From Epilithonimonas hominis (GTDB taxonomy: Bacteria > Bacteroidota > Bacteroidia > Flavobacteriales > Weeksellaceae), in contig NZ_RJTU01000010.1 in the NCBI RefSeq assembly GCF_003730015.1, positions 1 to 55,267 on the forward strand: a DNA stretch of 55,267 bases, written 5' to 3'. Position numbers and translations under genes: made by a program. This document shows, piece after piece, positions 1 through 55,267 of the stretch. The notes beneath the pieces were generated by a model that did no database searches, was not told where the DNA came from, and saw only the letters and a list, made by a program, of their open reading frames with translations. Every line of letters starts with the position of its first letter. The stretch's first letter is position 1.

Positions 1-14
1 GAGACGGATTCTTT

Positions 15-1230
15 TTATTTAATGTGCTGATGTTTTTCCAGAGAATTCCAAATTCCAAAAAAAGCTTTGTTTCCTTCCTTGTCAGAAAAATTGGTGTTGA
101 AGATCATAATTCTGCCTAAACTGGTTTTAGGGTCAAAGAACATTATCGACATTATTCCCGGGTCGCCGCCGGTATGTCCGATGTAACCTGTATAACCAAA
201 TCCCATAAAAATCCCTGCGTTGTAAGATTCGTTATAAGGATTTTTGGTATTTCTCTCCGTGAAATTGGATTCGATAAGCTGCGGTTTGAAATATTCCTTA
301 TAGCTTTCTTTTGAAAGAATCGTCCCTTTGCCATTATAACCTTTGATAAGTTCTGAAAGATATTTGCTGAGATCTGTAACGTTAGTTATGAAACCACCGT
401 CCGGATATGTAATCAGTTCGTAATAGGGAAGTGGCGTTGTTGGATTTTCGTAAAGCCTGGAATATTTCTTTACATCAACATCCTTTGTTTTCCAGCCTGA
501 ATCTTTCATTTCCAATGGTTCCATAATGTATTTTCCTGTGAATTGATTGAAGGATTCTCCTGTCGCCTGTTCCACGATAAAAGCTGCAAGCGCAGTTCCT
601 ACATTGGAATATTCATAAATGGTTCCGGGCTTGTGAGATGTAAAACTGTCTTTATTCCATTTTCCTTTTGCGCTAAGAACATTTTCCAGATAAGATTGCA
701 GAGAAATTATGGAATCAGCAGGATTAAAAGATTGCTCATCTTCAAAGGTCAGTTTAAGACCATTAAGTTTCTGATTCGGTTTTAAAATTTTTTGAGGAAT
801 AATATTCATTATCAGTAATCGATGAAGTATGGCTCGCCAATTGTCGAATCGTGAATTTATCTTTTGGAAAATTAGGGTTACAGACTTTGAATGGCAAATA
901 TTTATTAATAGAATCATCAAGATTTAGTTTTCCTAATTCCTGAGCTTTCAGCAATGCGATACCAACAAATGTCTTGGAAACTGAACCGATATTCTGAATG
1001 GTTTCCGTTGTGTATTTTTTATTGTTTTCGACATCGGAAAATCCAAATCCGTGTTTATATAAAATTCCATCCTCATCAACAATTGAAACCGTAAATCCAT
1101 TGAATTTTTTCTGTTGATAAATAGTATTGATTTCATTGGTCAATGCCAATTGGTTATTCTTAGTTTCTGTGGAAACAGAACAAGACATTAGAGCAAGAGA
1201 TAGTACAATGAAAGAATATATTTTTTTCAT
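15..1230 (-). pseudogene. Serine hydrolase (beta-lactamase/PBP4-like lipoprotein), frameshifted
   Basis: The coding sequence is split between two frames. The N-terminal part (155 codons from 1230) has a lipoprotein signal with Cys17 (LMSC) and the catalytic SxxK motif as S83-V-S-K86. The second part, running to 15, carries the YSN motif and a late HTGG motif, the three hallmarks of the class C beta-lactamase/serine hydrolase fold. The break lies at a run of six A (gene strand; T6 at 788-793). Removing one A joins the frames as ...SKILKPNQ... without loss. The gene is therefore either recently broken or carries a one-base homopolymer sequencing error. An intact protein would be an exported lipoprotein of about 400 residues; its substrate cannot be told from sequence. 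Confidence 0.8.
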
Positions 1231-1282
1231 TAGCTTTTTAATTAAAACAATCGGATGAGTAAATTCATTACGTTTTGCTAAA

Positions 1283-1311
1283 ATAAAAAAACTCCCAAAT
1301 TCTGGGAGTTT
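1283..1311 (-). terminator. Intrinsic terminator of lgt
   Basis: A 9-bp stem (AAACTCCCA/TGGGAGTTT, loop AATTC) followed on the minus strand by a T-rich run, a few bases after the lgt stop codon. It closes the yidD-lgt unit. Confidence 0.85.
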
Positions 1312-1315
1312 AATT

Positions 1316-2587
1316 TTATGCAGTTGTTTCCTCTTTCGGAAGTTTAAATTTCTTAGAATAAATCATAATCAGAAAACCTGAGATCATAAACGGAATGCTG
1401 AGAACCTGACCCGTATTAAGCCCTGCAAATTGGATGAATTCATCGCCTTGTGGCTCTTTCAGAAATTCTACAAAGAATCTTACCGCCCATAGAATAATAA
1501 AGAACAATCCGAATAACCAGCCCTGCTGATATTTTTTGTCAGTTTTTCTGTAAAGAAACCATAAAAGGACGAACAAACAAAAGTAACCCACCGCCTCGAA
1601 AAGCTGGCTAGGGTAACGCGGAATAGTTACACCATATTCCGAACTCTGCTGTGGGAAAAGAATCGCAAATGGTGAACTTGGATCAACTGGTTTGCCAATG
1701 ATTTCCGAATTGAAAAAATTACCTATTCTCACAAATGCACCGCCCAAAGCCACTACAATCCCGATTCTGTCATAGACCCAAAAAGGATTTTTCTTAATGA
1801 TTTTAAAACTGTAATAGAGTGTTGTAAAAATCAATGCAATTGTGGCACCGTGGCTAGCCAGACCGGAAAATCCTGTAAAATGCAATCCGCCTCTTGTACT
1901 GATTGGCAGAAATACGCTCAGGAAATCTTCTCTGAACAGTTCTGGCTGATAAAAAATAACGTGACCCAACCTTGCGCCAAGAATTGTCCCGATTAAAGTC
2001 CACGTGAATAGAGGTTCAAGAAATTTCTCATCCACGTTATCAATTTTAAAAATTTTTGCCATTATCACATAGCCCAATCCAAATGCAAAAATGAACATCA
2101 AACTATAAAAATGCAACATCACAGGACCAAGAGAAATACCTTTCTTGGGATTCCAGATTTTGAATTCTGTTTCCAGTTCAGTATTATCAGTTGGTTTCAG
2201 AACTTTATCAGACTTCAGTAAATATTTGAAATTTTCTATGTTTTTCTGCTCGAAAACAGGTTCCTGCGGTTTGAAATTTTTATCCAGAAACTGGAATTTA
2301 TTAACCTTAAAAGTTTCTAAAATATCCTGAATGCTAGCCAAATGTTCCGCAGATTCCGGTTTTATATTATCTTCGTTCAAGATAATTAATTCGTTTGAAA
2401 TGTTTTTAAAAGCTTGATTAGCAAGTTCATCTGTTCTCTGGGATGCAAAGATTTTAACAGGTATGCTTTCACTGTTATTAACCTTTAACGTTCCCGCAGA
2501 TAAATCGTTTGCACTGATTTGCGAAGAAAAAAGCTGAAAAACTCCAGCAAAAAGAATTAGAAAAAATCTAAGAAAGATATTGTTCAT
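1316..2587 (-). CDS. lgt: Prolipoprotein diacylglyceryl transferase with N-terminal extension
   Basis: Lgt transfers diacylglycerol from phosphatidylglycerol to the lipobox cysteine of prolipoproteins in the inner membrane. Residues from about 145 onward form the usual polytopic Lgt: WNP...LGP near the start, GARLGHVIFY, a loop with SHGA, and the signature VRIGNFFNSEIIG, then RYPSQLFEA. Residues 1-144 are extra: a signal peptide (about 1-26, ending SQISA) and about 115 polar residues with no recognised domain. Usual Lgt proteins are about 260-300 residues; this one is 423. The gene follows yidD by 12 bp and is probably cotranscribed with it. The Lgt assignment is secure; the role of the extension is unknown. 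Confidence 0.95.
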   Translation of the reverse strand: MNNIFLRFFLILFAGVFQLFSSQISANDLSAGTLKVNNSESIPVKIFASQRTDELANQAFKNISNELIILNEDNIKPESAEHLASIQDILETFKVNKFQFLDKNFKPQEPVFEQKNIENFKYLLKSDKVLKPTDNTELETEFKIWNPKKGISLGPVMLHFYSLMFIFAFGLGYVIMAKIFKIDNVDEKFLEPLFTWTLIGTILGARLGHVIFYQPELFREDFLSVFLPISTRGGLHFTGFSGLASHGATIALIFTTLYYSFKIIKKNPFWVYDRIGIVVALGGAFVRIGNFFNSEIIGKPVDPSSPFAILFPQQSSEYGVTIPRYPSQLFEAVGYFCLFVLLWFLYRKTDKKYQQGWLFGLFFIILWAVRFFVEFLKEPQGDEFIQFAGLNTGQVLSIPFMISGFLIMIYSKKFKLPKEETTA

Positions 2588-2599
2588 TGATAATTGATT

Positions 2600-2836
2600 T
2601 TAGTGTTTTTTAGGTGGTACAGGATCATAACCTTCACCACCCCAAGGATGGCAGCTGCCAATTCTTTTAAGGGCGAGCCAGCTTCCCTTGAAAAGGCCGT
2701 GAACTTTTAGTGCCTCCAAAGTATAATGTGAGCAGGTTGGTTCGTATCTGCAGTTTTTCCCCAGCCAAGGCGAGATGAAAAATTGATAGAACTTTATCAG
2801 TACCACAAATGGATAAGTCAGAATCCTGTTCAGCAT
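2600..2836 (-). CDS. yidD: Membrane protein insertion efficiency factor YidD
   Basis: A 78-residue protein of the UPF0161/YidD family, a small amphipathic membrane-associated protein that helps YidC-dependent insertion. The family pattern is clear: [20 protein letters not shown] with the conserved Cys pair, SHYTLEAL, and [13 protein letters not shown] near the end. An upstream in-frame ATG at 2905 exists, but a TATTTTTG -7 element at 2861-2854 lies inside that longer version, so the start at 2836 is chosen; it also gives the normal length. It sits directly upstream of lgt, an envelope-biogenesis pairing. Confidence 0.93.
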
Positions 2837-2853
2837 TTTTAGATTTACTGATA

Positions 2854-2881
2854 CAAAAATAGCAGAAAAATCAAATACCAA
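2854..2881 (-). promoter_or_regulatory. Bacteroidetes-type promoter for yidD-lgt
   Basis: Read on the minus strand: TTG at 2881-2879, 17-bp spacer, TATTTTTG at 2861-2854. This fits the -33/-7 pattern TTG/TAnnTTTG known for Bacteroidetes and decides the yidD start downstream of it. Confidence 0.6.
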
Positions 2882-2905
2882 ATCAACTTTAACCAACAAT
2901 AACAT

Positions 2906-3140
2906 TTAACTTATGTTTTGAACACCTTATCCGTCCTATGTATGCTGAGCTTGTAGCAGCGATTCCACTTTTTTTCAGATGAGGAAGCTAACGTGCGCAA
3001 TACTCTAAAACTTTTAAGATTTGCGCTCTGGAAAAAGAGCTCCACTCAGCCTGCGATGTGTGGAATTCATTTTTTTTGAAATGTAATGTTAATTGAATTT
3101 AAACAAAAGTTTAATTTAGTCTTACCTTAAAGCCAGAAAT
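2906..3140. other. Intergenic region between yidD and the MFS gene, GC-richer island
   Basis: About 330 bp lie between the divergent yidD and MFS starts. Besides the two promoters, it holds a segment at about 2925-3070 that is visibly richer in G and C than its flanks. This segment contains no plausible gene. It looks like a decayed or non-coding repeat, but no second copy exists in this window. The rest is A/T-rich with no structure I can support. Confidence 0.4.
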
Positions 3141-3171
3141 TTGAATTTCTAAGTGAAAATCAGGAATTTTG
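3141..3171 (+). promoter_or_regulatory. Promoter of the MFS gene (near-leaderless)
   Basis: TTG at 3141-3143, 20-bp spacer and GAATTTTG at 3164-3171 (one mismatch to TAnnTTTG). The last G is exactly 5 nt before the ATG at 3176, the same spacing as at mntR, gldD, ppc, cmk and dnaX. Confidence 0.45.
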
Positions 3172-3175
3172 CAAA

Positions 3176-4327
3176 ATGGATAGGAGGATTTTTCCGCTGG
3201 CTTTGGGCGCGTTAGGTATTGGAACTACGGAATTTGTGATAATGGGATTATTGCCAGATGTTGCAAAATCACTGAATATATCAATTCCACAAGCCGGACA
3301 TTTGATATCATCCTATGCTTTCGGCGTTGTTGTTGGAGCACCGATTTTAATTGCCTTTGCTGCGAAATATCCGCCGAAGAAAATTCTGTCTTACCTAATG
3401 ATTGCCTTTGTGATTTTCAACGGATTATCCGCATTGGTCAATGATTATTACACAATGATGATTGTCAGATTTCTTTCGGGACTGCCGCATGGTGCATTTT
3501 TCGGCGTAGGGACTGTAGTGGCAACTAGACTGGCAAAACCAGGAAAACAGGCACAAAGTATCGCAATGATGTTTACCGGACTTACACTAGCCAATCTCGC
3601 AATGGTTCCATTTGTCACCTGGTTGGGGCATCAGATGAGCTGGCGTTATGCATTTGGCGTCGTTTCTGTTTTAGGACTATTGACGCTGATTAGTCTGAAA
3701 TTCCTTTTACCTTATATGGACAGCCTTAGAACTACCACACTGAAGGACGAACTGGAATTTTTTAAATCTGCAAAAGCGTGGCATATCATCGCCATTACCG
3801 GAATTGGTTTTGGAGGTTTATTTGCGTGGTTCAGTTATATCACACCATTGATGACCACTGTTTCCAGATTCGATAAAGATTTTATTGCGTACATTATGGT
3901 TTTAGCTGGTGCTGGGATGGTAATCGGAAATTTCCTTGGAGGTGTAATGGCTGACAAAATGCGACCGGCATTGGCTGCGGCAATTTTGCTCACTGCAATG
4001 ATTCTGGCCTTGATTGGTGTTTTCTTCTTTTCTGAAAACCAGTCCGTGTCACTAGTTCTGACTTTTGTCTGTGGTGCTTTGTCTATGGCTGTGGGAACGC
4101 CGGTCAATATTATGATGTTGCGTTCTGCCAAAAACTCGGAAATGATGGCTGCTGCTTTTATGCAGGCGGCATTCAACATCGGGAATTCGCTTGGAGCCTT
4201 TTTTGGAGGTTTGCCTTTGGAATTTGGTTTGTCTTATAGTTATCCTTCTTTGGTTGGTGCAGGTTTGGCAGGGATTGGATTATTTCTATGTCTGGCTTTT
4301 ATGAAAAAATATAAACCGGTTATTTAG
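3176..4327 (+). CDS. MFS transporter, DHA1 family (AraJ/YdhP-like efflux permease)
   Basis: A 383-residue inner-membrane protein with about 12 hydrophobic segments. It starts with a DHA1-type segment (LGALGIGTTEFVIMGLLPDVA), typical of the AraJ/YdhP sugar- or drug-efflux group, followed by the RFLSGLPHG motif C-like region in the first half. Members export sugars, amino acids or drugs by proton antiport; the substrate here cannot be inferred. It is monocistronic and converges with the alkB-like gene, the two coding ends overlapping by 8 bp. The start is supported by the promoter element 5 nt upstream. Confidence 0.9.
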   Translation: MDRRIFPLALGALGIGTTEFVIMGLLPDVAKSLNISIPQAGHLISSYAFGVVVGAPILIAFAAKYPPKKILSYLMIAFVIFNGLSALVNDYYTMMIVRFLSGLPHGAFFGVGTVVATRLAKPGKQAQSIAMMFTGLTLANLAMVPFVTWLGHQMSWRYAFGVVSVLGLLTLISLKFLLPYMDSLRTTTLKDELEFFKSAKAWHIIAITGIGFGGLFAWFSYITPLMTTVSRFDKDFIAYIMVLAGAGMVIGNFLGGVMADKMRPALAAAILLTAMILALIGVFFFSENQSVSLVLTFVCGALSMAVGTPVNIMMLRSAKNSEMMAAAFMQAAFNIGNSLGAFFGGLPLEFGLSYSYPSLVGAGLAGIGLFLCLAFMKKYKPVI

Positions 4328-4934
4328 ATTTATCAATTGTGCGAAAAGTCAGACTAATTCTTGGTTTGATGATTTTTGTGGTAGTTGGTAATCTGTGAAG
4401 CCAGAATTTTTGAGTGACATCTTTCATCATCAGCAGGCTTCCGTTTTCAAGAATCAGTGAAACCAATTCCTTCGTAGTTTTATGTTTGAAATTAAATTTT
4501 CGTTCCGCACCAAAACTCAACGAACTGATGGCACCATTATCTTTCAGATCCTTTTCGCCATCGCTGTGATATGCCATTCCTTCGGAACCATTGTGATAAA
4601 GATTTAATAAGCAAGAATTAAATGTTTCGCCGCTGATACTTTCAATTTTTCCTTTGATTTCCAATAGTGTTTTGTTCCACGGCAAAGCAGTTTTTGTTCT
4701 TCCGGAATAGGTATAGCTGAAAGATTCACTTCCGTACCAGGCTACTTTCCGTTTGGTTTCAATCAGTTTTCCAAAGATGACCGCTTCATCACTTTTCCAT
4801 TCAACTTCGGTCATTAATTTGTCAAAATAACCGTTCGCTTCCTCTTCAGAAAAGATTTTTCCGTAGTAGGAAGTCACGCCATCGTAAGGCAGAATATTTT
4901 CAATGATATCGAAATGGTCGTCAAAAAGGCTCAT
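4320..4934 (-). CDS. AlkB-like Fe(II)/2-oxoglutarate dioxygenase
   Basis: A 204-residue protein of the AlkB family, which oxidatively demethylates alkylated bases using Fe(II) and 2-oxoglutarate. The iron triad is visible as H123-x-D125 (YHSDGE) and H180 (WLHRLP). The 2-oxoglutarate-binding arginines lie in PRISLTFR near the C-terminus. NLYHNGSEGMAYHSD is the typical core of the short bacterial AlkB paralogues resembling human ALKBH2/3. The 3' end overlaps the MFS gene by 8 bp with no separate terminator. DNA or RNA repair is a family-based inference. Confidence 0.9.
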   Translation of the reverse strand: MSLFDDHFDIIENILPYDGVTSYYGKIFSEEEANGYFDKLMTEVEWKSDEAVIFGKLIETKRKVAWYGSESFSYTYSGRTKTALPWNKTLLEIKGKIESISGETFNSCLLNLYHNGSEGMAYHSDGEKDLKDNGAISSLSFGAERKFNFKHKTTKELVSLILENGSLLMMKDVTQKFWLHRLPTTTKIIKPRISLTFRTIDKSK

Positions 4935-5045
4935 AATATCTTTTTGTCTAATTATTTATGGTTCTAAAATACAACTAAGTTCATAAATAGTAATCATCAC
5001 AATAGTTTTTAGTCTTAGGATCCTTATTTCTTATCGTTTAATTCT

Positions 5046-5053
5046 TATTTTTG
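5046..5053 (+). promoter_or_regulatory. -7 element for hisS
   Basis: TATTTTTG matches TAnnTTTG and lies 42 nt upstream of the hisS ATG. No good TTG is seen at the usual distance. No amino-acid-responsive leader was recognised in the 160-bp gap. Confidence 0.45.
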
Positions 5054-5094
5054 CAATCGATTTATTATTCAATCACCAATTATCGTTTTACATA

Positions 5095-6444
5095 ATGAAG
5101 CCGAGCTTAGCAAAAGGAACAAGAGATTTTACATCGAAAGAAGTTTCGAGAAGAAAATATATCATCAATACTTTACAAAAGAATTTTGAATTATTTGGTT
5201 TCCAGCCGTTGGAAACACCTAGTTTTGAAAATCTTTCAACTTTGACTGGAAAATACGGCGAAGAAGGTGATCGGTTGATTTTTAAAATTCTCAATTCAGG
5301 CGATTACGCTTCAAAAACTAATGAAGATGACTGGACTAATAAAAATTCTCAAAAACTGATTTCCCAAATTTCCGAAAAAGCACTTCGATACGATTTGACT
5401 GTTCCATTTGCTCGCTTTGTCGCAATGAATCACGGACAATTGGCTTTTCCTTTTAAGCGCTACCAGATTCAGCCAGTTTGGAGAGCAGACAGACCTCAGA
5501 AAGGAAGGTTCCGAGAGTTTTACCAATGTGATGCAGATGTGGTGGGAAGTACAAGCCTTTGGCAAGAGGTGGAATTGTTACAGTTATATTTTAAATCATT
5601 TCAGGACTTAAAATTATCGGTTTCGATTCACATCAACAACAGAAAAATTCTTTCGGGATTAGCCGAATATGCAGGAATTGCAAACCAATTGATTGATTTT
5701 ACCGTTGCTCTTGATAAATTAGATAAAATCGGAAAAGATGGAGTCACCAAAGAAATGCTGGAAAAAGGTATTTCTGAGGAAGCGATCTCCAAATTGGATT
5801 TTCTTTTCAGTCAATCAGACGACGCATTGGAAAACCTTCTTAATCTAAAAGAAAAATTCGTAGGCAACGAAATCGGCTTGAAAGGTGTAGAAGAACTGGA
5901 ATTCGTGATTAGCAATGCTCTGAATCTCGGAATTGACGCTCAAAACTTAGTTTTTGATATCACTTTAGCTAGAGGTCTAGATTATTACACAGGTGCTATT
6001 TTTGAGGTTAAGGCTGATGAAGTTGCTATGGGTTCCATTGGTGGTGGTGGCCGTTATGATAATCTGACGGAAGTTTTCGGCGTTAAGGATATTCCTGGAA
6101 TCGGGATTTCTTTCGGACTGGACAGGATTTATCTTGTTATGGAAGAGTTAGGCATTTTTCCAGAAGATTCTGAAAAGAATGTCAAATATCTTTTTGCCAA
6201 CTATGGCGAGGCAGAATCCATAGAAGCTTTGAAGCTGATTTCTAAACTGAGACAGAGGAATATCGCTGCAGAATTATATCCAGAATCTTCCAAACTAAAA
6301 AAGCAATTTAGTTATGCCGAGAAAAAAGGCATCGAAAATCTAGTTTTTATGGGGTTGGAAGAGATTAACAATCAAAGTGTGACGGTGAAAAATCTTTTAT
6401 CAGGCGAACAAAAAACAATGAAGATTGAGGCGTTTCTGGATTAA
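5095..6444 (+). CDS. hisS: Histidine--tRNA ligase
   Basis: Class II aminoacyl-tRNA synthetase that charges tRNA-His in the cytoplasm. The 449 residues show motif 1/2 regions ([13 protein letters not shown], then [29 protein letters not shown]) and the HisRS-specific histidine-binding box [23 protein letters not shown] is motif 3, followed by the anticodon-binding domain (about 350-449). The gene stands alone, with a 392-bp gap downstream. Confidence 0.97.
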
Positions 6445-6812
6445 TAACTAGAAAACGGTTTAGTTTGCTGATAGCACTTTATCTTATCAATTTCGAGCAA
6501 GTTGATACGTCCTACTCTAACTTATAAGTCGTAATAACTTTTTCATTTTAATAAATTTCTGATAGGATGTTTTTTTGAGTATTTTGATTTTTTTTCCTGG
6601 AAATTTCCGGTTTTTTGAGATGTTTTTCTTTTAAGTAACCACAAAATATTCTGTAGAAATTACTTTGTAGCATCGTTCTTCAAAAGAATCTTTAGAAATA
6701 GCAATTTTAAAAAAAAATTAAATTTTATATCTAGATTTTTTAGTTATGTTTTAGAAAAGGATTTTAGCAATAGAATCTTCCATAAAAAATTCAATTACCA
6801 AAAAAGTTTATC
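6445..6812. other. 392-bp A/T-rich intergenic region after hisS
   Basis: No open reading frame with coding character was found. It contains a 10-bp palindrome ACTTATAAGT near 6520, a weak hairpin with a T-run at 6597-6616 and, at its end, the promoter of the CvfB-like gene. Nothing else is recognised. Confidence 0.4.
6597..6616 (+). terminator. Weak candidate terminator downstream of hisS
   Basis: CTGGA/TCCGG stem with one G-U pair, AATT loop and six T. It lies about 150 nt past the hisS stop, so it could end a long 3' UTR. Confidence 0.35.
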
Positions 6813-6820
6813 TACTTTTG
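6813..6820 (+). promoter_or_regulatory. -7 element for the CvfB-like gene
   Basis: TACTTTTG matches TAnnTTTG, 16 nt before the ATG at 6837. Confidence 0.45.
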
Positions 6821-6836
6821 CAGGAAATAAAACTGT

Positions 6837-7661
6837 ATGAAGCCAGGACAAACTCAGAGACTCAAAATATCAGAAAAAATCTCTTCAGGATTCATTTTAA
6901 AAGATGAACAGGGCGAAAAAGCTTTTATTCAGAAAATTTTTGCAGATGACTCCTGGGATATAGACCGAGAAGTGGATGTTTTTGTATATCAGGAAGAAGG
7001 AAACCTGAAAGCTACCACAGAAAAAGCCAATGCAGAGATTGGCGAATTCGCTGTAATGACATGTGTCCAAAGTCTTCCTAGCGGTGCTTTTATGGATTGG
7101 GGAATTATAAAAGATCTATTTATCCCATACAAACAGCAAAAGTCTAAAATTGTAGAAGGTAAACGATATCTTGTCTATGTGTATATAGATGAAGCAAGCG
7201 GACTTATTACAGGAACTACAAAATTTAAAAGGAATCCGCAGTACGATCATTTACCTTTCCAAAAAGGTGATAAAGTTGATCTTATTATGATGAATGAATC
7301 CGAGTTAGGGTGGAATGTTGTTATTGATAAAAAATACATCGGACTGATCTACACATCAGATATTTTTAAAAAACTTTATCCACTTTCCGAAGAGTACGGA
7401 TACATCAAAGCTATTCGGGAAGATGGTAAAATAGATGTCACCTTGCAGCCGGAAGGCTTTGAAAATGTAGATGAGTTCAAACAAAAAATCATTGATAAGC
7501 TTAATGACAGTTACGGTTTACTTTATCTTTCCGATAAATCTTCTCCAGATGAGATAAAGGATGAATTGCAGATGAGTAAAAAGAATTTCAAAAAAGCTAT
7601 CGGAAGTCTTTATAAAGATAAAGCGATAGAAATTCTGGAAGACAGAATCAGATTGCTATAA
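6837..7661 (+). CDS. S1 RNA-binding domain protein, CvfB/YitL-like
   Basis: A 274-residue cytoplasmic protein resembling CvfB (YitL). It has several S1-like OB folds (about 1-65, 70-135, 145-210) followed by a winged-helix C-terminus (about 220-274: SPDEIKDELQMSKKNFKKAIGSLYKD). In Staphylococcus CvfB binds RNA and affects virulence gene expression; in flavobacteria its role is not known to me. Phrases such as GAFMDWG and KGDKVDLIMMNESELGWNVVID are typical of the family. The epimerase gene follows by 75 bp and may be cotranscribed. Confidence 0.85.
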   Translation: MKPGQTQRLKISEKISSGFILKDEQGEKAFIQKIFADDSWDIDREVDVFVYQEEGNLKATTEKANAEIGEFAVMTCVQSLPSGAFMDWGIIKDLFIPYKQQKSKIVEGKRYLVYVYIDEASGLITGTTKFKRNPQYDHLPFQKGDKVDLIMMNESELGWNVVIDKKYIGLIYTSDIFKKLYPLSEEYGYIKAIREDGKIDVTLQPEGFENVDEFKQKIIDKLNDSYGLLYLSDKSSPDEIKDELQMSKKNFKKAIGSLYKDKAIEILEDRIRLL

Positions 7662-7736
7662 TATCTATGCAAAATATCACCTTTTCTGATGTCGTGTTGG
7701 AATCGTTTTTGAATTTGAAAAATGAAATCAGAATCG

Positions 7737-8636
7737 ATGAAAAAAATTCTTATCAGTGGTGCAACCGGACTCGTTGGAAAAAAACTGTCACAAAAACTGT
7801 ATGAACGTGGCTATAATGTAGAGATCTTAGTACGGTCTAAAAAGGAAAATACTAATTTTAAATCCTATCTCTGGGACTATAAAAATAATTTTCTGGAGGA
7901 GGGTGCTTTGGAACAAACATATATTTTTATTCATCTAGCTGGTGCTTCCATTAGCAACAGATGGACAGATTCCTATAAAAAAGAGATCTATGCCAGCAGA
8001 ATAGATTCTGCTCAATTTATCTTTGATCAGATGAAGGCAAAAAATATTCATCCAGAGGCTGTCATTTCATCATCTGCAGTCGGATTTTACGGACAAATTA
8101 CATCAGACCATATTTTTTCTGAAAATGATATCCCCGGTGAAGATTTTCTAGGCAATGTTTGTAGAGACTGGGAAATGAAAGCAATTCAGTTTCAAAATCT
8201 CGGTAGCAGAGTAGTTCAGGTTCGTACGGCCACTGTACTTTCGGAAAAAGGTGGCGCTTTAGAAGTTCTAAGAAAACCGGTGGATTATAACATAGGAGCA
8301 GTATTAGGAAATGGCAAACAGTATTTTCCCTGGATTCATATTGATGACCTTGTGAATATGTACCTAAAAGCTGTAGAAGATGCTTCTATGACTGGCGCTT
8401 ATAACGCTTCTGCACCGGAATTTGTAAACAATGAAATCTTTACAAAAAAACTAGCTTCACACCTCGGGAAAAAAATAATTTTACCCAATGTTCCAAAATT
8501 TATCATAAGAACTATGCTTGGTGAGATGTCCGTGATTGCTTTGGAAGGTAGCCGTATTTCAGCTGATAAAATACAAAATTCAGGTTTCAAGTTTGCGTAC
8601 AAAACACTGGAAGAAGCTCTTTCGGACGTCTTATAA
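7737..8636 (+). CDS. TIGR01777-type NAD-dependent epimerase (SDR39U1-like)
   Basis: A 299-residue extended short-chain dehydrogenase/reductase. The N-terminal Rossmann glycine motif is GATGLVG, then HLAGASI, SSSAVGFYG and the family-specific PWIHIDDLVNMYLKAVED. C-terminal residues match the DUF1731 segment found in the TIGR01777/SDR39U1 group. Its substrate is unknown across the family. An ATG 15 nt upstream (7722) is in frame; 7737 is preferred because it places the Rossmann strand at the N-terminus as usual. It converges with the S41 peptidase gene with a 2-bp gap and no visible terminator. Confidence 0.88.
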   Translation: MKKILISGATGLVGKKLSQKLYERGYNVEILVRSKKENTNFKSYLWDYKNNFLEEGALEQTYIFIHLAGASISNRWTDSYKKEIYASRIDSAQFIFDQMKAKNIHPEAVISSSAVGFYGQITSDHIFSENDIPGEDFLGNVCRDWEMKAIQFQNLGSRVVQVRTATVLSEKGGALEVLRKPVDYNIGAVLGNGKQYFPWIHIDDLVNMYLKAVEDASMTGAYNASAPEFVNNEIFTKKLASHLGKKIILPNVPKFIIRTMLGEMSVIALEGSRISADKIQNSGFKFAYKTLEEALSDVL

Positions 8637-8638
8637 AT

Positions 8639-10189
8639 TTACGGATTGTTCATTTTTTCATTGACAGATTTTCTGAAATCAATATCATCTAAAACCCATT
8701 TAAGAATTTTATCTTCGGAAGATCTGATGTTAGCAAAGTCAGGATCAACATAAAAATTAGGTATTACACCCAATCCTTTATTTTCAAATTGAATATTGGG
8801 ACGTATAAGAAATAGCCCGATTGGTAATGTTAATTTTGAGTTAGGCAAAGTTACGGTATTATTCACACCTGAGACTGTACCATCATTGGCACCGCCGGTT
8901 TCTTCGCCCACTATTGTGGCTCTTTTCTCGTATTTTAACTTTGCCGAAATGATGGATGATGCAGAAAAGCTGGCACCATTTACCAACACATAGATTTTTC
9001 CTTGGAAAGCATTTGTTTTTGGTCTTGTTGGTCTTGATACAAACTCTCTGAAATAATAATGATGCTCTTTTTTAGATGACATAAGATAATTCCCAGCCAG
9101 AAAAAACGGGTAGCCAATTGCCGTAAAGATGGATGAAAAAACAGTTTGTCCCCGGAAATAATTCTGATGCATTCCAGATGTTTTGGAAGTCATCTCAGGA
9201 ACTTTTATCAAGGTGAATTTTTTATCTGAGAGGTATGAATACAGTGTGTTGATTTCGGAAAGCGACCCTCCAAGATTATCCCGAATATCCAGAATTAGAT
9301 ATGCCGAACCTGCTTTTTTGATCTTTGAAAATGACTCTGAATAAAATGCTTTGGAAAGTGTTGCAGAAAATGTTTTTATTTTGATATAGGCAATACTGCT
9401 GTCACTTGATAGGAATTTCAGACTTCTGTTATAGCTTTTGGAGTCAAAATCATAATCCTGTATTTTCTGAAAAGAGGTTACCTTGGGTTGTACTTTTTCC
9501 TTTGTAAGTTCCTGCTCCGTTTTTTTCTGCCTCCTTATAATAATCTCAGATACTTTATTATCCAATTTGGTAAGAAGTTTTGCACTGTCTAGAAACCCGT
9601 TTTCCAGCGTATAATAATTGAAAAATGTTAGATTTATAAAATATTTCTGAAAGGTTTTGTTGTAACCGTCCGAGCTAAAAAGTCTTCTGTAGCGTTCCGT
9701 AAGATCAGAAATATTTTCGTTGTTGATTGTAAGGATTTCGGTGCCAGGTTTTATATTTCCAAAATTCTGTTTGTTATCAGTCACAAACATTCTGTTGTCA
9801 ATAATTTTATAGTCCATCATTGCGAAAAGAGGTTTTTTTGTCTTCAGTTCTTTTTGCTCAGACTTTGAATATTGTCTTGGCACAGGTCTCAGCTGGAGAT
9901 GTCCTTCCTTAATGCTTGCAATTGCAGGAGATAATTTTAGGTAAAATTGATTAGGAGTCAGTGGTTCGGTTATGATTTGTTTCAGGCTGTCAAATTTTTT
10001 GTCCAGCTGTGGCTTGGAAATGTACCAATAAAGATTAGGGTGAAATCTCTTAAGCTTTTTGTACGTAAAGTCTACATCTTCTCTTAGTTCGGAAGCTGGT
10101 ATTTTCTTTTGTAAAAACAAATTATTTTGCCTTACAGAATTGCAGGAGAGTACAAACAACAATAAAAAAAACAATAAAACAGATTTCAT
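8639..10189 (-). CDS. S41 family C-terminal processing peptidase, lipoprotein
   Basis: A 516-residue predicted lipoprotein (signal ending FVLSC, Cys16) with a C-terminal tail-specific protease domain. The nucleophile region is VLVNGASFSASSIISAKLKYE followed by ATIVGEETGGANDG, the usual S41 core. A PDZ-like stretch (TEILTINNENISDLTERY) precedes it. Such flavobacterial proteins sit in the envelope; the target is unknown. It is transcribed alone toward the convergent epimerase gene. Confidence 0.88.
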   Translation of the reverse strand: MKSVLLFFLLLFVLSCNSVRQNNLFLQKKIPASELREDVDFTYKKLKRFHPNLYWYISKPQLDKKFDSLKQIITEPLTPNQFYLKLSPAIASIKEGHLQLRPVPRQYSKSEQKELKTKKPLFAMMDYKIIDNRMFVTDNKQNFGNIKPGTEILTINNENISDLTERYRRLFSSDGYNKTFQKYFINLTFFNYYTLENGFLDSAKLLTKLDNKVSEIIIRRQKKTEQELTKEKVQPKVTSFQKIQDYDFDSKSYNRSLKFLSSDSSIAYIKIKTFSATLSKAFYSESFSKIKKAGSAYLILDIRDNLGGSLSEINTLYSYLSDKKFTLIKVPEMTSKTSGMHQNYFRGQTVFSSIFTAIGYPFFLAGNYLMSSKKEHHYYFREFVSRPTRPKTNAFQGKIYVLVNGASFSASSIISAKLKYEKRATIVGEETGGANDGTVSGVNNTVTLPNSKLTLPIGLFLIRPNIQFENKGLGVIPNFYVDPDFANIRSSEDKILKWVLDDIDFRKSVNEKMNNP

Positions 10190-10259
10190 ACTTTCAAAAA
10201 ATTAGCTTTTTTCGGAAAGTTAAGTATCCTATAATGCCGTATTAAAAAGAATATAATAT

Positions 10260-11291
10260 TTACAGCTGATCAATATTAATTATAAAATCATCTACGATTT
10301 GATCCGGCGTTGCCCAGGATGTAATGATTCGAATAGCAGAACGCTCTTCATTTACTTTTTTCCAGATGTAAAAATCAAAATTTTCAGCTAACTTTTCGAT
10401 TTGGGAGTTGCTGAGAATCGGGAAAATCTGATTGGTAAATGTTTCTGACAAGAATTGAAAACCTTTTTTCTGAAATGCAGATTTGATTTTCATTGCCTGA
10501 ACGTTGGAATGTTTTGCTAGGTCAAAATACAGTTCATTCTTCATCAGTTCCGAAAACTGAATGCCCAGCAGTCTTCCTTTTGCCAGCATTGCGCCTTTCT
10601 GCTTGATATGAAATCCAAATTCTTCTTTGAGTTTTTTATTGGTAATGATAATCGCTTCGCCCAAAAGTGCTCCATTCTTTGTGCCTCCGAGGTAAAAAAC
10701 GTCCGTCAAGTTGGCGATATCTTCCAAAGTCAAATCATTGATTTCTGAAGTCAGAGCTTGTCCTAATCTCGCACCGTCCATAAAAAGATACAAATCATTG
10801 GTTTTGCAAAATTCAGACAGTTCTTGTAATTCTTTCTTTTTGTAAATGGTTCCTATTTCGGTAGAATTGGAGATGTAAACCAATTTTTGTTTGACTTGAT
10901 GTGGTTTATTGGTATGCAAGTCCAAAACGGACTGGATATGTTCTGGTTTTAGTTTTCCATCCGAAGTTGCCAATCCGTGAACTTTATGTCCTGTAGCTTC
11001 GATAGCGCCGGTTTCATTGGTGAAAATATGACCTGTTTCCGCAGAAATAACACTTTCGTGTGGTCTGAGAATAGAAGAAATAACAAGCAAGTTGGCTTGA
11101 GTTCCTCCGCTTACAAAATGAATATCGGCATCGTAATGATTCATTTTTTTTTGGATTAATTCTCTGGCCTCTTCTGAATATTCATCGTAACCATAGCCGT
11201 TTTGCTGACTAAGATTTGTTTTGATTAATGCTTCTAAAATATTAAGATGACAACCTTCCGAATAATCGTTTTTGAAAGAATATTTCTTCAT
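10260..11291 (-). CDS. ltaE: Low-specificity L-threonine aldolase
   Basis: PLP-dependent fold type I enzyme that cleaves threonine or allo-threonine to glycine and acetaldehyde. With the start at 11291 (MKKYSFKNDYSEG) it has 343 residues. The PLP lysine is K205 in LGGTKNGA, with H88 (TGHIF) near the active site and MDGARLGQAL (about 171-180) as the PLP-binding Asp region. A longer version starting at 11354 would overlap yoeB, so it is not chosen. It starts 13 nt after the yoeB stop and may be cotranscribed from the yefM-yoeB promoter, an unusual arrangement for a metabolic gene. Confidence 0.93.
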   Translation of the reverse strand: MKKYSFKNDYSEGCHLNILEALIKTNLSQQNGYGYDEYSEEARELIQKKMNHYDADIHFVSGGTQANLLVISSILRPHESVISAETGHIFTNETGAIEATGHKVHGLATSDGKLKPEHIQSVLDLHTNKPHQVKQKLVYISNSTEIGTIYKKKELQELSEFCKTNDLYLFMDGARLGQALTSEINDLTLEDIANLTDVFYLGGTKNGALLGEAIIITNKKLKEEFGFHIKQKGAMLAKGRLLGIQFSELMKNELYFDLAKHSNVQAMKIKSAFQKKGFQFLSETFTNQIFPILSNSQIEKLAENFDFYIWKKVNEERSAIRIITSWATPDQIVDDFIINIDQL

Positions 11292-11304
11292 TATTTCTGC
11301 TTTT

Positions 11305-11562
11305 TTAATCGTAATGAAACCTGCACTTGGCAATTTGGATTTCATTATCTTCATATTTATAAATCAGTCGATGTTCGTCATCAATTCTTCTTGACCAAAA
11401 ACCCGAATATTTATGTTTTAAAGGTTCAGGTTTTCCCGTGCCATCAAAAGGATTTCTGGCGATATCTTTCAGCAATTCATTAATTTTTCTGAGTTTTTTC
11501 TTATCTGTATTTTGCCAATAGAGATAATCTTCCCAAGATTCATCCACAAAAACATATTTCAT
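11305..11562 (-). CDS. yoeB: Txe/YoeB family mRNA interferase toxin
   Basis: An 85-residue RelE-superfamily ribosome-dependent RNase. The catalytic residues fall at the same numbers as in E. coli YoeB: E46, R65, H83, Y84 (ending RFHYD). LYWQNTDKKKLRKINELLKDIARNPFDGTGKPEPLK is textbook family sequence. The start codon overlaps the antitoxin stop (TAATG), giving translational coupling. All active-site residues are intact, so it should be functional. Confidence 0.95.
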   Translation of the reverse strand: MKYVFVDESWEDYLYWQNTDKKKLRKINELLKDIARNPFDGTGKPEPLKHKYSGFWSRRIDDEHRLIYKYEDNEIQIAKCRFHYD

Positions 11563-11816
11563 TATCCTTCAATTAAATCTTTAGAAAATGTGTTGCCTGC
11601 CTTCAGCTTATCAATCGCTGAATCTAATCTGGTTTCATTTTTCCTAGAGGATAATTCGTGGTTAGTAGCCATCAAAGAATTGTATTCTTCCAAAGATATT
11701 ACAACAATACCGTTGTCTTTCCCACGATTAATAATTAATGTTTCGAAGTTTTTGGAAACTTTGTCAAGATAAGTTTTAATGTCTTTTCGGAAATCTGATA
11801 TGTTGGCAATAAGCAT
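11562..11816 (-). CDS. yefM: Phd/YefM family antitoxin
   Basis: An 84-residue antitoxin paired with YoeB. The N-terminal Phd/YefM DNA-binding fold is visible (ANISDFRKDIKTYLDKV, LIINRGKDNGIVVISLEEYNSL) and the C-terminal part is the toxin-neutralising tail. An in-frame ATG at 11852 would sit in the operator, so the start at 11816 is used. YefM with YoeB normally represses its own promoter, and a palindrome with the expected TGTACA core lies immediately upstream. Confidence 0.94.
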   Translation of the reverse strand: MLIANISDFRKDIKTYLDKVSKNFETLIINRGKDNGIVVISLEEYNSLMATNHELSSRKNETRLDSAIDKLKAGNTFSKDLIEG

Positions 11817-11832
11817 AATTTTGTATTTTAAC

Positions 11833-11852
11833 TTGTACAAATATAAGTACAA
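11833..11852 (-). promoter_or_regulatory. yefM-yoeB operator overlapping the -7 element
   Basis: TTGTAC at 11833-11838 and GTACAA at 11847-11852 form perfect 6-bp inverted arms with an 8-bp spacer. The minus-strand -7 element TATATTTG (11845-11838) lies inside the palindrome, so bound YefM or YefM-YoeB would mask the promoter. The TGTACA core is the motif known for E. coli YefM. Confidence 0.7.
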
Positions 11853-11890
11853 TATGTCAAAATTTTATAATAAATTTTGTTAGTTCAAAA

Positions 11891-11921
11891 TTGAATTCTG
11901 TCTAACTTTTACCTATCTTTG
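11891..11921 (+). promoter_or_regulatory. mntR promoter with CTAACTTT motif
   Basis: TTG at 11891-11893, 20-bp spacer, TATCTTTG at 11914-11921. The last G is 5 nt before the mntR ATG. TCTAACTTT at 11901-11909, between the two elements, recurs at the mntH promoter (53880-53888) and may be an MntR half-site. Confidence 0.6.
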
Positions 11922-11925
11922 AACT

Positions 11926-12573
11926 ATGAATTCCCTCACCGAAGAAAATTATCTGAAAGCGCTTTATCATCTTATTAATGATAATGATGAAGTTTCTGTA
12001 AATGACCTGAGCCGACAACTTAACATCAAAATGCCGTCTGTGAATAGTATGATAAAAAAATTTGCAGATAAAAAATGGGTAAAATATGAATCTTATAAAC
12101 CTATCAAACTAACTGAATCCGGAAAGAAAGAAGCGTCGCTCATCGTAAGAAAACACCGATTGACAGAGATGTTTCTGGTAGAAAAGATGGGTTTTGGTTG
12201 GGAAAATGTCCACGAAATTGCAGAACAGTTAGAACACATTCATTCCGAAGTGTTTTTTGATAAAATGGACGAAATCCTCAATTACCCGAAAGTGGATCCG
12301 CACGGTGAACCTATTCCGGACAAAGATGGTAATGTAATCCAGCCCGATTTTAAAAAACTGAGTAAATGTCAGGAAAATGAAATAGTGGAACTGGCGTCTG
12401 TAACTACTTCTTCGGAAGAATTTCTCAGCTTTCTTAATAAAAGAAATCTAAGTCTAGGAACTGAAATCAAAGTTCTGCAAAAGGAAGATTTTGACCACTC
12501 AATAAAGGTTTCATACAATGGTCAGGAAGAGAATTTTAGTAAAACGGTCTGTGACAGGTTGTTAGTAAAATAA
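11926..12573 (+). CDS. mntR: DtxR/MntR family metal-dependent repressor
   Basis: A 215-residue regulator with an N-terminal winged helix-turn-helix (about 1-70: EENYLKALYHL...VNDLSRQLNIKMPSVNSMIKKF). The dimerisation/metal-binding domain follows (about 72-140: VRKHRLTEMFLVEKMGFGWENVHEIAEQLEHIHSEVFFDKMDE with the expected His/Glu ligands). A C-terminal FeoA/SH3-like domain completes it. The family binds Mn(II) or Fe(II) and represses uptake genes. mntH in the same window has a matching motif at its promoter, favouring a manganese role. The mRNA is predicted to be leaderless. Confidence 0.92.
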   Translation: MNSLTEENYLKALYHLINDNDEVSVNDLSRQLNIKMPSVNSMIKKFADKKWVKYESYKPIKLTESGKKEASLIVRKHRLTEMFLVEKMGFGWENVHEIAEQLEHIHSEVFFDKMDEILNYPKVDPHGEPIPDKDGNVIQPDFKKLSKCQENEIVELASVTTSSEEFLSFLNKRNLSLGTEIKVLQKEDFDHSIKVSYNGQEENFSKTVCDRLLVK

Positions 12574-12604
12574 AAAAGAGACTTAAAATCAAGTCTCTTT
12601 TGTT
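12574..12604. terminator. Bidirectional terminator between mntR and dnaJ
   Basis: Stem of 11 bp (12574-12584 with 12591-12601, core AAGAGACTT/AAGTCTCTT) flanked by A and T runs. It serves the two convergent genes. Confidence 0.9.
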
Positions 12605-12609
12605 TATGC

Positions 12610-13734
12610 TTAATTGAACATATCCTTCACTTTCTCGAAGAATGTCTTTTCTTTTCCTGTTGGTTCGGCATTCATATCGCCGTTTTCCAACTGGCTCTGG
12701 AAAAATTCTTTCTGCTCTTTGGTCAGTTTTTGTGGTGTCCAGACATTGATATGAACAAACATATCACCTTTTCCACCATAACCTTCAATATTTGGAAGAC
12801 CTTTGCCAGCCAATCTCAGGATTTTACCGGATTGTGTTCCTTCATCAATCTTGATTTTGACCTTTCCGCCTACTACATTAATTTCCTTTGTGGTTCCTAG
12901 AGCCGCTTCGGCAAAAGATATATACAGTTCCTGATGTAGATTATCGCCCTCGCGCTTGATTGCTTTATCTACTTCTTCCTCCACCACTACCAAAAGGTCG
13001 CCAGGTGTTCCGCCCAAAGGCGCATCATTTCCTTTTCCTCTAACATTAAGCTGGATGCCGTCTCTGGCACCTGCCGGAATATTGATGGTGATTTCTTCTT
13101 CTTCTTTCACTAAACCTTGTGCATTGGCTCCGGAAGGGATTTTGTCTGCCACTTTTCCGATACCTTGACATGTTCCACAAGTGGTTTGCGTCTGCATCTG
13201 TCCGAACATCGTATTCATAACTTTGACTTGAACACCACTTCCGCCACATGTAGGACAAGTTTTAGAAGTAACACCAGCAGCCAGTTTCATCTTCTTGACC
13301 TTAACGGTTTTCTGAGTTCCGTTGATCATCTCTTCAAGATTCAACTTGATGCGGATTCTCAGATTGGAACCACGTGCCTGCTGCTGTCTCTGACCACCGC
13401 CAAATCCGCCATTGAAATGTCCGCCGAAAATATCGCCAAACTGACTGAAAATGTCTTCCATATTCATTCCGCCGCCAAAGCCGCCAAATCCACCACCGCC
13501 AGCTGCACCGCCCATTCCGGCGTGTCCGAACTGGTCATACCTGGCTTTCTTGTTATCGTCGCTCAGCACTTCATAGGCTTCTGCCGCTTCTTTAAATTTT
13601 TCTTCTGCTTCCTTATCGCCAGGATTTTTATCCGGGTGATATTTGATTGCCATTTTTCTGTAGGCTTTCTTGATTTCTTCTACGCTGGCCGATTTGGATA
13701 TTTCTAAAACTTCGTAATAATCGCGTTTTGACAT
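12610..13734 (-). CDS. dnaJ: Chaperone DnaJ with two-motif zinc finger
   Basis: Hsp40 co-chaperone of DnaK, 374 residues. The J domain (about 1-70) has HPD in [11 protein letters not shown] and is followed by a Gly/Phe-rich linker to about 115. The zinc region has only two CxxCxGxG motifs (CPTCGGSG and CGTCQGIG) instead of the four of E. coli DnaJ. By position these are motifs 2 and 3, so one zinc site remains and the site built by motifs 1 and 4 is missing. The C-terminal substrate domains are complete. It lies 92 bp downstream of grpE, a heat-shock pair; no CIRCE element was found. Confidence 0.96.
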
Positions 13735-13826
13735 AATTCGTAATTAATCATTGATAGTTGAGGAATGGTAATGAATATTTAAAATGAAAAAATCATTTAA
13801 TAATTATTTCTTAACATTCATAATGT

Positions 13827-14366
13827 TTACTTTCCGGTTACTACTTTAGCAAAACGAATGACTTTGTCGTGAAGCTGATAACCGGTTTCTATCACATCTA
13901 CAATCTTGCCCTTCAATTCTGGAGTTGGTGAAGGAATCTGCGTAATAGCCTCGTGAAAATCTACATTAAAATCGTCTCCAACATTCACATCAATTGGTTT
14001 AAGACCTTTCTCTATCAATTTGTTTCTGAATTTCTGATAAATCAACTCTACGCCTTTCAGGTCGGATTCGTTTCCGTTTTTAGCGATCTCTTTCAAAGCT
14101 CTTTCAAAATCGTCCAAAATGCCTAACATAGAAGTCATCAGATCTTTTGAAGCATAAAGGTAAAATTCATTTTTTTCTTTCAGAGTTCTTTTTTTGTAAT
14201 TTTCAAACTCTGCATATAAACGGATATATCTGTCTTTTTCTTCTGCCAAAAGTTCTTCTGCAGTAGGCTTTTGTGACACATTTTCCTGATTTTCCTGTTC
14301 CGTGTTTTCAGTGTTCTGTGAGTTCGTGTCCAGATTTTCTTCGTGTATATCTTTATTTTCGTCCAT
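13827..14366 (-). CDS. grpE: Nucleotide exchange factor GrpE
   Basis: A 179-residue DnaK nucleotide exchange factor. The N-terminus is acidic and disordered (about 1-45), a long coiled coil follows (LLAEEKDRYIRLYAEFENYKKRTLKEK), and the conserved C-terminal beta domain ends IVDVIETGYQLHDKVIRFAKVVTGK. It is the first gene of the grpE-dnaJ pair on this strand and is divergent from the DUF1003 gene. Confidence 0.97.
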   Translation of the reverse strand: MDENKDIHEENLDTNSQNTENTEQENQENVSQKPTAEELLAEEKDRYIRLYAEFENYKKRTLKEKNEFYLYASKDLMTSMLGILDDFERALKEIAKNGNESDLKGVELIYQKFRNKLIEKGLKPIDVNVGDDFNVDFHEAITQIPSPTPELKGKIVDVIETGYQLHDKVIRFAKVVTGK

Positions 14367-14400
14367 TATTGATAATTTTATATCTTCTGTTTCTCAATTT

Positions 14401-14442
14401 TTCTGCCAATGCTTTACCATTGACAATTAGGCAGAATTTTTT
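14401..14442 (+). terminator. Orphan plus-strand terminator-like hairpin
   Basis: TTCTGCC (14401-14407) pairs with GGCAGAA (14430-14436), with AATG/CATT inside, followed by six T. No plus-strand gene lies upstream for several kilobases. It would therefore end a transcript antisense to grpE or act in the leader of the DUF1003 gene. Confidence 0.5.
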
Positions 14443-14504
14443 ATCATTAAGCGTAAATTTTGACATTTCGTATAAAAAACTGTATTTTTATCAAAATTAT
14501 AGGA

Positions 14505-15053
14505 ATGAGACTGACGAAAGAGAATGATAAAAAACTATCTGCATTAGAAAAAGTAGCCAACGGAATCATTTGGTGGGTAGGTTCTATTCAGTCGCTGGTT
14601 TTCCATACTATTTTTTTCATTATTTGCTTTGCATTGCCTATTTTCAATATTGTTGAATTTGAGCATATGTTGCTGGTTCTTACCACTGTCGTTTCTCTGG
14701 AGGCGATCTATCTGGCCATTTTTATTCAGATGTCTGTGAATAAAAGTTCTGAACATATTGAGGATTTGAAAGAAGATGTCAATGAGATCCAAGAAGATAT
14801 TGATGAGATTCAGGAAGATATTGAAGAAATTCAGGAAGATGTAGAAGAAATCCAAGAAGATATTGACGAAATTCAGGAAGATGTTGAGGAAATCAGTGAA
14901 GATGAAGATGATGAAGACCACAGCGAGCGTGCCAGAACGGTAATGCTGAAAAGCAAAGTGACAAGTAATAAAAATGATATCAAAAACCTGAAAGATAAAA
15001 TTGCTGAGCTGGAAAATCTAATAGAAAGCCTTAAGAAAGAAGTTGAGCAATAA
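14505..15053 (+). CDS. DUF1003-like membrane protein with acidic heptad repeats
   Basis: A 182-residue protein. Two membrane segments (about 27-48 and 55-75) separated by a short acidic loop resemble DUF1003 proteins. After the membrane part, residues 92-133 are six near-perfect 7-residue repeats of the type (V/I)(D/E)EIQED. A charged stretch and a second coiled coil (NDIKNLKDKIAELENLIESLKKEVE) follow. The long coiled coil should project into the cytoplasm and could oligomerise the protein. The start at 14505 follows AGGA. It converges with the monooxygenase gene with a 2-bp gap. Function unknown. Confidence 0.75.
   Translation: MRLTKENDKKLSALEKVANGIIWWVGSIQSLVFHTIFFIICFALPIFNIVEFEHMLLVLTTVVSLEAIYLAIFIQMSVNKSSEHIEDLKEDVNEIQEDIDEIQEDIEEIQEDVEEIQEDIDEIQEDVEEISEDEDDEDHSERARTVMLKSKVTSNKNDIKNLKDKIAELENLIESLKKEVEQ
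14778..14903 (+). repeat. Six tandem 21-bp units encoding acidic heptads
   Basis: 126 bp made of six 21-bp units, each coding for seven residues of the EIQED type. The units differ mostly at third positions, so the array is conserved as protein more than as DNA. Confidence 0.85.
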
Positions 15054-15055
15054 TT

Positions 15056-16171
15056 CTACAGTTCCAGTTTAAGAATTTTCTCCATTTGTTTCTGATTGAC
15101 AGATTCCGGTATCCGTCTGAAAATCGTATTCCTGAAGCTTGTAAAATTCTCCCATTGCGCAATCTTTCCTAAAGTCCAGCTTGTTTTCACAATGTGATGA
15201 ACTTTCTTCTTTCGGATTTTTTCAAATTGAGAAAAAACTATGTTCCAGTCTTTTTCACTTTCTGATAATTTTGCAATCACATAGGCATCTTCTACCGCTT
15301 GGCAACCGCCTTGTCCCATATTGGGCGTCATGGCGTGGGCAGCATCACCAATCAGACAAAGATTTTCTGTACACCAACTGTCCATCGGTTGGATGTCGAT
15401 AATGTCATTTAGGATAATATTTTGTTTCGCAGTTTCAGCAATCATTTCCAAAATATCAGGATGAAATTCCCGAAACGTTTCCAACAAATCAATATCATCA
15501 GAATAGAATTTCTCATTCACCAAAGCGTACCAATATAAAATATTTTCAGAAAGTTTTACAAAGCCGAAACGTTTCCCTTTTCCCCACATTTCGTAAGCGT
15601 TGTGGCTGTATTTTTCTGGGATTTCGGTTTGTAGAATTCCGCGCCAGCATTTTTGACCAGCATTTCGGATTTCTCCGGATTTTAGAATTTGATTTCGAAC
15701 CAAAGATTTTACGCCATCTGCTCCAAAAACAATTTCGCTTTCGATTTCTGTTTTATCTTCAAAAGTTAAATGATAGTTTTCTTTTTTCTCAATTGTCGAA
15801 AGTCGTTTATTAAGAATGATATGTTCCGAAATATTTTCACTGAGAATTTTTTGTAAATCTGCTCTGTGAATGGCAATGTTGCAAACTTTGTATTTGTTTC
15901 CCAATTTCAAAACATCCGTTTTCGAAATGGTTTTCAGTTTTTCATCAGTTATGATCAAAGCGTGCATTTTGGTTCCGGCATTCTCGATTTTTTCTTTCAA
16001 TCCGAGTTTATCAAAAATTTGCATTGCATTTCCAGCCATTGCAATTCCCGCTCCAACCGTTTTTATTTCCGGCGCACTTTCATAGATTTTGAAATCGATG
16101 TTTTGTTGCTTTAGAACATTACCTAAAGTCAAACCGCCAATTCCGCCACCGATGATTGAGATTGAATTCAT
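15056..16171 (-). CDS. FAD-dependent monooxygenase (UbiH/PHBH-like)
   Basis: A 371-residue class A flavoprotein hydroxylase. The N-terminal dinucleotide motif is GGGIGGLTL, the second FAD motif is the GDAAHAMTPNMGQGGCQAVEDA box (about 283-304), and FGADGVKSLVR is the DG motif. The family oxidises aromatic or related substrates with NAD(P)H and O2; several members inactivate tetracyclines. I cannot assign the substrate. The start codon overlaps the stop of the upstream small membrane protein gene (TAATG), so the two are translationally coupled. Confidence 0.88.
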   Translation of the reverse strand: MNSISIIGGGIGGLTLGNVLKQQNIDFKIYESAPEIKTVGAGIAMAGNAMQIFDKLGLKEKIENAGTKMHALIITDEKLKTISKTDVLKLGNKYKVCNIAIHRADLQKILSENISEHIILNKRLSTIEKKENYHLTFEDKTEIESEIVFGADGVKSLVRNQILKSGEIRNAGQKCWRGILQTEIPEKYSHNAYEMWGKGKRFGFVKLSENILYWYALVNEKFYSDDIDLLETFREFHPDILEMIAETAKQNIILNDIIDIQPMDSWCTENLCLIGDAAHAMTPNMGQGGCQAVEDAYVIAKLSESEKDWNIVFSQFEKIRKKKVHHIVKTSWTLGKIAQWENFTSFRNTIFRRIPESVNQKQMEKILKLEL

Positions 16172-16632
16172 TATTTTCTAGTTTTCTTAAATTTGTAGTG
16201 TTGGTAGAAAAAAGAAAAACTTATCAGAATAGTAATCATTACATCAAACCAAAATACGGATTTTCTAAATTCTTTTGCATTAACAATTTCAATAAGACAA
16301 ATTATTCCTGACATAATTGTTATCCATCCATAAAGCGCATAATTGTTTTTTTCTTTGTCGAAAAAAGGCATATGTCCTCCTGTAAAATGTCCTGGATTAT
16401 ACATATTCTTATCCCATTCTTTGTAACCTGCAATTACAGATTCGTCAACTTCGACTTCATTTTCGTCTAGATTTAAACTGTTTATAAATTCAAAAACATT
16501 TTGCTTGTCTTTTTCCTCACAATAAAGAATGTTGTTTTCCCAATCGGCTTCGAACAATATTCCTTTATCCTTTAAACTTTGGCAAACAAAATCTAAATTA
16601 GAAACAAATTTGAATTTTTTAATTTCAATCAT
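16171..16632 (-). CDS. Small membrane protein, unknown function
   Basis: A 153-residue protein. The first 65 residues look like a soluble alpha/beta domain (KFKFVSNLDFVCQSLKDKGILFEADWENNILYCEEKDKQ) resembling the DUF2007-type signal-transducing fold. Two membrane segments follow near the C-terminus (about 103-121 and 127-145). The start at 16632 lies just beyond the rpoD terminator. A TATTTTTG element (16643-16636) ends 4 nt before it, suggesting a near-leaderless mRNA. It overlaps the monooxygenase start by one base. No confident family match. Confidence 0.65.
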   Translation of the reverse strand: MIEIKKFKFVSNLDFVCQSLKDKGILFEADWENNILYCEEKDKQNVFEFINSLNLDENEVEVDESVIAGYKEWDKNMYNPGHFTGGHMPFFDKEKNNYALYGWITIMSGIICLIEIVNAKEFRKSVFWFDVMITILISFSFFYQHYKFKKTRK

Positions 16633-16635
16633 ATT

Positions 16636-16643
16636 CAAAAATA
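16636..16643 (-). promoter_or_regulatory. -7 element 4 nt before a start codon
   Basis: On the minus strand TATTTTTG, ending 4 nt before the ATG at 16632. It partly overlaps the T-run of the rpoD terminator, so function is uncertain. Confidence 0.35.
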
Positions 16644-16675
16644 TAAAAAAAGCAAGACCAAAAAGTCTTGCTTTC
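16644..16675 (-). terminator. rpoD terminator
   Basis: Stem GAAAGCAAGAC/GTCTTGCTTT... read on the minus strand with a 6-nt loop and a run of T. It begins about 24 nt after the rpoD stop. Confidence 0.85.
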
Positions 16676-16698
16676 ATATCATTCCAAGAATGAAAATT

Positions 16699-17565
16699 TT
16701 ATTTACCAAGATAAGATTTCAAAATCTTACTTCTGGAGTTGTGTTTCAATCTTTTGATGGCTTTTTCCTTAATTTGTCTAACTCTTTCTCTCGTTAGGTC
16801 AAAAGTTTCCCCGATTTCCTCCAAAGTCATTGGATGTTTTCCGTTTAAACCGAAATATAATCTTACCAAATCTGCTTCTCTAGGCGTCAACGTGCAAAGT
16901 GCTCTTTCAATTTCGATTTGTAGAGATTCCAACATCAAATCTTTATCAGGACTTGGAGATTCTCCCGAACGCAAAACGTCATAAAGGTTAGAATCTTCAC
17001 CTTCCACAAGCGGCGCATCCATAGAAAGGTGACGGCCACTGTTTTTCATAGATTCCTTGATGTCTTCCTCGCTCATATCCAGAACTTCTGCCAATTCTTC
17101 CGGAGAAGGTGGTCTTTCGTTTTCTTGCTCTAGGTGAGCATAAGCTTTGTTGATTTTGTTGATAGAACCAATCTTATTCAAAGGTAATCTTACAATTCTC
17201 GACTGCTCAGCCAAAGCCTGCAAAATCGATTGACGAATCCACCAAACCGCATAAGAGATAAATTTGAAACCTCTTGTTTCATCATATCTTTTCGCCGCTT
17301 TCATCAGACCAAGATTTCCTTCGTTGATCAAATCGGGAAGAGAAAGTCCTTGATTTTGATATTGCTTAGAAACCGAAACCACGAAACGTAAGTTAGCTTT
17401 GATCAGTTTTTCAAGCGCAGCTCTGTCTCCGGCACGGATTCTCTGAGCCAAATCTACCTCTTCGTCAGCGGTAATCAATTCAACTTTTCCAATCTCCTGC
17501 AGATACTTGTCTAGTGATGCGGTTTCCCTGTTGGTAACCTGTTTTGTAATTTTTAATTGTCTCAT
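16699..17565 (-). CDS. rpoD: Primary sigma factor RpoD (Bacteroidetes short type)
   Basis: A 288-residue group 1 sigma factor, the housekeeping sigma of Bacteroidetes, which lacks region 1.1. Region 1.2 is about 15-50 ([27 protein letters not shown]). Region 2 includes [31 protein letters not shown] and [15 protein letters not shown]. Region 4 ends with [23 protein letters not shown]. It should read the TTG/TAnnTTTG promoters seen throughout this window. It is transcribed alone. Confidence 0.96.
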
Positions 17566-17718
17566 TATAAAAACCTCATTCTATTAGGTTGCATTATATT
17601 ATACGATGAGAACATCAAAAAGGTTACAAATATTTTAATTTCACCAGATTAAACTTCAATTTTAACGCATTTTAAAACAGATTAAGATAATTTGACAAAG
17701 TCGAACCACTTTGTTAGG

Positions 17719-17826
17719 TTTGGGCAGCTTAATCCGCCTTCCGCTCCCAAACCGTTAGGTTCGACGAAGTCAATCTTTTCACTCCGCTCCGCTTCGTAAA
17801 AAGGATTTCCGCTCAAGTCGGGCTGC
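17719..17826. repeat. Interspersed repeat copy A (GGGCAGCTTA...AAGTCGGGCTGC)
   Basis: Begins TTTGGGCAGCTTAATCCGCC and ends AAGTCGGGCTGC; the ends share an inverted GCAGC/GCTGC. A second copy lies at 47021-47115. The 20-bp flank at 17703-17722 recurs inverted at 47048-47067 (18 of 20 identical). Confidence 0.75.
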
Positions 17827-17860
17827 GTGCAATTCAATTTCAAATATTATCTTTATAAAT

Positions 17861-17941
17861 GCACTTCGATTCTGCTCAGTGTGATATCGTTAACGCTAAT
17901 TTTAATAATAAATTTTGTCAGTCTGAGCGGAGTCGAAGACT
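17861..17941. repeat. Inverted pair of CTGAGC..TCGAAG repeats
   Basis: Left arm 17861-17885 and right arm 17914-17941 are imperfect inverted copies of one unit (CTGAGCRGARTCGAAG). A diverged third copy is at 46993-47015. Together with repeat A they fill most of the 538-bp gap between rpoD and gldD, which holds no credible gene. Confidence 0.65.
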
Positions 17942-18091
17942 TGTCCAATTATATAAACAATAATCAGCGAAATCTCCCAAATCTACGGGAATTTAATAAT
18001 CAATACAAACTTAAATCACACATTTCTCTGTAAATCAATCATTCTTAACAAAAATTTGGGAATCAAAATTCTTAGTATCAATTGTAATTGT

Positions 18092-18099
18092 TATTTTTG
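18092..18099 (+). promoter_or_regulatory. gldD -7 element (leaderless architecture)
   Basis: TATTTTTG, last G 5 nt before the chosen ATG at 18104. No clear TTG upstream. Confidence 0.5.
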
Positions 18100-18103
18100 C
18101 CGG

Positions 18104-18661
18104 ATGTTAAAAAATCTGTGCCGAATTTTAATTGGATTAACCTTGTTTTCTTGTGGTAAGGAACCTATTCCAAAGCCAAAAGGAGATCTGCGACTGGAAT
18201 ACCCAAACCCAAAATATCTTAGATTCGACTCACCTTGTAATTATTCTTTTGATTATTCGGATTTTTCCAGAGTAGAAAATGCTAAGGAAAATTGCTGGTA
18301 TTATATCAATTATCCCAAAATGAAGGCCAAAGTTTTCATTACATATTTCCCTATAAAAAATGATTTTCAACTCCACGTGAGGGAAGTAGAAAAAATGGTT
18401 TATGAACATACTATAAAAGCAAGTTCCATTGATACCAAGTCTTTCCAATATCCGGAAAAGAAAGTTTACGGTAATTTCTATGAGCTGAAAGGTCAAACCG
18501 CATCAAATATCCAGTTTTTTGTTACAGACAGTACAAGACATTTTGTAACGGGTAACCTCTATTTCAATTCCCGTCCGCGCCCAGACTCACTTGCACCAGC
18601 TATAGATTATGTAAAAAAGGATCTTTTGCACCTTATAGATTCTTTTGAGTGGAAAAAATAA
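18104..18661 (+). CDS. gldD: Gliding motility lipoprotein GldD
   Basis: A 185-residue envelope lipoprotein (signal ending LTLFSC, Cys17). The family hallmark PKPKGDLRLEYP follows the lipobox, with PKYLRF, CNYSFDYSDFS and CWYYINYPKMKAKVFITYFPI as in GldD of Flavobacterium. GldD is required for gliding and type IX secretion; its exact job is unresolved. The longer reading from 18056 is rejected because the -7 element lies inside it and the lipoprotein signal starts at 18104. In F. johnsoniae gldD lies near gldE and ssb; here it stands alone. Confidence 0.9.
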   Translation: MLKNLCRILIGLTLFSCGKEPIPKPKGDLRLEYPNPKYLRFDSPCNYSFDYSDFSRVENAKENCWYYINYPKMKAKVFITYFPIKNDFQLHVREVEKMVYEHTIKASSIDTKSFQYPEKKVYGNFYELKGQTASNIQFFVTDSTRHFVTGNLYFNSRPRPDSLAPAIDYVKKDLLHLIDSFEWKK

Positions 18662-18764
18662 GTTAGAAGTCAGAGTTAAGAAGACTTTCACTTCGCAAAA
18701 TAAAATTATAAAATATTAATACTTCCGACATCCATCATCGGACATCGGACAAAAACAAATAAAA

Positions 18765-19685
18765 ATGAAATTATTAGCAGTAGGAACTGTAGCATTTGAT
18801 GCCATTGAAACACCATTTGGAAAAACGGATAAAATTCTTGGAGGTGCAGCCACTTTTATTGGCTTGGCGGCTTCTGCTTTGGAAACTGAAGTGAGTTTAG
18901 TGTCGGTCATTGGCGGCGATTTTCCTCAGGAATATTTGGATATGATGACTTCTAAAAATATCAATGTAGATGGCGTAGAAATGGTGAAAGATGGTAAGAC
19001 CTTTTTCTGGAGTGGGAAATATCATAATGATCTTAACTCCAGAGATACTTTGGTGACAGAACTAAACGTTTTGGCAGATTTTGACCCAAAAGTTCCTGAA
19101 CATTCTGCTGATGCTGATGTTCTGTTATTCGGAAATCTTGATCCTGTGGTTCAGCTTTCGGTTTTGGAAAGGATGACAACGCAGCCAAAATTGGTTATTC
19201 TTGATACGATGAATTTTTGGATGGATATTGCCTGGGATAATCTGATGAAAGTTATCGCTAAAACAGACGTAATTACCATTAATGACGAAGAAGCAAGACA
19301 ACTTTCCGGAGAATATTCTCTGGTAAAGGCGGCAAAGAAAATCCACGAAATGGGTCCTAAGTTTGTGATTATAAAAAAAGGAGAGCACGGAGCATTATTA
19401 TTCCACGAAGGAAAAGTATTTGCAATTCCGGCATTGCCTTTAGAAGAGGTTTTTGATCCTACTGGAGCTGGCGATACTTTTGCTGGTGGATTCGCTTCCT
19501 ACCTAACTAAGAAAGGTGATTTCAGCTTTGAAAGTATGAAAACTGCTATTATAGTTGGTAGCGCAATGGCTTCTTTCACTGTAGAAAAATTCGGGACCGA
19601 GAGAATTCAGCACGTTACAAAACAGGAGCTAAGTGAAAGAATCTTGCAGTTCCGTGAGCTGACTTCTTTTGAATCTGCTATATAA
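18765..19685 (+). CDS. PfkB family carbohydrate kinase
   Basis: A 306-residue ribokinase-like sugar or nucleoside kinase. The catalytic motif DPTGAGDTFAGGFASYL (about 236-252) contains the anion hole and Asp base; an N-terminal GG box (LGGAATFIGLAASAL) and NDEEARQLSGE are also typical. The phosphoryl acceptor cannot be deduced. It lies 103 bp after gldD and 58 bp before the first PpiC gene, with no strong terminator between. Confidence 0.9.
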   Translation: MKLLAVGTVAFDAIETPFGKTDKILGGAATFIGLAASALETEVSLVSVIGGDFPQEYLDMMTSKNINVDGVEMVKDGKTFFWSGKYHNDLNSRDTLVTELNVLADFDPKVPEHSADADVLLFGNLDPVVQLSVLERMTTQPKLVILDTMNFWMDIAWDNLMKVIAKTDVITINDEEARQLSGEYSLVKAAKKIHEMGPKFVIIKKGEHGALLFHEGKVFAIPALPLEEVFDPTGAGDTFAGGFASYLTKKGDFSFESMKTAIIVGSAMASFTVEKFGTERIQHVTKQELSERILQFRELTSFESAI

Positions 19686-19743
19686 CATTTAACCTTACAG
19701 AAATTTATCACTCAAAAAAGTGTTATAAATTAATATACAAAAA

Positions 19744-21579
19744 ATGAAGAAGATTTTTTTTCCTGTATTGCTGGCGGTGGCTACGCAAAACCTTTTTGCT
19801 CAATATCTGATCGTTGGGAAAGATAGTATTTCGGTAAAAGATTATATCCGAGATAATAAATATGGTCTGGAAAATTCTGGAACGGAAAAATCGGTCAATG
19901 CAACAATAGATTTTCTATTGCTCCAGCAGCTCGCCAAAGAAAAAAAAGCAGATACGCTTAACTTTTTCGTCAATACTGTAAATCAAAGATTATCGGAAAT
20001 AAGAGAACAAAAATTTTATCCCAAATCCGTAATCGATCCTTTACTGACTGATTTTGTAGCATCTAATCAAAAAGAAGTTCAGGTTTTGCTCTTCTTAAAG
20101 GAAAAGAACGCGGATGATAAAACGGATTATAAATCACTCTACAATCAGGTTAAAACCGGCAAAATGACGATGGAAGATTTTCTTGCGAAAAATTCAACTC
20201 CAGAAACCTCCAAAGCATTTTATGTAAAACCTGGAATGTTGGATTATGAACTCTATCAGCAGGTAAAAAATACACCTGTTAACTCATATACATCTTTTAT
20301 TGACAAAGGAAACGTAGTTGGCTTTGCTAAAGTTGTCAATACCAGACCAAGCCTCGGCTATATGATTTTTGGAACTCTAGCGATTCCAAAAGATGATAAC
20401 TATGAAGCTACAAAATCCAAGATCTATAAAGAGCTGGAATCTGGAAAGAAATTTCAGGCTGTGGTAAAAGATTTTGGAGCCAGTGAAGAAGAGAAAAATT
20501 CTGGTGGCGCAGTGATGGGCTCGCCAATTTTGCCAGATGAGGTTTACAATGCGCTGAAGGGTCAGACAAAAGATTTTTACACAAAAGAACCAATCTTGTT
20601 CAATGATAAATATTTCATCTTCAATATTTATAGCATTGAGCCATATACGCTTACAGATGCAAACAGAAGGTTTTTCCAGAAAGAATTGCTGGCAACAAGT
20701 TATGGAGACGAGGCTGCTAAAAGACTCGTACGCTGGCTGAAAACACAGGAGAAATTTGTAGAAACTGCCGATTTTGCAGAGATCAAAAAGTCTTATCAGA
20801 GTTATCTCAATGTCAAGAATCCAAAAGCTGTTTTATTTTCTTATGGCGCTAATAAAGTCACTTATGAAGATCTGAAAAAAGCAATAGATTCTCAATATAA
20901 AAATCTGGAGCAAATCCCTACAACACAGTGGTCCGATCTTTTAAATTTTCAGGCAGATCAATATATTATTGGGGTTTATGCGAAGAATTTTCAAAATCTT
21001 CCAGATGTGAAGCCCGAACTGAATGAACTAAAAAAGAATCTCTTCTCGGAATACATTTTCTCGGAATACCTGAAAGATGAGCTAAAGAACAATCCGCAGC
21101 TCTTTACTGATTATTATAATGAAAACAAATCCAAATTTATTTGGGAAAAAAGAGCAGAATCCAGAGCTGTAGTCATTTCTAATCCTGCACTTGTAAAAGA
21201 GATAGAAAAAGAGGTTAAAGATCCTAAAAAATGGGATGCGCTCAAAGAAAAATACAAAAATAAGGTCAACGATAAAAATCAGGTTCTTGTTCATTTTGAA
21301 CAGGGGAAAATTCAGGAAAGTGCAGATATTTTCAAAAAGTATAATGTTCCTTTTAAGAAAGGTGTTTTTCTTACCAAAATTGCGGACAGAGATGTAGTGG
21401 TGGCAATAGATGAACTTCTGCCGGAACAACAGATGACATTGGAAGAATCTAAGGAAGATATGAATGATGCAGTAACAGAAAAACTTCTTCAGAAAACTAT
21501 TGCCGCACAACGCGCTAAAACAAAAGTGGAGATACAGCCAGCGTTTATGGCGGAACTGAATAAAAACTTTAAGAAATAA
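19744..21579 (+). CDS. Periplasmic PpiC-type peptidylprolyl isomerase (611 aa)
   Basis: A secreted protein with signal peptide (about 1-19, ending LFA). A parvulin domain lies at about 203-297 (LGYMIFGTLAIPKDD...GASEEEKNSGGAVMGSPILPDEVYNAL...PILFNDKYFIFNI). Long helical chaperone-like regions surround it. It is followed 66 bp later by a second, SurA-like PpiC protein. Together they probably chaperone outer-membrane proteins, inferred from family and context. Confidence 0.88.
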   Translation: MKKIFFPVLLAVATQNLFAQYLIVGKDSISVKDYIRDNKYGLENSGTEKSVNATIDFLLLQQLAKEKKADTLNFFVNTVNQRLSEIREQKFYPKSVIDPLLTDFVASNQKEVQVLLFLKEKNADDKTDYKSLYNQVKTGKMTMEDFLAKNSTPETSKAFYVKPGMLDYELYQQVKNTPVNSYTSFIDKGNVVGFAKVVNTRPSLGYMIFGTLAIPKDDNYEATKSKIYKELESGKKFQAVVKDFGASEEEKNSGGAVMGSPILPDEVYNALKGQTKDFYTKEPILFNDKYFIFNIYSIEPYTLTDANRRFFQKELLATSYGDEAAKRLVRWLKTQEKFVETADFAEIKKSYQSYLNVKNPKAVLFSYGANKVTYEDLKKAIDSQYKNLEQIPTTQWSDLLNFQADQYIIGVYAKNFQNLPDVKPELNELKKNLFSEYIFSEYLKDELKNNPQLFTDYYNENKSKFIWEKRAESRAVVISNPALVKEIEKEVKDPKKWDALKEKYKNKVNDKNQVLVHFEQGKIQESADIFKKYNVPFKKGVFLTKIADRDVVVAIDELLPEQQMTLEESKEDMNDAVTEKLLQKTIAAQRAKTKVEIQPAFMAELNKNFKK

Positions 21580-21592
21580 TTATAATTTAAAA

Positions 21593-21624
21593 TTGAGCAA
21601 AATTGGCGTATAATTCTAATTTTG
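21593..21624 (+). promoter_or_regulatory. Promoter of the SurA-like gene
   Basis: TTG at 21593-21595, 21-bp spacer, TAATTTTG at 21617-21624; the ATG follows 22 nt later at 21646. Confidence 0.55.
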
Positions 21625-21645
21625 CACGTTAATAATTTAAAAATA

Positions 21646-23022
21646 ATGTCAAAATACACAAAATACCTTTTTTTACTATCGGTAATCGTTTTCTTGGTAA
21701 GCGGAAAATTATCGGCACAGTTGACAAAAGGGCAGTTAATAGACGGTATCGCAGCTGTTATTGGAGATGAAATAATTCTGGAATCCGATATAGAAGATCA
21801 GGCTAATTATGCGAAGCAGCAGGGGACCAATGTTGGAAATAAATGTGAATTTATGGAAAGCATCCTTAATAACAAACTTCTCATTTATGAAGCTAAAAAA
21901 GATACGCTTATTGAAAACAGAAGTGCGGCAATCAAGGAAATGGCTGGTAATAAATATAACCAGATCTTGGCACAGTTTCCTGATGAAAAAGCGATGTTGG
22001 CAGCGTACAAATTCAGAACATCGTATGAGATGAAAAATGCAATCGAAAAAATTGATGCGGATAATTATTACGGTCAGCAGAAGTATGCGAGAATAACTGA
22101 AAAAGCAGATGTAACGCCTAACGAGGTTACAGATTTTTATAATCAGTTCAAATTTCAGTTGCCAAATGTAAAAGATGAAGTGTCTCTTTCCAAGATCAGT
22201 ATGTATCCGAAACTTTCTGAATCTCACAGAAAGGAAATCATTGATAAACTGAAAAAAATCAAACAAGATATCAAAAATGGAGACAGCTTTGAAAATCTTG
22301 CCAGAATTTATTCCGAAGATGAAGGCTCTGCGGCTGTTGGTGGTCTTTATAAAAATATCAATATGGGACAGATGGTAAAACCTTTCGAGGCGGCTGCGCT
22401 TAACCTTCAGGAAGGTGATATTTCGGATCCTGTAGAATCTGAATTTGGATTTCATCTTATTCAGTTGGTTAAGAGAAATGGTAAAAAATATGATGCTAGA
22501 CATATTCTTATAAAAAGTACGCCCAATGCAGAAGAACTTACAACTGCCAAAAAAGAACTTGACAGCATCAGAACTCTAATCCTGGAAAAGAAAATAACTT
22601 TCAAGGATGCTGCTTATAAATATTCCGATGATAAAAGCAATAAGTTCAGTGCGGGAATTATGACCAATAATCAGGATGGTTCGGACAAATTGGAAAAACT
22701 GAGTCTGGATCCAACAATTTCTTATCAGATTGCCGGACTTAAAAAGGGTGATATCACAGATCCTTTCCAGCAGGAAGATCAGCAGAAAAGGAAAATGATC
22801 AGCATTGTTCAGGTAAATGATATTATTGATGCACATCAGCTGGAACTAGCTACAGATTATGAAAGAATCAAAGATATGGCTCTTAATAAAAAGAAAAATG
22901 AGATTGTAGAAAAATGGGTTAATGCAAAAATTCCTTCATTGTTCATCTCATTGGATAATAAATATAAGGACTGCAACTTCCACAGTAACTGGCAGAAAAA
23001 TTCTGTTGTAACTACGAAATAG
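21646..23022 (+). CDS. SurA-like peptidylprolyl isomerase
   Basis: A 458-residue periplasmic chaperone. After the signal peptide (to about residue 25, LSA-Q) comes the SurA N-domain opening DGIAAVIGDEIILESDIEDQA. Two parvulin domains follow: DEVSLSKISMYPK...ARIYSEDEGSAAVGGLYKNINMGQMVKPFEAAA (about 170-275) and ARHILIKSTP...AAYKYSDDKSNKFSAGIM (about 285-385). SurA delivers outer-membrane proteins to the Bam machine. The start at 21646 is used because the -7 element occupies the longer reading. Confidence 0.92.
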   Translation: MSKYTKYLFLLSVIVFLVSGKLSAQLTKGQLIDGIAAVIGDEIILESDIEDQANYAKQQGTNVGNKCEFMESILNNKLLIYEAKKDTLIENRSAAIKEMAGNKYNQILAQFPDEKAMLAAYKFRTSYEMKNAIEKIDADNYYGQQKYARITEKADVTPNEVTDFYNQFKFQLPNVKDEVSLSKISMYPKLSESHRKEIIDKLKKIKQDIKNGDSFENLARIYSEDEGSAAVGGLYKNINMGQMVKPFEAAALNLQEGDISDPVESEFGFHLIQLVKRNGKKYDARHILIKSTPNAEELTTAKKELDSIRTLILEKKITFKDAAYKYSDDKSNKFSAGIMTNNQDGSDKLEKLSLDPTISYQIAGLKKGDITDPFQQEDQQKRKMISIVQVNDIIDAHQLELATDYERIKDMALNKKKNEIVEKWVNAKIPSLFISLDNKYKDCNFHSNWQKNSVVTTK

Positions 23023-23037
23023 ATTAAACTAAATAAT

Positions 23038-23073
23038 AAAAAGGGATGAGCAGAGATTGCTCATCCCTTTTTT
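23038..23073. terminator. Bidirectional terminator
   Basis: Stem AAGGGATGAGCA/TGCTCATCCCTT (12 bp, 5-nt loop) with A and T runs, between the convergent SurA-like and MBL-fold genes. Confidence 0.92.
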
Positions 23074-24157
23074 ATTTCCACCACTCAGAAAATGTTTGTG
23101 ATTCATCATCCAAATTCAGCTTCTCACCAATCATTGGTGTACAAAGTCGGTAGTTTTTACCCAAACTGTTTTGCTTTACTTTTTCCAGAGGTTCGTTCCA
23201 GGCGTGCTGCGCAAGAGCAAACTTACCTGAATGTACCGGAAAGATATTTTTTGCATTAAGATCATTCACTACTTTTCCAAACTCTTCTGGCAAAGTGTGG
23301 ATGTATTTCCATTTTTCATTGTACTGGCCATTTTCTAAAATTGCCCAGTCAAAAGGTCCAAAAGTTTCGCCAATTTTTTTAAAATGAATATCATAACCGC
23401 TGTCGCCACCGATGAAGATTTTTTTACCAGGGGATTCTAGAACATAAGAAGACCAAAGGGTGGTGTTTCTCTTAAACAGGCGGCCAGAAAAATGCCGGGC
23501 TGGAGTAGAGGTTATTTTAAAGTCATCAGCCATATTCCTGTTATCATACCAATCGAGCTCTATCATTTGATTTTCATCAAAACCCCAACGCTCAAAATGG
23601 GCGCCAACACCCAAACCGCAAATAACAGTTTTAATTTTTGGTTTCAGCTCTTTGATAGTTTTATAATCCAAATGATCGTAATGATCGTGAGAAATAATCA
23701 GAAAATCTATTTCTGGGAAATCGTCGGTAGTGTAAATATCTGTTCCTGCAAAACTTTTAGTAGTTCCGGGAATTGGAGAAGCGTTGCCACTTAGAACAGG
23801 ATCAACTAAAAATCGCTTCCCCGAAAGTTGAAAGTAATAAGAAGAATGTCCCATCCAAACCAGAAAATTATCGCCCAGTTTTTGGTTTTTCAAATCGGTT
23901 TTCGTACTGGGAATTTTTTTGTTTGGAACCTTGTTCGGTGTTTTGTCTGTTAAAAACTCCCATAGAACTTTTCTCATCGTAAAACCTTCTGCCAGAGATG
24001 GCGTGAGGCTTAGATTCTGAAAAACACCATCTTTATAATTTGGAGATTTTTTGATGCGTTCCAAGCGTTTTCCTTTTATAGTTCCCCCAAAAATAGGATG
24101 GTTAGCCATAATTAAAATCAGGATAATAATCCCGGCAACAGCAAAATATTTGAACAT
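23072..24157 (-). CDS. MBL-fold metal-dependent hydrolase (UlaG/NAPE-PLD-like)
   Basis: A 361-residue metallo-beta-lactamase-fold protein with an N-terminal membrane anchor (about 3-22). Metal ligands are seen in SHDHYDHLD (HxHxDH). Family features are GHSSYYFQLSGKRFLVDPVLSG before it, FIGGDSGYD and FPVHSGKFALAQHAW after it. The sequence resembles the NAPE-PLD/RomA-type group acting on lipids or lactones. The substrate is unknown. Confidence 0.87.
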   Translation of the reverse strand: MFKYFAVAGIIILILIMANHPIFGGTIKGKRLERIKKSPNYKDGVFQNLSLTPSLAEGFTMRKVLWEFLTDKTPNKVPNKKIPSTKTDLKNQKLGDNFLVWMGHSSYYFQLSGKRFLVDPVLSGNASPIPGTTKSFAGTDIYTTDDFPEIDFLIISHDHYDHLDYKTIKELKPKIKTVICGLGVGAHFERWGFDENQMIELDWYDNRNMADDFKITSTPARHFSGRLFKRNTTLWSSYVLESPGKKIFIGGDSGYDIHFKKIGETFGPFDWAILENGQYNEKWKYIHTLPEEFGKVVNDLNAKNIFPVHSGKFALAQHAWNEPLEKVKQNSLGKNYRLCTPMIGEKLNLDDESQTFSEWWK

Positions 24158-24204
24158 TTATATTTTTTTGAATTAGGACGATCGACCGGCTTATTTACTT
24201 TAAT

Positions 24205-24555
24205 TTATTTCCGGTCTACAATAAGAATCCATTCCTTATCTAAAATTTTATATCCCTTATCATAAATAAAAAAATACTGAGAACCATTTTTATAGGTAAT
24301 GATTTGTGTGATATAATCGAAGTCAAATCCTGCAGCTTCCATTTTGCTTCTGGTCAGTTTTGTTTTGCCGTCTGTATTATTCTCAGAAAGAATTCGGTAA
24401 TTTTTGCGAAGCTTGTTATTGATATTCCGCATCAGATTTGTAATGGTTTTATTCTGTTTATTGTTAAATGCATTTCTGCAAGCGTCTGAACAGAATTTTT
24501 TATCCGAACGCCCGATAATTTTATCGCCACATTCAAGGCATATCTGGTTTTCCAT
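24205..24555 (-). CDS. Zinc-ribbon small protein (DUF2116-like)
   Basis: A 116-residue protein. Cysteines CLEC near the N-terminus and CSDACR about 16 residues later form a four-Cys zinc ribbon of the kind found in DUF2116 proteins. A basic helical middle and a C-terminal beta-rich segment (DYITQIITYKNGSQYFFIYDKGYKILDKEWILIV) follow. It could bind nucleic acid, but no function is established. It lies 47 bp upstream of the MBL gene and may share its transcript. Confidence 0.75.
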   Translation of the reverse strand: MENQICLECGDKIIGRSDKKFCSDACRNAFNNKQNKTITNLMRNINNKLRKNYRILSENNTDGKTKLTRSKMEAAGFDFDYITQIITYKNGSQYFFIYDKGYKILDKEWILIVDRK

Positions 24556-24664
24556 TGTGTTTTTTCTTTTTTTATTAGTCTTATACTCACATCATAGTTG
24601 TAAAGCTGGTGACATTTAGAGATTTATAAATTTATAATTTTTTAGCAGTTTTCAAAAATTTTTT

Positions 24665-24694
24665 TATCCGTTTACAAACGATTACAAACGGATA
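24665..24694. promoter_or_regulatory. Inverted repeat between the zinc-ribbon gene and ssb
   Basis: TATCCGTTT at 24665-24673 and AAACGGATA at 24686-24694 are perfect 9-bp inverted arms with a 12-bp spacer. TTACAAACG also occurs twice, 10 bp apart (24672 and 24682). No T-run follows, so an operator is likelier than a terminator. The surrounding 253-bp gap has nothing else. Confidence 0.5.
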
Positions 24695-24808
24695 TAAATA
24701 CTTTTTAACCGAATCCTGCTTTTTTTTTGATGAAAATTTGCAACAGAAAATCGAGCGAAAGACAAAACACGACTTGGTTTTAAAAGTTTAATTCAAAAAT
24801 TTAATATT

Positions 24809-25144
24809 ATGTCTTTAAGAAACAAAGTGACGCTTATTGGTCACACAGGAAAAGAAGTAGAAGTTTTCAATTTCGAAAACGGAACTAAAAAAGCAACCGT
24901 TAGCCTTGCAACAAGTGATTATTATATCAATGCTGCGGGAGAAAGAGTAGAAGAGACGCAATGGCACAATCTCGTTGCATTTGGAAAAGTCGTAGATATT
25001 TTGGAAAAGTATGTTCCAAAAGGTAAGGAAATAGCAATAGAAGGAAAACTGACTTACAGATCGTATGATGACAAAGATGGCACAAAAAGATTTGTGACAG
25101 AAATCAAAATAGATGAACTGGTTCTTTTAGGATCAAATAAATAA
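24809..25144 (+). CDS. ssb: Short single-stranded DNA-binding protein
   Basis: A 111-residue OB-fold SSB (LRNKVTLIGHTGKEVEVFNFENGTKKATVSLATSDYY...TQWHNLVAFGKVVDILEKYVPKGKEIAIEGKL). It stops right after the OB fold and lacks the linker and acidic C-terminal tip (DDDIPF type) that recruits repair proteins in the main SSB. It is thus probably a second SSB paralogue. The gene stands alone with its own terminator. Confidence 0.9.
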   Translation: MSLRNKVTLIGHTGKEVEVFNFENGTKKATVSLATSDYYINAAGERVEETQWHNLVAFGKVVDILEKYVPKGKEIAIEGKLTYRSYDDKDGTKRFVTEIKIDELVLLGSNK

Positions 25145-25152
25145 TATCAAAT

Positions 25153-25188
25153 AAACCTCGGTAAGCAGAAAACTTGTCGGGGTTTTTG
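25153..25188 (+). terminator. ssb terminator
   Basis: AACCTCG/CGGGGTT stem (7 bp with one G-U), long loop, then five T. Confidence 0.65.
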
Positions 25189-25206
25189 TATCTTAAATAG
25201 ATTATG

Positions 25207-25639
25207 ATGAAAGTAAAAGTTTTGAAAATAAGAATTGATGATCGGTTTCAAATTACAGATGAAGCCATAGTTAATGATTATTTATCCCGGTTCGAGTATG
25301 AATGCAAAACTCGTGGCTGATGAAATTACTTATTGGTCGGTTTTAATTTATTACAATAACAAAAAGAATAAGGTAATTTCTAGTAAAACTACAGTGAATT
25401 CAGAATCTGAACTTTCGGAAAAAGAAAAGATTATTTACAATAAGCTAAAAGATTGGCGTGCAGATAAGGCAAGAGAAGCCCAATTGCCAGCTTATATCAT
25501 TTTTCATAATACGCATCTGATGTCTATTGCAAGACATAAACCTTGCACTTTGGACGATTTAGAAAATGTAAACGGAATCGAAAAGCGTAAGGTAGAGAAA
25601 TTTGGTATAGAAATTCTCGAGGTTTTAGAAAATGCATAA
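25207..25639 (+). pseudogene. HRDC domain protein, frameshifted
   Basis: The first frame (from 25207) reads MKVKVLKIRIDDRF...DYLSRFEYE and stops within a few codons. The next frame continues with KLVADEITYWSVLIYYNN and a C-terminal HRDC domain (ELSEKEKIIYNKLKDWRADKAREAQLPAYIIF...LENVNGIEKRKVEKFG). Dropping one base near 25302 joins them as FEYEAKLVADE and restores a protein of about 143 residues. HRDC domains bind nucleic acid and occur at the end of RecQ and RNase D. The cause is either a real one-base insertion or a sequencing error; no homopolymer is at the site. Confidence 0.75.
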
Positions 25640-25675
25640 ATGTGAAATTTACAATAAAAATAACATGTTGAAGGA

Positions 25676-25704
25676 TTGATTTTAAGATTTATCTCTTATT
25701 TTTG
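25676..25704 (+). promoter_or_regulatory. ppc promoter (leaderless architecture)
   Basis: TTG at 25676-25678, 18-bp spacer, TATTTTTG at 25697-25704; the last G is 5 nt before the ATG at 25709. Confidence 0.65.
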
Positions 25705-25708
25705 TTAT

Positions 25709-28255
25709 ATGCTAAACGATCAAAAAATTGAAAAATTCAGGCAAATTGTAGAAAATAAATTTCAAATCTACAATTCACTCTTTATGAGTTTGCCTTATGA
25801 TAAAATGACCAATATTGGGATGCTTCTTCCGTTTCTTTACGAAGAAAGCAAAGAAGGTTATCAGCTGGGAAAATCTCCCGAAGAAATTGTGGAAGAGTTT
25901 TTCCAGAAACATACCGAGTTACAGACAGAAGATCAGAAACTGGAATTGCTATTCAAAATTATCCAATATATAGAAAGGCAAGTTGTACTTTTTGACAGTA
26001 TAGAAGATGCAGCTTTCCAACAATTGCATTCTGAGAGTGACTCCGGAACGGTTCTTAATCTTTATGAAAGAGCATCGCAGGAACATCATCTTAATGCTAT
26101 CCGCCAAAAAATGGATGACTTTGCTATTAAAATAGTGTTTACGGCTCACCCAACACAATTTTATCCTAATGCTGTACAAAGGATTATTCACGATTTGAGG
26201 GATGCTATCATCAATGATTCTGTAACTCAAATTGATATGTTACTTCAGCAGCTTGGGAAAACACCTTTTGTTAATAAGGAAAGACCAACACCTTTGGATG
26301 AGGCCATGAGCATTATTTATTATCTTAGGTATGTTTATTACCAAAGTATTGGAGAGCTTTATAAAAAGATAAAGCAGATTTTCGGGACTTCCAACTTCAC
26401 GCCAAGTCCGGACATCATTCAGCTCGGTTTTTGGCCTGGCGGGGACAGAGATGGTAATCCTTTCGTAACAGCGGATATAACGCTTAAAGTAGCTGAGGAA
26501 CTCAGAATATCAATCCTGAAAGATTATTACGGTCACTTGAAAATTGTGAGCAGACGGCTAAGTTTCCTGGGGGTTTCCGACGTTTTGGAAAAACTTAGTA
26601 AACAATTATATGCATCTATTTTTCAGAAAGATGCCATGATTTCTGCACAGGAGATCATTTCACAATTGGACGAAGCAGAAAAAATTCTAGTTGAGCAACA
26701 TAACGGCCTTTTCAGAGATATTCTTGATGATTATAGAGATAGAGTGAAAATTTTTGGAACTCATTTTGCGACTTTAGATATACGCCAAGACAGCAGAATT
26801 CATCAGAAGGTAATGGATGATATTTTTTCCAAAGTTTCCGGCAATTCTGCAGATTCTAAAACAGCAGATGAAAAAATAAATTACTTACTAGATTCTGATG
26901 CTGTTCTTAATCCTGATGATTTTGAGGATGAAATGACCTGCGAAACACTGAAGAGTATATACAATATCAAGACAATTCAAGAAAATAATGGTGAACGAGG
27001 AATGCATCGTTACATTATTTCCAACTCGGATGAGGTAAAAGATGTGATGAATGTCTATGCTATGATGAAACTTTGTGGTTATGCAGATGATGAAATCAAT
27101 ATCGATATTGTTCCGTTGTTTGAAACGATGGAAGGTCTTGACAAATCTGAGGAAGTGATGAGAACTTTGTACAGCCATCCTGTTTATAAGAAACATCTGC
27201 AAAAACGAAACAACAAACAAATCATTATGCTTGGCTTTTCAGACGGAACCAAAGATGGTGGTTACTTGAAAGCGAATTGGCAAATCTATACTTCGAAAGA
27301 GAAGCTTACTAAAATCTCTGAGGAAAACGGAGTGAAAGTTGTTTTCTTCGATGGAAGAGGTGGCCCACCAGCCCGAGGCGGTGGAAAGACACATGATTTT
27401 TATGCCTCACAAGGTAATACGATTGCCAATAATCAAATTGAGCTAACAATACAAGGTCAGACCATTACTAGTGTGTTTGGAAATAAAGATCAAGCTAAGT
27501 TCAATTTTGAGCAGTTGCTTACAGCTGGAGTAGAGAATGATGTTTTCAAAAGCGTTAAAAAAGACCTGGACGAAAAAGAAAGATCTTTGATCTCGGAACT
27601 TGCAGATATCAGTTATAAAAAATATTCTGACCTGAAAGCGCACCCCATGTTTGTACCCTATTTACAAGAGATGAGCACTTTAGAGTATTATGGAAGAACC
27701 AATATCGGAAGCCGTCCCAGCAAGAGAGGCGCTGGATCTGAACTGAAATTTGAGGATTTGCGAGCCATTCCTTTTGTAGGTTCTTGGTCACAGTTGAAAC
27801 AGAATGTTCCTGGATTTTTCGGTTTCGGCTTTGCCTTGAAAGCCCTAAAAGCGCAAGGCAGATTCGATGAAATCATAGCTCTTTACAAAGGTTCTGATTT
27901 TTTCAAAACCCTAGTTCTTAATTCTATGATGAGTATGAACAAAACTTATTTTCCGCTAACTTACTATATGCGTAATAATCCAAAATTCGGTGAGTTTTGG
28001 AATATACTCTTTGCCGAATTCGAATTATCCAAAGCGATGATGCTGGAACTCACGGGCTACAAAATCCTGATGCAAGAAGAACCAATTAACCGAAAATCTA
28101 TTAAAATCAGGGAAAAAATCGTACTTCCATTACTTAGCATTCAGCAGTACGCACTAATGAAAATCCAAAAAAATGAAGGTGACAGGGAAACTTATGAAAA
28201 ACTAGTCATGCGTTCATTATTTGGAAATATCAACGCAAGTAGAAATTCTGCATAG
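25709..28255 (+). CDS. ppc: Phosphoenolpyruvate carboxylase
   Basis: An 848-residue anaplerotic enzyme making oxaloacetate from PEP and bicarbonate. Catalytic signatures are VFTAHPTQ with the essential His, FWPGGDRDGNPFV, LGFSDGTKDGGYLKANW, and the glycine-rich FFDGRGGPPARGGGKTHDF. The C-terminus ends SRNSA rather than the usual NTG, which is tolerated in this group. The start at 25709 is chosen because the promoter element overlaps the longer reading. Its original downstream terminator has been displaced by an IS. Confidence 0.95.
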   Translation: MLNDQKIEKFRQIVENKFQIYNSLFMSLPYDKMTNIGMLLPFLYEESKEGYQLGKSPEEIVEEFFQKHTELQTEDQKLELLFKIIQYIERQVVLFDSIEDAAFQQLHSESDSGTVLNLYERASQEHHLNAIRQKMDDFAIKIVFTAHPTQFYPNAVQRIIHDLRDAIINDSVTQIDMLLQQLGKTPFVNKERPTPLDEAMSIIYYLRYVYYQSIGELYKKIKQIFGTSNFTPSPDIIQLGFWPGGDRDGNPFVTADITLKVAEELRISILKDYYGHLKIVSRRLSFLGVSDVLEKLSKQLYASIFQKDAMISAQEIISQLDEAEKILVEQHNGLFRDILDDYRDRVKIFGTHFATLDIRQDSRIHQKVMDDIFSKVSGNSADSKTADEKINYLLDSDAVLNPDDFEDEMTCETLKSIYNIKTIQENNGERGMHRYIISNSDEVKDVMNVYAMMKLCGYADDEINIDIVPLFETMEGLDKSEEVMRTLYSHPVYKKHLQKRNNKQIIMLGFSDGTKDGGYLKANWQIYTSKEKLTKISEENGVKVVFFDGRGGPPARGGGKTHDFYASQGNTIANNQIELTIQGQTITSVFGNKDQAKFNFEQLLTAGVENDVFKSVKKDLDEKERSLISELADISYKKYSDLKAHPMFVPYLQEMSTLEYYGRTNIGSRPSKRGAGSELKFEDLRAIPFVGSWSQLKQNVPGFFGFGFALKALKAQGRFDEIIALYKGSDFFKTLVLNSMMSMNKTYFPLTYYMRNNPKFGEFWNILFAEFELSKAMMLELTGYKILMQEEPINRKSIKIREKIVLPLLSIQQYALMKIQKNEGDRETYEKLVMRSLFGNINASRNSA

Positions 28256-28274
28256 ATTCCCTTAAATAGACATC

Positions 28275-28283
28275 AAAAAAAAA
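28275..28283. repeat. Left A-tract, probable target duplication of the IS
   Basis: Nine A directly outside the left IS end; eight A (29866-29873) lie directly outside the right end. This fits an 8-bp duplication, though a homopolymer is weak proof. Confidence 0.5.
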
Positions 28284-28342
28284 GGTAATGTACTGAAAAA
28301 TAGTTGGTGGATTTTAGAAAATTAATGTTTAGATTCCGCCTG

Positions 28343-28444
28343 TTAATCCGAAGAGGAAAAAGGCAATGGTGGAGACCAACCTTTCAGCAATAGGATTAAT
28401 GTTCAAAACGATAGTTTGAGGGTGAGATTTTCTCACCCTTTTTA
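28343..28444 (+). ncRNA. Candidate structured RNA in the IS left half
   Basis: Nested helices: TTAATCC (28343-28349) with GGATTAA (28393-28399), AAAGG (28359-28363) with CCTTT (28380-28384), and TGGT/ACCA closing a GGAG tetraloop (28367-28378). A terminator hairpin follows at 28420-28438. No protein frame fits. No own promoter was found, so it may be the end of the ppc transcript. Class unknown. Confidence 0.4.
28418..28444 (+). terminator. Intrinsic terminator inside the IS left half
   Basis: GGGTGAGA/TCTCACCC stem with a TTT loop and a T-run. It now probably ends the ppc transcript. Confidence 0.8.
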
Positions 28445-28473
28445 AACCCAGATTCCGCATTAGAAAATAAACA

Positions 28474-28703
28474 GTCCCAAAGGGACGATTTAATAAAGGA
28501 TAGGATGAAATCCTATTAATAAAAAATAAAATTAATTTTTTGCAGCAGGGAAACTCCTTTGGAGTTTTATCTGTGTAGAAAAATATCCAAAACCAATCTG
28601 CGTTCTATAGGAACGCTATCAGTAGTGTTTTATTTGTTTGTTATTATAGCGCACCGGGCTTAATTTCTTATTGTGTTTACACAGATTCTGCTCCTAAAGG
28701 AGC
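28474..28703. repeat. Cluster of five short hyphenated palindromes (REP-like)
   Basis: GTCCC-aaa-GGGAC (28474-28486), ATAGGAT-gaa-ATCCTAT (28500-28516), AAACTCC-ttt-GGAGTTT (28551-28567), GCGTTC-tatag-GAACGC (28600-28616), GCTCC-taaa-GGAGC (28690-28703). The third and fifth carry ATCTGTGTA beside them in opposite orientation, so they are inverted copies of one unit. No coding sequence was found here. Confidence 0.7.
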
Positions 28704-28790
28704 AATTTTATCATTTTCGGAGATTTAATACAACCGGCTATTGCGTAATTTGGGTTAAATTATCGGATGAACCTTATTGCTAAAAAAACT

Positions 28791-29755
28791 CTATTTTTCG
28801 TTAGAAAAATAAATGTACCATTTGATGAAGTTAATTCTGTTTTTCAGCGTTAATCCTCTGTGCAGATCCAGGTGGTTTTTCAGATGACTGAAGTACCCTT
28901 CGATTCCGTTGGTTGTTTTTGGAATGTTTGGATTATCCAAATAATGAAACATATTGGGAAGCGCCCTTTTTATAGTAAAATATGATCTTCTCAATAGTTT
29001 GTGGGTGTACCAATACCGTTCTGTTTCTGTATTAATAGTTTTTTCATTGATATAGTCTTTATGCCGCTCATACCACTCTTTCAACTCCTGTGTCCACCAG
29101 ATTCGATCGTTATGCGTTTCGATTTTCAGCAATAAAAGAACGTGTTTTCTCAACTCTTGACCTGCAATATGTTTAGGGAATTTGGTTAGCCAAATCAGGC
29201 ACATTCTCTGGATATGGACCAAACATCTTTGGATGATGATGTTCCTGTCGGTTTTTTTGATCGCCTTCAAAATACTTTTATCACCATCAGAAGTGATGCT
29301 TTCAAGCCTCACTCCCAACAACAAAAGATTGGCCAGGTCTTCTTTGATCTCCTCGTAATGTTCTCCGTCTGTGAAGCGGATTAATTGAGTGTAACCGTCG
29401 AGATCGTCCTGATAAGCCACCAAACAAAACTGTGCAAAGTAAGTGGCATCCATTCTTAAGTTGACTTTTTCCCGTTTGATGATTTTTAGTACTGGAGAGC
29501 TTTCCAGAATTTGATAAAAAGTCCTTTGTAGCGTATCCTTGGAGTATCCACTGTCTCGGCAAAGAGTCTTATAAGTCTGTCTTTCCAGCACCCATTTCCT
29601 AAACCACACAAACCTGTTTCTTAATCTTTGTTCTGGACGATTATTTGTGAAAAAAATTCCGCAGCTTTTGCATTTAAACCTCTGTTTTCCCGCTTGACTT
29701 CCCCAACGGATAACATCCAAACTTTTGCAAGCCCAGCATCGCTTTTTTTAGTCAT
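28791..29755 (-). CDS. Transposase, zinc-ribbon DDE type (IS256-variant), possible frameshift at start
   Basis: A DDE/MULE-type transposase of about 320 residues. An N-terminal zinc ribbon (CWAC...CKSC) is followed by RMDATYFAQF with the first Asp, ITSDGDKSILKAIKK with the second, and TNGIEGYFSHLKNHL with the Glu. These features fit the group annotated as IS256 family, variant Zn-binding type. The only good ATG (29755) is in a different frame: a run of seven A (T7 at 29743-29749) would need an eighth to read MTKKKRCWAC. A TTG at 29720 restores a frame but loses the first CxxC. It is therefore frameshifted, uses slippage, or carries a homopolymer error. Confidence 0.8.
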
Positions 29756-29770
29756 TTTTCACACAAAGAA

Positions 29771-29802
29771 AAAGTTTTATGAAACACGTTTCATAAAACT
29801 TT
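29771..29802. repeat. 15-bp-arm perfect palindrome at the IS right end
   Basis: AAAGTTTTATGAAAC (29771-29785) and its exact inverse (29788-29802) separated by AC, between the transposase start and the right terminal repeat. It would overlap the transposase promoter region and may insulate it or be a transposase/host-factor site. Confidence 0.75.
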
Positions 29803-29865
29803 CTTCTATGCCTTTATCCATCGTTGATATAATGAATTTTACCAACTATTTTTCAGTATTAAGCC

Positions 29866-29899
29866 AAAAAAAACCTCATTCATTGCAAATGAGGTTTTT
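29866..29899 (-). terminator. frr terminator, interrupted in its T-run by the IS
   Basis: CCTCATT/AATGAGG stem with T-runs on both sides. On the minus strand the T8 run after the stem is exactly where the IS begins. Before insertion it would also have terminated ppc from the other side. Confidence 0.85.
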
Positions 29900-29930
29900 A
29901 TATTTATAAGCGAAATAATACCAGTTGGTA

Positions 29931-30485
29931 TTAAACTTTCAAGATTTCTGCTTCCTTCACTTTCAGATGTTCGTCAGCTTTTTTCACATAAGCATCGGTA
30001 AGTTCCTGTATGTCTTTTTCCACACCTTTTATAAGATCCTCTGCTACGCCGTCCAGCCTTTTCAATTCTTTATTTCCTTCTTGCCTTGCATTTCGAATTA
30101 CCACTTTTGTTTGCTCTGTTTCGGCTTTTGCTTGTTTTGCGAGGTCACGTCTTCTTTCTTCTGTAAGAGGTGGAACGTTTAAAATAATAACATCGCCATT
30201 GTTAGAAGGTGCAAAACCCAGATTAGAATTAATAATTGCTTTTTCAATAGGGCCAATTGCGGATCTGTCCCAAGGCTGGATAGAAATAGTCATAGCATCT
30301 GGCACAGATACATTGGCTACCTGATTGATTGGGGTCATTGCACCATAATATTCTACCATTACATCCTGAACCATTGAAGTTGATGCCCGTCCTGCTCTGA
30401 TTTTCTGAAAAGCGTGATCCAAATGCTTGATTGCAGCATCCATCTCTTGCTTTACCGATGCTACAATGAGTTCTAATTCTTCCAT
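29931..30485 (-). CDS. frr: Ribosome recycling factor
   Basis: A 184-residue protein that splits post-termination ribosomes with EF-G. Typical sequence: AIKHLDHAFQKIRAGRASTSMVQDVMVEYYG, TPINQVANVSVPDAMTISIQPWDRS, and PPLTEERRRDLAKQAK. The start at 30485 (MEELELIVASVKQEM) is used; the longer version adds a non-conserved leader. It follows pyrH by 108 bp, the usual pyrH-frr order. Confidence 0.96.
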   Translation of the reverse strand: MEELELIVASVKQEMDAAIKHLDHAFQKIRAGRASTSMVQDVMVEYYGAMTPINQVANVSVPDAMTISIQPWDRSAIGPIEKAIINSNLGFAPSNNGDVIILNVPPLTEERRRDLAKQAKAETEQTKVVIRNARQEGNKELKRLDGVAEDLIKGVEKDIQELTDAYVKKADEHLKVKEAEILKV

Positions 30486-30593
30486 TGTATATTTAAAATT
30501 TGATAATTGACACATATTCTATTCATAAAAGATAATTTATAAACGATAAATGATTGGATGTATGTATATCATTTACCACTCATTTATTATAAT

Positions 30594-31328
<735 letters not shown>

Positions 31329-31337
31329 TTAACTGTG

Positions 31338-31345
31338 CAAATATA
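31338..31345 (-). promoter_or_regulatory. -7 element of pyrH-frr
   Basis: On the minus strand TATATTTG, 36 nt before the pyrH ATG. Confidence 0.5.
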
Positions 31346-31394
31346 ATGAAAGCAAAAGAATTACGTTCATTAAAAAGATAGTGTTATAAAAATT

Positions 31395-31423
31395 TTGATA
31401 AGTTACAAAATAGATTATTTTTG
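31395..31423 (+). promoter_or_regulatory. porQ promoter
   Basis: TTG at 31395-31397, 18-bp spacer, TATTTTTG at 31416-31423. It shows that the TTG at 31421 is part of the promoter and not the start codon. Confidence 0.65.
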
Positions 31424-31438
31424 CAGATCCAAGACATA

Positions 31439-32437
31439 GTGTTGAATAAGTTTTACAAGCTTTTTTTTCTGTCCTTTTTTCAGGTGGTTTTTTCTCAGAC
31501 AGGAACCACTGTTTATCAGTTTCTTAATATTCCGATGTCACCAAGGCAGGCTGTATTAGGAGATGCTGTTTCTGTACGTGATTCTGATGTCAATTTTACA
31601 AACGCAAATCCTGCACTTATGAACCTGGAAATGGATAAAATGTTATCCGTAAACTATTCAAGTTTTTTGGCAGGGACAAAAATAGGAAGCATTAGCTATG
31701 TAAGAGATCTGGCAAACGGTCATCTTATATCTTTTAATGCTAAATATATGGACTATGGAAGCATGCCAAGAACGGATGAAAATTCAATCATAACCGGTGA
31801 TTTTTCAGCGATGGATGCTTCTGCAGGTGTTGGGTATGCTTATCAGTTTGAAGATGATTGGACTATTGGTGCCAACGTTAATTATGTCACGTCAAAAATT
31901 GATACCTACACGTCTTCTGCCATCACTGCAACTGCTGGTGTTACTTATTATTTTGATAAAACAAACGAGACGCTTGCACTGGTTTTTAGGAATTTTGGTT
32001 ATCAGATCAAACCGTATAATGGTGTTAGAGAAAAATTGCCTTTCCGTGTAGATCTTGGTTATACTAAAATTCTGGATCAGTTTCCTGCAGCTATTACTAT
32101 CACTGCACACGATCTTCAGCAATTTAATATTTCTGCAGAAACAGATATCAATGGTCAGCCAGTAAAATTTGGGAGAAAAGTTCTGGATCACTTGTCCCTT
32201 GGTGCAGAATTATTTCCTGGTCAGGCTTTTAACATCAGGTTTGGCTATAATGTAAAAAGAGGAGGTGATCTTGCTGTACTGGATCAAAGGAATTTCACTG
32301 GTTTATCGGCCGGATTCAGTCTGAAAATTTCTTCCTTACGTTTTGATTATTCTCATCTGCGATACCATAATTCTTCTAACGTCAATATGCTCGGTCTAAC
32401 AATAGATCTTGTTGAACTAGGAGGAAACAGAAGATAA
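31439..32437 (+). CDS. porQ: Type IX secretion system protein PorQ
   Basis: A 332-residue outer-membrane beta-barrel protein of the PorV/PorQ type. Signal peptide (about 1-19, ending VVFSQ), then TGTTVYQFLNIPMSPRQAVLGDAVSVRDSDVNFTNANPALMN, which is the PorQ N-terminal signature. PorQ is part of the attachment complex with PorU, PorV and PorZ that anchors type IX cargo at the cell surface. A GTG at 31439 is taken as start because the promoter occupies the upstream TTG; the TTG at 31442 is an alternative. cmk follows by 61 bp, a common order in Bacteroidetes. Confidence 0.92.
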   Translation: MLNKFYKLFFLSFFQVVFSQTGTTVYQFLNIPMSPRQAVLGDAVSVRDSDVNFTNANPALMNLEMDKMLSVNYSSFLAGTKIGSISYVRDLANGHLISFNAKYMDYGSMPRTDENSIITGDFSAMDASAGVGYAYQFEDDWTIGANVNYVTSKIDTYTSSAITATAGVTYYFDKTNETLALVFRNFGYQIKPYNGVREKLPFRVDLGYTKILDQFPAAITITAHDLQQFNISAETDINGQPVKFGRKVLDHLSLGAELFPGQAFNIRFGYNVKRGGDLAVLDQRNFTGLSAGFSLKISSLRFDYSHLRYHNSSNVNMLGLTIDLVELGGNRR

Positions 32438-32486
32438 CCGTTCTCATTTAAGCTCTATTTAATTTTTATTTTTTTGTCATACTTAT

Positions 32487-32494
32487 TACATTTG
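32487..32494 (+). promoter_or_regulatory. cmk -7 element (leaderless architecture)
   Basis: TACATTTG, last G 5 nt before the cmk ATG. No TTG at the usual spacing. Confidence 0.5.
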
Positions 32495-32498
32495 CACT

Positions 32499-33176
32499 AT
32501 GACAAAAAAACCGGTAATCGCCATAGACGGATTTTCTTCCACAGGAAAAAGTTCTATTTCTAAAATTATTGCAAAAAAGCTTGGTCTCATTCATATGGAT
32601 ACAGGCGCACTTTACAGAGGTATAACGTTTTATGCCATACAAAACTGCTTGAACCCGGATAAAACAATTGATATTTCAAAACTCATTTCGTCACTTACTG
32701 ATATGAAGCTCGAGTTTCAGAATGTTGATGGAGAACTACAACTTTTTCTTAATGGAAAAAATATTGATAAGGAAATTAGATTTCCACAGGTTTCTGATTA
32801 TGTAAGTCAGGTAGCAAAGGAAGCAGATGTTCGGAATTTTCTATTGAAGACGCAGCGTGACATTGCTAATAAAGGTGGAATCATAATGGATGGGCGTGAT
32901 ATAGGAACTGTGGTTCTTCCAGATGCGGATTATAAATTTTTTATGACAGCAAGTCAGGATGAGCGTGCCAGAAGACGTTTTCTTGAGCTTGAAGTGGCTG
33001 GTGAGAAAACAGATATCGAAACTGTAAAACAAAATCTGATTTCGAGAGATAAAATTGATAGTGAGCGCGAGTTGTCTCCACTCAAACAGGCTGATGATGC
33101 CGTCCTTATCGACAATACAAATATAAATAAGGAAGAAACAATAGCTCTTATTTTGTCCTATATCAAAAAGTTTTAA
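32499..33176 (+). CDS. cmk: Cytidylate kinase
   Basis: A 225-residue (d)CMP kinase. The P-loop is GFSSTGKSS, followed by HMDTGALYRGIT, IIMDGRDIGTVVLPDADYKFFMTAS and the DERARRR lid region. It converts CMP and dCMP to the diphosphates. It may be expressed from its own promoter and by read-through from porQ. Confidence 0.96.
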   Translation: MTKKPVIAIDGFSSTGKSSISKIIAKKLGLIHMDTGALYRGITFYAIQNCLNPDKTIDISKLISSLTDMKLEFQNVDGELQLFLNGKNIDKEIRFPQVSDYVSQVAKEADVRNFLLKTQRDIANKGGIIMDGRDIGTVVLPDADYKFFMTASQDERARRRFLELEVAGEKTDIETVKQNLISRDKIDSERELSPLKQADDAVLIDNTNINKEETIALILSYIKKF

Positions 33177-33272
33177 CAAAAATTTAAGACACTTATTTTT
33201 TCTTTGGCATTTTAGTTGTAAATTTATAACTATAAAATAAATGGTTTAAAATAAACTTAAAAATTATAAATA

Positions 33273-33647
33273 ATGTCAAAAAAATCAAATTCAGCAGTAT
33301 TAGCTGCATTGCTAGCAGGGGCTGCTACAGGTGTTATTCTTGGCTTGCTTTATGCACCGGAAGAAGGTAAAGAAACCAGAAGAAAAATAAAAGATAAAGC
33401 AAACGACTTAAAGGACAAAGCTGCAGATGAATATAGTAAAACTTCTGAAAAAGTAAAAGATAAATATTCTGAAGTGTCTTCAACAGTGAAAGATAAGTAC
33501 GATAATTTATCTTCACAGTTTAAAGAAACAGCACAAAACGTAGCTCAAACAGTAAAGGAGAGTTACGACAAATATAAAGATCAGGTGGTTTCAAAAACAT
33601 CTGATGTTGTAAAAGATGTTGAATCTGAGCTTGATGGGTTGAAATAA
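33273..33647 (+). CDS. YtxH domain membrane protein
   Basis: A 124-residue protein. Residues about 8-28 form a single glycine/alanine-rich membrane segment (ALLAGAATGVILGLLYAPEEG, the YtxH signature). A long charged amphipathic helix with repeated DKYSEVSSTVKDKYDNLSS-like units, resembling LEA/gas-vesicle-like proteins, follows. Members are stress-related in Firmicutes. It heads a trio with a holin-like protein and a coiled-coil protein, resembling in layout the E. coli yqjD-yqjE-yqjK group. A terminator separates it from the next two. Confidence 0.82.
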   Translation: MSKKSNSAVLAALLAGAATGVILGLLYAPEEGKETRRKIKDKANDLKDKAADEYSKTSEKVKDKYSEVSSTVKDKYDNLSSQFKETAQNVAQTVKESYDKYKDQVVSKTSDVVKDVESELDGLK

Positions 33648-33665
33648 TCAGGCGGTTCATTAATC

Positions 33666-33698
33666 AAAAAGGAACTTAGTTTCTAAGTTCCTTTTTTT
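33666..33698 (+). terminator. Terminator after the YtxH gene
   Basis: GGAACTTAG/CTAAGTTCC stem with TTT loop, A-run before and T7 after. Confidence 0.92.
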
Positions 33699-33733
33699 AT
33701 AAATAAAGGTATAATTATGCTAAAAAGATTCCT

Positions 33734-34042
33734 ATGGTAGAGATTTTAAAAGAATATGTGTCAAAACGTGTTGATCTTCTCAAAATTCAGTTCACAGAGA
33801 AATCTTCTTTGTCTGCTGGATTCGTTTCGTTCCTCTGCATCTTACTGATTGCATTTTCATTTTTTATTATTCTTCTCAATTTTGGAATTGCTTTTCTTAT
33901 TGGTGAATCACTTGGTACTATATCTTATGGTTTTCTGATTGTTTCTGGCTTTTACTTTCTAATCGTTCTGATCGTCATTGCCCTAAAGAAAAAAATAGTC
34001 AACGCCATTGCCAATATGGTAATCGAATTTTTAAAACATTAA
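33734..34042 (+). CDS. Holin-superfamily/YqjE-like small membrane protein
   Basis: A 102-residue protein with two long hydrophobic segments (about 29-52 and 60-83) and short charged ends. The pattern (EYVSKRVDLLKIQFTEK, two membrane spans, KKKIVNAIANM) matches the phage holin III/DUF1469 YqjE family, which is a bacterial envelope protein and not a phage lysis gene; no phage gene is nearby. The next gene begins 4 bp after its stop, so the two form an operon. Confidence 0.75.
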   Translation: MVEILKEYVSKRVDLLKIQFTEKSSLSAGFVSFLCILLIAFSFFIILLNFGIAFLIGESLGTISYGFLIVSGFYFLIVLIVIALKKKIVNAIANMVIEFLKH

Positions 34043-34046
34043 TATC

Positions 34047-34541
34047 ATGTCTCCAAATTATACTGATTTAAATGAGCTTAGAAGTCAAAAGAAACTTCTA
34101 AAAAATGAAATAAGCGAGTTGGAGGATATTCTAACCTTCAAAAATAAAAAAGAGAGTCTTAGTATTATGACTAATGGTCTTACTGACAGATTTCTGAAGG
34201 AAAAAGAAGATTCTGATGGAAGTACTTCACTTACAATTGATACCCAGAATATTATGAAAGAAATTTCTTCAGGTATGAAGGAAGCAGCTTCTAAAAAAAA
34301 TATAGTTAGTCTTGCCGGAGATACGGTCAAGTCAGGTCTTCTGGAGAACACTCTAAGAATGGGAGCCGTTGCTTTAGTGGGCAATTATGCTAAAAAAAGC
34401 GTGATGAATAAAAGTTGGAAAAAGAAAATTATCGGCTTAGCTCTAATATATGTGGCGCCTTATGCCTTGAGATATTTAAGTGAAAAACTAGATGACTATC
34501 AAAAAAATAAAACAACTTCCAGCTTGGGCAAAATTATTTAA
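34047..34541 (+). CDS. Coiled-coil/amphipathic protein of unknown function
   Basis: A 164-residue protein. It opens with a coiled coil (LNELRSQKKLLKNEISELEDILTFKNKK), has a central polar region, and a C-terminal moderately hydrophobic stretch (GAVALVGNYAKKSVMNKSWKKKIIGLALIYVAPYALRYL). It is probably a membrane-associated partner of the holin-like protein just upstream. It converges with trmH with a 2-bp gap. No family recognised. Confidence 0.65.
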   Translation: MSPNYTDLNELRSQKKLLKNEISELEDILTFKNKKESLSIMTNGLTDRFLKEKEDSDGSTSLTIDTQNIMKEISSGMKEAASKKNIVSLAGDTVKSGLLENTLRMGAVALVGNYAKKSVMNKSWKKKIIGLALIYVAPYALRYLSEKLDDYQKNKTTSSLGKII

Positions 34542-34543
34542 TT

Positions 34544-35272
34544 TTATTTATTAGAAAATATCTGTCCTAGGATAATTCCTGCTGACATAGATACATTAAG
34601 GCTTTCTGTAGACTTATTTTTCCCAAACCTTGGGACTGTGATCATTTGTGAAATCAGTTCTTCAGTAGAAGGTCTTATTCCGTTTCCCTCATTCCCGAAT
34701 ATGATTGAAAATTTTGCCGGGAATTCAGTCTTATAAATATTTTTTCCGTCCATATCCGTTCCGAAAACTGGATATTTATAATTGGTCAAATAACTTTCTA
34801 AATTGGTATAAACTACGTTTACGCGTAGAAAAGATCCCATTGTAGCTTGTATAACTTTTGGATTGTAAACGTCTACAGTATCATTACTACAGATGATCTG
34901 TTCTATTCCGAACCAGTCTGCAAGCCTTATAATTGTACCCAGGTTCCCAGGATCCTGAATGCCATCTAAGATAATCTGGATATTGGTTTCGATAATTTTT
35001 TCGTTCTCACGAATCCTGCAAACCGCTACGGAATCCTTTGGTGTTTGCAAAAAACTGATTTTCTTCAGCTCCGCAGGCTGAATTTTGTGAACTTTAGAGT
35101 TTTCTAAATTGAGTGTGTCAGGATCTGTAGAATATAATTCTGTAATCTCATAATCCGAATTTGGAAGTTCTTTTATGATTTTATTACCTTCAACTAAAAA
35201 CAAATTGTATTTTTGCCTGTATTTCTTTTTGTCCAGAGACTGTATTATCTTTATAGTATGAGCCGTAAGCAT
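34544..35272 (-). CDS. TrmH/SpoU family RNA 2'-O-methyltransferase
   Basis: A 242-residue SPOUT methyltransferase. An N-terminal substrate-binding domain (KKYRQKYNLFLVEGNKII) precedes the catalytic part with ILDGIQDPGNLGTIIRLADWFG, FGNEGNGIRPS and SLNVSMSAGIILGQIF, the three SpoU motifs. It methylates 23S rRNA or tRNA; the site is not deducible. The start at 35272 lies inside the 5' end of the divergent tamL-like gene (15-bp coding overlap, both start codons in the same 15 bp). Confidence 0.92.
   Translation of the reverse strand: MLTAHTIKIIQSLDKKKYRQKYNLFLVEGNKIIKELPNSDYEITELYSTDPDTLNLENSKVHKIQPAELKKISFLQTPKDSVAVCRIRENEKIIETNIQIILDGIQDPGNLGTIIRLADWFGIEQIICSNDTVDVYNPKVIQATMGSFLRVNVVYTNLESYLTNYKYPVFGTDMDGKNIYKTEFPAKFSIIFGNEGNGIRPSTEELISQMITVPRFGKNKSTESLNVSMSAGIILGQIFSNK
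35208..35215 (+). promoter_or_regulatory. -7 element of the tamL-like gene, inside trmH
   Basis: TATTTTTG, 42 nt before the ATG at 35258, within the trmH coding region. Confidence 0.45.
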
Positions 35273-37849
35273 ATCAACAAATATTTTCAAAAATATCATA
35301 TATTTTATTACGCCGCAATTTTAAGTGTGTTTTTGTACGCTTGTAATGTGACAAAAAAAGTTCCCGACGGCGAATATCTCCTTACAGATAATAAGTTTAA
35401 ATATACAGACGGGAAAATATTTTCCGATGAGATTCCGGATCTAGTAGCCCAAAAACCAAATAAGAAAGCGCTTTTTATACTGCCAATTGTTCTTGGTTTT
35501 TATAATATGGCCAATCCAAAGTATGATACGATACTAAAGGAATATATGACTTATCCAAATGAAATGAGAAATCAAAAACTTAGAGATTCTCTTTTCGTAA
35601 AGTACGGACATCCCGAATATGTAGGCAAAAATCTGTTTTGGAACCGTTTTTTTCATACCGTAGGTCAGGCGCCGGTTATCTATAGTGATTCTAAAACAAA
35701 GCAAAGTACCAAGAGTATTAACAACAGATTGATTAACAGGGGTTATTGGGATTCTGATGTGAAAACGGACGTTAAGCGAGATTCTGCAGCAAAAAAAGCG
35801 GAGGTAGAGTATATAATCACTCATAAAGATCCTACCTACATCAAAGAATATTTTTATAATATTCCAGATGGCAGTGTAAGAAGCATCTACGAAAATAATA
35901 TTAGTAAAAGTCTTGTTAAAAGAGGTGGAATTTTGGACGAAACTGTTCTGGAAAAAGAGATTGTAAGAATCAACGATCTGATGCGGGAACAAGGTTATTA
36001 TAAATTCAATAATGACAATCAGGATATTTATTTTGTGGCAGATTCTTTACAAAGCCGAAAAAATGTTCCTGTGACGATGAACATTATTAAGGATTCCATT
36101 GGTACACCTTACAGAAAAGCGACCATTGGGAAAATAAAAGTGTCGGTAACTAACAATAATTCTGCTGAAAATCTGCCGATTCACGATAGTCTTAGAGGAA
36201 TCAATTTTTACAGAGCAGACAGTACTTATAAGGTTAATTCGCTTTGGCTTCCAATTATTGTAAAAACAGGGGAGGTTTACAAGCAATCACAATTGGATCT
36301 TACAAGAAGAAACCTGATATCGATGAATAATTTCACGATAATAAAAGCGTCAGACGAACTAAGGAAAGAAGGAACACCAGCTGAAAGAGACAGTATTATA
36401 GATGTGGAATATGTTCTGAGACCGCTTCCAAAATATGAATTTAATATTGCTACGGATATTCATTACTCCCAAATCCTGAACTTCGGTTTTTCACCTTCTG
36501 TAGATTTAACCACCAGGAATCTCTTTGGAGGTGCGGAAAACCTTATTACCAGTTTTTCAGGTGTGATAGGGACTACAAAAGATCCTAAAAATCCAGGGGC
36601 TATTTTCAATGCATACGAATTATCTGCTCAGGCATCTTTACTTTTTCCGAGATTATTAGTCCCGTTCCGGAATTATTATAAACTCATCCCAAAAAGATAT
36701 TCTCCCACTACGAGCATTTCTTTAGGAACATCTATCCAGAATAACATTGGACTTGGAAGGATTAACTTCAATGCAGGTTTGAATTACAATGCCAATATAG
36801 AAGATGGAAAGATCCAACATAGGCTTACTTTGTTTAATACACAGCTCAGTCTCACCCAAAATAAAGATAAATATTATGACTTTTTTCCCGGCGATAATGA
36901 TATAAGAAGAGATGTTTATAATCTTTACGAGATAGATCATCCGGGAACAGTTAATTCTGGAGCATCTTATGACGATATCTCTTCCACAATTCTTTCAGAT
37001 GAAGCATTTATCACCAAATTGACTAATAATGACAGGAATCTGCTATACAACTTTTTGCAGTCCTTGTATAATAAAGAACGGCAGACACAGGATGTGATTA
37101 TATCTTCTATCATTTACAATTTTGCTTATAATGAAATCGGGAAAAAAGATTACAGAAATCCTTTTGCATTCAACGGGAAAGTTGAAATTGCAGGAAATGT
37201 TCTTAATCTTCTTACAAAAAAGGAAGAAAATTACCTGATTACTGGTAATACGAAGACTATTTTCAAAATACCATTTTCACAGTTTATAAAATTTGACCTC
37301 GATTTCAAAAAATATTATACATTTTTTAATGATCAGGCAAAGCCTCATACATTAGCCTTTAGGCAGTTTGTAGGCATAGGAATTCCTTATGGTAACTCAA
37401 GTGAGATGCCTTTTATCAGATCTTACTTCAATGGTGGTGCGTACGATATCCGTGCTTGGCTGGCTTTTGGAGGTCTGGGACCTGCAGATTCTCAGCTGGA
37501 TGAGCGCGTAAGATCTTATGCTATGGACAATGTTAAACTTACAACAAGTGTGGAATATAGAGTGCCACTGAATAATATGTTTGAAGCTGCTGTTTTTACA
37601 GATGCCGGTAACATTTGGGGTTTAAAAGATAATGGTTTTGGAGATCAGTTCAAGTTTAAAAAATTTATCGGCCAGATGGGAGTAGGAAGCGGTTTTGGAT
37701 TAAGGGTTAATGTTGCTTATGTTACACTTCGTCTTGATATGGCTTATAAAATGTATGATCCTAATCAGCCAGAAGGAAGCAGATGGGTTGCCAATAAAAT
37801 AAAACTGCTGAAGCCTACTTTTAATTTCGCAATCGGTTATCCATTCTAA
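35258..37849 (+). CDS. tamL: BamA/TamA family outer-membrane lipoprotein (TamL-like)
   Basis: An 863-residue Omp85-family protein. The signal peptide ends in a lipobox (LYAC), so the N-terminus is lipidated, the hallmark of Bacteroidetes TamL. NVTKKVPDGEYLLTDNKFKY follows, then POTRA-like domains and a C-terminal 16-strand barrel starting around residue 400. The L6 motif is represented by GGAYDIRAW and the last strand ends in Phe. TamL works with TamB in envelope assembly, but tamB is not adjacent here. The start at 35258 gives the lipoprotein signal; the longer reading begins in the promoter. Confidence 0.9.
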   Translation: MSRKHINKYFQKYHIFYYAAILSVFLYACNVTKKVPDGEYLLTDNKFKYTDGKIFSDEIPDLVAQKPNKKALFILPIVLGFYNMANPKYDTILKEYMTYPNEMRNQKLRDSLFVKYGHPEYVGKNLFWNRFFHTVGQAPVIYSDSKTKQSTKSINNRLINRGYWDSDVKTDVKRDSAAKKAEVEYIITHKDPTYIKEYFYNIPDGSVRSIYENNISKSLVKRGGILDETVLEKEIVRINDLMREQGYYKFNNDNQDIYFVADSLQSRKNVPVTMNIIKDSIGTPYRKATIGKIKVSVTNNNSAENLPIHDSLRGINFYRADSTYKVNSLWLPIIVKTGEVYKQSQLDLTRRNLISMNNFTIIKASDELRKEGTPAERDSIIDVEYVLRPLPKYEFNIATDIHYSQILNFGFSPSVDLTTRNLFGGAENLITSFSGVIGTTKDPKNPGAIFNAYELSAQASLLFPRLLVPFRNYYKLIPKRYSPTTSISLGTSIQNNIGLGRINFNAGLNYNANIEDGKIQHRLTLFNTQLSLTQNKDKYYDFFPGDNDIRRDVYNLYEIDHPGTVNSGASYDDISSTILSDEAFITKLTNNDRNLLYNFLQSLYNKERQTQDVIISSIIYNFAYNEIGKKDYRNPFAFNGKVEIAGNVLNLLTKKEENYLITGNTKTIFKIPFSQFIKFDLDFKKYYTFFNDQAKPHTLAFRQFVGIGIPYGNSSEMPFIRSYFNGGAYDIRAWLAFGGLGPADSQLDERVRSYAMDNVKLTTSVEYRVPLNNMFEAAVFTDAGNIWGLKDNGFGDQFKFKKFIGQMGVGSGFGLRVNVAYVTLRLDMAYKMYDPNQPEGSRWVANKIKLLKPTFNFAIGYPF
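35288..35318 (-). promoter_or_regulatory. trmH promoter, inside the tamL-like gene
   Basis: On the minus strand TTG at 35318-35316, 20-bp spacer, TATTTTTG at 35295-35288, 16 nt before the trmH start. It overlaps the signal-peptide codons of the divergent gene. Confidence 0.6.
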
Positions 37850-37863
37850 TTATTGTTTTAAAA

Positions 37864-38898
37864 ATGCGTTGGTTCAAATTTATCATCATTATAGTACTTT
37901 GTCTTTTCGGACTCTATTCATTGTCTATGAATTTTGTTGATGAAAGCAAAAGTTTTACCCACCAGTCAGAAATCAATTATCCCATAGAAAAAGTATTTCC
38001 ACAGTTTAATAACTTACAGAATTTCTCTTCGTGGAATGATTTTTTTACCGAAAAAAAAGCCCTGAGTTATTCTTTTTTTACACCTTACGAAGGCAAAGGC
38101 AGTTCTATGAAATATTCTGATAAATCGAGTAGCGAGTCAGGAGATTTTTTTATACGATATTCCAATCCCGGCAAAACAATACGTTATCAGCTTTTCGAAG
38201 GGAAAAATAATAATCCTTATCTGATCGATGTGAAATTCAGACCAGAAGGAACAAAAACAAAAATATTCTGGAACATCCATACACCAAAACGAAGTTATCT
38301 AGAACGTTCAATTAACCTTCTGGCGGAAGACTTTTTCGTAGAGAATATTGATAAGAGTATGAAGAATCTTTATCAGTTATTAGGGAACAAAGTTGATAGA
38401 GATCAAAAATTAGCCTCAATCAAATACGATAGTATTATGGTTGAAAATAGAGAGGGAGAATTGCTTTTAGGCGTCAATGTCAGCACCAGAAATACCAAAG
38501 ATATTCTTTTCAAAAACGTTATAATGAATCACGGAAAAGTGGTTAATTATGTGAAATCTGATTTAGGAAAAAAAGATGATGAATTTGGGATGCCTGTGAT
38601 GCTTACTAATCCAGCTAACCTGAAAGATAAAGAAGTGTCTTATTTCTATGGTGTTCCATTGTCGAAAAGGATTTCTGTGAGCGATAACAATTTCAGTTTC
38701 CAAACACTCAACGCTTCTAAAGTTTATTACATCTATTATCAGGGGAATTATAACAACCGTGTGAAAAATATTCAGGAACTCCTTAAAAAAGCAAAGAGAG
38801 ACACACTCAGAAACGGACAGCTTATGGAAGAGTTTTTAGAAGAACCAACAGAAAATCAGGACGTAAAACTTAAACTTTCCCTACCGGTTTATAGGTAA
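37864..38898 (+). CDS. Membrane-anchored SRPBCC protein with GyrI-like C-terminus
   Basis: A 344-residue protein. An N-terminal membrane segment (about 4-22) is followed by a START/SRPBCC-type domain (about 33-175: INYPIEKVFPQFNNLQNFSSWNDFF...SGDFFIRYSNPGKTIRYQL...TKIFWNIHTPKRS). A C-terminal half (about 195-330) looks like an AraC-effector/GyrI domain (VYYIYYQGNYNNRVKNIQELLKKAKR). Both are small-ligand-binding folds. It starts 14 bp after the tamL-like gene and is probably cotranscribed. The ligand is unknown; the domain calls are from pattern only. Confidence 0.7.
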   Translation: MRWFKFIIIIVLCLFGLYSLSMNFVDESKSFTHQSEINYPIEKVFPQFNNLQNFSSWNDFFTEKKALSYSFFTPYEGKGSSMKYSDKSSSESGDFFIRYSNPGKTIRYQLFEGKNNNPYLIDVKFRPEGTKTKIFWNIHTPKRSYLERSINLLAEDFFVENIDKSMKNLYQLLGNKVDRDQKLASIKYDSIMVENREGELLLGVNVSTRNTKDILFKNVIMNHGKVVNYVKSDLGKKDDEFGMPVMLTNPANLKDKEVSYFYGVPLSKRISVSDNNFSFQTLNASKVYYIYYQGNYNNRVKNIQELLKKAKRDTLRNGQLMEEFLEEPTENQDVKLKLSLPVYR

Positions 38899-38971
38899 TA
38901 GAATCTGATAAATATCATGTATATTTACGGGAATAAAACATCACTTTAGCCAAAGATCTACAAAAATTTAG

Positions 38972-38979
38972 TAAATTTG
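38972..38979 (+). promoter_or_regulatory. -7 element for sucA-sucB
   Basis: TAAATTTG, 45 nt before the sucA ATG. Confidence 0.4.
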
Positions 38980-39024
38980 TTGGCAATTATTTAAAATTAA
39001 AATTTTAACAGATAATCTGTAATA

Positions 39025-41835
39025 ATGGATAAATTTTCATTTCTAAATGCCGTACATGCTCAGTTAGTAGATGATATGTACGAGCAGTACAAAAAATACC
39101 CAGATGCTCTAGAACCTTCTTGGAAAGCTTTTTTCCAAGGTTTTGATTTTGCATTGGAAAATTACAGCGATGAAGATGAGACATCACAGTCCGTTTCTCA
39201 ATCCGCTCCAGTTCAATATGCTCAGCAAGCAGTTACAAACAATGCTGTTTCAGAAGATATTTCAAAAGAATTCAAAGTAGTGAACCTAATCGAAGCTTAC
39301 AGGTCGAGAGGTCACCTTTTTACAAAAACCAATCCAGTAAGAGAAAGAAGACATTACTTTCCAACACTTGATATAGAAAATTTCGGATTGTCTAAGGAAG
39401 ATTTGAATAGAAAATTCAATTCTGCTACACAAACTGGGATGCCTGGTCCTGCGACTTTGCAAGAAATTATTACACATTTAGAAAACATTTATTGTGATTC
39501 TATCGGTGTAGAGTATATGCATATCCAAAATGTTGAGGAGAAAAAATGGATTATGGAATGGGTGAATGTGAATGAAAACCATCCTACATTATCCGCTGAG
39601 GAAAAAACTGAAATCCTTTTCAAATTAAACCAAGCGGTGGCGTTTGAAAATTATCTTCATACAAAATTCGTTGGACAAAAACGTTTCTCTCTGGAAGGTG
39701 GTGAATCTTTGATTCCTGCGCTTGACCAATTGATTACGCGTTCTTCGCAATTAGGTGTTGACGAAGTTGTGCTTGGTATGGCTCACAGAGGGCGTCTAAA
39801 TGTTTTGACTAATATTTTCCAGAAGTCTTACAAGCAGATTTTCTCAGAATTCGAAGGGAAAGAATTTGAAGAAGATGTTTTCTCAGGTGATGTTAAGTAT
39901 CACTTAGGTTCTTCGAAGAAAATTACAACTGCAAATGGTGAAGAAGTAAGAATTAACCTTACTCCGAATCCATCTCACTTAGAGACTGTTGCTGCGCTTG
40001 TAGAAGGAATTTGTAGAGCAAAAGTGGATAACGTTTACAAAGATGATTATTCTAAAGTTTTACCAATAGTGATCCACGGGGACGGGGCTATTGCTGGTCA
40101 AGGTATCGTTTACGAAATCGCTCAGATGATGAATCTGGAAGGTTACAGAACGGGTGGAACTGTTCATATCGTTGTGAATAATCAGGTTTCTTTCACTACC
40201 AATTATATGGATGCAAGATCGTCTGTTTATTGTACAGATATTGCAAAAGTGACAGATTCTCCAGTAATGCACATCAATGCTGATGATGTAGAAGCTGTAG
40301 TTCACGCCATTAGATTTGCTGCTGATTTCCGTGCGAAGTTTGGTAAAGATGTTTATATAGATCTTTTAGGTTACAGAAAATATGGTCACAACGAAGGTGA
40401 TGAGCCAAGATTTACTCAACCAAATCTTTATAAATTAATTTCAAAACACCAAAATCCAAGAGAAATCTACAAAGAACTTTTGATTAAAGAAAATGTGGTT
40501 TCTGATGAAGTTTTGAAAAAAATGGAACAGGAGTTCAAAGCTTTGCTTGATGAAAACTTTGATGCTTCCAAAGAAATCGAAAGAAATACAATGGACATCT
40601 TTATGCAGGATGACTGGACAGATTTCCCACTTGGAGGTAAAGGTTGTGTTTCTAAATCTAATGTTGATACAAAATACGATTTAGAAAAACTTAAAGAATT
40701 AGCTATTAAGATTTCTACGCTTCCGGCTGATAAGAAATTCATTAACAAAATCACCCGTCTTTTCGAAAACCGAATCAAAATGGTGGAAAGCAATTCACTA
40801 GATTGGGCTGTTGCAGAATTGTTGGCGTATGCTACACTTTTGACAGAAGGTTACAATGTGAGAATCTCTGGTGAGGATGTGGAAAGAGGAACATTCTCTC
40901 ACCGTCACGCTGTGGTAAAAACAGAAGATACAGAAGAAGAATACATTCCGCTTCGTCACATCAACGAACAAAGATTTGATGTTTACAACTCACATTTGTC
41001 AGAATACGGTGTTTTAGGATTTGATTATGGTTATGCAATGGCTGCACCAAAAACTTTGACCATTTGGGAAGCTCAGTTTGGAGATTTTACAAACGGTGCT
41101 CAGATTATTGTTGACCAATATTTGGTTGCTGCTGAAGAAAAATGGAAAATCCAAAACGGATTGGTAATGATGTTGCCTCACGGGTCAGAAGGTCAAGGTG
41201 CAGAACACTCTTCTGCAAGACTAGAAAGATTCTTGACACTTTGTGCTAACGAAAATATCATTGTTGCAAACATTACTTCTCCAGCCAACTATTTCCACTT
41301 GTTGAGAAGACAGATGAAATTCGGATTCAGAAAACCATTGGTTATTATGACACCAAAATCTCTATTAAGACATCCGAAAGTGGTTTCTCCATTGGAAGAT
41401 TTAGCAAATGGAAGTTTCCAAACTGTATTAGATGACCCAACTGCTGATGCTGCAAAAGTGGAAAGATTAGTGCTTTGTACAGGTAAATTGTACTACGATT
41501 TATTGGCTAAAAAAGAAGAGCTTAATGATGATAAAGTCGCTTTGGTAAGATTGGAGCAAGTTTATCCATTGGATTTTGAAAAAATCAATTCAATCTTTGA
41601 TAAGTATAAAAACAGAAAAGATTTAATTTGGGCTCAGGAAGAACCGGAAAACATGGGTGGTTGGAGTTTCATTTTAAGAAATTTCAGAGATACAGGTATC
41701 CAAGTGATTTCTCCTGTTGCTAGTGGAGCGCCTGCTCCAGGAAGTTATAAGATGTTTGAGAAAAATCAAACTAAAATCATCAATGATGTTTTCCAGACCG
41801 AAGATGCGCCTGCAAAAAGACCAGTAACGGCTTAA
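39025..41835 (+). CDS. sucA: 2-oxoglutarate dehydrogenase E1 component
   Basis: A 936-residue thiamine diphosphate-dependent decarboxylase of the TCA cycle. The N-terminus binds E2 (LNAVHAQLVDDMYEQYKKYPDALEPSWKAFFQGFDF). The ThDP site contains GMAHRGRLNVL and IHGDGAIAGQGIVYE...NNQVSFTT. RGTFSHRHAVV and QAGDFTNGAQ-type residues mark the transketolase-like middle domain. Family length and motifs are complete. sucB follows 64 bp downstream. Confidence 0.97.
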   Translation: MDKFSFLNAVHAQLVDDMYEQYKKYPDALEPSWKAFFQGFDFALENYSDEDETSQSVSQSAPVQYAQQAVTNNAVSEDISKEFKVVNLIEAYRSRGHLFTKTNPVRERRHYFPTLDIENFGLSKEDLNRKFNSATQTGMPGPATLQEIITHLENIYCDSIGVEYMHIQNVEEKKWIMEWVNVNENHPTLSAEEKTEILFKLNQAVAFENYLHTKFVGQKRFSLEGGESLIPALDQLITRSSQLGVDEVVLGMAHRGRLNVLTNIFQKSYKQIFSEFEGKEFEEDVFSGDVKYHLGSSKKITTANGEEVRINLTPNPSHLETVAALVEGICRAKVDNVYKDDYSKVLPIVIHGDGAIAGQGIVYEIAQMMNLEGYRTGGTVHIVVNNQVSFTTNYMDARSSVYCTDIAKVTDSPVMHINADDVEAVVHAIRFAADFRAKFGKDVYIDLLGYRKYGHNEGDEPRFTQPNLYKLISKHQNPREIYKELLIKENVVSDEVLKKMEQEFKALLDENFDASKEIERNTMDIFMQDDWTDFPLGGKGCVSKSNVDTKYDLEKLKELAIKISTLPADKKFINKITRLFENRIKMVESNSLDWAVAELLAYATLLTEGYNVRISGEDVERGTFSHRHAVVKTEDTEEEYIPLRHINEQRFDVYNSHLSEYGVLGFDYGYAMAAPKTLTIWEAQFGDFTNGAQIIVDQYLVAAEEKWKIQNGLVMMLPHGSEGQGAEHSSARLERFLTLCANENIIVANITSPANYFHLLRRQMKFGFRKPLVIMTPKSLLRHPKVVSPLEDLANGSFQTVLDDPTADAAKVERLVLCTGKLYYDLLAKKEELNDDKVALVRLEQVYPLDFEKINSIFDKYKNRKDLIWAQEEPENMGGWSFILRNFRDTGIQVISPVASGAPAPGSYKMFEKNQTKIINDVFQTEDAPAKRPVTA

Positions 41836-41899
41836 TAAAATTAATAAACTATAAAGAATAACAGTTTCGGCTGTTCTGAAATTAAAAACAATTATTAGT

Positions 41900-43132
41900 A
41901 TGTCAATATTAGAAATGAAAGTTCCTTCACCGGGAGAATCAATCACAGAAGTAGAAATTGCAACGTGGTTAGTCCAAGACGGTGATTATGTAGAAAAAGA
42001 CCAGCCGATTGCAGAAGTAGATTCTGACAAGGCAACTTTGGAACTTCCTGCTGAGCAAAGTGGAATCATTACTTTGAAAGCTGAAGAAGGAGAAGTAGTG
42101 CAAGTTGGTCAAGTGGTTTGTTTGATCGATATGGATGCTGTAAAACCAGCAGGAAGCACTGCTGAAGCTCCGAAAGAAGAACCAAAAGCAGAAGTTAAAA
42201 AAGAAGAGCCTGCTCCAGTAAAAGCAGAAGCTCCAAAAGTTGAAACTTATGCGGCTCAAACACCTTCTCCTGCGGCTAAGAAAATCCTTGACGAAAAAGG
42301 AATTGCTCCAAGCCAAGTAACGGGGTCTGGTAGAGATGGCAGAATCACAAAAGATGATGCTGTAACGGCTTCTGTTCCTGCAATGGGAAGTGCTCCAGCT
42401 GGCGGAAGTAGATCTCAATCAACTACAAAACTTTCAGTTCTTAGAAGAAAAATTGCTGCAAGATTAGTTTCAGTTAAAAATGAAACAGCTATGTTGACGA
42501 CTTTCAACGAGGTTGATATGTCAGAAATCTTCAGAATCAGAAAGCAATACAAAGAAGAATTCGCTGCAAAACACGGGATTGGACTTGGATTTATGTCTTT
42601 CTTTACAAAAGCTGTAACGAGAGCATTGAAACTTTATCCAGACGTTAATGCTTCTATCGATGGAGATTTCAAAATCAATTATGACTTTGCAGATATTTCT
42701 ATCGCGGTTTCCGGACCAAAAGGTTTGATGGTTCCTGTTCTTAGAAATGCTGAAAATATGACATTGAGAGGTGTTGAAGCTAACATCAAAGATTTGGCAA
42801 CTAAAGTTAGAGATGGTAAAATCAGTGTTGACGAAATGACTGGCGGAACATTCACAATTACTAATGGTGGAACGTTCGGATCGATGCTGTCCACGCCAAT
42901 TATTAACCCGCCACAATCTGCAATCTTAGGAATGCACAACATTATCCAAAGACCAGTTGCTGTTGACGGACAAGTCGTAATCAGACCAATGATGTATGTT
43001 GCAATGTCTTATGACCACAGAATTATCGACGGAAAAGAATCCGTAGGTTTCTTGGTTGCTGTGAAAGAAGCTATCGACAATCCGGTAGAATTCTTAATGG
43101 ATGGCGATGAAAGAAAAGCATTGGAATTGTAA
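41900..43132 (+). CDS. sucB: Dihydrolipoyllysine succinyltransferase (E2 of 2-OGDH)
   Basis: A 410-residue E2 core enzyme. One lipoyl domain (about 1-77) has the modified Lys in [14 protein letters not shown]. An Ala/Pro/Lys-rich linker and a peripheral-subunit-binding domain (about 120-155: [32 protein letters not shown]) precede the catalytic domain with [16 protein letters not shown]. It is the partner of the adjacent sucA; E3 is not in the window. Confidence 0.97.
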
Positions 43133-43155
43133 GAAATTAAATTCAGTATAAAACT

Positions 43156-43186
43156 AAAAGAGAGCAGATTTTTGCTCTCTTTTTTA
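43156..43186 (+). terminator. sucAB terminator
   Basis: AAAAGAGAGCA/TGCTCTCTTTT stem with 6-nt loop, 24 nt after the sucB stop. Confidence 0.92.
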
Positions 43187-43214
43187 TTATATTTAATTTC
43201 AAAATTTTATTCTG

Positions 43215-43673
43215 ATGGAATGCTTTGAATTACCGATTTATAAAAAATCTCAAGAAATTTTTGATGTCCTTGAAACGATTACAAGTTTGTTTCCCGATGA
43301 TAATGATTATTTACAATCAATTAAACAAAATTTATTAAGTGATATTATGACCATTCAAGCAAAAATTTGTGGAGCAGAAGCAGTAAAATTGTATGACATT
43401 AAAATGGAAAATGCCACCATCATCAGAAAAACGGCAAGAGATATTTTTGTTGGAGGGAACTCGTTGGAATATTTTGGTTTTTCTGATTCCAAATATTATC
43501 ATTTAGTAAGAGATTTGATAGAGGAATTCAGAATTTTATTTATCGATTGGATTTCTGGGTTTAATCCCAAACATTACATTGTTGATAATTGGGGTTTGTT
43601 TAATCCTCAAGGAATTTCTCCAGACCATATTCAAAGTGATGATGAACTTGACTTTTTAGACGAAGATGAATAA
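43215..43673 (+). CDS. Conserved-looking helical protein, unknown function
   Basis: A 152-residue, probably soluble and mainly helical protein. It has a leucine/phenylalanine-rich first half (IYKKSQEIFDVLETITSLFPDDNDYLQSIKQNLLSD), a middle helix, and an acidic C-terminal tail (SDDELDFLDEDE). It is not recognised. Base composition is like its neighbours. It lies between the sucAB terminator and dnaX. Confidence 0.65.
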   Translation: MECFELPIYKKSQEIFDVLETITSLFPDDNDYLQSIKQNLLSDIMTIQAKICGAEAVKLYDIKMENATIIRKTARDIFVGGNSLEYFGFSDSKYYHLVRDLIEEFRILFIDWISGFNPKHYIVDNWGLFNPQGISPDHIQSDDELDFLDEDE

Positions 43674-43813
43674 TTCTTTCATTCTTTGCTAAGTTTTAAG
43701 GCTTTGCGAAACTTAAAAATATTTTCAATAATTGATAAAATCATTGTGTTCTTTGCGTTCGAAAAATATTCTCACAAATACAAAAACCATTTCCAAAATT
43801 CACAATTAATCCT

Positions 43814-43821
43814 TACTTTTG
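43814..43821 (+). promoter_or_regulatory. dnaX -7 element (leaderless architecture)
   Basis: TACTTTTG, last G 5 nt before the dnaX ATG. No TTG at the usual distance. Confidence 0.5.
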
Positions 43822-43825
43822 AACA

Positions 43826-44908
43826 ATGGAAAATTTCATCGTATCCGCTCGCAAGTACCGTCCGCAAGAGTTTGATACTGTTGTTGGACAATCTCACGTT
43901 ACCGATACTTTGGAACACGCTATTGATGAAAGTCAATTAGCCCAGGCTCTGTTATTCTGTGGGCCAAGAGGAGTTGGTAAAACAACTTGTGCCAGAATCC
44001 TTGCAAGAAAAATCAATGAAAAATCTGGAGCTGCGGATGATGATGGATTTGCATTTAATATTTATGAATTAGATGCGGCTTCCAACAATTCTGTGGATGA
44101 CATCAGAGATTTGATTGACCAAGTAAGATTTGCACCTCAAGTTGGTAAATTTAAAGTTTATATCATTGATGAGGTTCACATGTTGTCTCCAGCGGCTTTC
44201 AATGCATTCCTGAAAACTTTGGAAGAACCGCCTGCTCACGCGATTTTTATCTTGGCAACAACCGAAAAACACAAGATTATTCCAACGATTCTTTCAAGAT
44301 GTCAAATTTATGATTTCAAGAGAATCACAATTGAAGATATTCAGGAGCATCTGAGAAAAATTGCAGAGAAAGAAAGTATCACTTATGAAGATGATGCGCT
44401 TTATCTGATTGCTCAAAAAGCAGATGGCGCTTTGAGAGATGCTTTGTCTATTTTTGATAGATTAAGCACCTTTTCCCAGAAAAATATTACACTCGAAAAA
44501 GCAGCTGAAGTTCTCAATATTCTCGATTACGATCAATATCTGAAAATTGTAGATTTAGCTAAGGAAAATGACATTCCAAGTGTTTTGACTGCTTTTGATG
44601 AGATTGTGAAAAAAGGATTTGATCCACATATTTTCATTGCTGGATTAGGAAATCATTTCCGTGACCTGATGATGGCTCAAAATCCTAAAACTCTGAATCT
44701 AATTGAAGTCGGGGAGAAAACGAAGTCCAAATTCGCTGAACAATCTCAGAAATGGTCTGCACAACAATTAATTGATGGAATCGAGATTTGTAACTTCGCA
44801 GACATCAATTATAAAAACTCCAAAAACCCGAGATTGACAGTAGAAATTGCTCTTATGCAATTGTCAAGTCTGACTGCAGGTTTGGAAGCTAAAAAAAAAA
44901 GTTTTTAA
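43826..44908 (+). CDS. dnaX: DNA polymerase III clamp loader, DnaX ATPase core (gamma-like form)
   Basis: The zero frame gives 360 residues: AAA+ domain I with Walker A GPRGVGKTT, Walker B IIDEVHML, sensor ATTEKHKIIPTILSRCQ, and the SRC arginine finger, then domain II and the complete collar domain III ending LTVEIALMQLSSLTAGLEAKKKSF. It lacks the zinc module of E. coli DnaX. The frame stops just after an A10 run (44891-44900). Reading on in the -1 frame gives the tau-type C-terminus, so this is probably the gamma form of a recoded gene. Confidence 0.92.
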   Translation: MENFIVSARKYRPQEFDTVVGQSHVTDTLEHAIDESQLAQALLFCGPRGVGKTTCARILARKINEKSGAADDDGFAFNIYELDAASNNSVDDIRDLIDQVRFAPQVGKFKVYIIDEVHMLSPAAFNAFLKTLEEPPAHAIFILATTEKHKIIPTILSRCQIYDFKRITIEDIQEHLRKIAEKESITYEDDALYLIAQKADGALRDALSIFDRLSTFSQKNITLEKAAEVLNILDYDQYLKIVDLAKENDIPSVLTAFDEIVKKGFDPHIFIAGLGNHFRDLMMAQNPKTLNLIEVGEKTKSKFAEQSQKWSAQQLIDGIEICNFADINYKNSKNPRLTVEIALMQLSSLTAGLEAKKKSF

Positions 44909-44933
44909 TATTAGCGCCACTTCTTGAGGCTAA
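44891..44933 (+). promoter_or_regulatory. dnaX slippery A10 run and following hairpin
   Basis: Ten A at 44891-44900 contain A_AAA_AAA in frame. A possible hairpin TTAGCGCC/GGCTAA (44911-44933, 2-nt bulge) starts 10 nt later. One extra A in the mRNA, or a -1 ribosomal shift, opens the frame through to 45540. Confidence 0.65.
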
Positions 44934-45540
44934 CCTTATTCAAGAGCCAAGCATCAAGACAGAAGAGTCAAGATCAGAAGTTAAAGAACAGACAACCCAC
45001 AAACAGCAACCAACCACTAAAGTTTCCTTTGAAGAACCAAAAAAAGTAATTCAGAAAGCATCGGAACCAATTGCAAGAAAATCTTCCAGTTCTCCATTCA
45101 GTATCAAAGCGGCTTTAGAAAAAAAAGAAGAAGTCAAAAAAGATGAATTTTCAGATGTCAAAGATGAAAATCTACCATCAAATCATTTTTCTCAAACGGA
45201 TTTGGACAGAGAATGGGAAATTTTCCTAAAAAATACTTTAAAAACCAACACATTTCTTTACAATGCCATCAGCAGTTTTAAGATGGAAAAATCTGATGAG
45301 AATCTTGTGATAGTAAAGTATTCGTCTGAATTTGCTAAAGCAGAGTTTGATAGAGTCAGCCCAGAGTTTTTTAATCATTTAAGGCATAAAGTCAATAATT
45401 TTAAGTTTGAAATTGATTATCAAACAGACTTAACCATCAAAAAGGAAGTGATGACCAAACGAAAAATCTTTGATAAATTTGTGAAGATTAATCCTTTATT
45501 GAAAGATTTAGATGATTTGATGAAGTTTGATTTGACATAA
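44901..45540 (+). CDS. dnaX: DnaX tau-specific C-terminal part (-1 frame)
   Basis: Open in the -1 frame directly from the A10 run, about 213 codons. The first half is a Lys/Glu/Pro/Ser-rich linker (domain IV-like, about 44940-45195). The second half is a folded segment (TDLDREWEIFLKNTLKTNTFLYNAISSFKMEK...IVKYSSEFAKAEFDRV) typical of flavobacterial DnaX C-termini. A full tau product would be about 571 residues. No start signal for independent translation is seen. Tau binds the polymerase and helicase in other bacteria. Confidence 0.8.
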
Positions 45541-45553
45541 ATTTATATATTTG
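45527..45553 (+). promoter_or_regulatory. Candidate promoter of the aromatic leader
   Basis: TTG at 45527-45529, 16-bp spacer, TATATTTG at 45546-45553. It overlaps the dnaX stop and gives a leader of about 350 nt before the DAHP synthase gene. Confidence 0.45.
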
Positions 45554-45630
45554 TTAAAGATTTCTTCAACGAAAGAAGGAAAAATATCAACCAAAATAAG
45601 CTAATAGTCCTTTAATGAGGGATTTATAAA

Positions 45631-45759
45631 ATGGAATCAAACCAATTTCCATATTTTACAACTTCAGAATCTGTCAGTTCTTTTGACAGATTATTTAGCT
45701 TTTTTGGATTTTATTACGGGAATTTCAGAACCTATTATCGATTTTATTGGTATAGCTAA
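45631..45759 (+). CDS. Aromatic-rich leader peptide (putative attenuator ORF)
   Basis: A 42-codon ORF starting MESNQFPYF and ending RFYWYS. It has 9 Phe, 7 Tyr and 1 Trp, 17 of 42 residues; positions 22-41 hold 13 aromatics in 20. It ends 152 nt before the gene for DAHP synthase/chorismate mutase, the entry to Phe, Tyr and Trp synthesis. This is what a ribosome-mediated attenuator needs: translation slows when charged Phe/Tyr tRNA is scarce. It is too short for most gene callers. It is not like any other short ORF in the window. Confidence 0.6.
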   Translation: MESNQFPYFTTSESVSSFDRLFSFFGFYYGNFRTYYRFYWYS

Positions 45760-45803
45760 CTGAATTTCTTTCTCAAAAACGCGCGGAAAAATTTCAAATT
45801 CCG
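45668..45803 (+). promoter_or_regulatory. Alternative RNA pairings around the leader ORF
   Basis: Inside the ORF, AATCTGTCA/TGACAGATT (45668-45692) is a perfect 9-bp hairpin followed 7 nt later by six T. GAATTTCAG (45720-45728) pairs with CTGAATTTC (45760-45768) at 8 of 9 positions. GAATTT (45762-45767) can instead pair with AAATTC (45796-45801), or CGGAA (45784-45788) with TTCCG (45799-45803). The last lies before a T7 run at 45817-45823. These are mutually exclusive, as in an attenuator, but A/T-rich. Confidence 0.45.
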
Positions 45804-45911
45804 TAACACATTAAAATTTTTTTAACGGCACTTTTTGAAAGGGAATTATAAATCAAAATTTATAACAGATACACTATTGCATTAATTTAAAAATATATAA
45901 AATTTAAAAAT

Positions 45912-46991
45912 ATGAACTTAAACGATTTAAAGAACGAGTGGATACAAGACTTCGCAAGCCCAATGATTATTGCTGGTCCTTGTAGTGCAGAAAGCGAATC
46001 TCAAATGTTGGAAACGGCAAAAAGACTGAAAGAAAGTGGTGCAGAAATCTCAGCCTTCCGTGCAGGAATTTGGAAGCCTAGAACAAAACCAAACGGTTTC
46101 GAAGGCGTTGGCGTAATCGGTCTTAACTGGCTGAAAAAAGTAAAGGAAGAATTCGGTTTCAAAACAGCGACAGAAGTTGCGAATGCGCACCACGTTTTTG
46201 CAGCATTGGAAGCTGATGTAGATATTCTTTGGATTGGAGCACGTTCTACGGTTAATCCATTCACGGTTCAAGAGATTGCTCAAGCATTGAGAGGAACCAA
46301 CAAACCTGTTTTGGTAAAAAATCCAGTTAATCCAGATTTAGCACTTTGGATTGGTGCTTTAGAAAGACTTTTGGGTCAAGGTGTGGAAAATATCGGCGCC
46401 ATCCACAGAGGTTTTTCAACTTATCAAAAGACTAAATACAGAAACATTCCGAACTGGCAGATTGCTTTAGACTTCAAAAATCAATTCCCAAATATTCCTT
46501 TGTTCATCGATCCTTCACATATTTGTGGGAACAGAACTGGTTTGGCAGGCATTGCGCAGGAAGCTTTCAATGTTGGTTACCAAGGTGCGATTATCGAAAG
46601 CCACTGCGACCCAGATAACGCTTGGAGCGATGCCGCTCAGCAAATCACACCAGAAGTTTTGGCAGAAATGATTAGCAATCTTCAGGTTCGTAATTCCGAC
46701 ATTTCTGGATATGAGGACGAAATGGGAAAACACAGAACTTTAATCAGTGATATGGATTTTCAATTGATTGAGTTATTATCTCAAAGAATGAAGATTTCTG
46801 AAAAAATCGGAACTCTTAAAAAAGAAAATAACATTGCTATTTTTCAGCCAGAACGTTGGAAAGTCATTACAGAATATGCAACTCAAAAAGCCTTTGAAAC
46901 AGGAATGTCTCAGGAATTCATAGAGAAAGTTTTCAAAGCCATCCACGAAGAAAGTATCGAAGTCCAGAATAACATTATGATTGATAAATAA
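45912..46991 (+). CDS. Bifunctional DAHP synthase/chorismate mutase type II
   Basis: A 359-residue fusion. Residues about 1-255 are a type I-beta 3-deoxy-7-phosphoheptulonate synthase: IIAGPCSAES, FRAGIWKPRTKPNGFEG, KNPVNPD, GAIHRGFSTY, PLFIDPSHICGNR and IIESHCDPDNAWSDA. Residues about 265-359 are an AroQ-type chorismate mutase (RTLISDMDFQLIELLSQRMKISEKIGTLKKENNIAIFQPERWKVI). It catalyses the first step of the shikimate pathway and the branch step to prephenate. The leader ORF upstream suggests control by aromatic amino acid supply. Confidence 0.95.
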   Translation: MNLNDLKNEWIQDFASPMIIAGPCSAESESQMLETAKRLKESGAEISAFRAGIWKPRTKPNGFEGVGVIGLNWLKKVKEEFGFKTATEVANAHHVFAALEADVDILWIGARSTVNPFTVQEIAQALRGTNKPVLVKNPVNPDLALWIGALERLLGQGVENIGAIHRGFSTYQKTKYRNIPNWQIALDFKNQFPNIPLFIDPSHICGNRTGLAGIAQEAFNVGYQGAIIESHCDPDNAWSDAAQQITPEVLAEMISNLQVRNSDISGYEDEMGKHRTLISDMDFQLIELLSQRMKISEKIGTLKKENNIAIFQPERWKVITEYATQKAFETGMSQEFIEKVFKAIHEESIEVQNNIMIDK

Positions 46992-46992
46992 T

Positions 46993-47015
46993 GTCAGTCT
47001 GAGGTTCTCGAAGTC
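46993..47015. repeat. Diverged CTGAG..TCGAAG repeat
   Basis: GTCAGTCTGAGGTTCTCGAAGTC, related to the inverted pair at 17861-17941. It directly follows the DAHP synthase stop. Confidence 0.5.
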
Positions 47016-47020
47016 AATTA

Positions 47021-47115
47021 TTTGGGCAGCTTATTCCGCCTTCCACTCAAACCTAACGTAGTGGTTCATCGATTCAAATTGAAATAAATAAGAAATCTGA
47101 GATAAGTCGGGCTGC
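47021..47115. repeat. Interspersed repeat copy B (GGGCAGCTTA...AAGTCGGGCTGC)
   Basis: Same ends as the copy at 17719-17826 (TTTGGGCAGCTTATTCCGCC and AAGTCGGGCTGC), with a different middle. CAAACCTAACG... at 47048-47067 is the inverted form of 17703-17722. Confidence 0.75.
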
Positions 47116-47145
47116 ACAAGATTCTCTGTTTTAATAATAGAAACC

Positions 47146-47176
47146 AAAAGAAGCTAAATTATTAGCTTCTTTTTTG
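47146..47176 (+). terminator. Terminator after the DAHP synthase/chorismate mutase gene
   Basis: AAAAGAAGCTAA/TTAGCTTCTTTT stem, 4-nt loop, T-run. Confidence 0.92.
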
Positions 47177-47198
47177 ATTAAGGCTAACTTTAAATTTC

Positions 47199-47206
47199 TA
47201 AATTTG
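47199..47206 (+). promoter_or_regulatory. rsgA -7 element
   Basis: TAAATTTG, which lies inside the longest open frame and so argues for the downstream TTG start at 47228. Confidence 0.45.
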
Positions 47207-47227
47207 CCAATACAAAAATTCTACTGT

Positions 47228-48154
47228 TTGAAAGGAATCATCATCAAATCTACCGGAAGCTGGTATCAGGTTTTGGAATCTGAAACAAAACAAATCTTTG
47301 AGGCCAGAATCCGTGGGAAATTCAAATTAATCAAAACACGTCTTACCAATCCATTGGCGGTAGGAGACGAGGTCGAATTTTCTTTGGAGCAAGATGATGT
47401 CGCTTGGATTACCAAAATTTTTCCGAGAAAAAATTATCTCATCAGAAAATCGGTTAATCTTTCCAAAGAAGCCCATATCATTGCTTCTAATGTCGATATT
47501 GCTTGTTTCATTTACACTTTAAAATTTCCTGAAACTTCACTAGGATTTCTGGATCGTTTTCTGGCTTGTTGTGAGGCTTATAACATTTCCCCTTTGATTT
47601 TATTCAACAAAATGGATACACTGAACGATGATGAAAAGGAAATAGTAGAAAATATTGAAACAATGTATCAAAATATTGGTTATGATACACTTCAGATTTC
47701 ATCTTATTCAAAACTGAATCTTGACCTTTTGATTGAAAAAATTAGAGATAAAACTTCGGTTTTCTTTGGACATTCTGGTTGTGGAAAATCAACATTAGTT
47801 AACGCGATGCAACCTAGCCTTGATCTCAGAACTGGCGAGATTTCCGACACGCATCTCAAAGGAAAACATACCACCACATTTGCACAAATGCATTTTTGGG
47901 ATTTTGGAGGTTCGGTTATCGATACGCCTGGTGTGCGCGAATTTGCGATGATTGATGTTGAGAAAGAAGAAATTCAACATTATTTTCCTGAGATTTTTCA
48001 AAAAGGTAGAGATTGCAAATATCATAATTGTATGCATATCAATGAACCGAAATGTGCCGTTTTGCAAAGTTTAGAGTCCGGAGATATTGAAGAAACAAGA
48101 TATATTACTTATCTCAAACTGATGGAAGAAGCCGAAGAAATTAATCAGAAATAA
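47228..48154 (+). CDS. rsgA: Ribosome small subunit-dependent GTPase RsgA
   Basis: A 308-residue circularly permuted GTPase that checks 30S maturation. N-terminal OB fold (KGIIIKSTGSWYQV...), G4 LFNKMD, then G1 GHSGCGKSTLVNAM, and G3 DTPGVREF. A C-terminal zinc knuckle has CKYHNCMH...EPKC. The start is taken as TTG 47228 (reading MKGIIIKSTGSWY), which gives the normal N-terminus; the frame is open further upstream but contains the promoter and part of the terminator. Confidence 0.94.
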   Translation: MKGIIIKSTGSWYQVLESETKQIFEARIRGKFKLIKTRLTNPLAVGDEVEFSLEQDDVAWITKIFPRKNYLIRKSVNLSKEAHIIASNVDIACFIYTLKFPETSLGFLDRFLACCEAYNISPLILFNKMDTLNDDEKEIVENIETMYQNIGYDTLQISSYSKLNLDLLIEKIRDKTSVFFGHSGCGKSTLVNAMQPSLDLRTGEISDTHLKGKHTTTFAQMHFWDFGGSVIDTPGVREFAMIDVEKEEIQHYFPEIFQKGRDCKYHNCMHINEPKCAVLQSLESGDIEETRYITYLKLMEEAEEINQK

Positions 48155-48186
48155 AAAAATCCTGCAAATTTGCAGGATTCTTTTTA
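48154..48186. terminator. Bidirectional terminator
   Basis: AATCCTGCAAA/TTTGCAGGATT perfect palindrome with A and T runs, between the convergent rsgA and OmpP1-like genes. Confidence 0.9.
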
Positions 48187-48190
48187 TAAT

Positions 48191-49597
48191 TTAAAACCGC
48201 CAACCCAGTGTTACAAAGAAATTATTTCTGTTGTTTTTGACTTTAGAAACGGCATACGCATCGCTATTTACATCATAGCCACCATTGAAATAGCCTGAAT
48301 TGAAATCAGCACTACCTTGTAAAAAGGGGCTAGAATATTCTGAGGAGATATTCTGATAAGAAGCGTCGATATAAAATGCTTTAAAATCATACCCAATTCC
48401 CGCACCTATGATATTCCTTTTTCCTACGAAAAGATTGGAGTAATTTTGATTAGATGTAGATCCATTATCATTGTAGGTCAAAATTGAAATGTTATCAAAG
48501 TTATTGCCTTGATAAGCATATCCTCCTCTCAAACGGAAATCTGAGATCCTGTATTCTGCGCCTACACGTATTTCTGATGAATTTTTATAAGCATCATTAA
48601 AAAAGTCATTGAGTTCCTGTTCAGCCACACCATATTCTTTATACTTAGGCTTTGTAATCCCCTGAATATAGTCAACATTTAAGGAGAAATTTTTGCTTGG
48701 AACAAAAGCTGCACTAAGTGTAGCTTTCATCGGTGTTGTTAATTTTCTGTCTTCACCGTAGCTATTATCTTGAGTGTAGGTATATTCATTAAAAACACGG
48801 TCAATGGTCCACCACGTTGGAGTTTCTATCGCAGCACCTAATCTAAACTGATTATTCACTTTCGCAATAATACCAATATTGGCCGAAAATCCGTTGGATT
48901 GCTCATCATAAGGTGTGTATTGTTTATTGTAATCCAACGACGTATTATCCAGATCTGAGTGAAAATTAGCAGTATCATACTGGGTTATTGAAGCATTATG
49001 AAAATTAAGTCCTGCTCCAAGATATATTTTGTTGTCATAGTTAGCGCCTAGCACAAAATTAGATTTAGCAAGATTACCATAACGATTGTAAGCATGGCCC
49101 TGATATTTGTAATTGATAGGCTTCAAAGGATCAGTATTATCAATCATTTTAATATTTGCATTGCCAGCTGATTGCGAGTAATCTTCAATAGATTGATTAC
49201 TGTAATTGAAACCAATATTGATAAACTTCCATTTTGATGACATATCGCCAAGATTTAATGAAATTACACCACCAGCATTATTAATATCAGTTTTGTTAAT
49301 AGTATAGTTTAAAGCTGTCCCAGCAAAATTAGTTGTATTTTTTGAGCTGTTGACACCAAGCGTTAGGTTGACATCATTAGCGATAAATACCCCAATGCCA
49401 GCAGGATTTACAAAAGATGAAGAAATATCTCCACCTAAAGCACCCATAGAGCCCGCCATCGCATTGAATTTTGATGTCCCGTTAATTGAACTGTTCGAAT
49501 AAACATCTATGGTGTTTCTAATTACTGAAGCGTCTTGCCCCTTAAGGTATAAGAAGGAAACAGGCACAGAAATCAATAATAAAGTCTTTCTTAACAT
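48191..49597 (-). CDS. OmpP1/FadL-like outer-membrane protein
   Basis: A 468-residue secreted beta-barrel protein with signal peptide (about 1-20). The N-terminal plug region (NTIDVYSNSSINGTSKFNAMAGSMGALGGDISSSFVNPAGIGVF) is the FadL/TodX/hemin-receptor signature in Bacteroidetes. Many alternating hydrophobic strands follow, and the last strand ends FFVTLGWRF with a terminal Phe for Bam recognition. FadL-type proteins move hydrophobic compounds across the outer membrane; the substrate is unknown. The lipoprotein gene upstream ends 28 bp before its start. Confidence 0.88.
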   Translation of the reverse strand: MLRKTLLLISVPVSFLYLKGQDASVIRNTIDVYSNSSINGTSKFNAMAGSMGALGGDISSSFVNPAGIGVFIANDVNLTLGVNSSKNTTNFAGTALNYTINKTDINNAGGVISLNLGDMSSKWKFINIGFNYSNQSIEDYSQSAGNANIKMIDNTDPLKPINYKYQGHAYNRYGNLAKSNFVLGANYDNKIYLGAGLNFHNASITQYDTANFHSDLDNTSLDYNKQYTPYDEQSNGFSANIGIIAKVNNQFRLGAAIETPTWWTIDRVFNEYTYTQDNSYGEDRKLTTPMKATLSAAFVPSKNFSLNVDYIQGITKPKYKEYGVAEQELNDFFNDAYKNSSEIRVGAEYRISDFRLRGGYAYQGNNFDNISILTYNDNGSTSNQNYSNLFVGKRNIIGAGIGYDFKAFYIDASYQNISSEYSSPFLQGSADFNSGYFNGGYDVNSDAYAVSKVKNNRNNFFVTLGWRF

Positions 49598-49625
49598 TAT
49601 ATATAATTGTTGTTTTTAATTAAAA

Positions 49626-50693
49626 TTATCTTCTTCCTCCGCCTGATCTCATTCCACCTCCTCCGCTAGATGATCCGCCTCGGAAGCTACCGCCAGAGTT
49701 AAATCCTCCACCAGAACTTCCGGATCTTGGAGAGGAAAAGCTGTCATTCCTGAAACCTCCGTTTTGATTGGATCGAATGCCAGAATTATTCGGGTAATTT
49801 CTTGTACCTCCGTCATTTGGATTTGTTCTGATTCCAGTGTTATTTGGGTAGTTTCGCATAATACCATTTTGGTTGCTTCTGATGCCTCCATTGTTTGGAA
49901 AGTTTCTGACACCATTAGTGTTATTATTTCTGATACCATTATTCACAGAAGATCTGGTATTGCTGGACATCATATCTCTATTTCTGAAACCGCTTGAGTT
50001 AATCCCACGGAAACCATTTGTAGTTCTTGAGTTAGAAATCATTCCAGTCAGCCTGCCATTTGCTCCCGACCTATTATAATAAACAGGTCTGTAGTAAGCT
50101 CCTCCGTAGTAGCCGGGATAATAGCCCCCATAGTATCCACCCCAACCATAGTTCCAGAACGGGTCATAGAAGCCGCCCCATCCCCAAGGTGAGTAGAAAG
50201 AGCTTCCCCATCCCCAGCCAAAGCCAAGACCCCAGCCATAGCCGTAGTAAGGATAACCCCATCCAAAGCCGTAGTAAGGATAACCCCATCCAAAGCCGTA
50301 GTAAGGATAACCCCATCCAAAGCCTCCGCCCCAGCCCCAATTATTAAAGCTGGAATAATTGGTTTCTGTTCCTGTAAAAGTTCCCCAGTCGGAATCCTTA
50401 GTTAATGGTTTGGAGTATCTATTTTGCTGCTCCTGAAGATTTTGCTGGTTATTATCATAAATACTTGGGTAAGTGTCCTGATAATTATAATAATCATCTA
50501 CCTGATTTCCAAAATTACCACCGTAAGTGCCTGCAGGTAAAGTATCTTTATTCGGGTCATAATAAACTCCATCTGTTTCAGAGTATCCTCCTGTATATAC
50601 AATGCATGAAGTTAGAAGAGAACTGCCGGCAATCAATAACAAACCTTTTGATTTGATAAGATTGAATAAGCTTTTATTGTTGAAATTTTTCAT
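49626..50693 (-). CDS. Gly/Trp/Tyr-repeat lipoprotein
   Basis: A 355-residue predicted lipoprotein (signal ending SSLLTSC, Cys about 30). A glutamine/asparagine-rich segment is followed by GFGWGYPYY repeats (three perfect 27-bp units at 50241-50321) in a stretch made almost only of Gly, Trp, Tyr, Phe and Pro. Then come about three 17-residue repeats of the RNYPNNxGIRxNxN type, and a Gly/Ser/Arg-rich tail ending GGGRR. The start at 50693 gives a lipoprotein signal; the longer frame from 50744 does not. Composition suggests a surface-exposed, possibly adhesive or phase-separating polymer. No enzyme domain. Function unknown. Confidence 0.75.
   Translation of the reverse strand: MKNFNNKSLFNLIKSKGLLLIAGSSLLTSCIVYTGGYSETDGVYYDPNKDTLPAGTYGGNFGNQVDDYYNYQDTYPSIYDNNQQNLQEQQNRYSKPLTKDSDWGTFTGTETNYSSFNNWGWGGGFGWGYPYYGFGWGYPYYGFGWGYPYYGYGWGLGFGWGWGSSFYSPWGWGGFYDPFWNYGWGGYYGGYYPGYYGGAYYRPVYYNRSGANGRLTGMISNSRTTNGFRGINSSGFRNRDMMSSNTRSSVNNGIRNNNTNGVRNFPNNGGIRSNQNGIMRNYPNNTGIRTNPNDGGTRNYPNNSGIRSNQNGGFRNDSFSSPRSGSSGGGFNSGGSFRGGSSSGGGGMRSGGGRR
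50241..50321 (-). repeat. Three perfect 27-bp tandem repeats
   Basis: Three identical copies coding for GFGWGYPYY, with a diverged partial copy on one side. Perfect DNA identity suggests recent copy-number change. Confidence 0.92.
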
Positions 50694-50841
50694 TTTATGA
50701 GAAGTATTAAGTTTCCTATATTTGCATTTGTTAAAAGTGACCAAATTTTATACCATTCGAATTTAGTAAAATACGTGTAAAATTAGGCTTTTTATTTAGA
50801 TTAAAAAGTTTAAAAAAAGTTAAAAACATATCAAAAAAATT

Positions 50842-52317
50842 ATGGCAAAATTGACATCAAGAGCAGAAGATTATAGCAAGTGGTATAATGAGCTGGTCGT
50901 AAAAGCTGATTTGGCGGAGAATTCAGGAGTGAGAGGTTGTATGGTAATCAAACCGTATGGCTATGCGATCTGGGAAAAGATGCGAGATGAAATGGACAGA
51001 AAATTCAAAGAAACGGGGCATCAAAATGCTTATTTTCCTCTTTTCGTTCCAAAAAGCCTGTTCGAAGCCGAAGAAAAAAATGCTGAAGGTTTTGCCAAAG
51101 AATGTGCTGTGGTTACACATTACAGACTAAAAAATGATCCAGATAATCCGGGAAAACTGATGGTAGATCCAGAAGCCAAACTGGAAGAAGAATTAATAGT
51201 CCGCCCAACTTCGGAAGCTATTATCTGGAATACTTATAGAAACTGGATCCAGTCTTACAGGGATTTACCAATTCTTATCAATCAATGGGCAAATGTGGTA
51301 AGGTGGGAAATGAGAACAAGATTATTTCTGAGAACTGCTGAATTTCTTTGGCAAGAAGGGCACACTGCGCACGCCACGAAAGATGAAGCAGTAGAAGAAA
51401 CTGAAAAAATGCTTGAAGTCTATGCAAAATTTGCAGAAGATTTTATGGCAATCCCTGTGATCCGAGGAATTAAATCACCTTCAGAAAGGTTTGCCGGAGC
51501 AGATGAGACCTATTGTATAGAGGCTATGATGCAGGATGGGAAAGCTTTACAGGCAGGTACATCACATTTCTTAGGTCAAAATTTCGGAAAAGCGTTTGAT
51601 GTGAAGTTTACGACCAAAGAAGGGAAAATCGAACATGCTTGGGGAACCTCTTGGGGAACCTCTACAAGATTGATGGGTGCTTTAATCATGACGCATTCTG
51701 ATGATCTTGGTTTGGTTTTACCGCCTACTTTAGCACCGATTCAAGTTGTAATTGTTCCAATTTTCAAAGGAGAGGAACAACTGGCGCAGATCAGTGAAGT
51801 AGCGTTGGAAATACAGGCAAAACTTAGAGCTAAAGGTATATCTGTTAAATTTGATGATGATACTCAAAACAAACCGGGCTGGAAATTTGCGGAATACGAA
51901 CTGAAAGGTGTTCCACTAAGAATGGCAATGGGACCAAGAGACCTCGAAAATAAAACAGTCGAATTGGCAAGACGTGATAACCTTACCAAAGAATCTGTTT
52001 CTATAGAAGGATTGGATAATTATATTGAAGAATTATTACAAACCATTCAAAAGGATATTTACAATAAAGCCCTTAAGTTCCGTGAGGAGAATATCACAAA
52101 AGTTGATACCTATGAAGAGTTCAAAAATGTTTTAGAGGAAAAAGGCGGATTTATTTTGGCACATTGGGATGGAACAGAAGAAGAAGAAGAAAAAATAAAG
52201 CAAGAAACCAAAGCAACTATCAGATGTATTCCTCTCGCTAACGAAATGGAAGACGGAGTTTCTCTTATCTCAGGGAAACCTTCGAAACAAAGAGTTGTAT
52301 TCGCAAAATCATATTAG
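50842..52317 (+). CDS. proS: Proline--tRNA ligase (archaeal/eukaryotic type)
   Basis: A 491-residue class II synthetase of the type without the editing insertion. It shows [60 protein letters not shown] (motif 2 region), [11 protein letters not shown] and [17 protein letters not shown]-terminal anticodon-binding domain and zinc-less tail end in Tyr, as usual for this type. It charges tRNA-Pro. Divergent from the repeat lipoprotein. Confidence 0.96.
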
Positions 52318-52322
52318 CATTA

Positions 52323-52354
52323 AACCGTTTATCCTTGATAAACGGTTATTTTTT
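52323..52354 (+). terminator. proS terminator
   Basis: AACCGTTTATC/GATAAACGGTT stem, CTT loop, then T-run, starting 6 nt after the stop. Confidence 0.92.
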
Positions 52355-52452
52355 ATCAATTATTAAGTTAAATTTATATTAAAATCAACGAGGATTCAAA
52401 GGATGGATTAAAATTTGGTACTTTCATAATATTAATCACAAAATAAACTATT

Positions 52453-53784
52453 ATGTCAACTACTAATTTAATCGATCTTATAAAAGGTCAATTCGGTTCG
52501 TCTACAATTTCACAGACAGCGACACAGCTTGGTGAGAGCGAATCTGGTATTTCCAAAGCTATTTCGGCTCTATTACCAGCGATTATCGGAGGACTTGTAA
52601 ATAGCAATGCGAGATCAGAATTATTTACCACGGTAAAAGAAGCTTCCAATTCTGGCATTTTATCTAATCTTTTAAATGATAACAGCGGAAATCAATCTAT
52701 TATCACGAGAATTCTTCATTTAATCTTCGGAAGCGGTGATAGACTTGAGGCGATTACTTCAGCAGTTTCAGAATATTCCGGCATAAGAAAAGAGTCAACC
52801 AATTCATTAATGAATATTGTTGCGGCCTCTACAGTCGGTACAGTCGGAAGATATGTTACAGAAAATAATCTGGATTCTTCATCTTTTGATTCTTTGCTTA
52901 ATGACCAAAAAAACAATTTATCCCATTTATTGCCTGCAGGATTTAGTTTTGCATCATTAGGCTTAGGAAACTGGTTTGGAAATGTAGACGCACAACCCCT
53001 CAATGTTATTCCTGAACCTGCTCAAACGCCTGTTAATAATATTAACCCAAGTACTCCGGTAATAGAAAAAGACGTCACCGCGTCTGGTCCTGCAAAAATA
53101 GATGTCGCAAGAAGTGGGCAAACGCACGAAATCGTTTCTGAAAGAGATTCTGGAGGAAGTATTTGGAAATGGCTGCTTCCATTATTGCTGTTATTGCTTT
53201 TAGGATGGTTCTTTTGGAAACAATGCAATAAAAAAGCTGAAGCCGTACCTGTGTCAACTACAGATTCTACTAGTACTGAGGTAAATTCTGCCGATTACAA
53301 TGGAGACACTGTAATAGTAAAAAGAGAAACGATGGTGGTAATTCTGCCTAGCGGACAAACCTTGCAAGCTTACAAAGGTGGTATCGAGGACCAGATTGTT
53401 ACATTCCTGAAATCTGATGATTACAAGAATGCAACTGAAGATCAATTGAAAGATAAGTGGTTCAACTTTGATAATCTTAATTTTGAATTTGGAAAAGCGG
53501 TTCTGACTCCCGACTCAAAAGTTCAGTTGGAAAATCTGAAATTGATTTTGGCAGAATTTCCGGATGCAAAAATCAAAATCGGTGCGTATACTGATAAAAA
53601 AGGAGATGCTAATACCAATCTTAAACTTTCTAATGAAAGAGCAAACACTGTAAAATCATCTTTAAACTCTGCCCAAGTTCTAGAAGCAGAAGGCTACGGA
53701 TCCAAATTTGCAAAAATCCCAGCGGAAGCATCTGACAAAGAAAGAGAATCTGATAGGAAAACAGCCATACGGTTTGTAAAGTAA
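52453..53784 (+). CDS. DUF937 and OmpA domain membrane protein
   Basis: A 443-residue two-part protein. The first about 190 residues are a DUF937-type domain (LIDLIKGQFGSSTISQTATQLGESESGISKAISALLPAIIGGLV). A Pro-rich linker leads to one membrane segment (about 236-252: WLLPLLLLLLLGWFFW), and the C-terminal third is an OmpA/MotB peptidoglycan-binding domain (about 335-443: FNFDNLNFEFGKAVLTPDSK...IGAYTDKKGD...NLKLSNERANTVKSSL). It probably tethers a cytoplasmic domain to the cell wall. Function unknown. Confidence 0.85.
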   Translation: MSTTNLIDLIKGQFGSSTISQTATQLGESESGISKAISALLPAIIGGLVNSNARSELFTTVKEASNSGILSNLLNDNSGNQSIITRILHLIFGSGDRLEAITSAVSEYSGIRKESTNSLMNIVAASTVGTVGRYVTENNLDSSSFDSLLNDQKNNLSHLLPAGFSFASLGLGNWFGNVDAQPLNVIPEPAQTPVNNINPSTPVIEKDVTASGPAKIDVARSGQTHEIVSERDSGGSIWKWLLPLLLLLLLGWFFWKQCNKKAEAVPVSTTDSTSTEVNSADYNGDTVIVKRETMVVILPSGQTLQAYKGGIEDQIVTFLKSDDYKNATEDQLKDKWFNFDNLNFEFGKAVLTPDSKVQLENLKLILAEFPDAKIKIGAYTDKKGDANTNLKLSNERANTVKSSLNSAQVLEAEGYGSKFAKIPAEASDKERESDRKTAIRFVK

Positions 53785-53798
53785 AATCATTATTTATA

Positions 53799-53830
53799 AA
53801 AAAACTGTCAATTGATTGACAGTTTTTTTT
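53799..53830 (+). terminator. Terminator after the DUF937-OmpA gene
   Basis: AAAACTGTCAAT/ATTGACAGTTTT stem, 2-nt loop, T8. Confidence 0.92.
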
Positions 53831-53839
53831 ATTGTCTTA

Positions 53840-53870
53840 TTGTAGGTTAAGAAATGTATTACTAACTTTG
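53840..53870 (+). promoter_or_regulatory. mntH promoter
   Basis: TTG at 53840-53842, 20-bp spacer, TAACTTTG at 53863-53870. Confidence 0.6.
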
Positions 53871-53888
53871 TTAGAATAATCTAACTTT
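53862..53888 (+). promoter_or_regulatory. Predicted MntR operator at mntH
   Basis: Perfect inverted repeat GTTAGA-ATAA-TCTAAC (53870-53885), with a third half-site CTAAC at 53862-53866, so CTAACTTT occurs twice 19 bp apart. It covers the -7 element and start point. TCTAACTTT also lies in the mntR promoter. Confidence 0.6.
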
Positions 53889-53891
53889 ATT

Positions 53892-55226
53892 TTGAGTAAT
53901 TCAGATATCAATAAAGGCTGGCGAAAGGAAAAAGCGGCCAATTCGCTTAATGAAGTTTTTTCTTCGATAAAAGTTCCAGCGAACGCAAGTTCATGGAAAA
54001 AATTTATGGCTTACGTAGGCCCGGGGCTTTTAGTTGCCGTGGGTTATATGGATCCGGGTAATTGGGCTACCGATATTGCCGGAGGTGCTCAGTTTGGTTA
54101 TACTTTGCTATCTGTAATTTTGATTTCTAACCTATTTGCCATTGTTTTGCAACATTTGTCCGTGAAACTCGGTATTGTTGCAGAACGCGATCTAGCGCAG
54201 GCTTGTAAAGACCATTTTCATCCTTCTGTTAATTTTATTTTGTGGATTTTTTGTGAGATTGCGATAGCAGCCTGTGATCTGGCAGAAGTTATTGGCTCTG
54301 CTATTGCTCTGAATCTTTTATTCGGGATTCCGCTTAGTGTAGGCGTTATCATAACTGTGATTGATGTTTTCCTGATTTTATTTTTGCAATCCAGAGGATT
54401 CCGATATATAGAAAGTATCGTTGGTGGACTTATTTTTGTAATTTTTGCGTCTTTTTTATATGAAATATTTCTAAGTAAACCGGATATCTTCCCATTGCTT
54501 GAAGGATTAATCCCTAAAAAAGAGATCATTACGAATCCTTCTATGCTTTACATTGCCATAGGGATTCTTGGTGCTACCGTAATGCCACATAATCTTTATC
54601 TTCACAGCAGTATCGTGCAGACAAGAGATTATCCTAGAACAGCAGAAGGAAAAAAAGAAGCGCTCAAGTTTGCAAGTTTGGACAGCAGTCTTTCTCTGAT
54701 GCTGGCGTTTTTTATCAATGCTGCCATTCTGATAATTTCAGCTGCAACTTTCCATACATCCGGAAATAAAGATGTCGCTGATATCAATGACGCTTATAAA
54801 CTGCTTTCGCCAATTTTGGGAACAACTTTAGCGAGCATTTTTTTCGGAGTAGCATTATTGGCATCCGGACAAAATTCCACAGTTACAGGAACTCTTGCAG
54901 GACAAATCGTGATGGAGGGTTTTCTGAATATCCGCCTGAAACCGTGGGTTAGAAGATTAATTACAAGATTAATTGCCATTATTCCGGCGCTTATTATTTC
55001 GATTCTTTACGGTGAGAGAGGAACTGCAGATTTACTTGTGTTCAGTCAGGTTATACTTTCTATGCAACTTAGTTTTGCAGTGGTTCCTTTGGTGATGTTT
55101 ACAGGAAACAAAACGAAAATGGGTCAATTTGTCAATAAGCCTTGGCTTAAAATTCTTGCCTGGATTATTAGTGGAATTATTATTGTTCTGAATCTATATC
55201 TCTTAAAAGAAACTATTTTTCCATAA
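53892..55226 (+). CDS. mntH: NRAMP family Mn(II)/Fe(II) transporter
   Basis: A 444-residue proton-coupled divalent metal importer with 11 predicted membrane segments. The metal-binding motifs are intact: DPGNWATD in segment 1 and VMPHNLYLHSS in segment 6. The start is a TTG at 53892; the only nearby ATG would cut into segment 1. A terminator isolates it from the OmpA gene. The operator-like palindrome suggests repression by MntR when manganese is plentiful. Confidence 0.94.
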   Translation: MSNSDINKGWRKEKAANSLNEVFSSIKVPANASSWKKFMAYVGPGLLVAVGYMDPGNWATDIAGGAQFGYTLLSVILISNLFAIVLQHLSVKLGIVAERDLAQACKDHFHPSVNFILWIFCEIAIAACDLAEVIGSAIALNLLFGIPLSVGVIITVIDVFLILFLQSRGFRYIESIVGGLIFVIFASFLYEIFLSKPDIFPLLEGLIPKKEIITNPSMLYIAIGILGATVMPHNLYLHSSIVQTRDYPRTAEGKKEALKFASLDSSLSLMLAFFINAAILIISAATFHTSGNKDVADINDAYKLLSPILGTTLASIFFGVALLASGQNSTVTGTLAGQIVMEGFLNIRLKPWVRRLITRLIAIIPALIISILYGERGTADLLVFSQVILSMQLSFAVVPLVMFTGNKTKMGQFVNKPWLKILAWIISGIIIVLNLYLLKETIFP

Positions 55227-55267
55227 ATAAAAAAGGCCGAATCATTGAGAGGCCACTGAAAAACTAA
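55227..55267. other. Window end after mntH
   Basis: 41 bp, A-rich then AGGCCGAATCATTGAGAGGCC. The GGCC...GGCC pair may begin a hairpin, but the window ends here. Confidence 0.2.

Follow-up and report, generated by a model that had tools for sequence, protein, structure and literature searches.

A conserved aromatic-rich leader upstream of the fused DAHP synthase/chorismate mutase gene of Chryseobacterium-like bacteria: a probable ribosome-read sensor of phenylalanine and tyrosine supply

Introduction

The textbook form of leader-peptide attenuation of amino acid biosynthesis is that of the pheA, trp and his leaders of enterobacteria, which combine codons for the end product, a pause hairpin, alternative RNA pairings and an intrinsic terminator. 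Pause hairpins are a feature of the trp and his leaders. In translation attenuators of the erm kind, a conserved pairing makes the start of the main gene inaccessible, while in arrest leaders of the TnaC/SecM kind the arrest residues are conserved as amino acids. Candidates from Bacteroidetes were reportedly mentioned by Vitreschak and co-workers in 2004.

Several further reports touch on this phylum. Drawing on a prediction website, a table in PMC1173090 places a putative attenuator before the pheA > hisHb > aroA-aroQ > tyrA operon of Bacteroides thetaiotaomicron, which according to that table includes the fused DAHP synthase/chorismate mutase. The available part of PMC9723704 describes clues to leader-peptide attenuation upstream of amino acid operons in Flavobacterium psychrophilum, together with conserved 5′ elements before pheA (in Flavobacteriaceae) and before hisG that are without Rfam hits, and that of PMC7366714 reports small ORFs in B. 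thetaiotaomicron resembling leader peptides. The accessible text of the broad attenuator survey PMC2965389 names neither Bacteroidetes nor aroG or pheA, and PMC1262725, by the part available, has Actinobacteria as its subject. An earlier note on the DNA studied here held that no case was described for this gene in this phylum; given the table of PMC1173090 and the available part of PMC9723704, that was too strong. Among the matches listed from open-licence papers in PubMed Central, none describes such a leader for aroG where it stands alone, as in the Chryseobacterium group.

Here, we examine such a leader in a 55,267-nt stretch of Epilithonimonas hominis DNA (contig NZ_RJTU01000010.1; hereafter the window). 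The leader is real, and a regulatory role is very probable. We take it, with a probability of roughly two in three, to sense charged Phe-tRNA and Tyr-tRNA by way of the translating ribosome and to work through a switch between two RNA folds, A and B, without a terminator.

Sequences and tests

The search for aroG retained 80 of 280 relatives (Epilithonimonas, Chryseobacterium and a few others), giving 79 evaluable loci once L010, with just 147 nt upstream, was set aside. Folds were compared in 52 representatives of a set of 149 sequences. A further 27, out of 176 in all, did not enter it: 14 leader loci from eight genomes, 12 loci without a known leader and the too-short L010; one locus from each of the eight genomes was examined separately (L121, L122, L123, L125, L126, L136, L140 and L142). 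The 37 distinct alignment rows cited below, the tests with 1000 swaps and the test of hairpin T come from 38 of 39 representatives, L032 being left out (T-run pattern not found).

Helices were compared with partner swaps, a test that ignores shared ancestry, and an unbiased covariation scan covered 1384 pairs of scan windows (background z s.d. 1.56). The terminator detector looks for a stem of at least 5 with at least 3 G-C pairs and a T tract, with loops of up to 8 or up to 10. An RNA model of 71 positions, spanning the end of the ORF and hairpin A, was searched with strict filters under which weak matches are lost.

The aroG locus and its leader

The presumed target gene encodes a DAHP synthase (PF00793, residues 18–254) fused to a C-terminal chorismate mutase (PF01817, residues 275–352), and its product shares 97% protein identity with Epilithonimonas. 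Its neighbours in the window are dnaX upstream and rsgA downstream. The coordinates of the leader and its elements are collected in table 1.

Three side observations concern the surroundings. In dnaX, at 44891–44908, the frame runs into ten consecutive A and then a stop, after which the protein resumes in another frame to 45540; the run and stop are also found in L012, L024, L046 and L065 and are absent from the stretch of L003 inspected. We take this site to resemble the slippery site that yields the gamma and tau subunits. Beyond the 3′ end of aroG, AGAAGCTAAATTATTAGCTTCTTTTTTG at 47148–47175 looks like an ordinary intrinsic terminator, and at 49626–50744 the minus strand holds a predicted protein with Gly/Tyr/Trp-rich repeats (YGWGYPYYGF).

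Table 1. Elements of the aroG leader, given in window coordinates.
Feature	Position	Strand	Basis
Candidate promoter element, TATATTTG	45546..45553	+	Motif conservation upstream of leader
Leader ORF, 42 codons, ATG...TAA, product MESNQFPYFTTSESVSSFDRLFSFFGFYYGNFRTYYRFYWYS	45631..45759	+	ORF list, shuffles, conservation
Hairpin 1, then U-rich tail of Phe/Ser codons	45668..45692	+	Fold scan, covariation
Region 1, 5′ arm of hairpin A, codons 30–33	45718..45728	+	Folds, alignment
Inner hairpin of A, over Tyr-Tyr-Arg-Phe-Tyr-Trp-Tyr codons	45732..45755	+	98.2% paired cells
3′ arm of hairpin A, right behind the stop codon	45760..45770	+	Pair changing on both sides
Region 2, putative 5′ arm of B, AATTTCTTTCTCAAAAA, overlapping the 3′ arm of A	45763..45779	+	Near-invariant
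Hairpin H, in the loop of B	45783..45804	+	Covariation; 0/2000 swaps as good
Hairpin T, weak and A/T-rich, with a short T run behind it	45801..45828	+	Mean z +0.23 versus shuffles
Region 3, putative 3′ arm of B, TTTTTGAAAGGGAATT	45832..45847	+	Sequence conserved, no covariation signal
C, TTATAAAT-CAAA-ATTTATAA, palindrome TTATAAAN...NTTTATAA	45846..45865	+	0/2000 swaps as good
aroG, DAHP synthase fused to C-terminal chorismate mutase, presumed target gene	45912..46991	+	Pfam

The element TATATTTG, which the earlier note had placed ahead of the ORF, is present there and belongs to a motif conserved among leaders; it is presumably a promoter element of the Bacteroidota −7 type. TAT[AC]TTTG lies upstream of the leader in all 76 leader-bearing sequences examined, and TAnnTTTG in 52/52 representatives and 8/8 further leaders, sets that overlap with the 76. 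A second promoter inside the gap between leader and gene (TTTTTTG ... TATAAT) was considered and set aside on the alignment alone: the downstream element varies and does not fit TAnnTTTG.

The ORF encodes 17 Phe, Tyr or Trp residues, 13 of them in codons 22–41 (45694–45753), and both its coordinates and these counts agree with the original description. None of 5000 dinucleotide shuffles of 45541–45911 yields an ORF of at least 20 codons with at least 13 aromatics per 20-codon stretch, and five of 5000 reach at least 11. Across the whole window, 13 aromatics in 20 codons also occur in one minus-strand frame at 42223–42238, antisense to a long gene, so aromatic density by itself is not unique. 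Variation per codon position is near even (0.18, 0.23 and 0.25 in 51 sequences), and coding constraint is thus not visible as an excess of wobble changes. L043, L054 and L079 each have a whole codon inserted, which counts in favour of a sensor. The aromatic positions of the peptide are conserved, and its C-terminal segment, YYRNFRxYYRFYW, is very conserved, Arg and Asn included.

Conservation and distribution

An aromatic-rich ORF ends about 150–185 nt before aroG in 75 of the 79 evaluable loci; it is absent from the other four, namely L048 (Cloacibacterium), L050 (Cruoricaptor), L058 and L069. The table of leader ORFs lists 78 sequences, a count that includes two chance matches (L050 and L058). 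The RNA model matches 170 of 296 genomes of the family, belonging to 3 of 33 genera, with one match per matching genome among the matches listed, and a recheck found the leader in 30 of 30 matching genomes. The comparison of upstream regions across close relatives, which the earlier note had proposed as the check on its reading, thus finds the ORF and its aromatic bias conserved and does not refute that reading.

No Rfam family (leader, riboswitch or T-box) scores above its gathering threshold in the window, and nothing of note lies below threshold at 45500–45950. In 14 relatives, the single type of Rfam match is tRNA.

Conserved folds of the leader RNA

The leader region 45595–45830 folds better than shuffles (z −3.7); its part 45715–45830 is not clearly better (z −1.4, with 19/200 shuffles as good). 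In 39 representatives that are at most about 90% alike, RNAalifold returns 43 pairs, 17 of which change on both sides. In the unbiased scan, 13 of the 1384 pairs fall below z −4. Hairpin 1 gives the strongest covariation of the leader (z −10.4), followed by H (−8.0), A (−5.6), C (−4.5) and the inner hairpin of A (−4.1), together with a hairpin at the 5′ end. This last is a small hairpin at 45560–45580, near the expected 5′ end of the leader RNA, which changes between groups and is the second strongest separate signal (−8.8). The few further pairs below z −4 involve the stretch before the ORF.

The hairpin that had been described within the ORF is confirmed as hairpin 1, with 10 pairs in the scan. 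Many of its pairs change while pairing is kept, from UGUCA/UGACA in the window's group to CCGCUAA/UUAGCGG in Chryseobacterium. By analogy with known leaders, we infer that it may be a pause hairpin. Pairing of its tail with the end of the ORF was tried and discarded, having no covariation and 1587/2000 swaps as good.

Hairpin A joins region 1, inside the ORF, to the sequence behind the stop codon. Together with its inner hairpin it has 96.1% of cells paired in 37 distinct rows, a value reached by 0/500 shuffles; sliding A by up to three columns leaves 32–54% paired. The value for the inner hairpin in table 1 refers to its six innermost conserved pairs in the same 37 rows; the outer pairs seen in the window's fold are not general. 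Two A pairs change on both sides, nearly all changes falling in one of them, and 118/500 shuffles also reach two. In the main covarying pair, a Phe codon contributes its wobble base and the partner lies beyond the ORF (C-G in 16 rows, U-A in 12, U-G in 2 and unpaired in 7 of 37). No partner swap equals A in the 52 representatives (0/2000), and 41/1000 do so in the ten Epilithonimonas-type representatives alone. A beats shuffled partners at the 5% level in 40/52 representatives. Where the region-1 peptide RNF has become GSS (L128), RSS (L133 and L137) or RNS (L134), helix A still has ten pairs, bulge-free, at about −12 kcal/mol each; the peptide is changed yet the helix kept, which points to the RNA structure as what is selected.

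Alternatively, the sequence that closes A on its 3′ side can pair downstream, as modelled fold B; this would give two mutually exclusive structures that share 45763–45770. The earlier note had placed exclusive pairings within 45720–45801. Its expectation holds for A, which is found and covaries; the far arm of the competitor B falls outside that interval, and the hairpin at 45783–45804 does not overlap A. The arms of B are more complementary than shuffled arms in 52/52 representatives (mean z −5.35), and partner swaps give no covariation signal (497/1000 and 549/2000 as good) because the arms hardly vary.

In a switch model of the 52 representatives, whose values average 12 bases, some always unpaired, mean pairing without a ribosome is 0.48 for A and 0.27 for B. 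When region 1 is covered the mean for B goes up to 0.48, and covering region 2 leaves, by construction, neither fold. A exceeds 0.5 in 26/52 representatives in the free model, and B in 16/52 with region 1 covered. This modelled response to coverage suggests a switch that reads the position of the ribosome.

Further downstream, C is better than shuffles at the 5% level in 44/52 representatives and is kept in the alignment, its changes falling mainly at the innermost pair; whether as a hairpin in the RNA or as an operator in the DNA, it could serve either way. The loop of H may tentatively pair with a stretch past C. No swap is as good in the 52 representatives (0/2000) or in 28 Chryseobacterium-type loci (0/1000); the pairing is absent from the ten Epilithonimonas-type representatives (535/1000 swaps as good) and gives no signal in the unbiased scan (z −0.9 to 1.5).

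Proposed mechanism and alternatives

Comparing the sequences establishes the ORF with its aromatic codons, the four hairpins 1, A, H and C, and the fact that A and B overlap; these elements could act together as follows. Transcription would start just behind TATATTTG, and RNA polymerase would pause at hairpin 1, which would synchronize it with the first ribosome. When Phe or Tyr is short, the ribosome would stall in codons 22–41 and cover region 1, blocking hairpin A; region 2 would then be free to pair with region 3, forming fold B with H inside, the ON state. When both are plentiful, a ribosome at the stop codon would cover region 2 and block B, the OFF state. A ribosome that is released, or a leader that is untranslated, would allow A to form and again block B, also OFF. 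Stalling, the direction of the response and its coupling to expression are the inferred parts of this scheme, and the ON and OFF states are assigned by biosynthetic logic.

The effect of B on expression does not look like classical terminator read-through. For the output of the switch, we give close to even odds to control of elongation, either Rho-dependent or pause-based; the stretch behind the stop codon holds 11.8% C and 10.0% G and is not a typical Rho loading stretch, though Rho may still act there. An output after transcription, through mRNA stability or translation, is possible, a cryptic weak terminator is improbable, and there is a very slight chance of some other output.

The best-surviving rival, which we consider unlikely as a whole, is control of translation or mRNA stability, in which the choice between A and B alters access to the aroG message or its decay and leaves transcription as it is. 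It would accord with the failure to find a terminator, with the location of H, B and C upstream of the gene and with the pairing of the H loop past C in Chryseobacterium-type loci. Against it, the unbiased scan brings out no pairing that involves the start of aroG (best z −3.6, mean energy −1.1, against the background s.d. of 1.56), and the A/T-rich start region is paired inconsistently, in some single-sequence folds. A pairing of the erm kind that hides the aroG start shows no stand-out covariation in the 1384 pairs, a scan that an invariant pairing would escape.

A classical attenuator, in which T with the T run at about 45801–45836, or H with that run, would be a terminator gated by B and A, is a distinctly improbable account. 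The remaining elements of the classical layout are present, the T run is retained in most aligned leaders, and this genome has classical leaders before trp and his. The terminator itself does not appear: with loops of up to 8, the detector finds none behind the leader ORF in 60 distinct leaders (52 representatives and 8 more), and with loops of up to 10 it finds one, in L139, with a poor T tract. As controls, the detector recovers 18/20 pheA-operon leaders of the order, 4/4 trp and 4/4 his leaders with loops of up to 8, and 8/8 trp and his leaders with loops of up to 10. T is no more stable than its shuffles in 38 representatives and is rejected as a terminator on that ground (table 1), and in L136 and L139–L142 the T run is shortened while A and B are kept. 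The weak point conceded at the outset, an A/T-rich terminator arm with a T7 run 13 nt beyond the stem, was therefore well judged, since no credible terminator was found. The original idea, that attenuation governs entry into aromatic synthesis, keeps its conserved ORF, the right target gene, the promoter motif and overlapping folds, and loses the terminator output. The aroG leader probably works like an attenuator sensor; it is better kept apart from the classical attenuators, since a defining part, the intrinsic terminator, was looked for and not found.

A terminator could instead lie within the ORF, formed by hairpin 1 and its U-rich tail and opened by the translating ribosome. The same detector does match hairpin 1 in 40/52 representatives; the hairpin turns up in scans of the window (shuffle mean 0.7) and of L046 (shuffle mean 0.1), and its covariation is the strongest of the leader. 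The logic would nevertheless run the wrong way, since a ribosome stalled early for Phe or Tyr would switch a biosynthetic gene off; the two hairpins scanned have 3 and 4 G-C pairs, the conserved downstream elements A, B, H and C would go unexplained, and a role as pause hairpin appears to fit better. We consider this account very unlikely.

Least likely of the four is arrest by the nascent peptide, in which the very conserved C-terminal segment would itself stall the ribosome in response to an aromatic amino acid: its Arg, Asn and Phe codons sit in hairpin A and are explicable by RNA pairing, Arg becomes Gly or Lys in the window and in L008, the region-1 residues vary in several loci (to RSS, RNS or GSS) with the helix kept, and arrest by an abundant product would usually induce and not repress.

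Origin of the leader

The preferred reading, a ribosome-read sensor of Phe and Tyr supply, has counterparts in the same order. Forty regions, reaching as far as 6 kb ahead of aroG, were taken from 39 genomes of the order, in which the pheA operon consists of pheA, an aspartate aminotransferase-like gene, tyrA and aroG (names by sequence resemblance). A short aromatic-rich ORF before pheA was taken into the comparison from 20 of the 40; the remaining 20 have no such ORF, or a doubtful one. The 20 come from 17 of 18 regions of one family, Flavobacteriaceae by inference (L172–L178 and L180–L189), and from L192, L199 and L210 of other families. Outside these 20, two genera of the window's own family, L212 and L214, have pheA near aroG with an aromatic leader, and a third (L215) is doubtful. 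In the window's genome, the ORF scan finds no aromatic leader upstream of pheA, whose product is a different protein, 31% identical.

Other amino acids have leaders here too. Trp leader ORFs with a WWW run (MKLMNTKNWWWLSNSLSGLKGLSVF in the window's genome, L261) lie about 150–265 nt upstream of the match to Anth_synt_I_N (trpE) in L261–L264, and His leader ORFs (MSIQFMHHHHHFHVQAGS in the window's genome, L265, with HHHHH; HHYHHH or HHYYHH in three relatives) lie about 257–393 nt upstream of the match to HisG in L265–L268. An intrinsic terminator follows each in 4/4 genomes. With the Phe/Tyr leaders of pheA in the order, these imply that amino acid leaders are usual in this group.

Among 30 aroG loci from 26 genera, six carry the aroG leader, including L240 and L243, whose ORF was missed by the aromatic cut-off and found by the RNA model. 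In 11 of the 24 other loci (L233, L235, L236, L237, L239, L245, L246, L247, L249, L250 and L255, the dnaX C-terminus being judged by eye), dnaX ends 8–202 nt before aroG without a leader, as in L048, L050 and L058; the remaining 13 have no dnaX there or are unreadable in that way, and L048 appears to come from the same organism as L233. The distance is 371–434 nt in the six loci with the leader and in the window. The leader occupies the extra DNA between dnaX and aroG, which makes a gain in this group the simpler account, and the leader was probably gained there. Tentatively, and at somewhat less than even odds, the Phe/Tyr leader of aroG may have been re-invented once the pheA operon had come apart and aroG had taken its place behind dnaX, with trp and his staying terminator-based and the A/B fold, possibly with a long-range pseudoknot, setting expression directly.

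For Chryseobacterium-like bacteria, the leader would place the entry into aromatic synthesis under a concrete sensor that is open to testing. One genome offers a clean comparison of classical trp and his leaders with a terminator-less aroG leader, and dnaX–aroG pairs occur with and without the leader; the comparison bears on how amino acid leaders arise and on what can replace a terminator in Bacteroidota.

Comparison with known systems

The closest relatives of the aroG leader by pathway are the pheA-operon leaders, which likewise place a short aromatic-rich ORF a little way upstream of an operon containing the fused aroG. They differ in their terminators: a pattern match lies within 140 nt of the ORF in 18 of 20, whereas none was found for the aroG leader. 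In the two pattern-negative cases (L187 and L199), the folds contain a G+C stem together with a T tract, and the ORF of L180–L182 has in its 3′ part an arm that matches the terminator. The setting differs as well, aroG being part of the pheA operon in the order and standing apart from pheA, behind dnaX, in the window. By eye, the pheA-operon leader peptides do not resemble the 42-codon peptide. The trp (WWW) and his (HHHHH) leaders share a genome and a general principle with the aroG leader, but have terminators, and none was found for it.

The aroG leader resembles the pheA, trp and his attenuators of enterobacteria in its end-product codons, possible pause hairpin and predicted overlapping alternative pairings. 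It differs from them in its A/T-rich folds, in that no terminator was found and in that Phe and Tyr would be sensed together, which fits a target that is itself a fused DAHP synthase/chorismate mutase.
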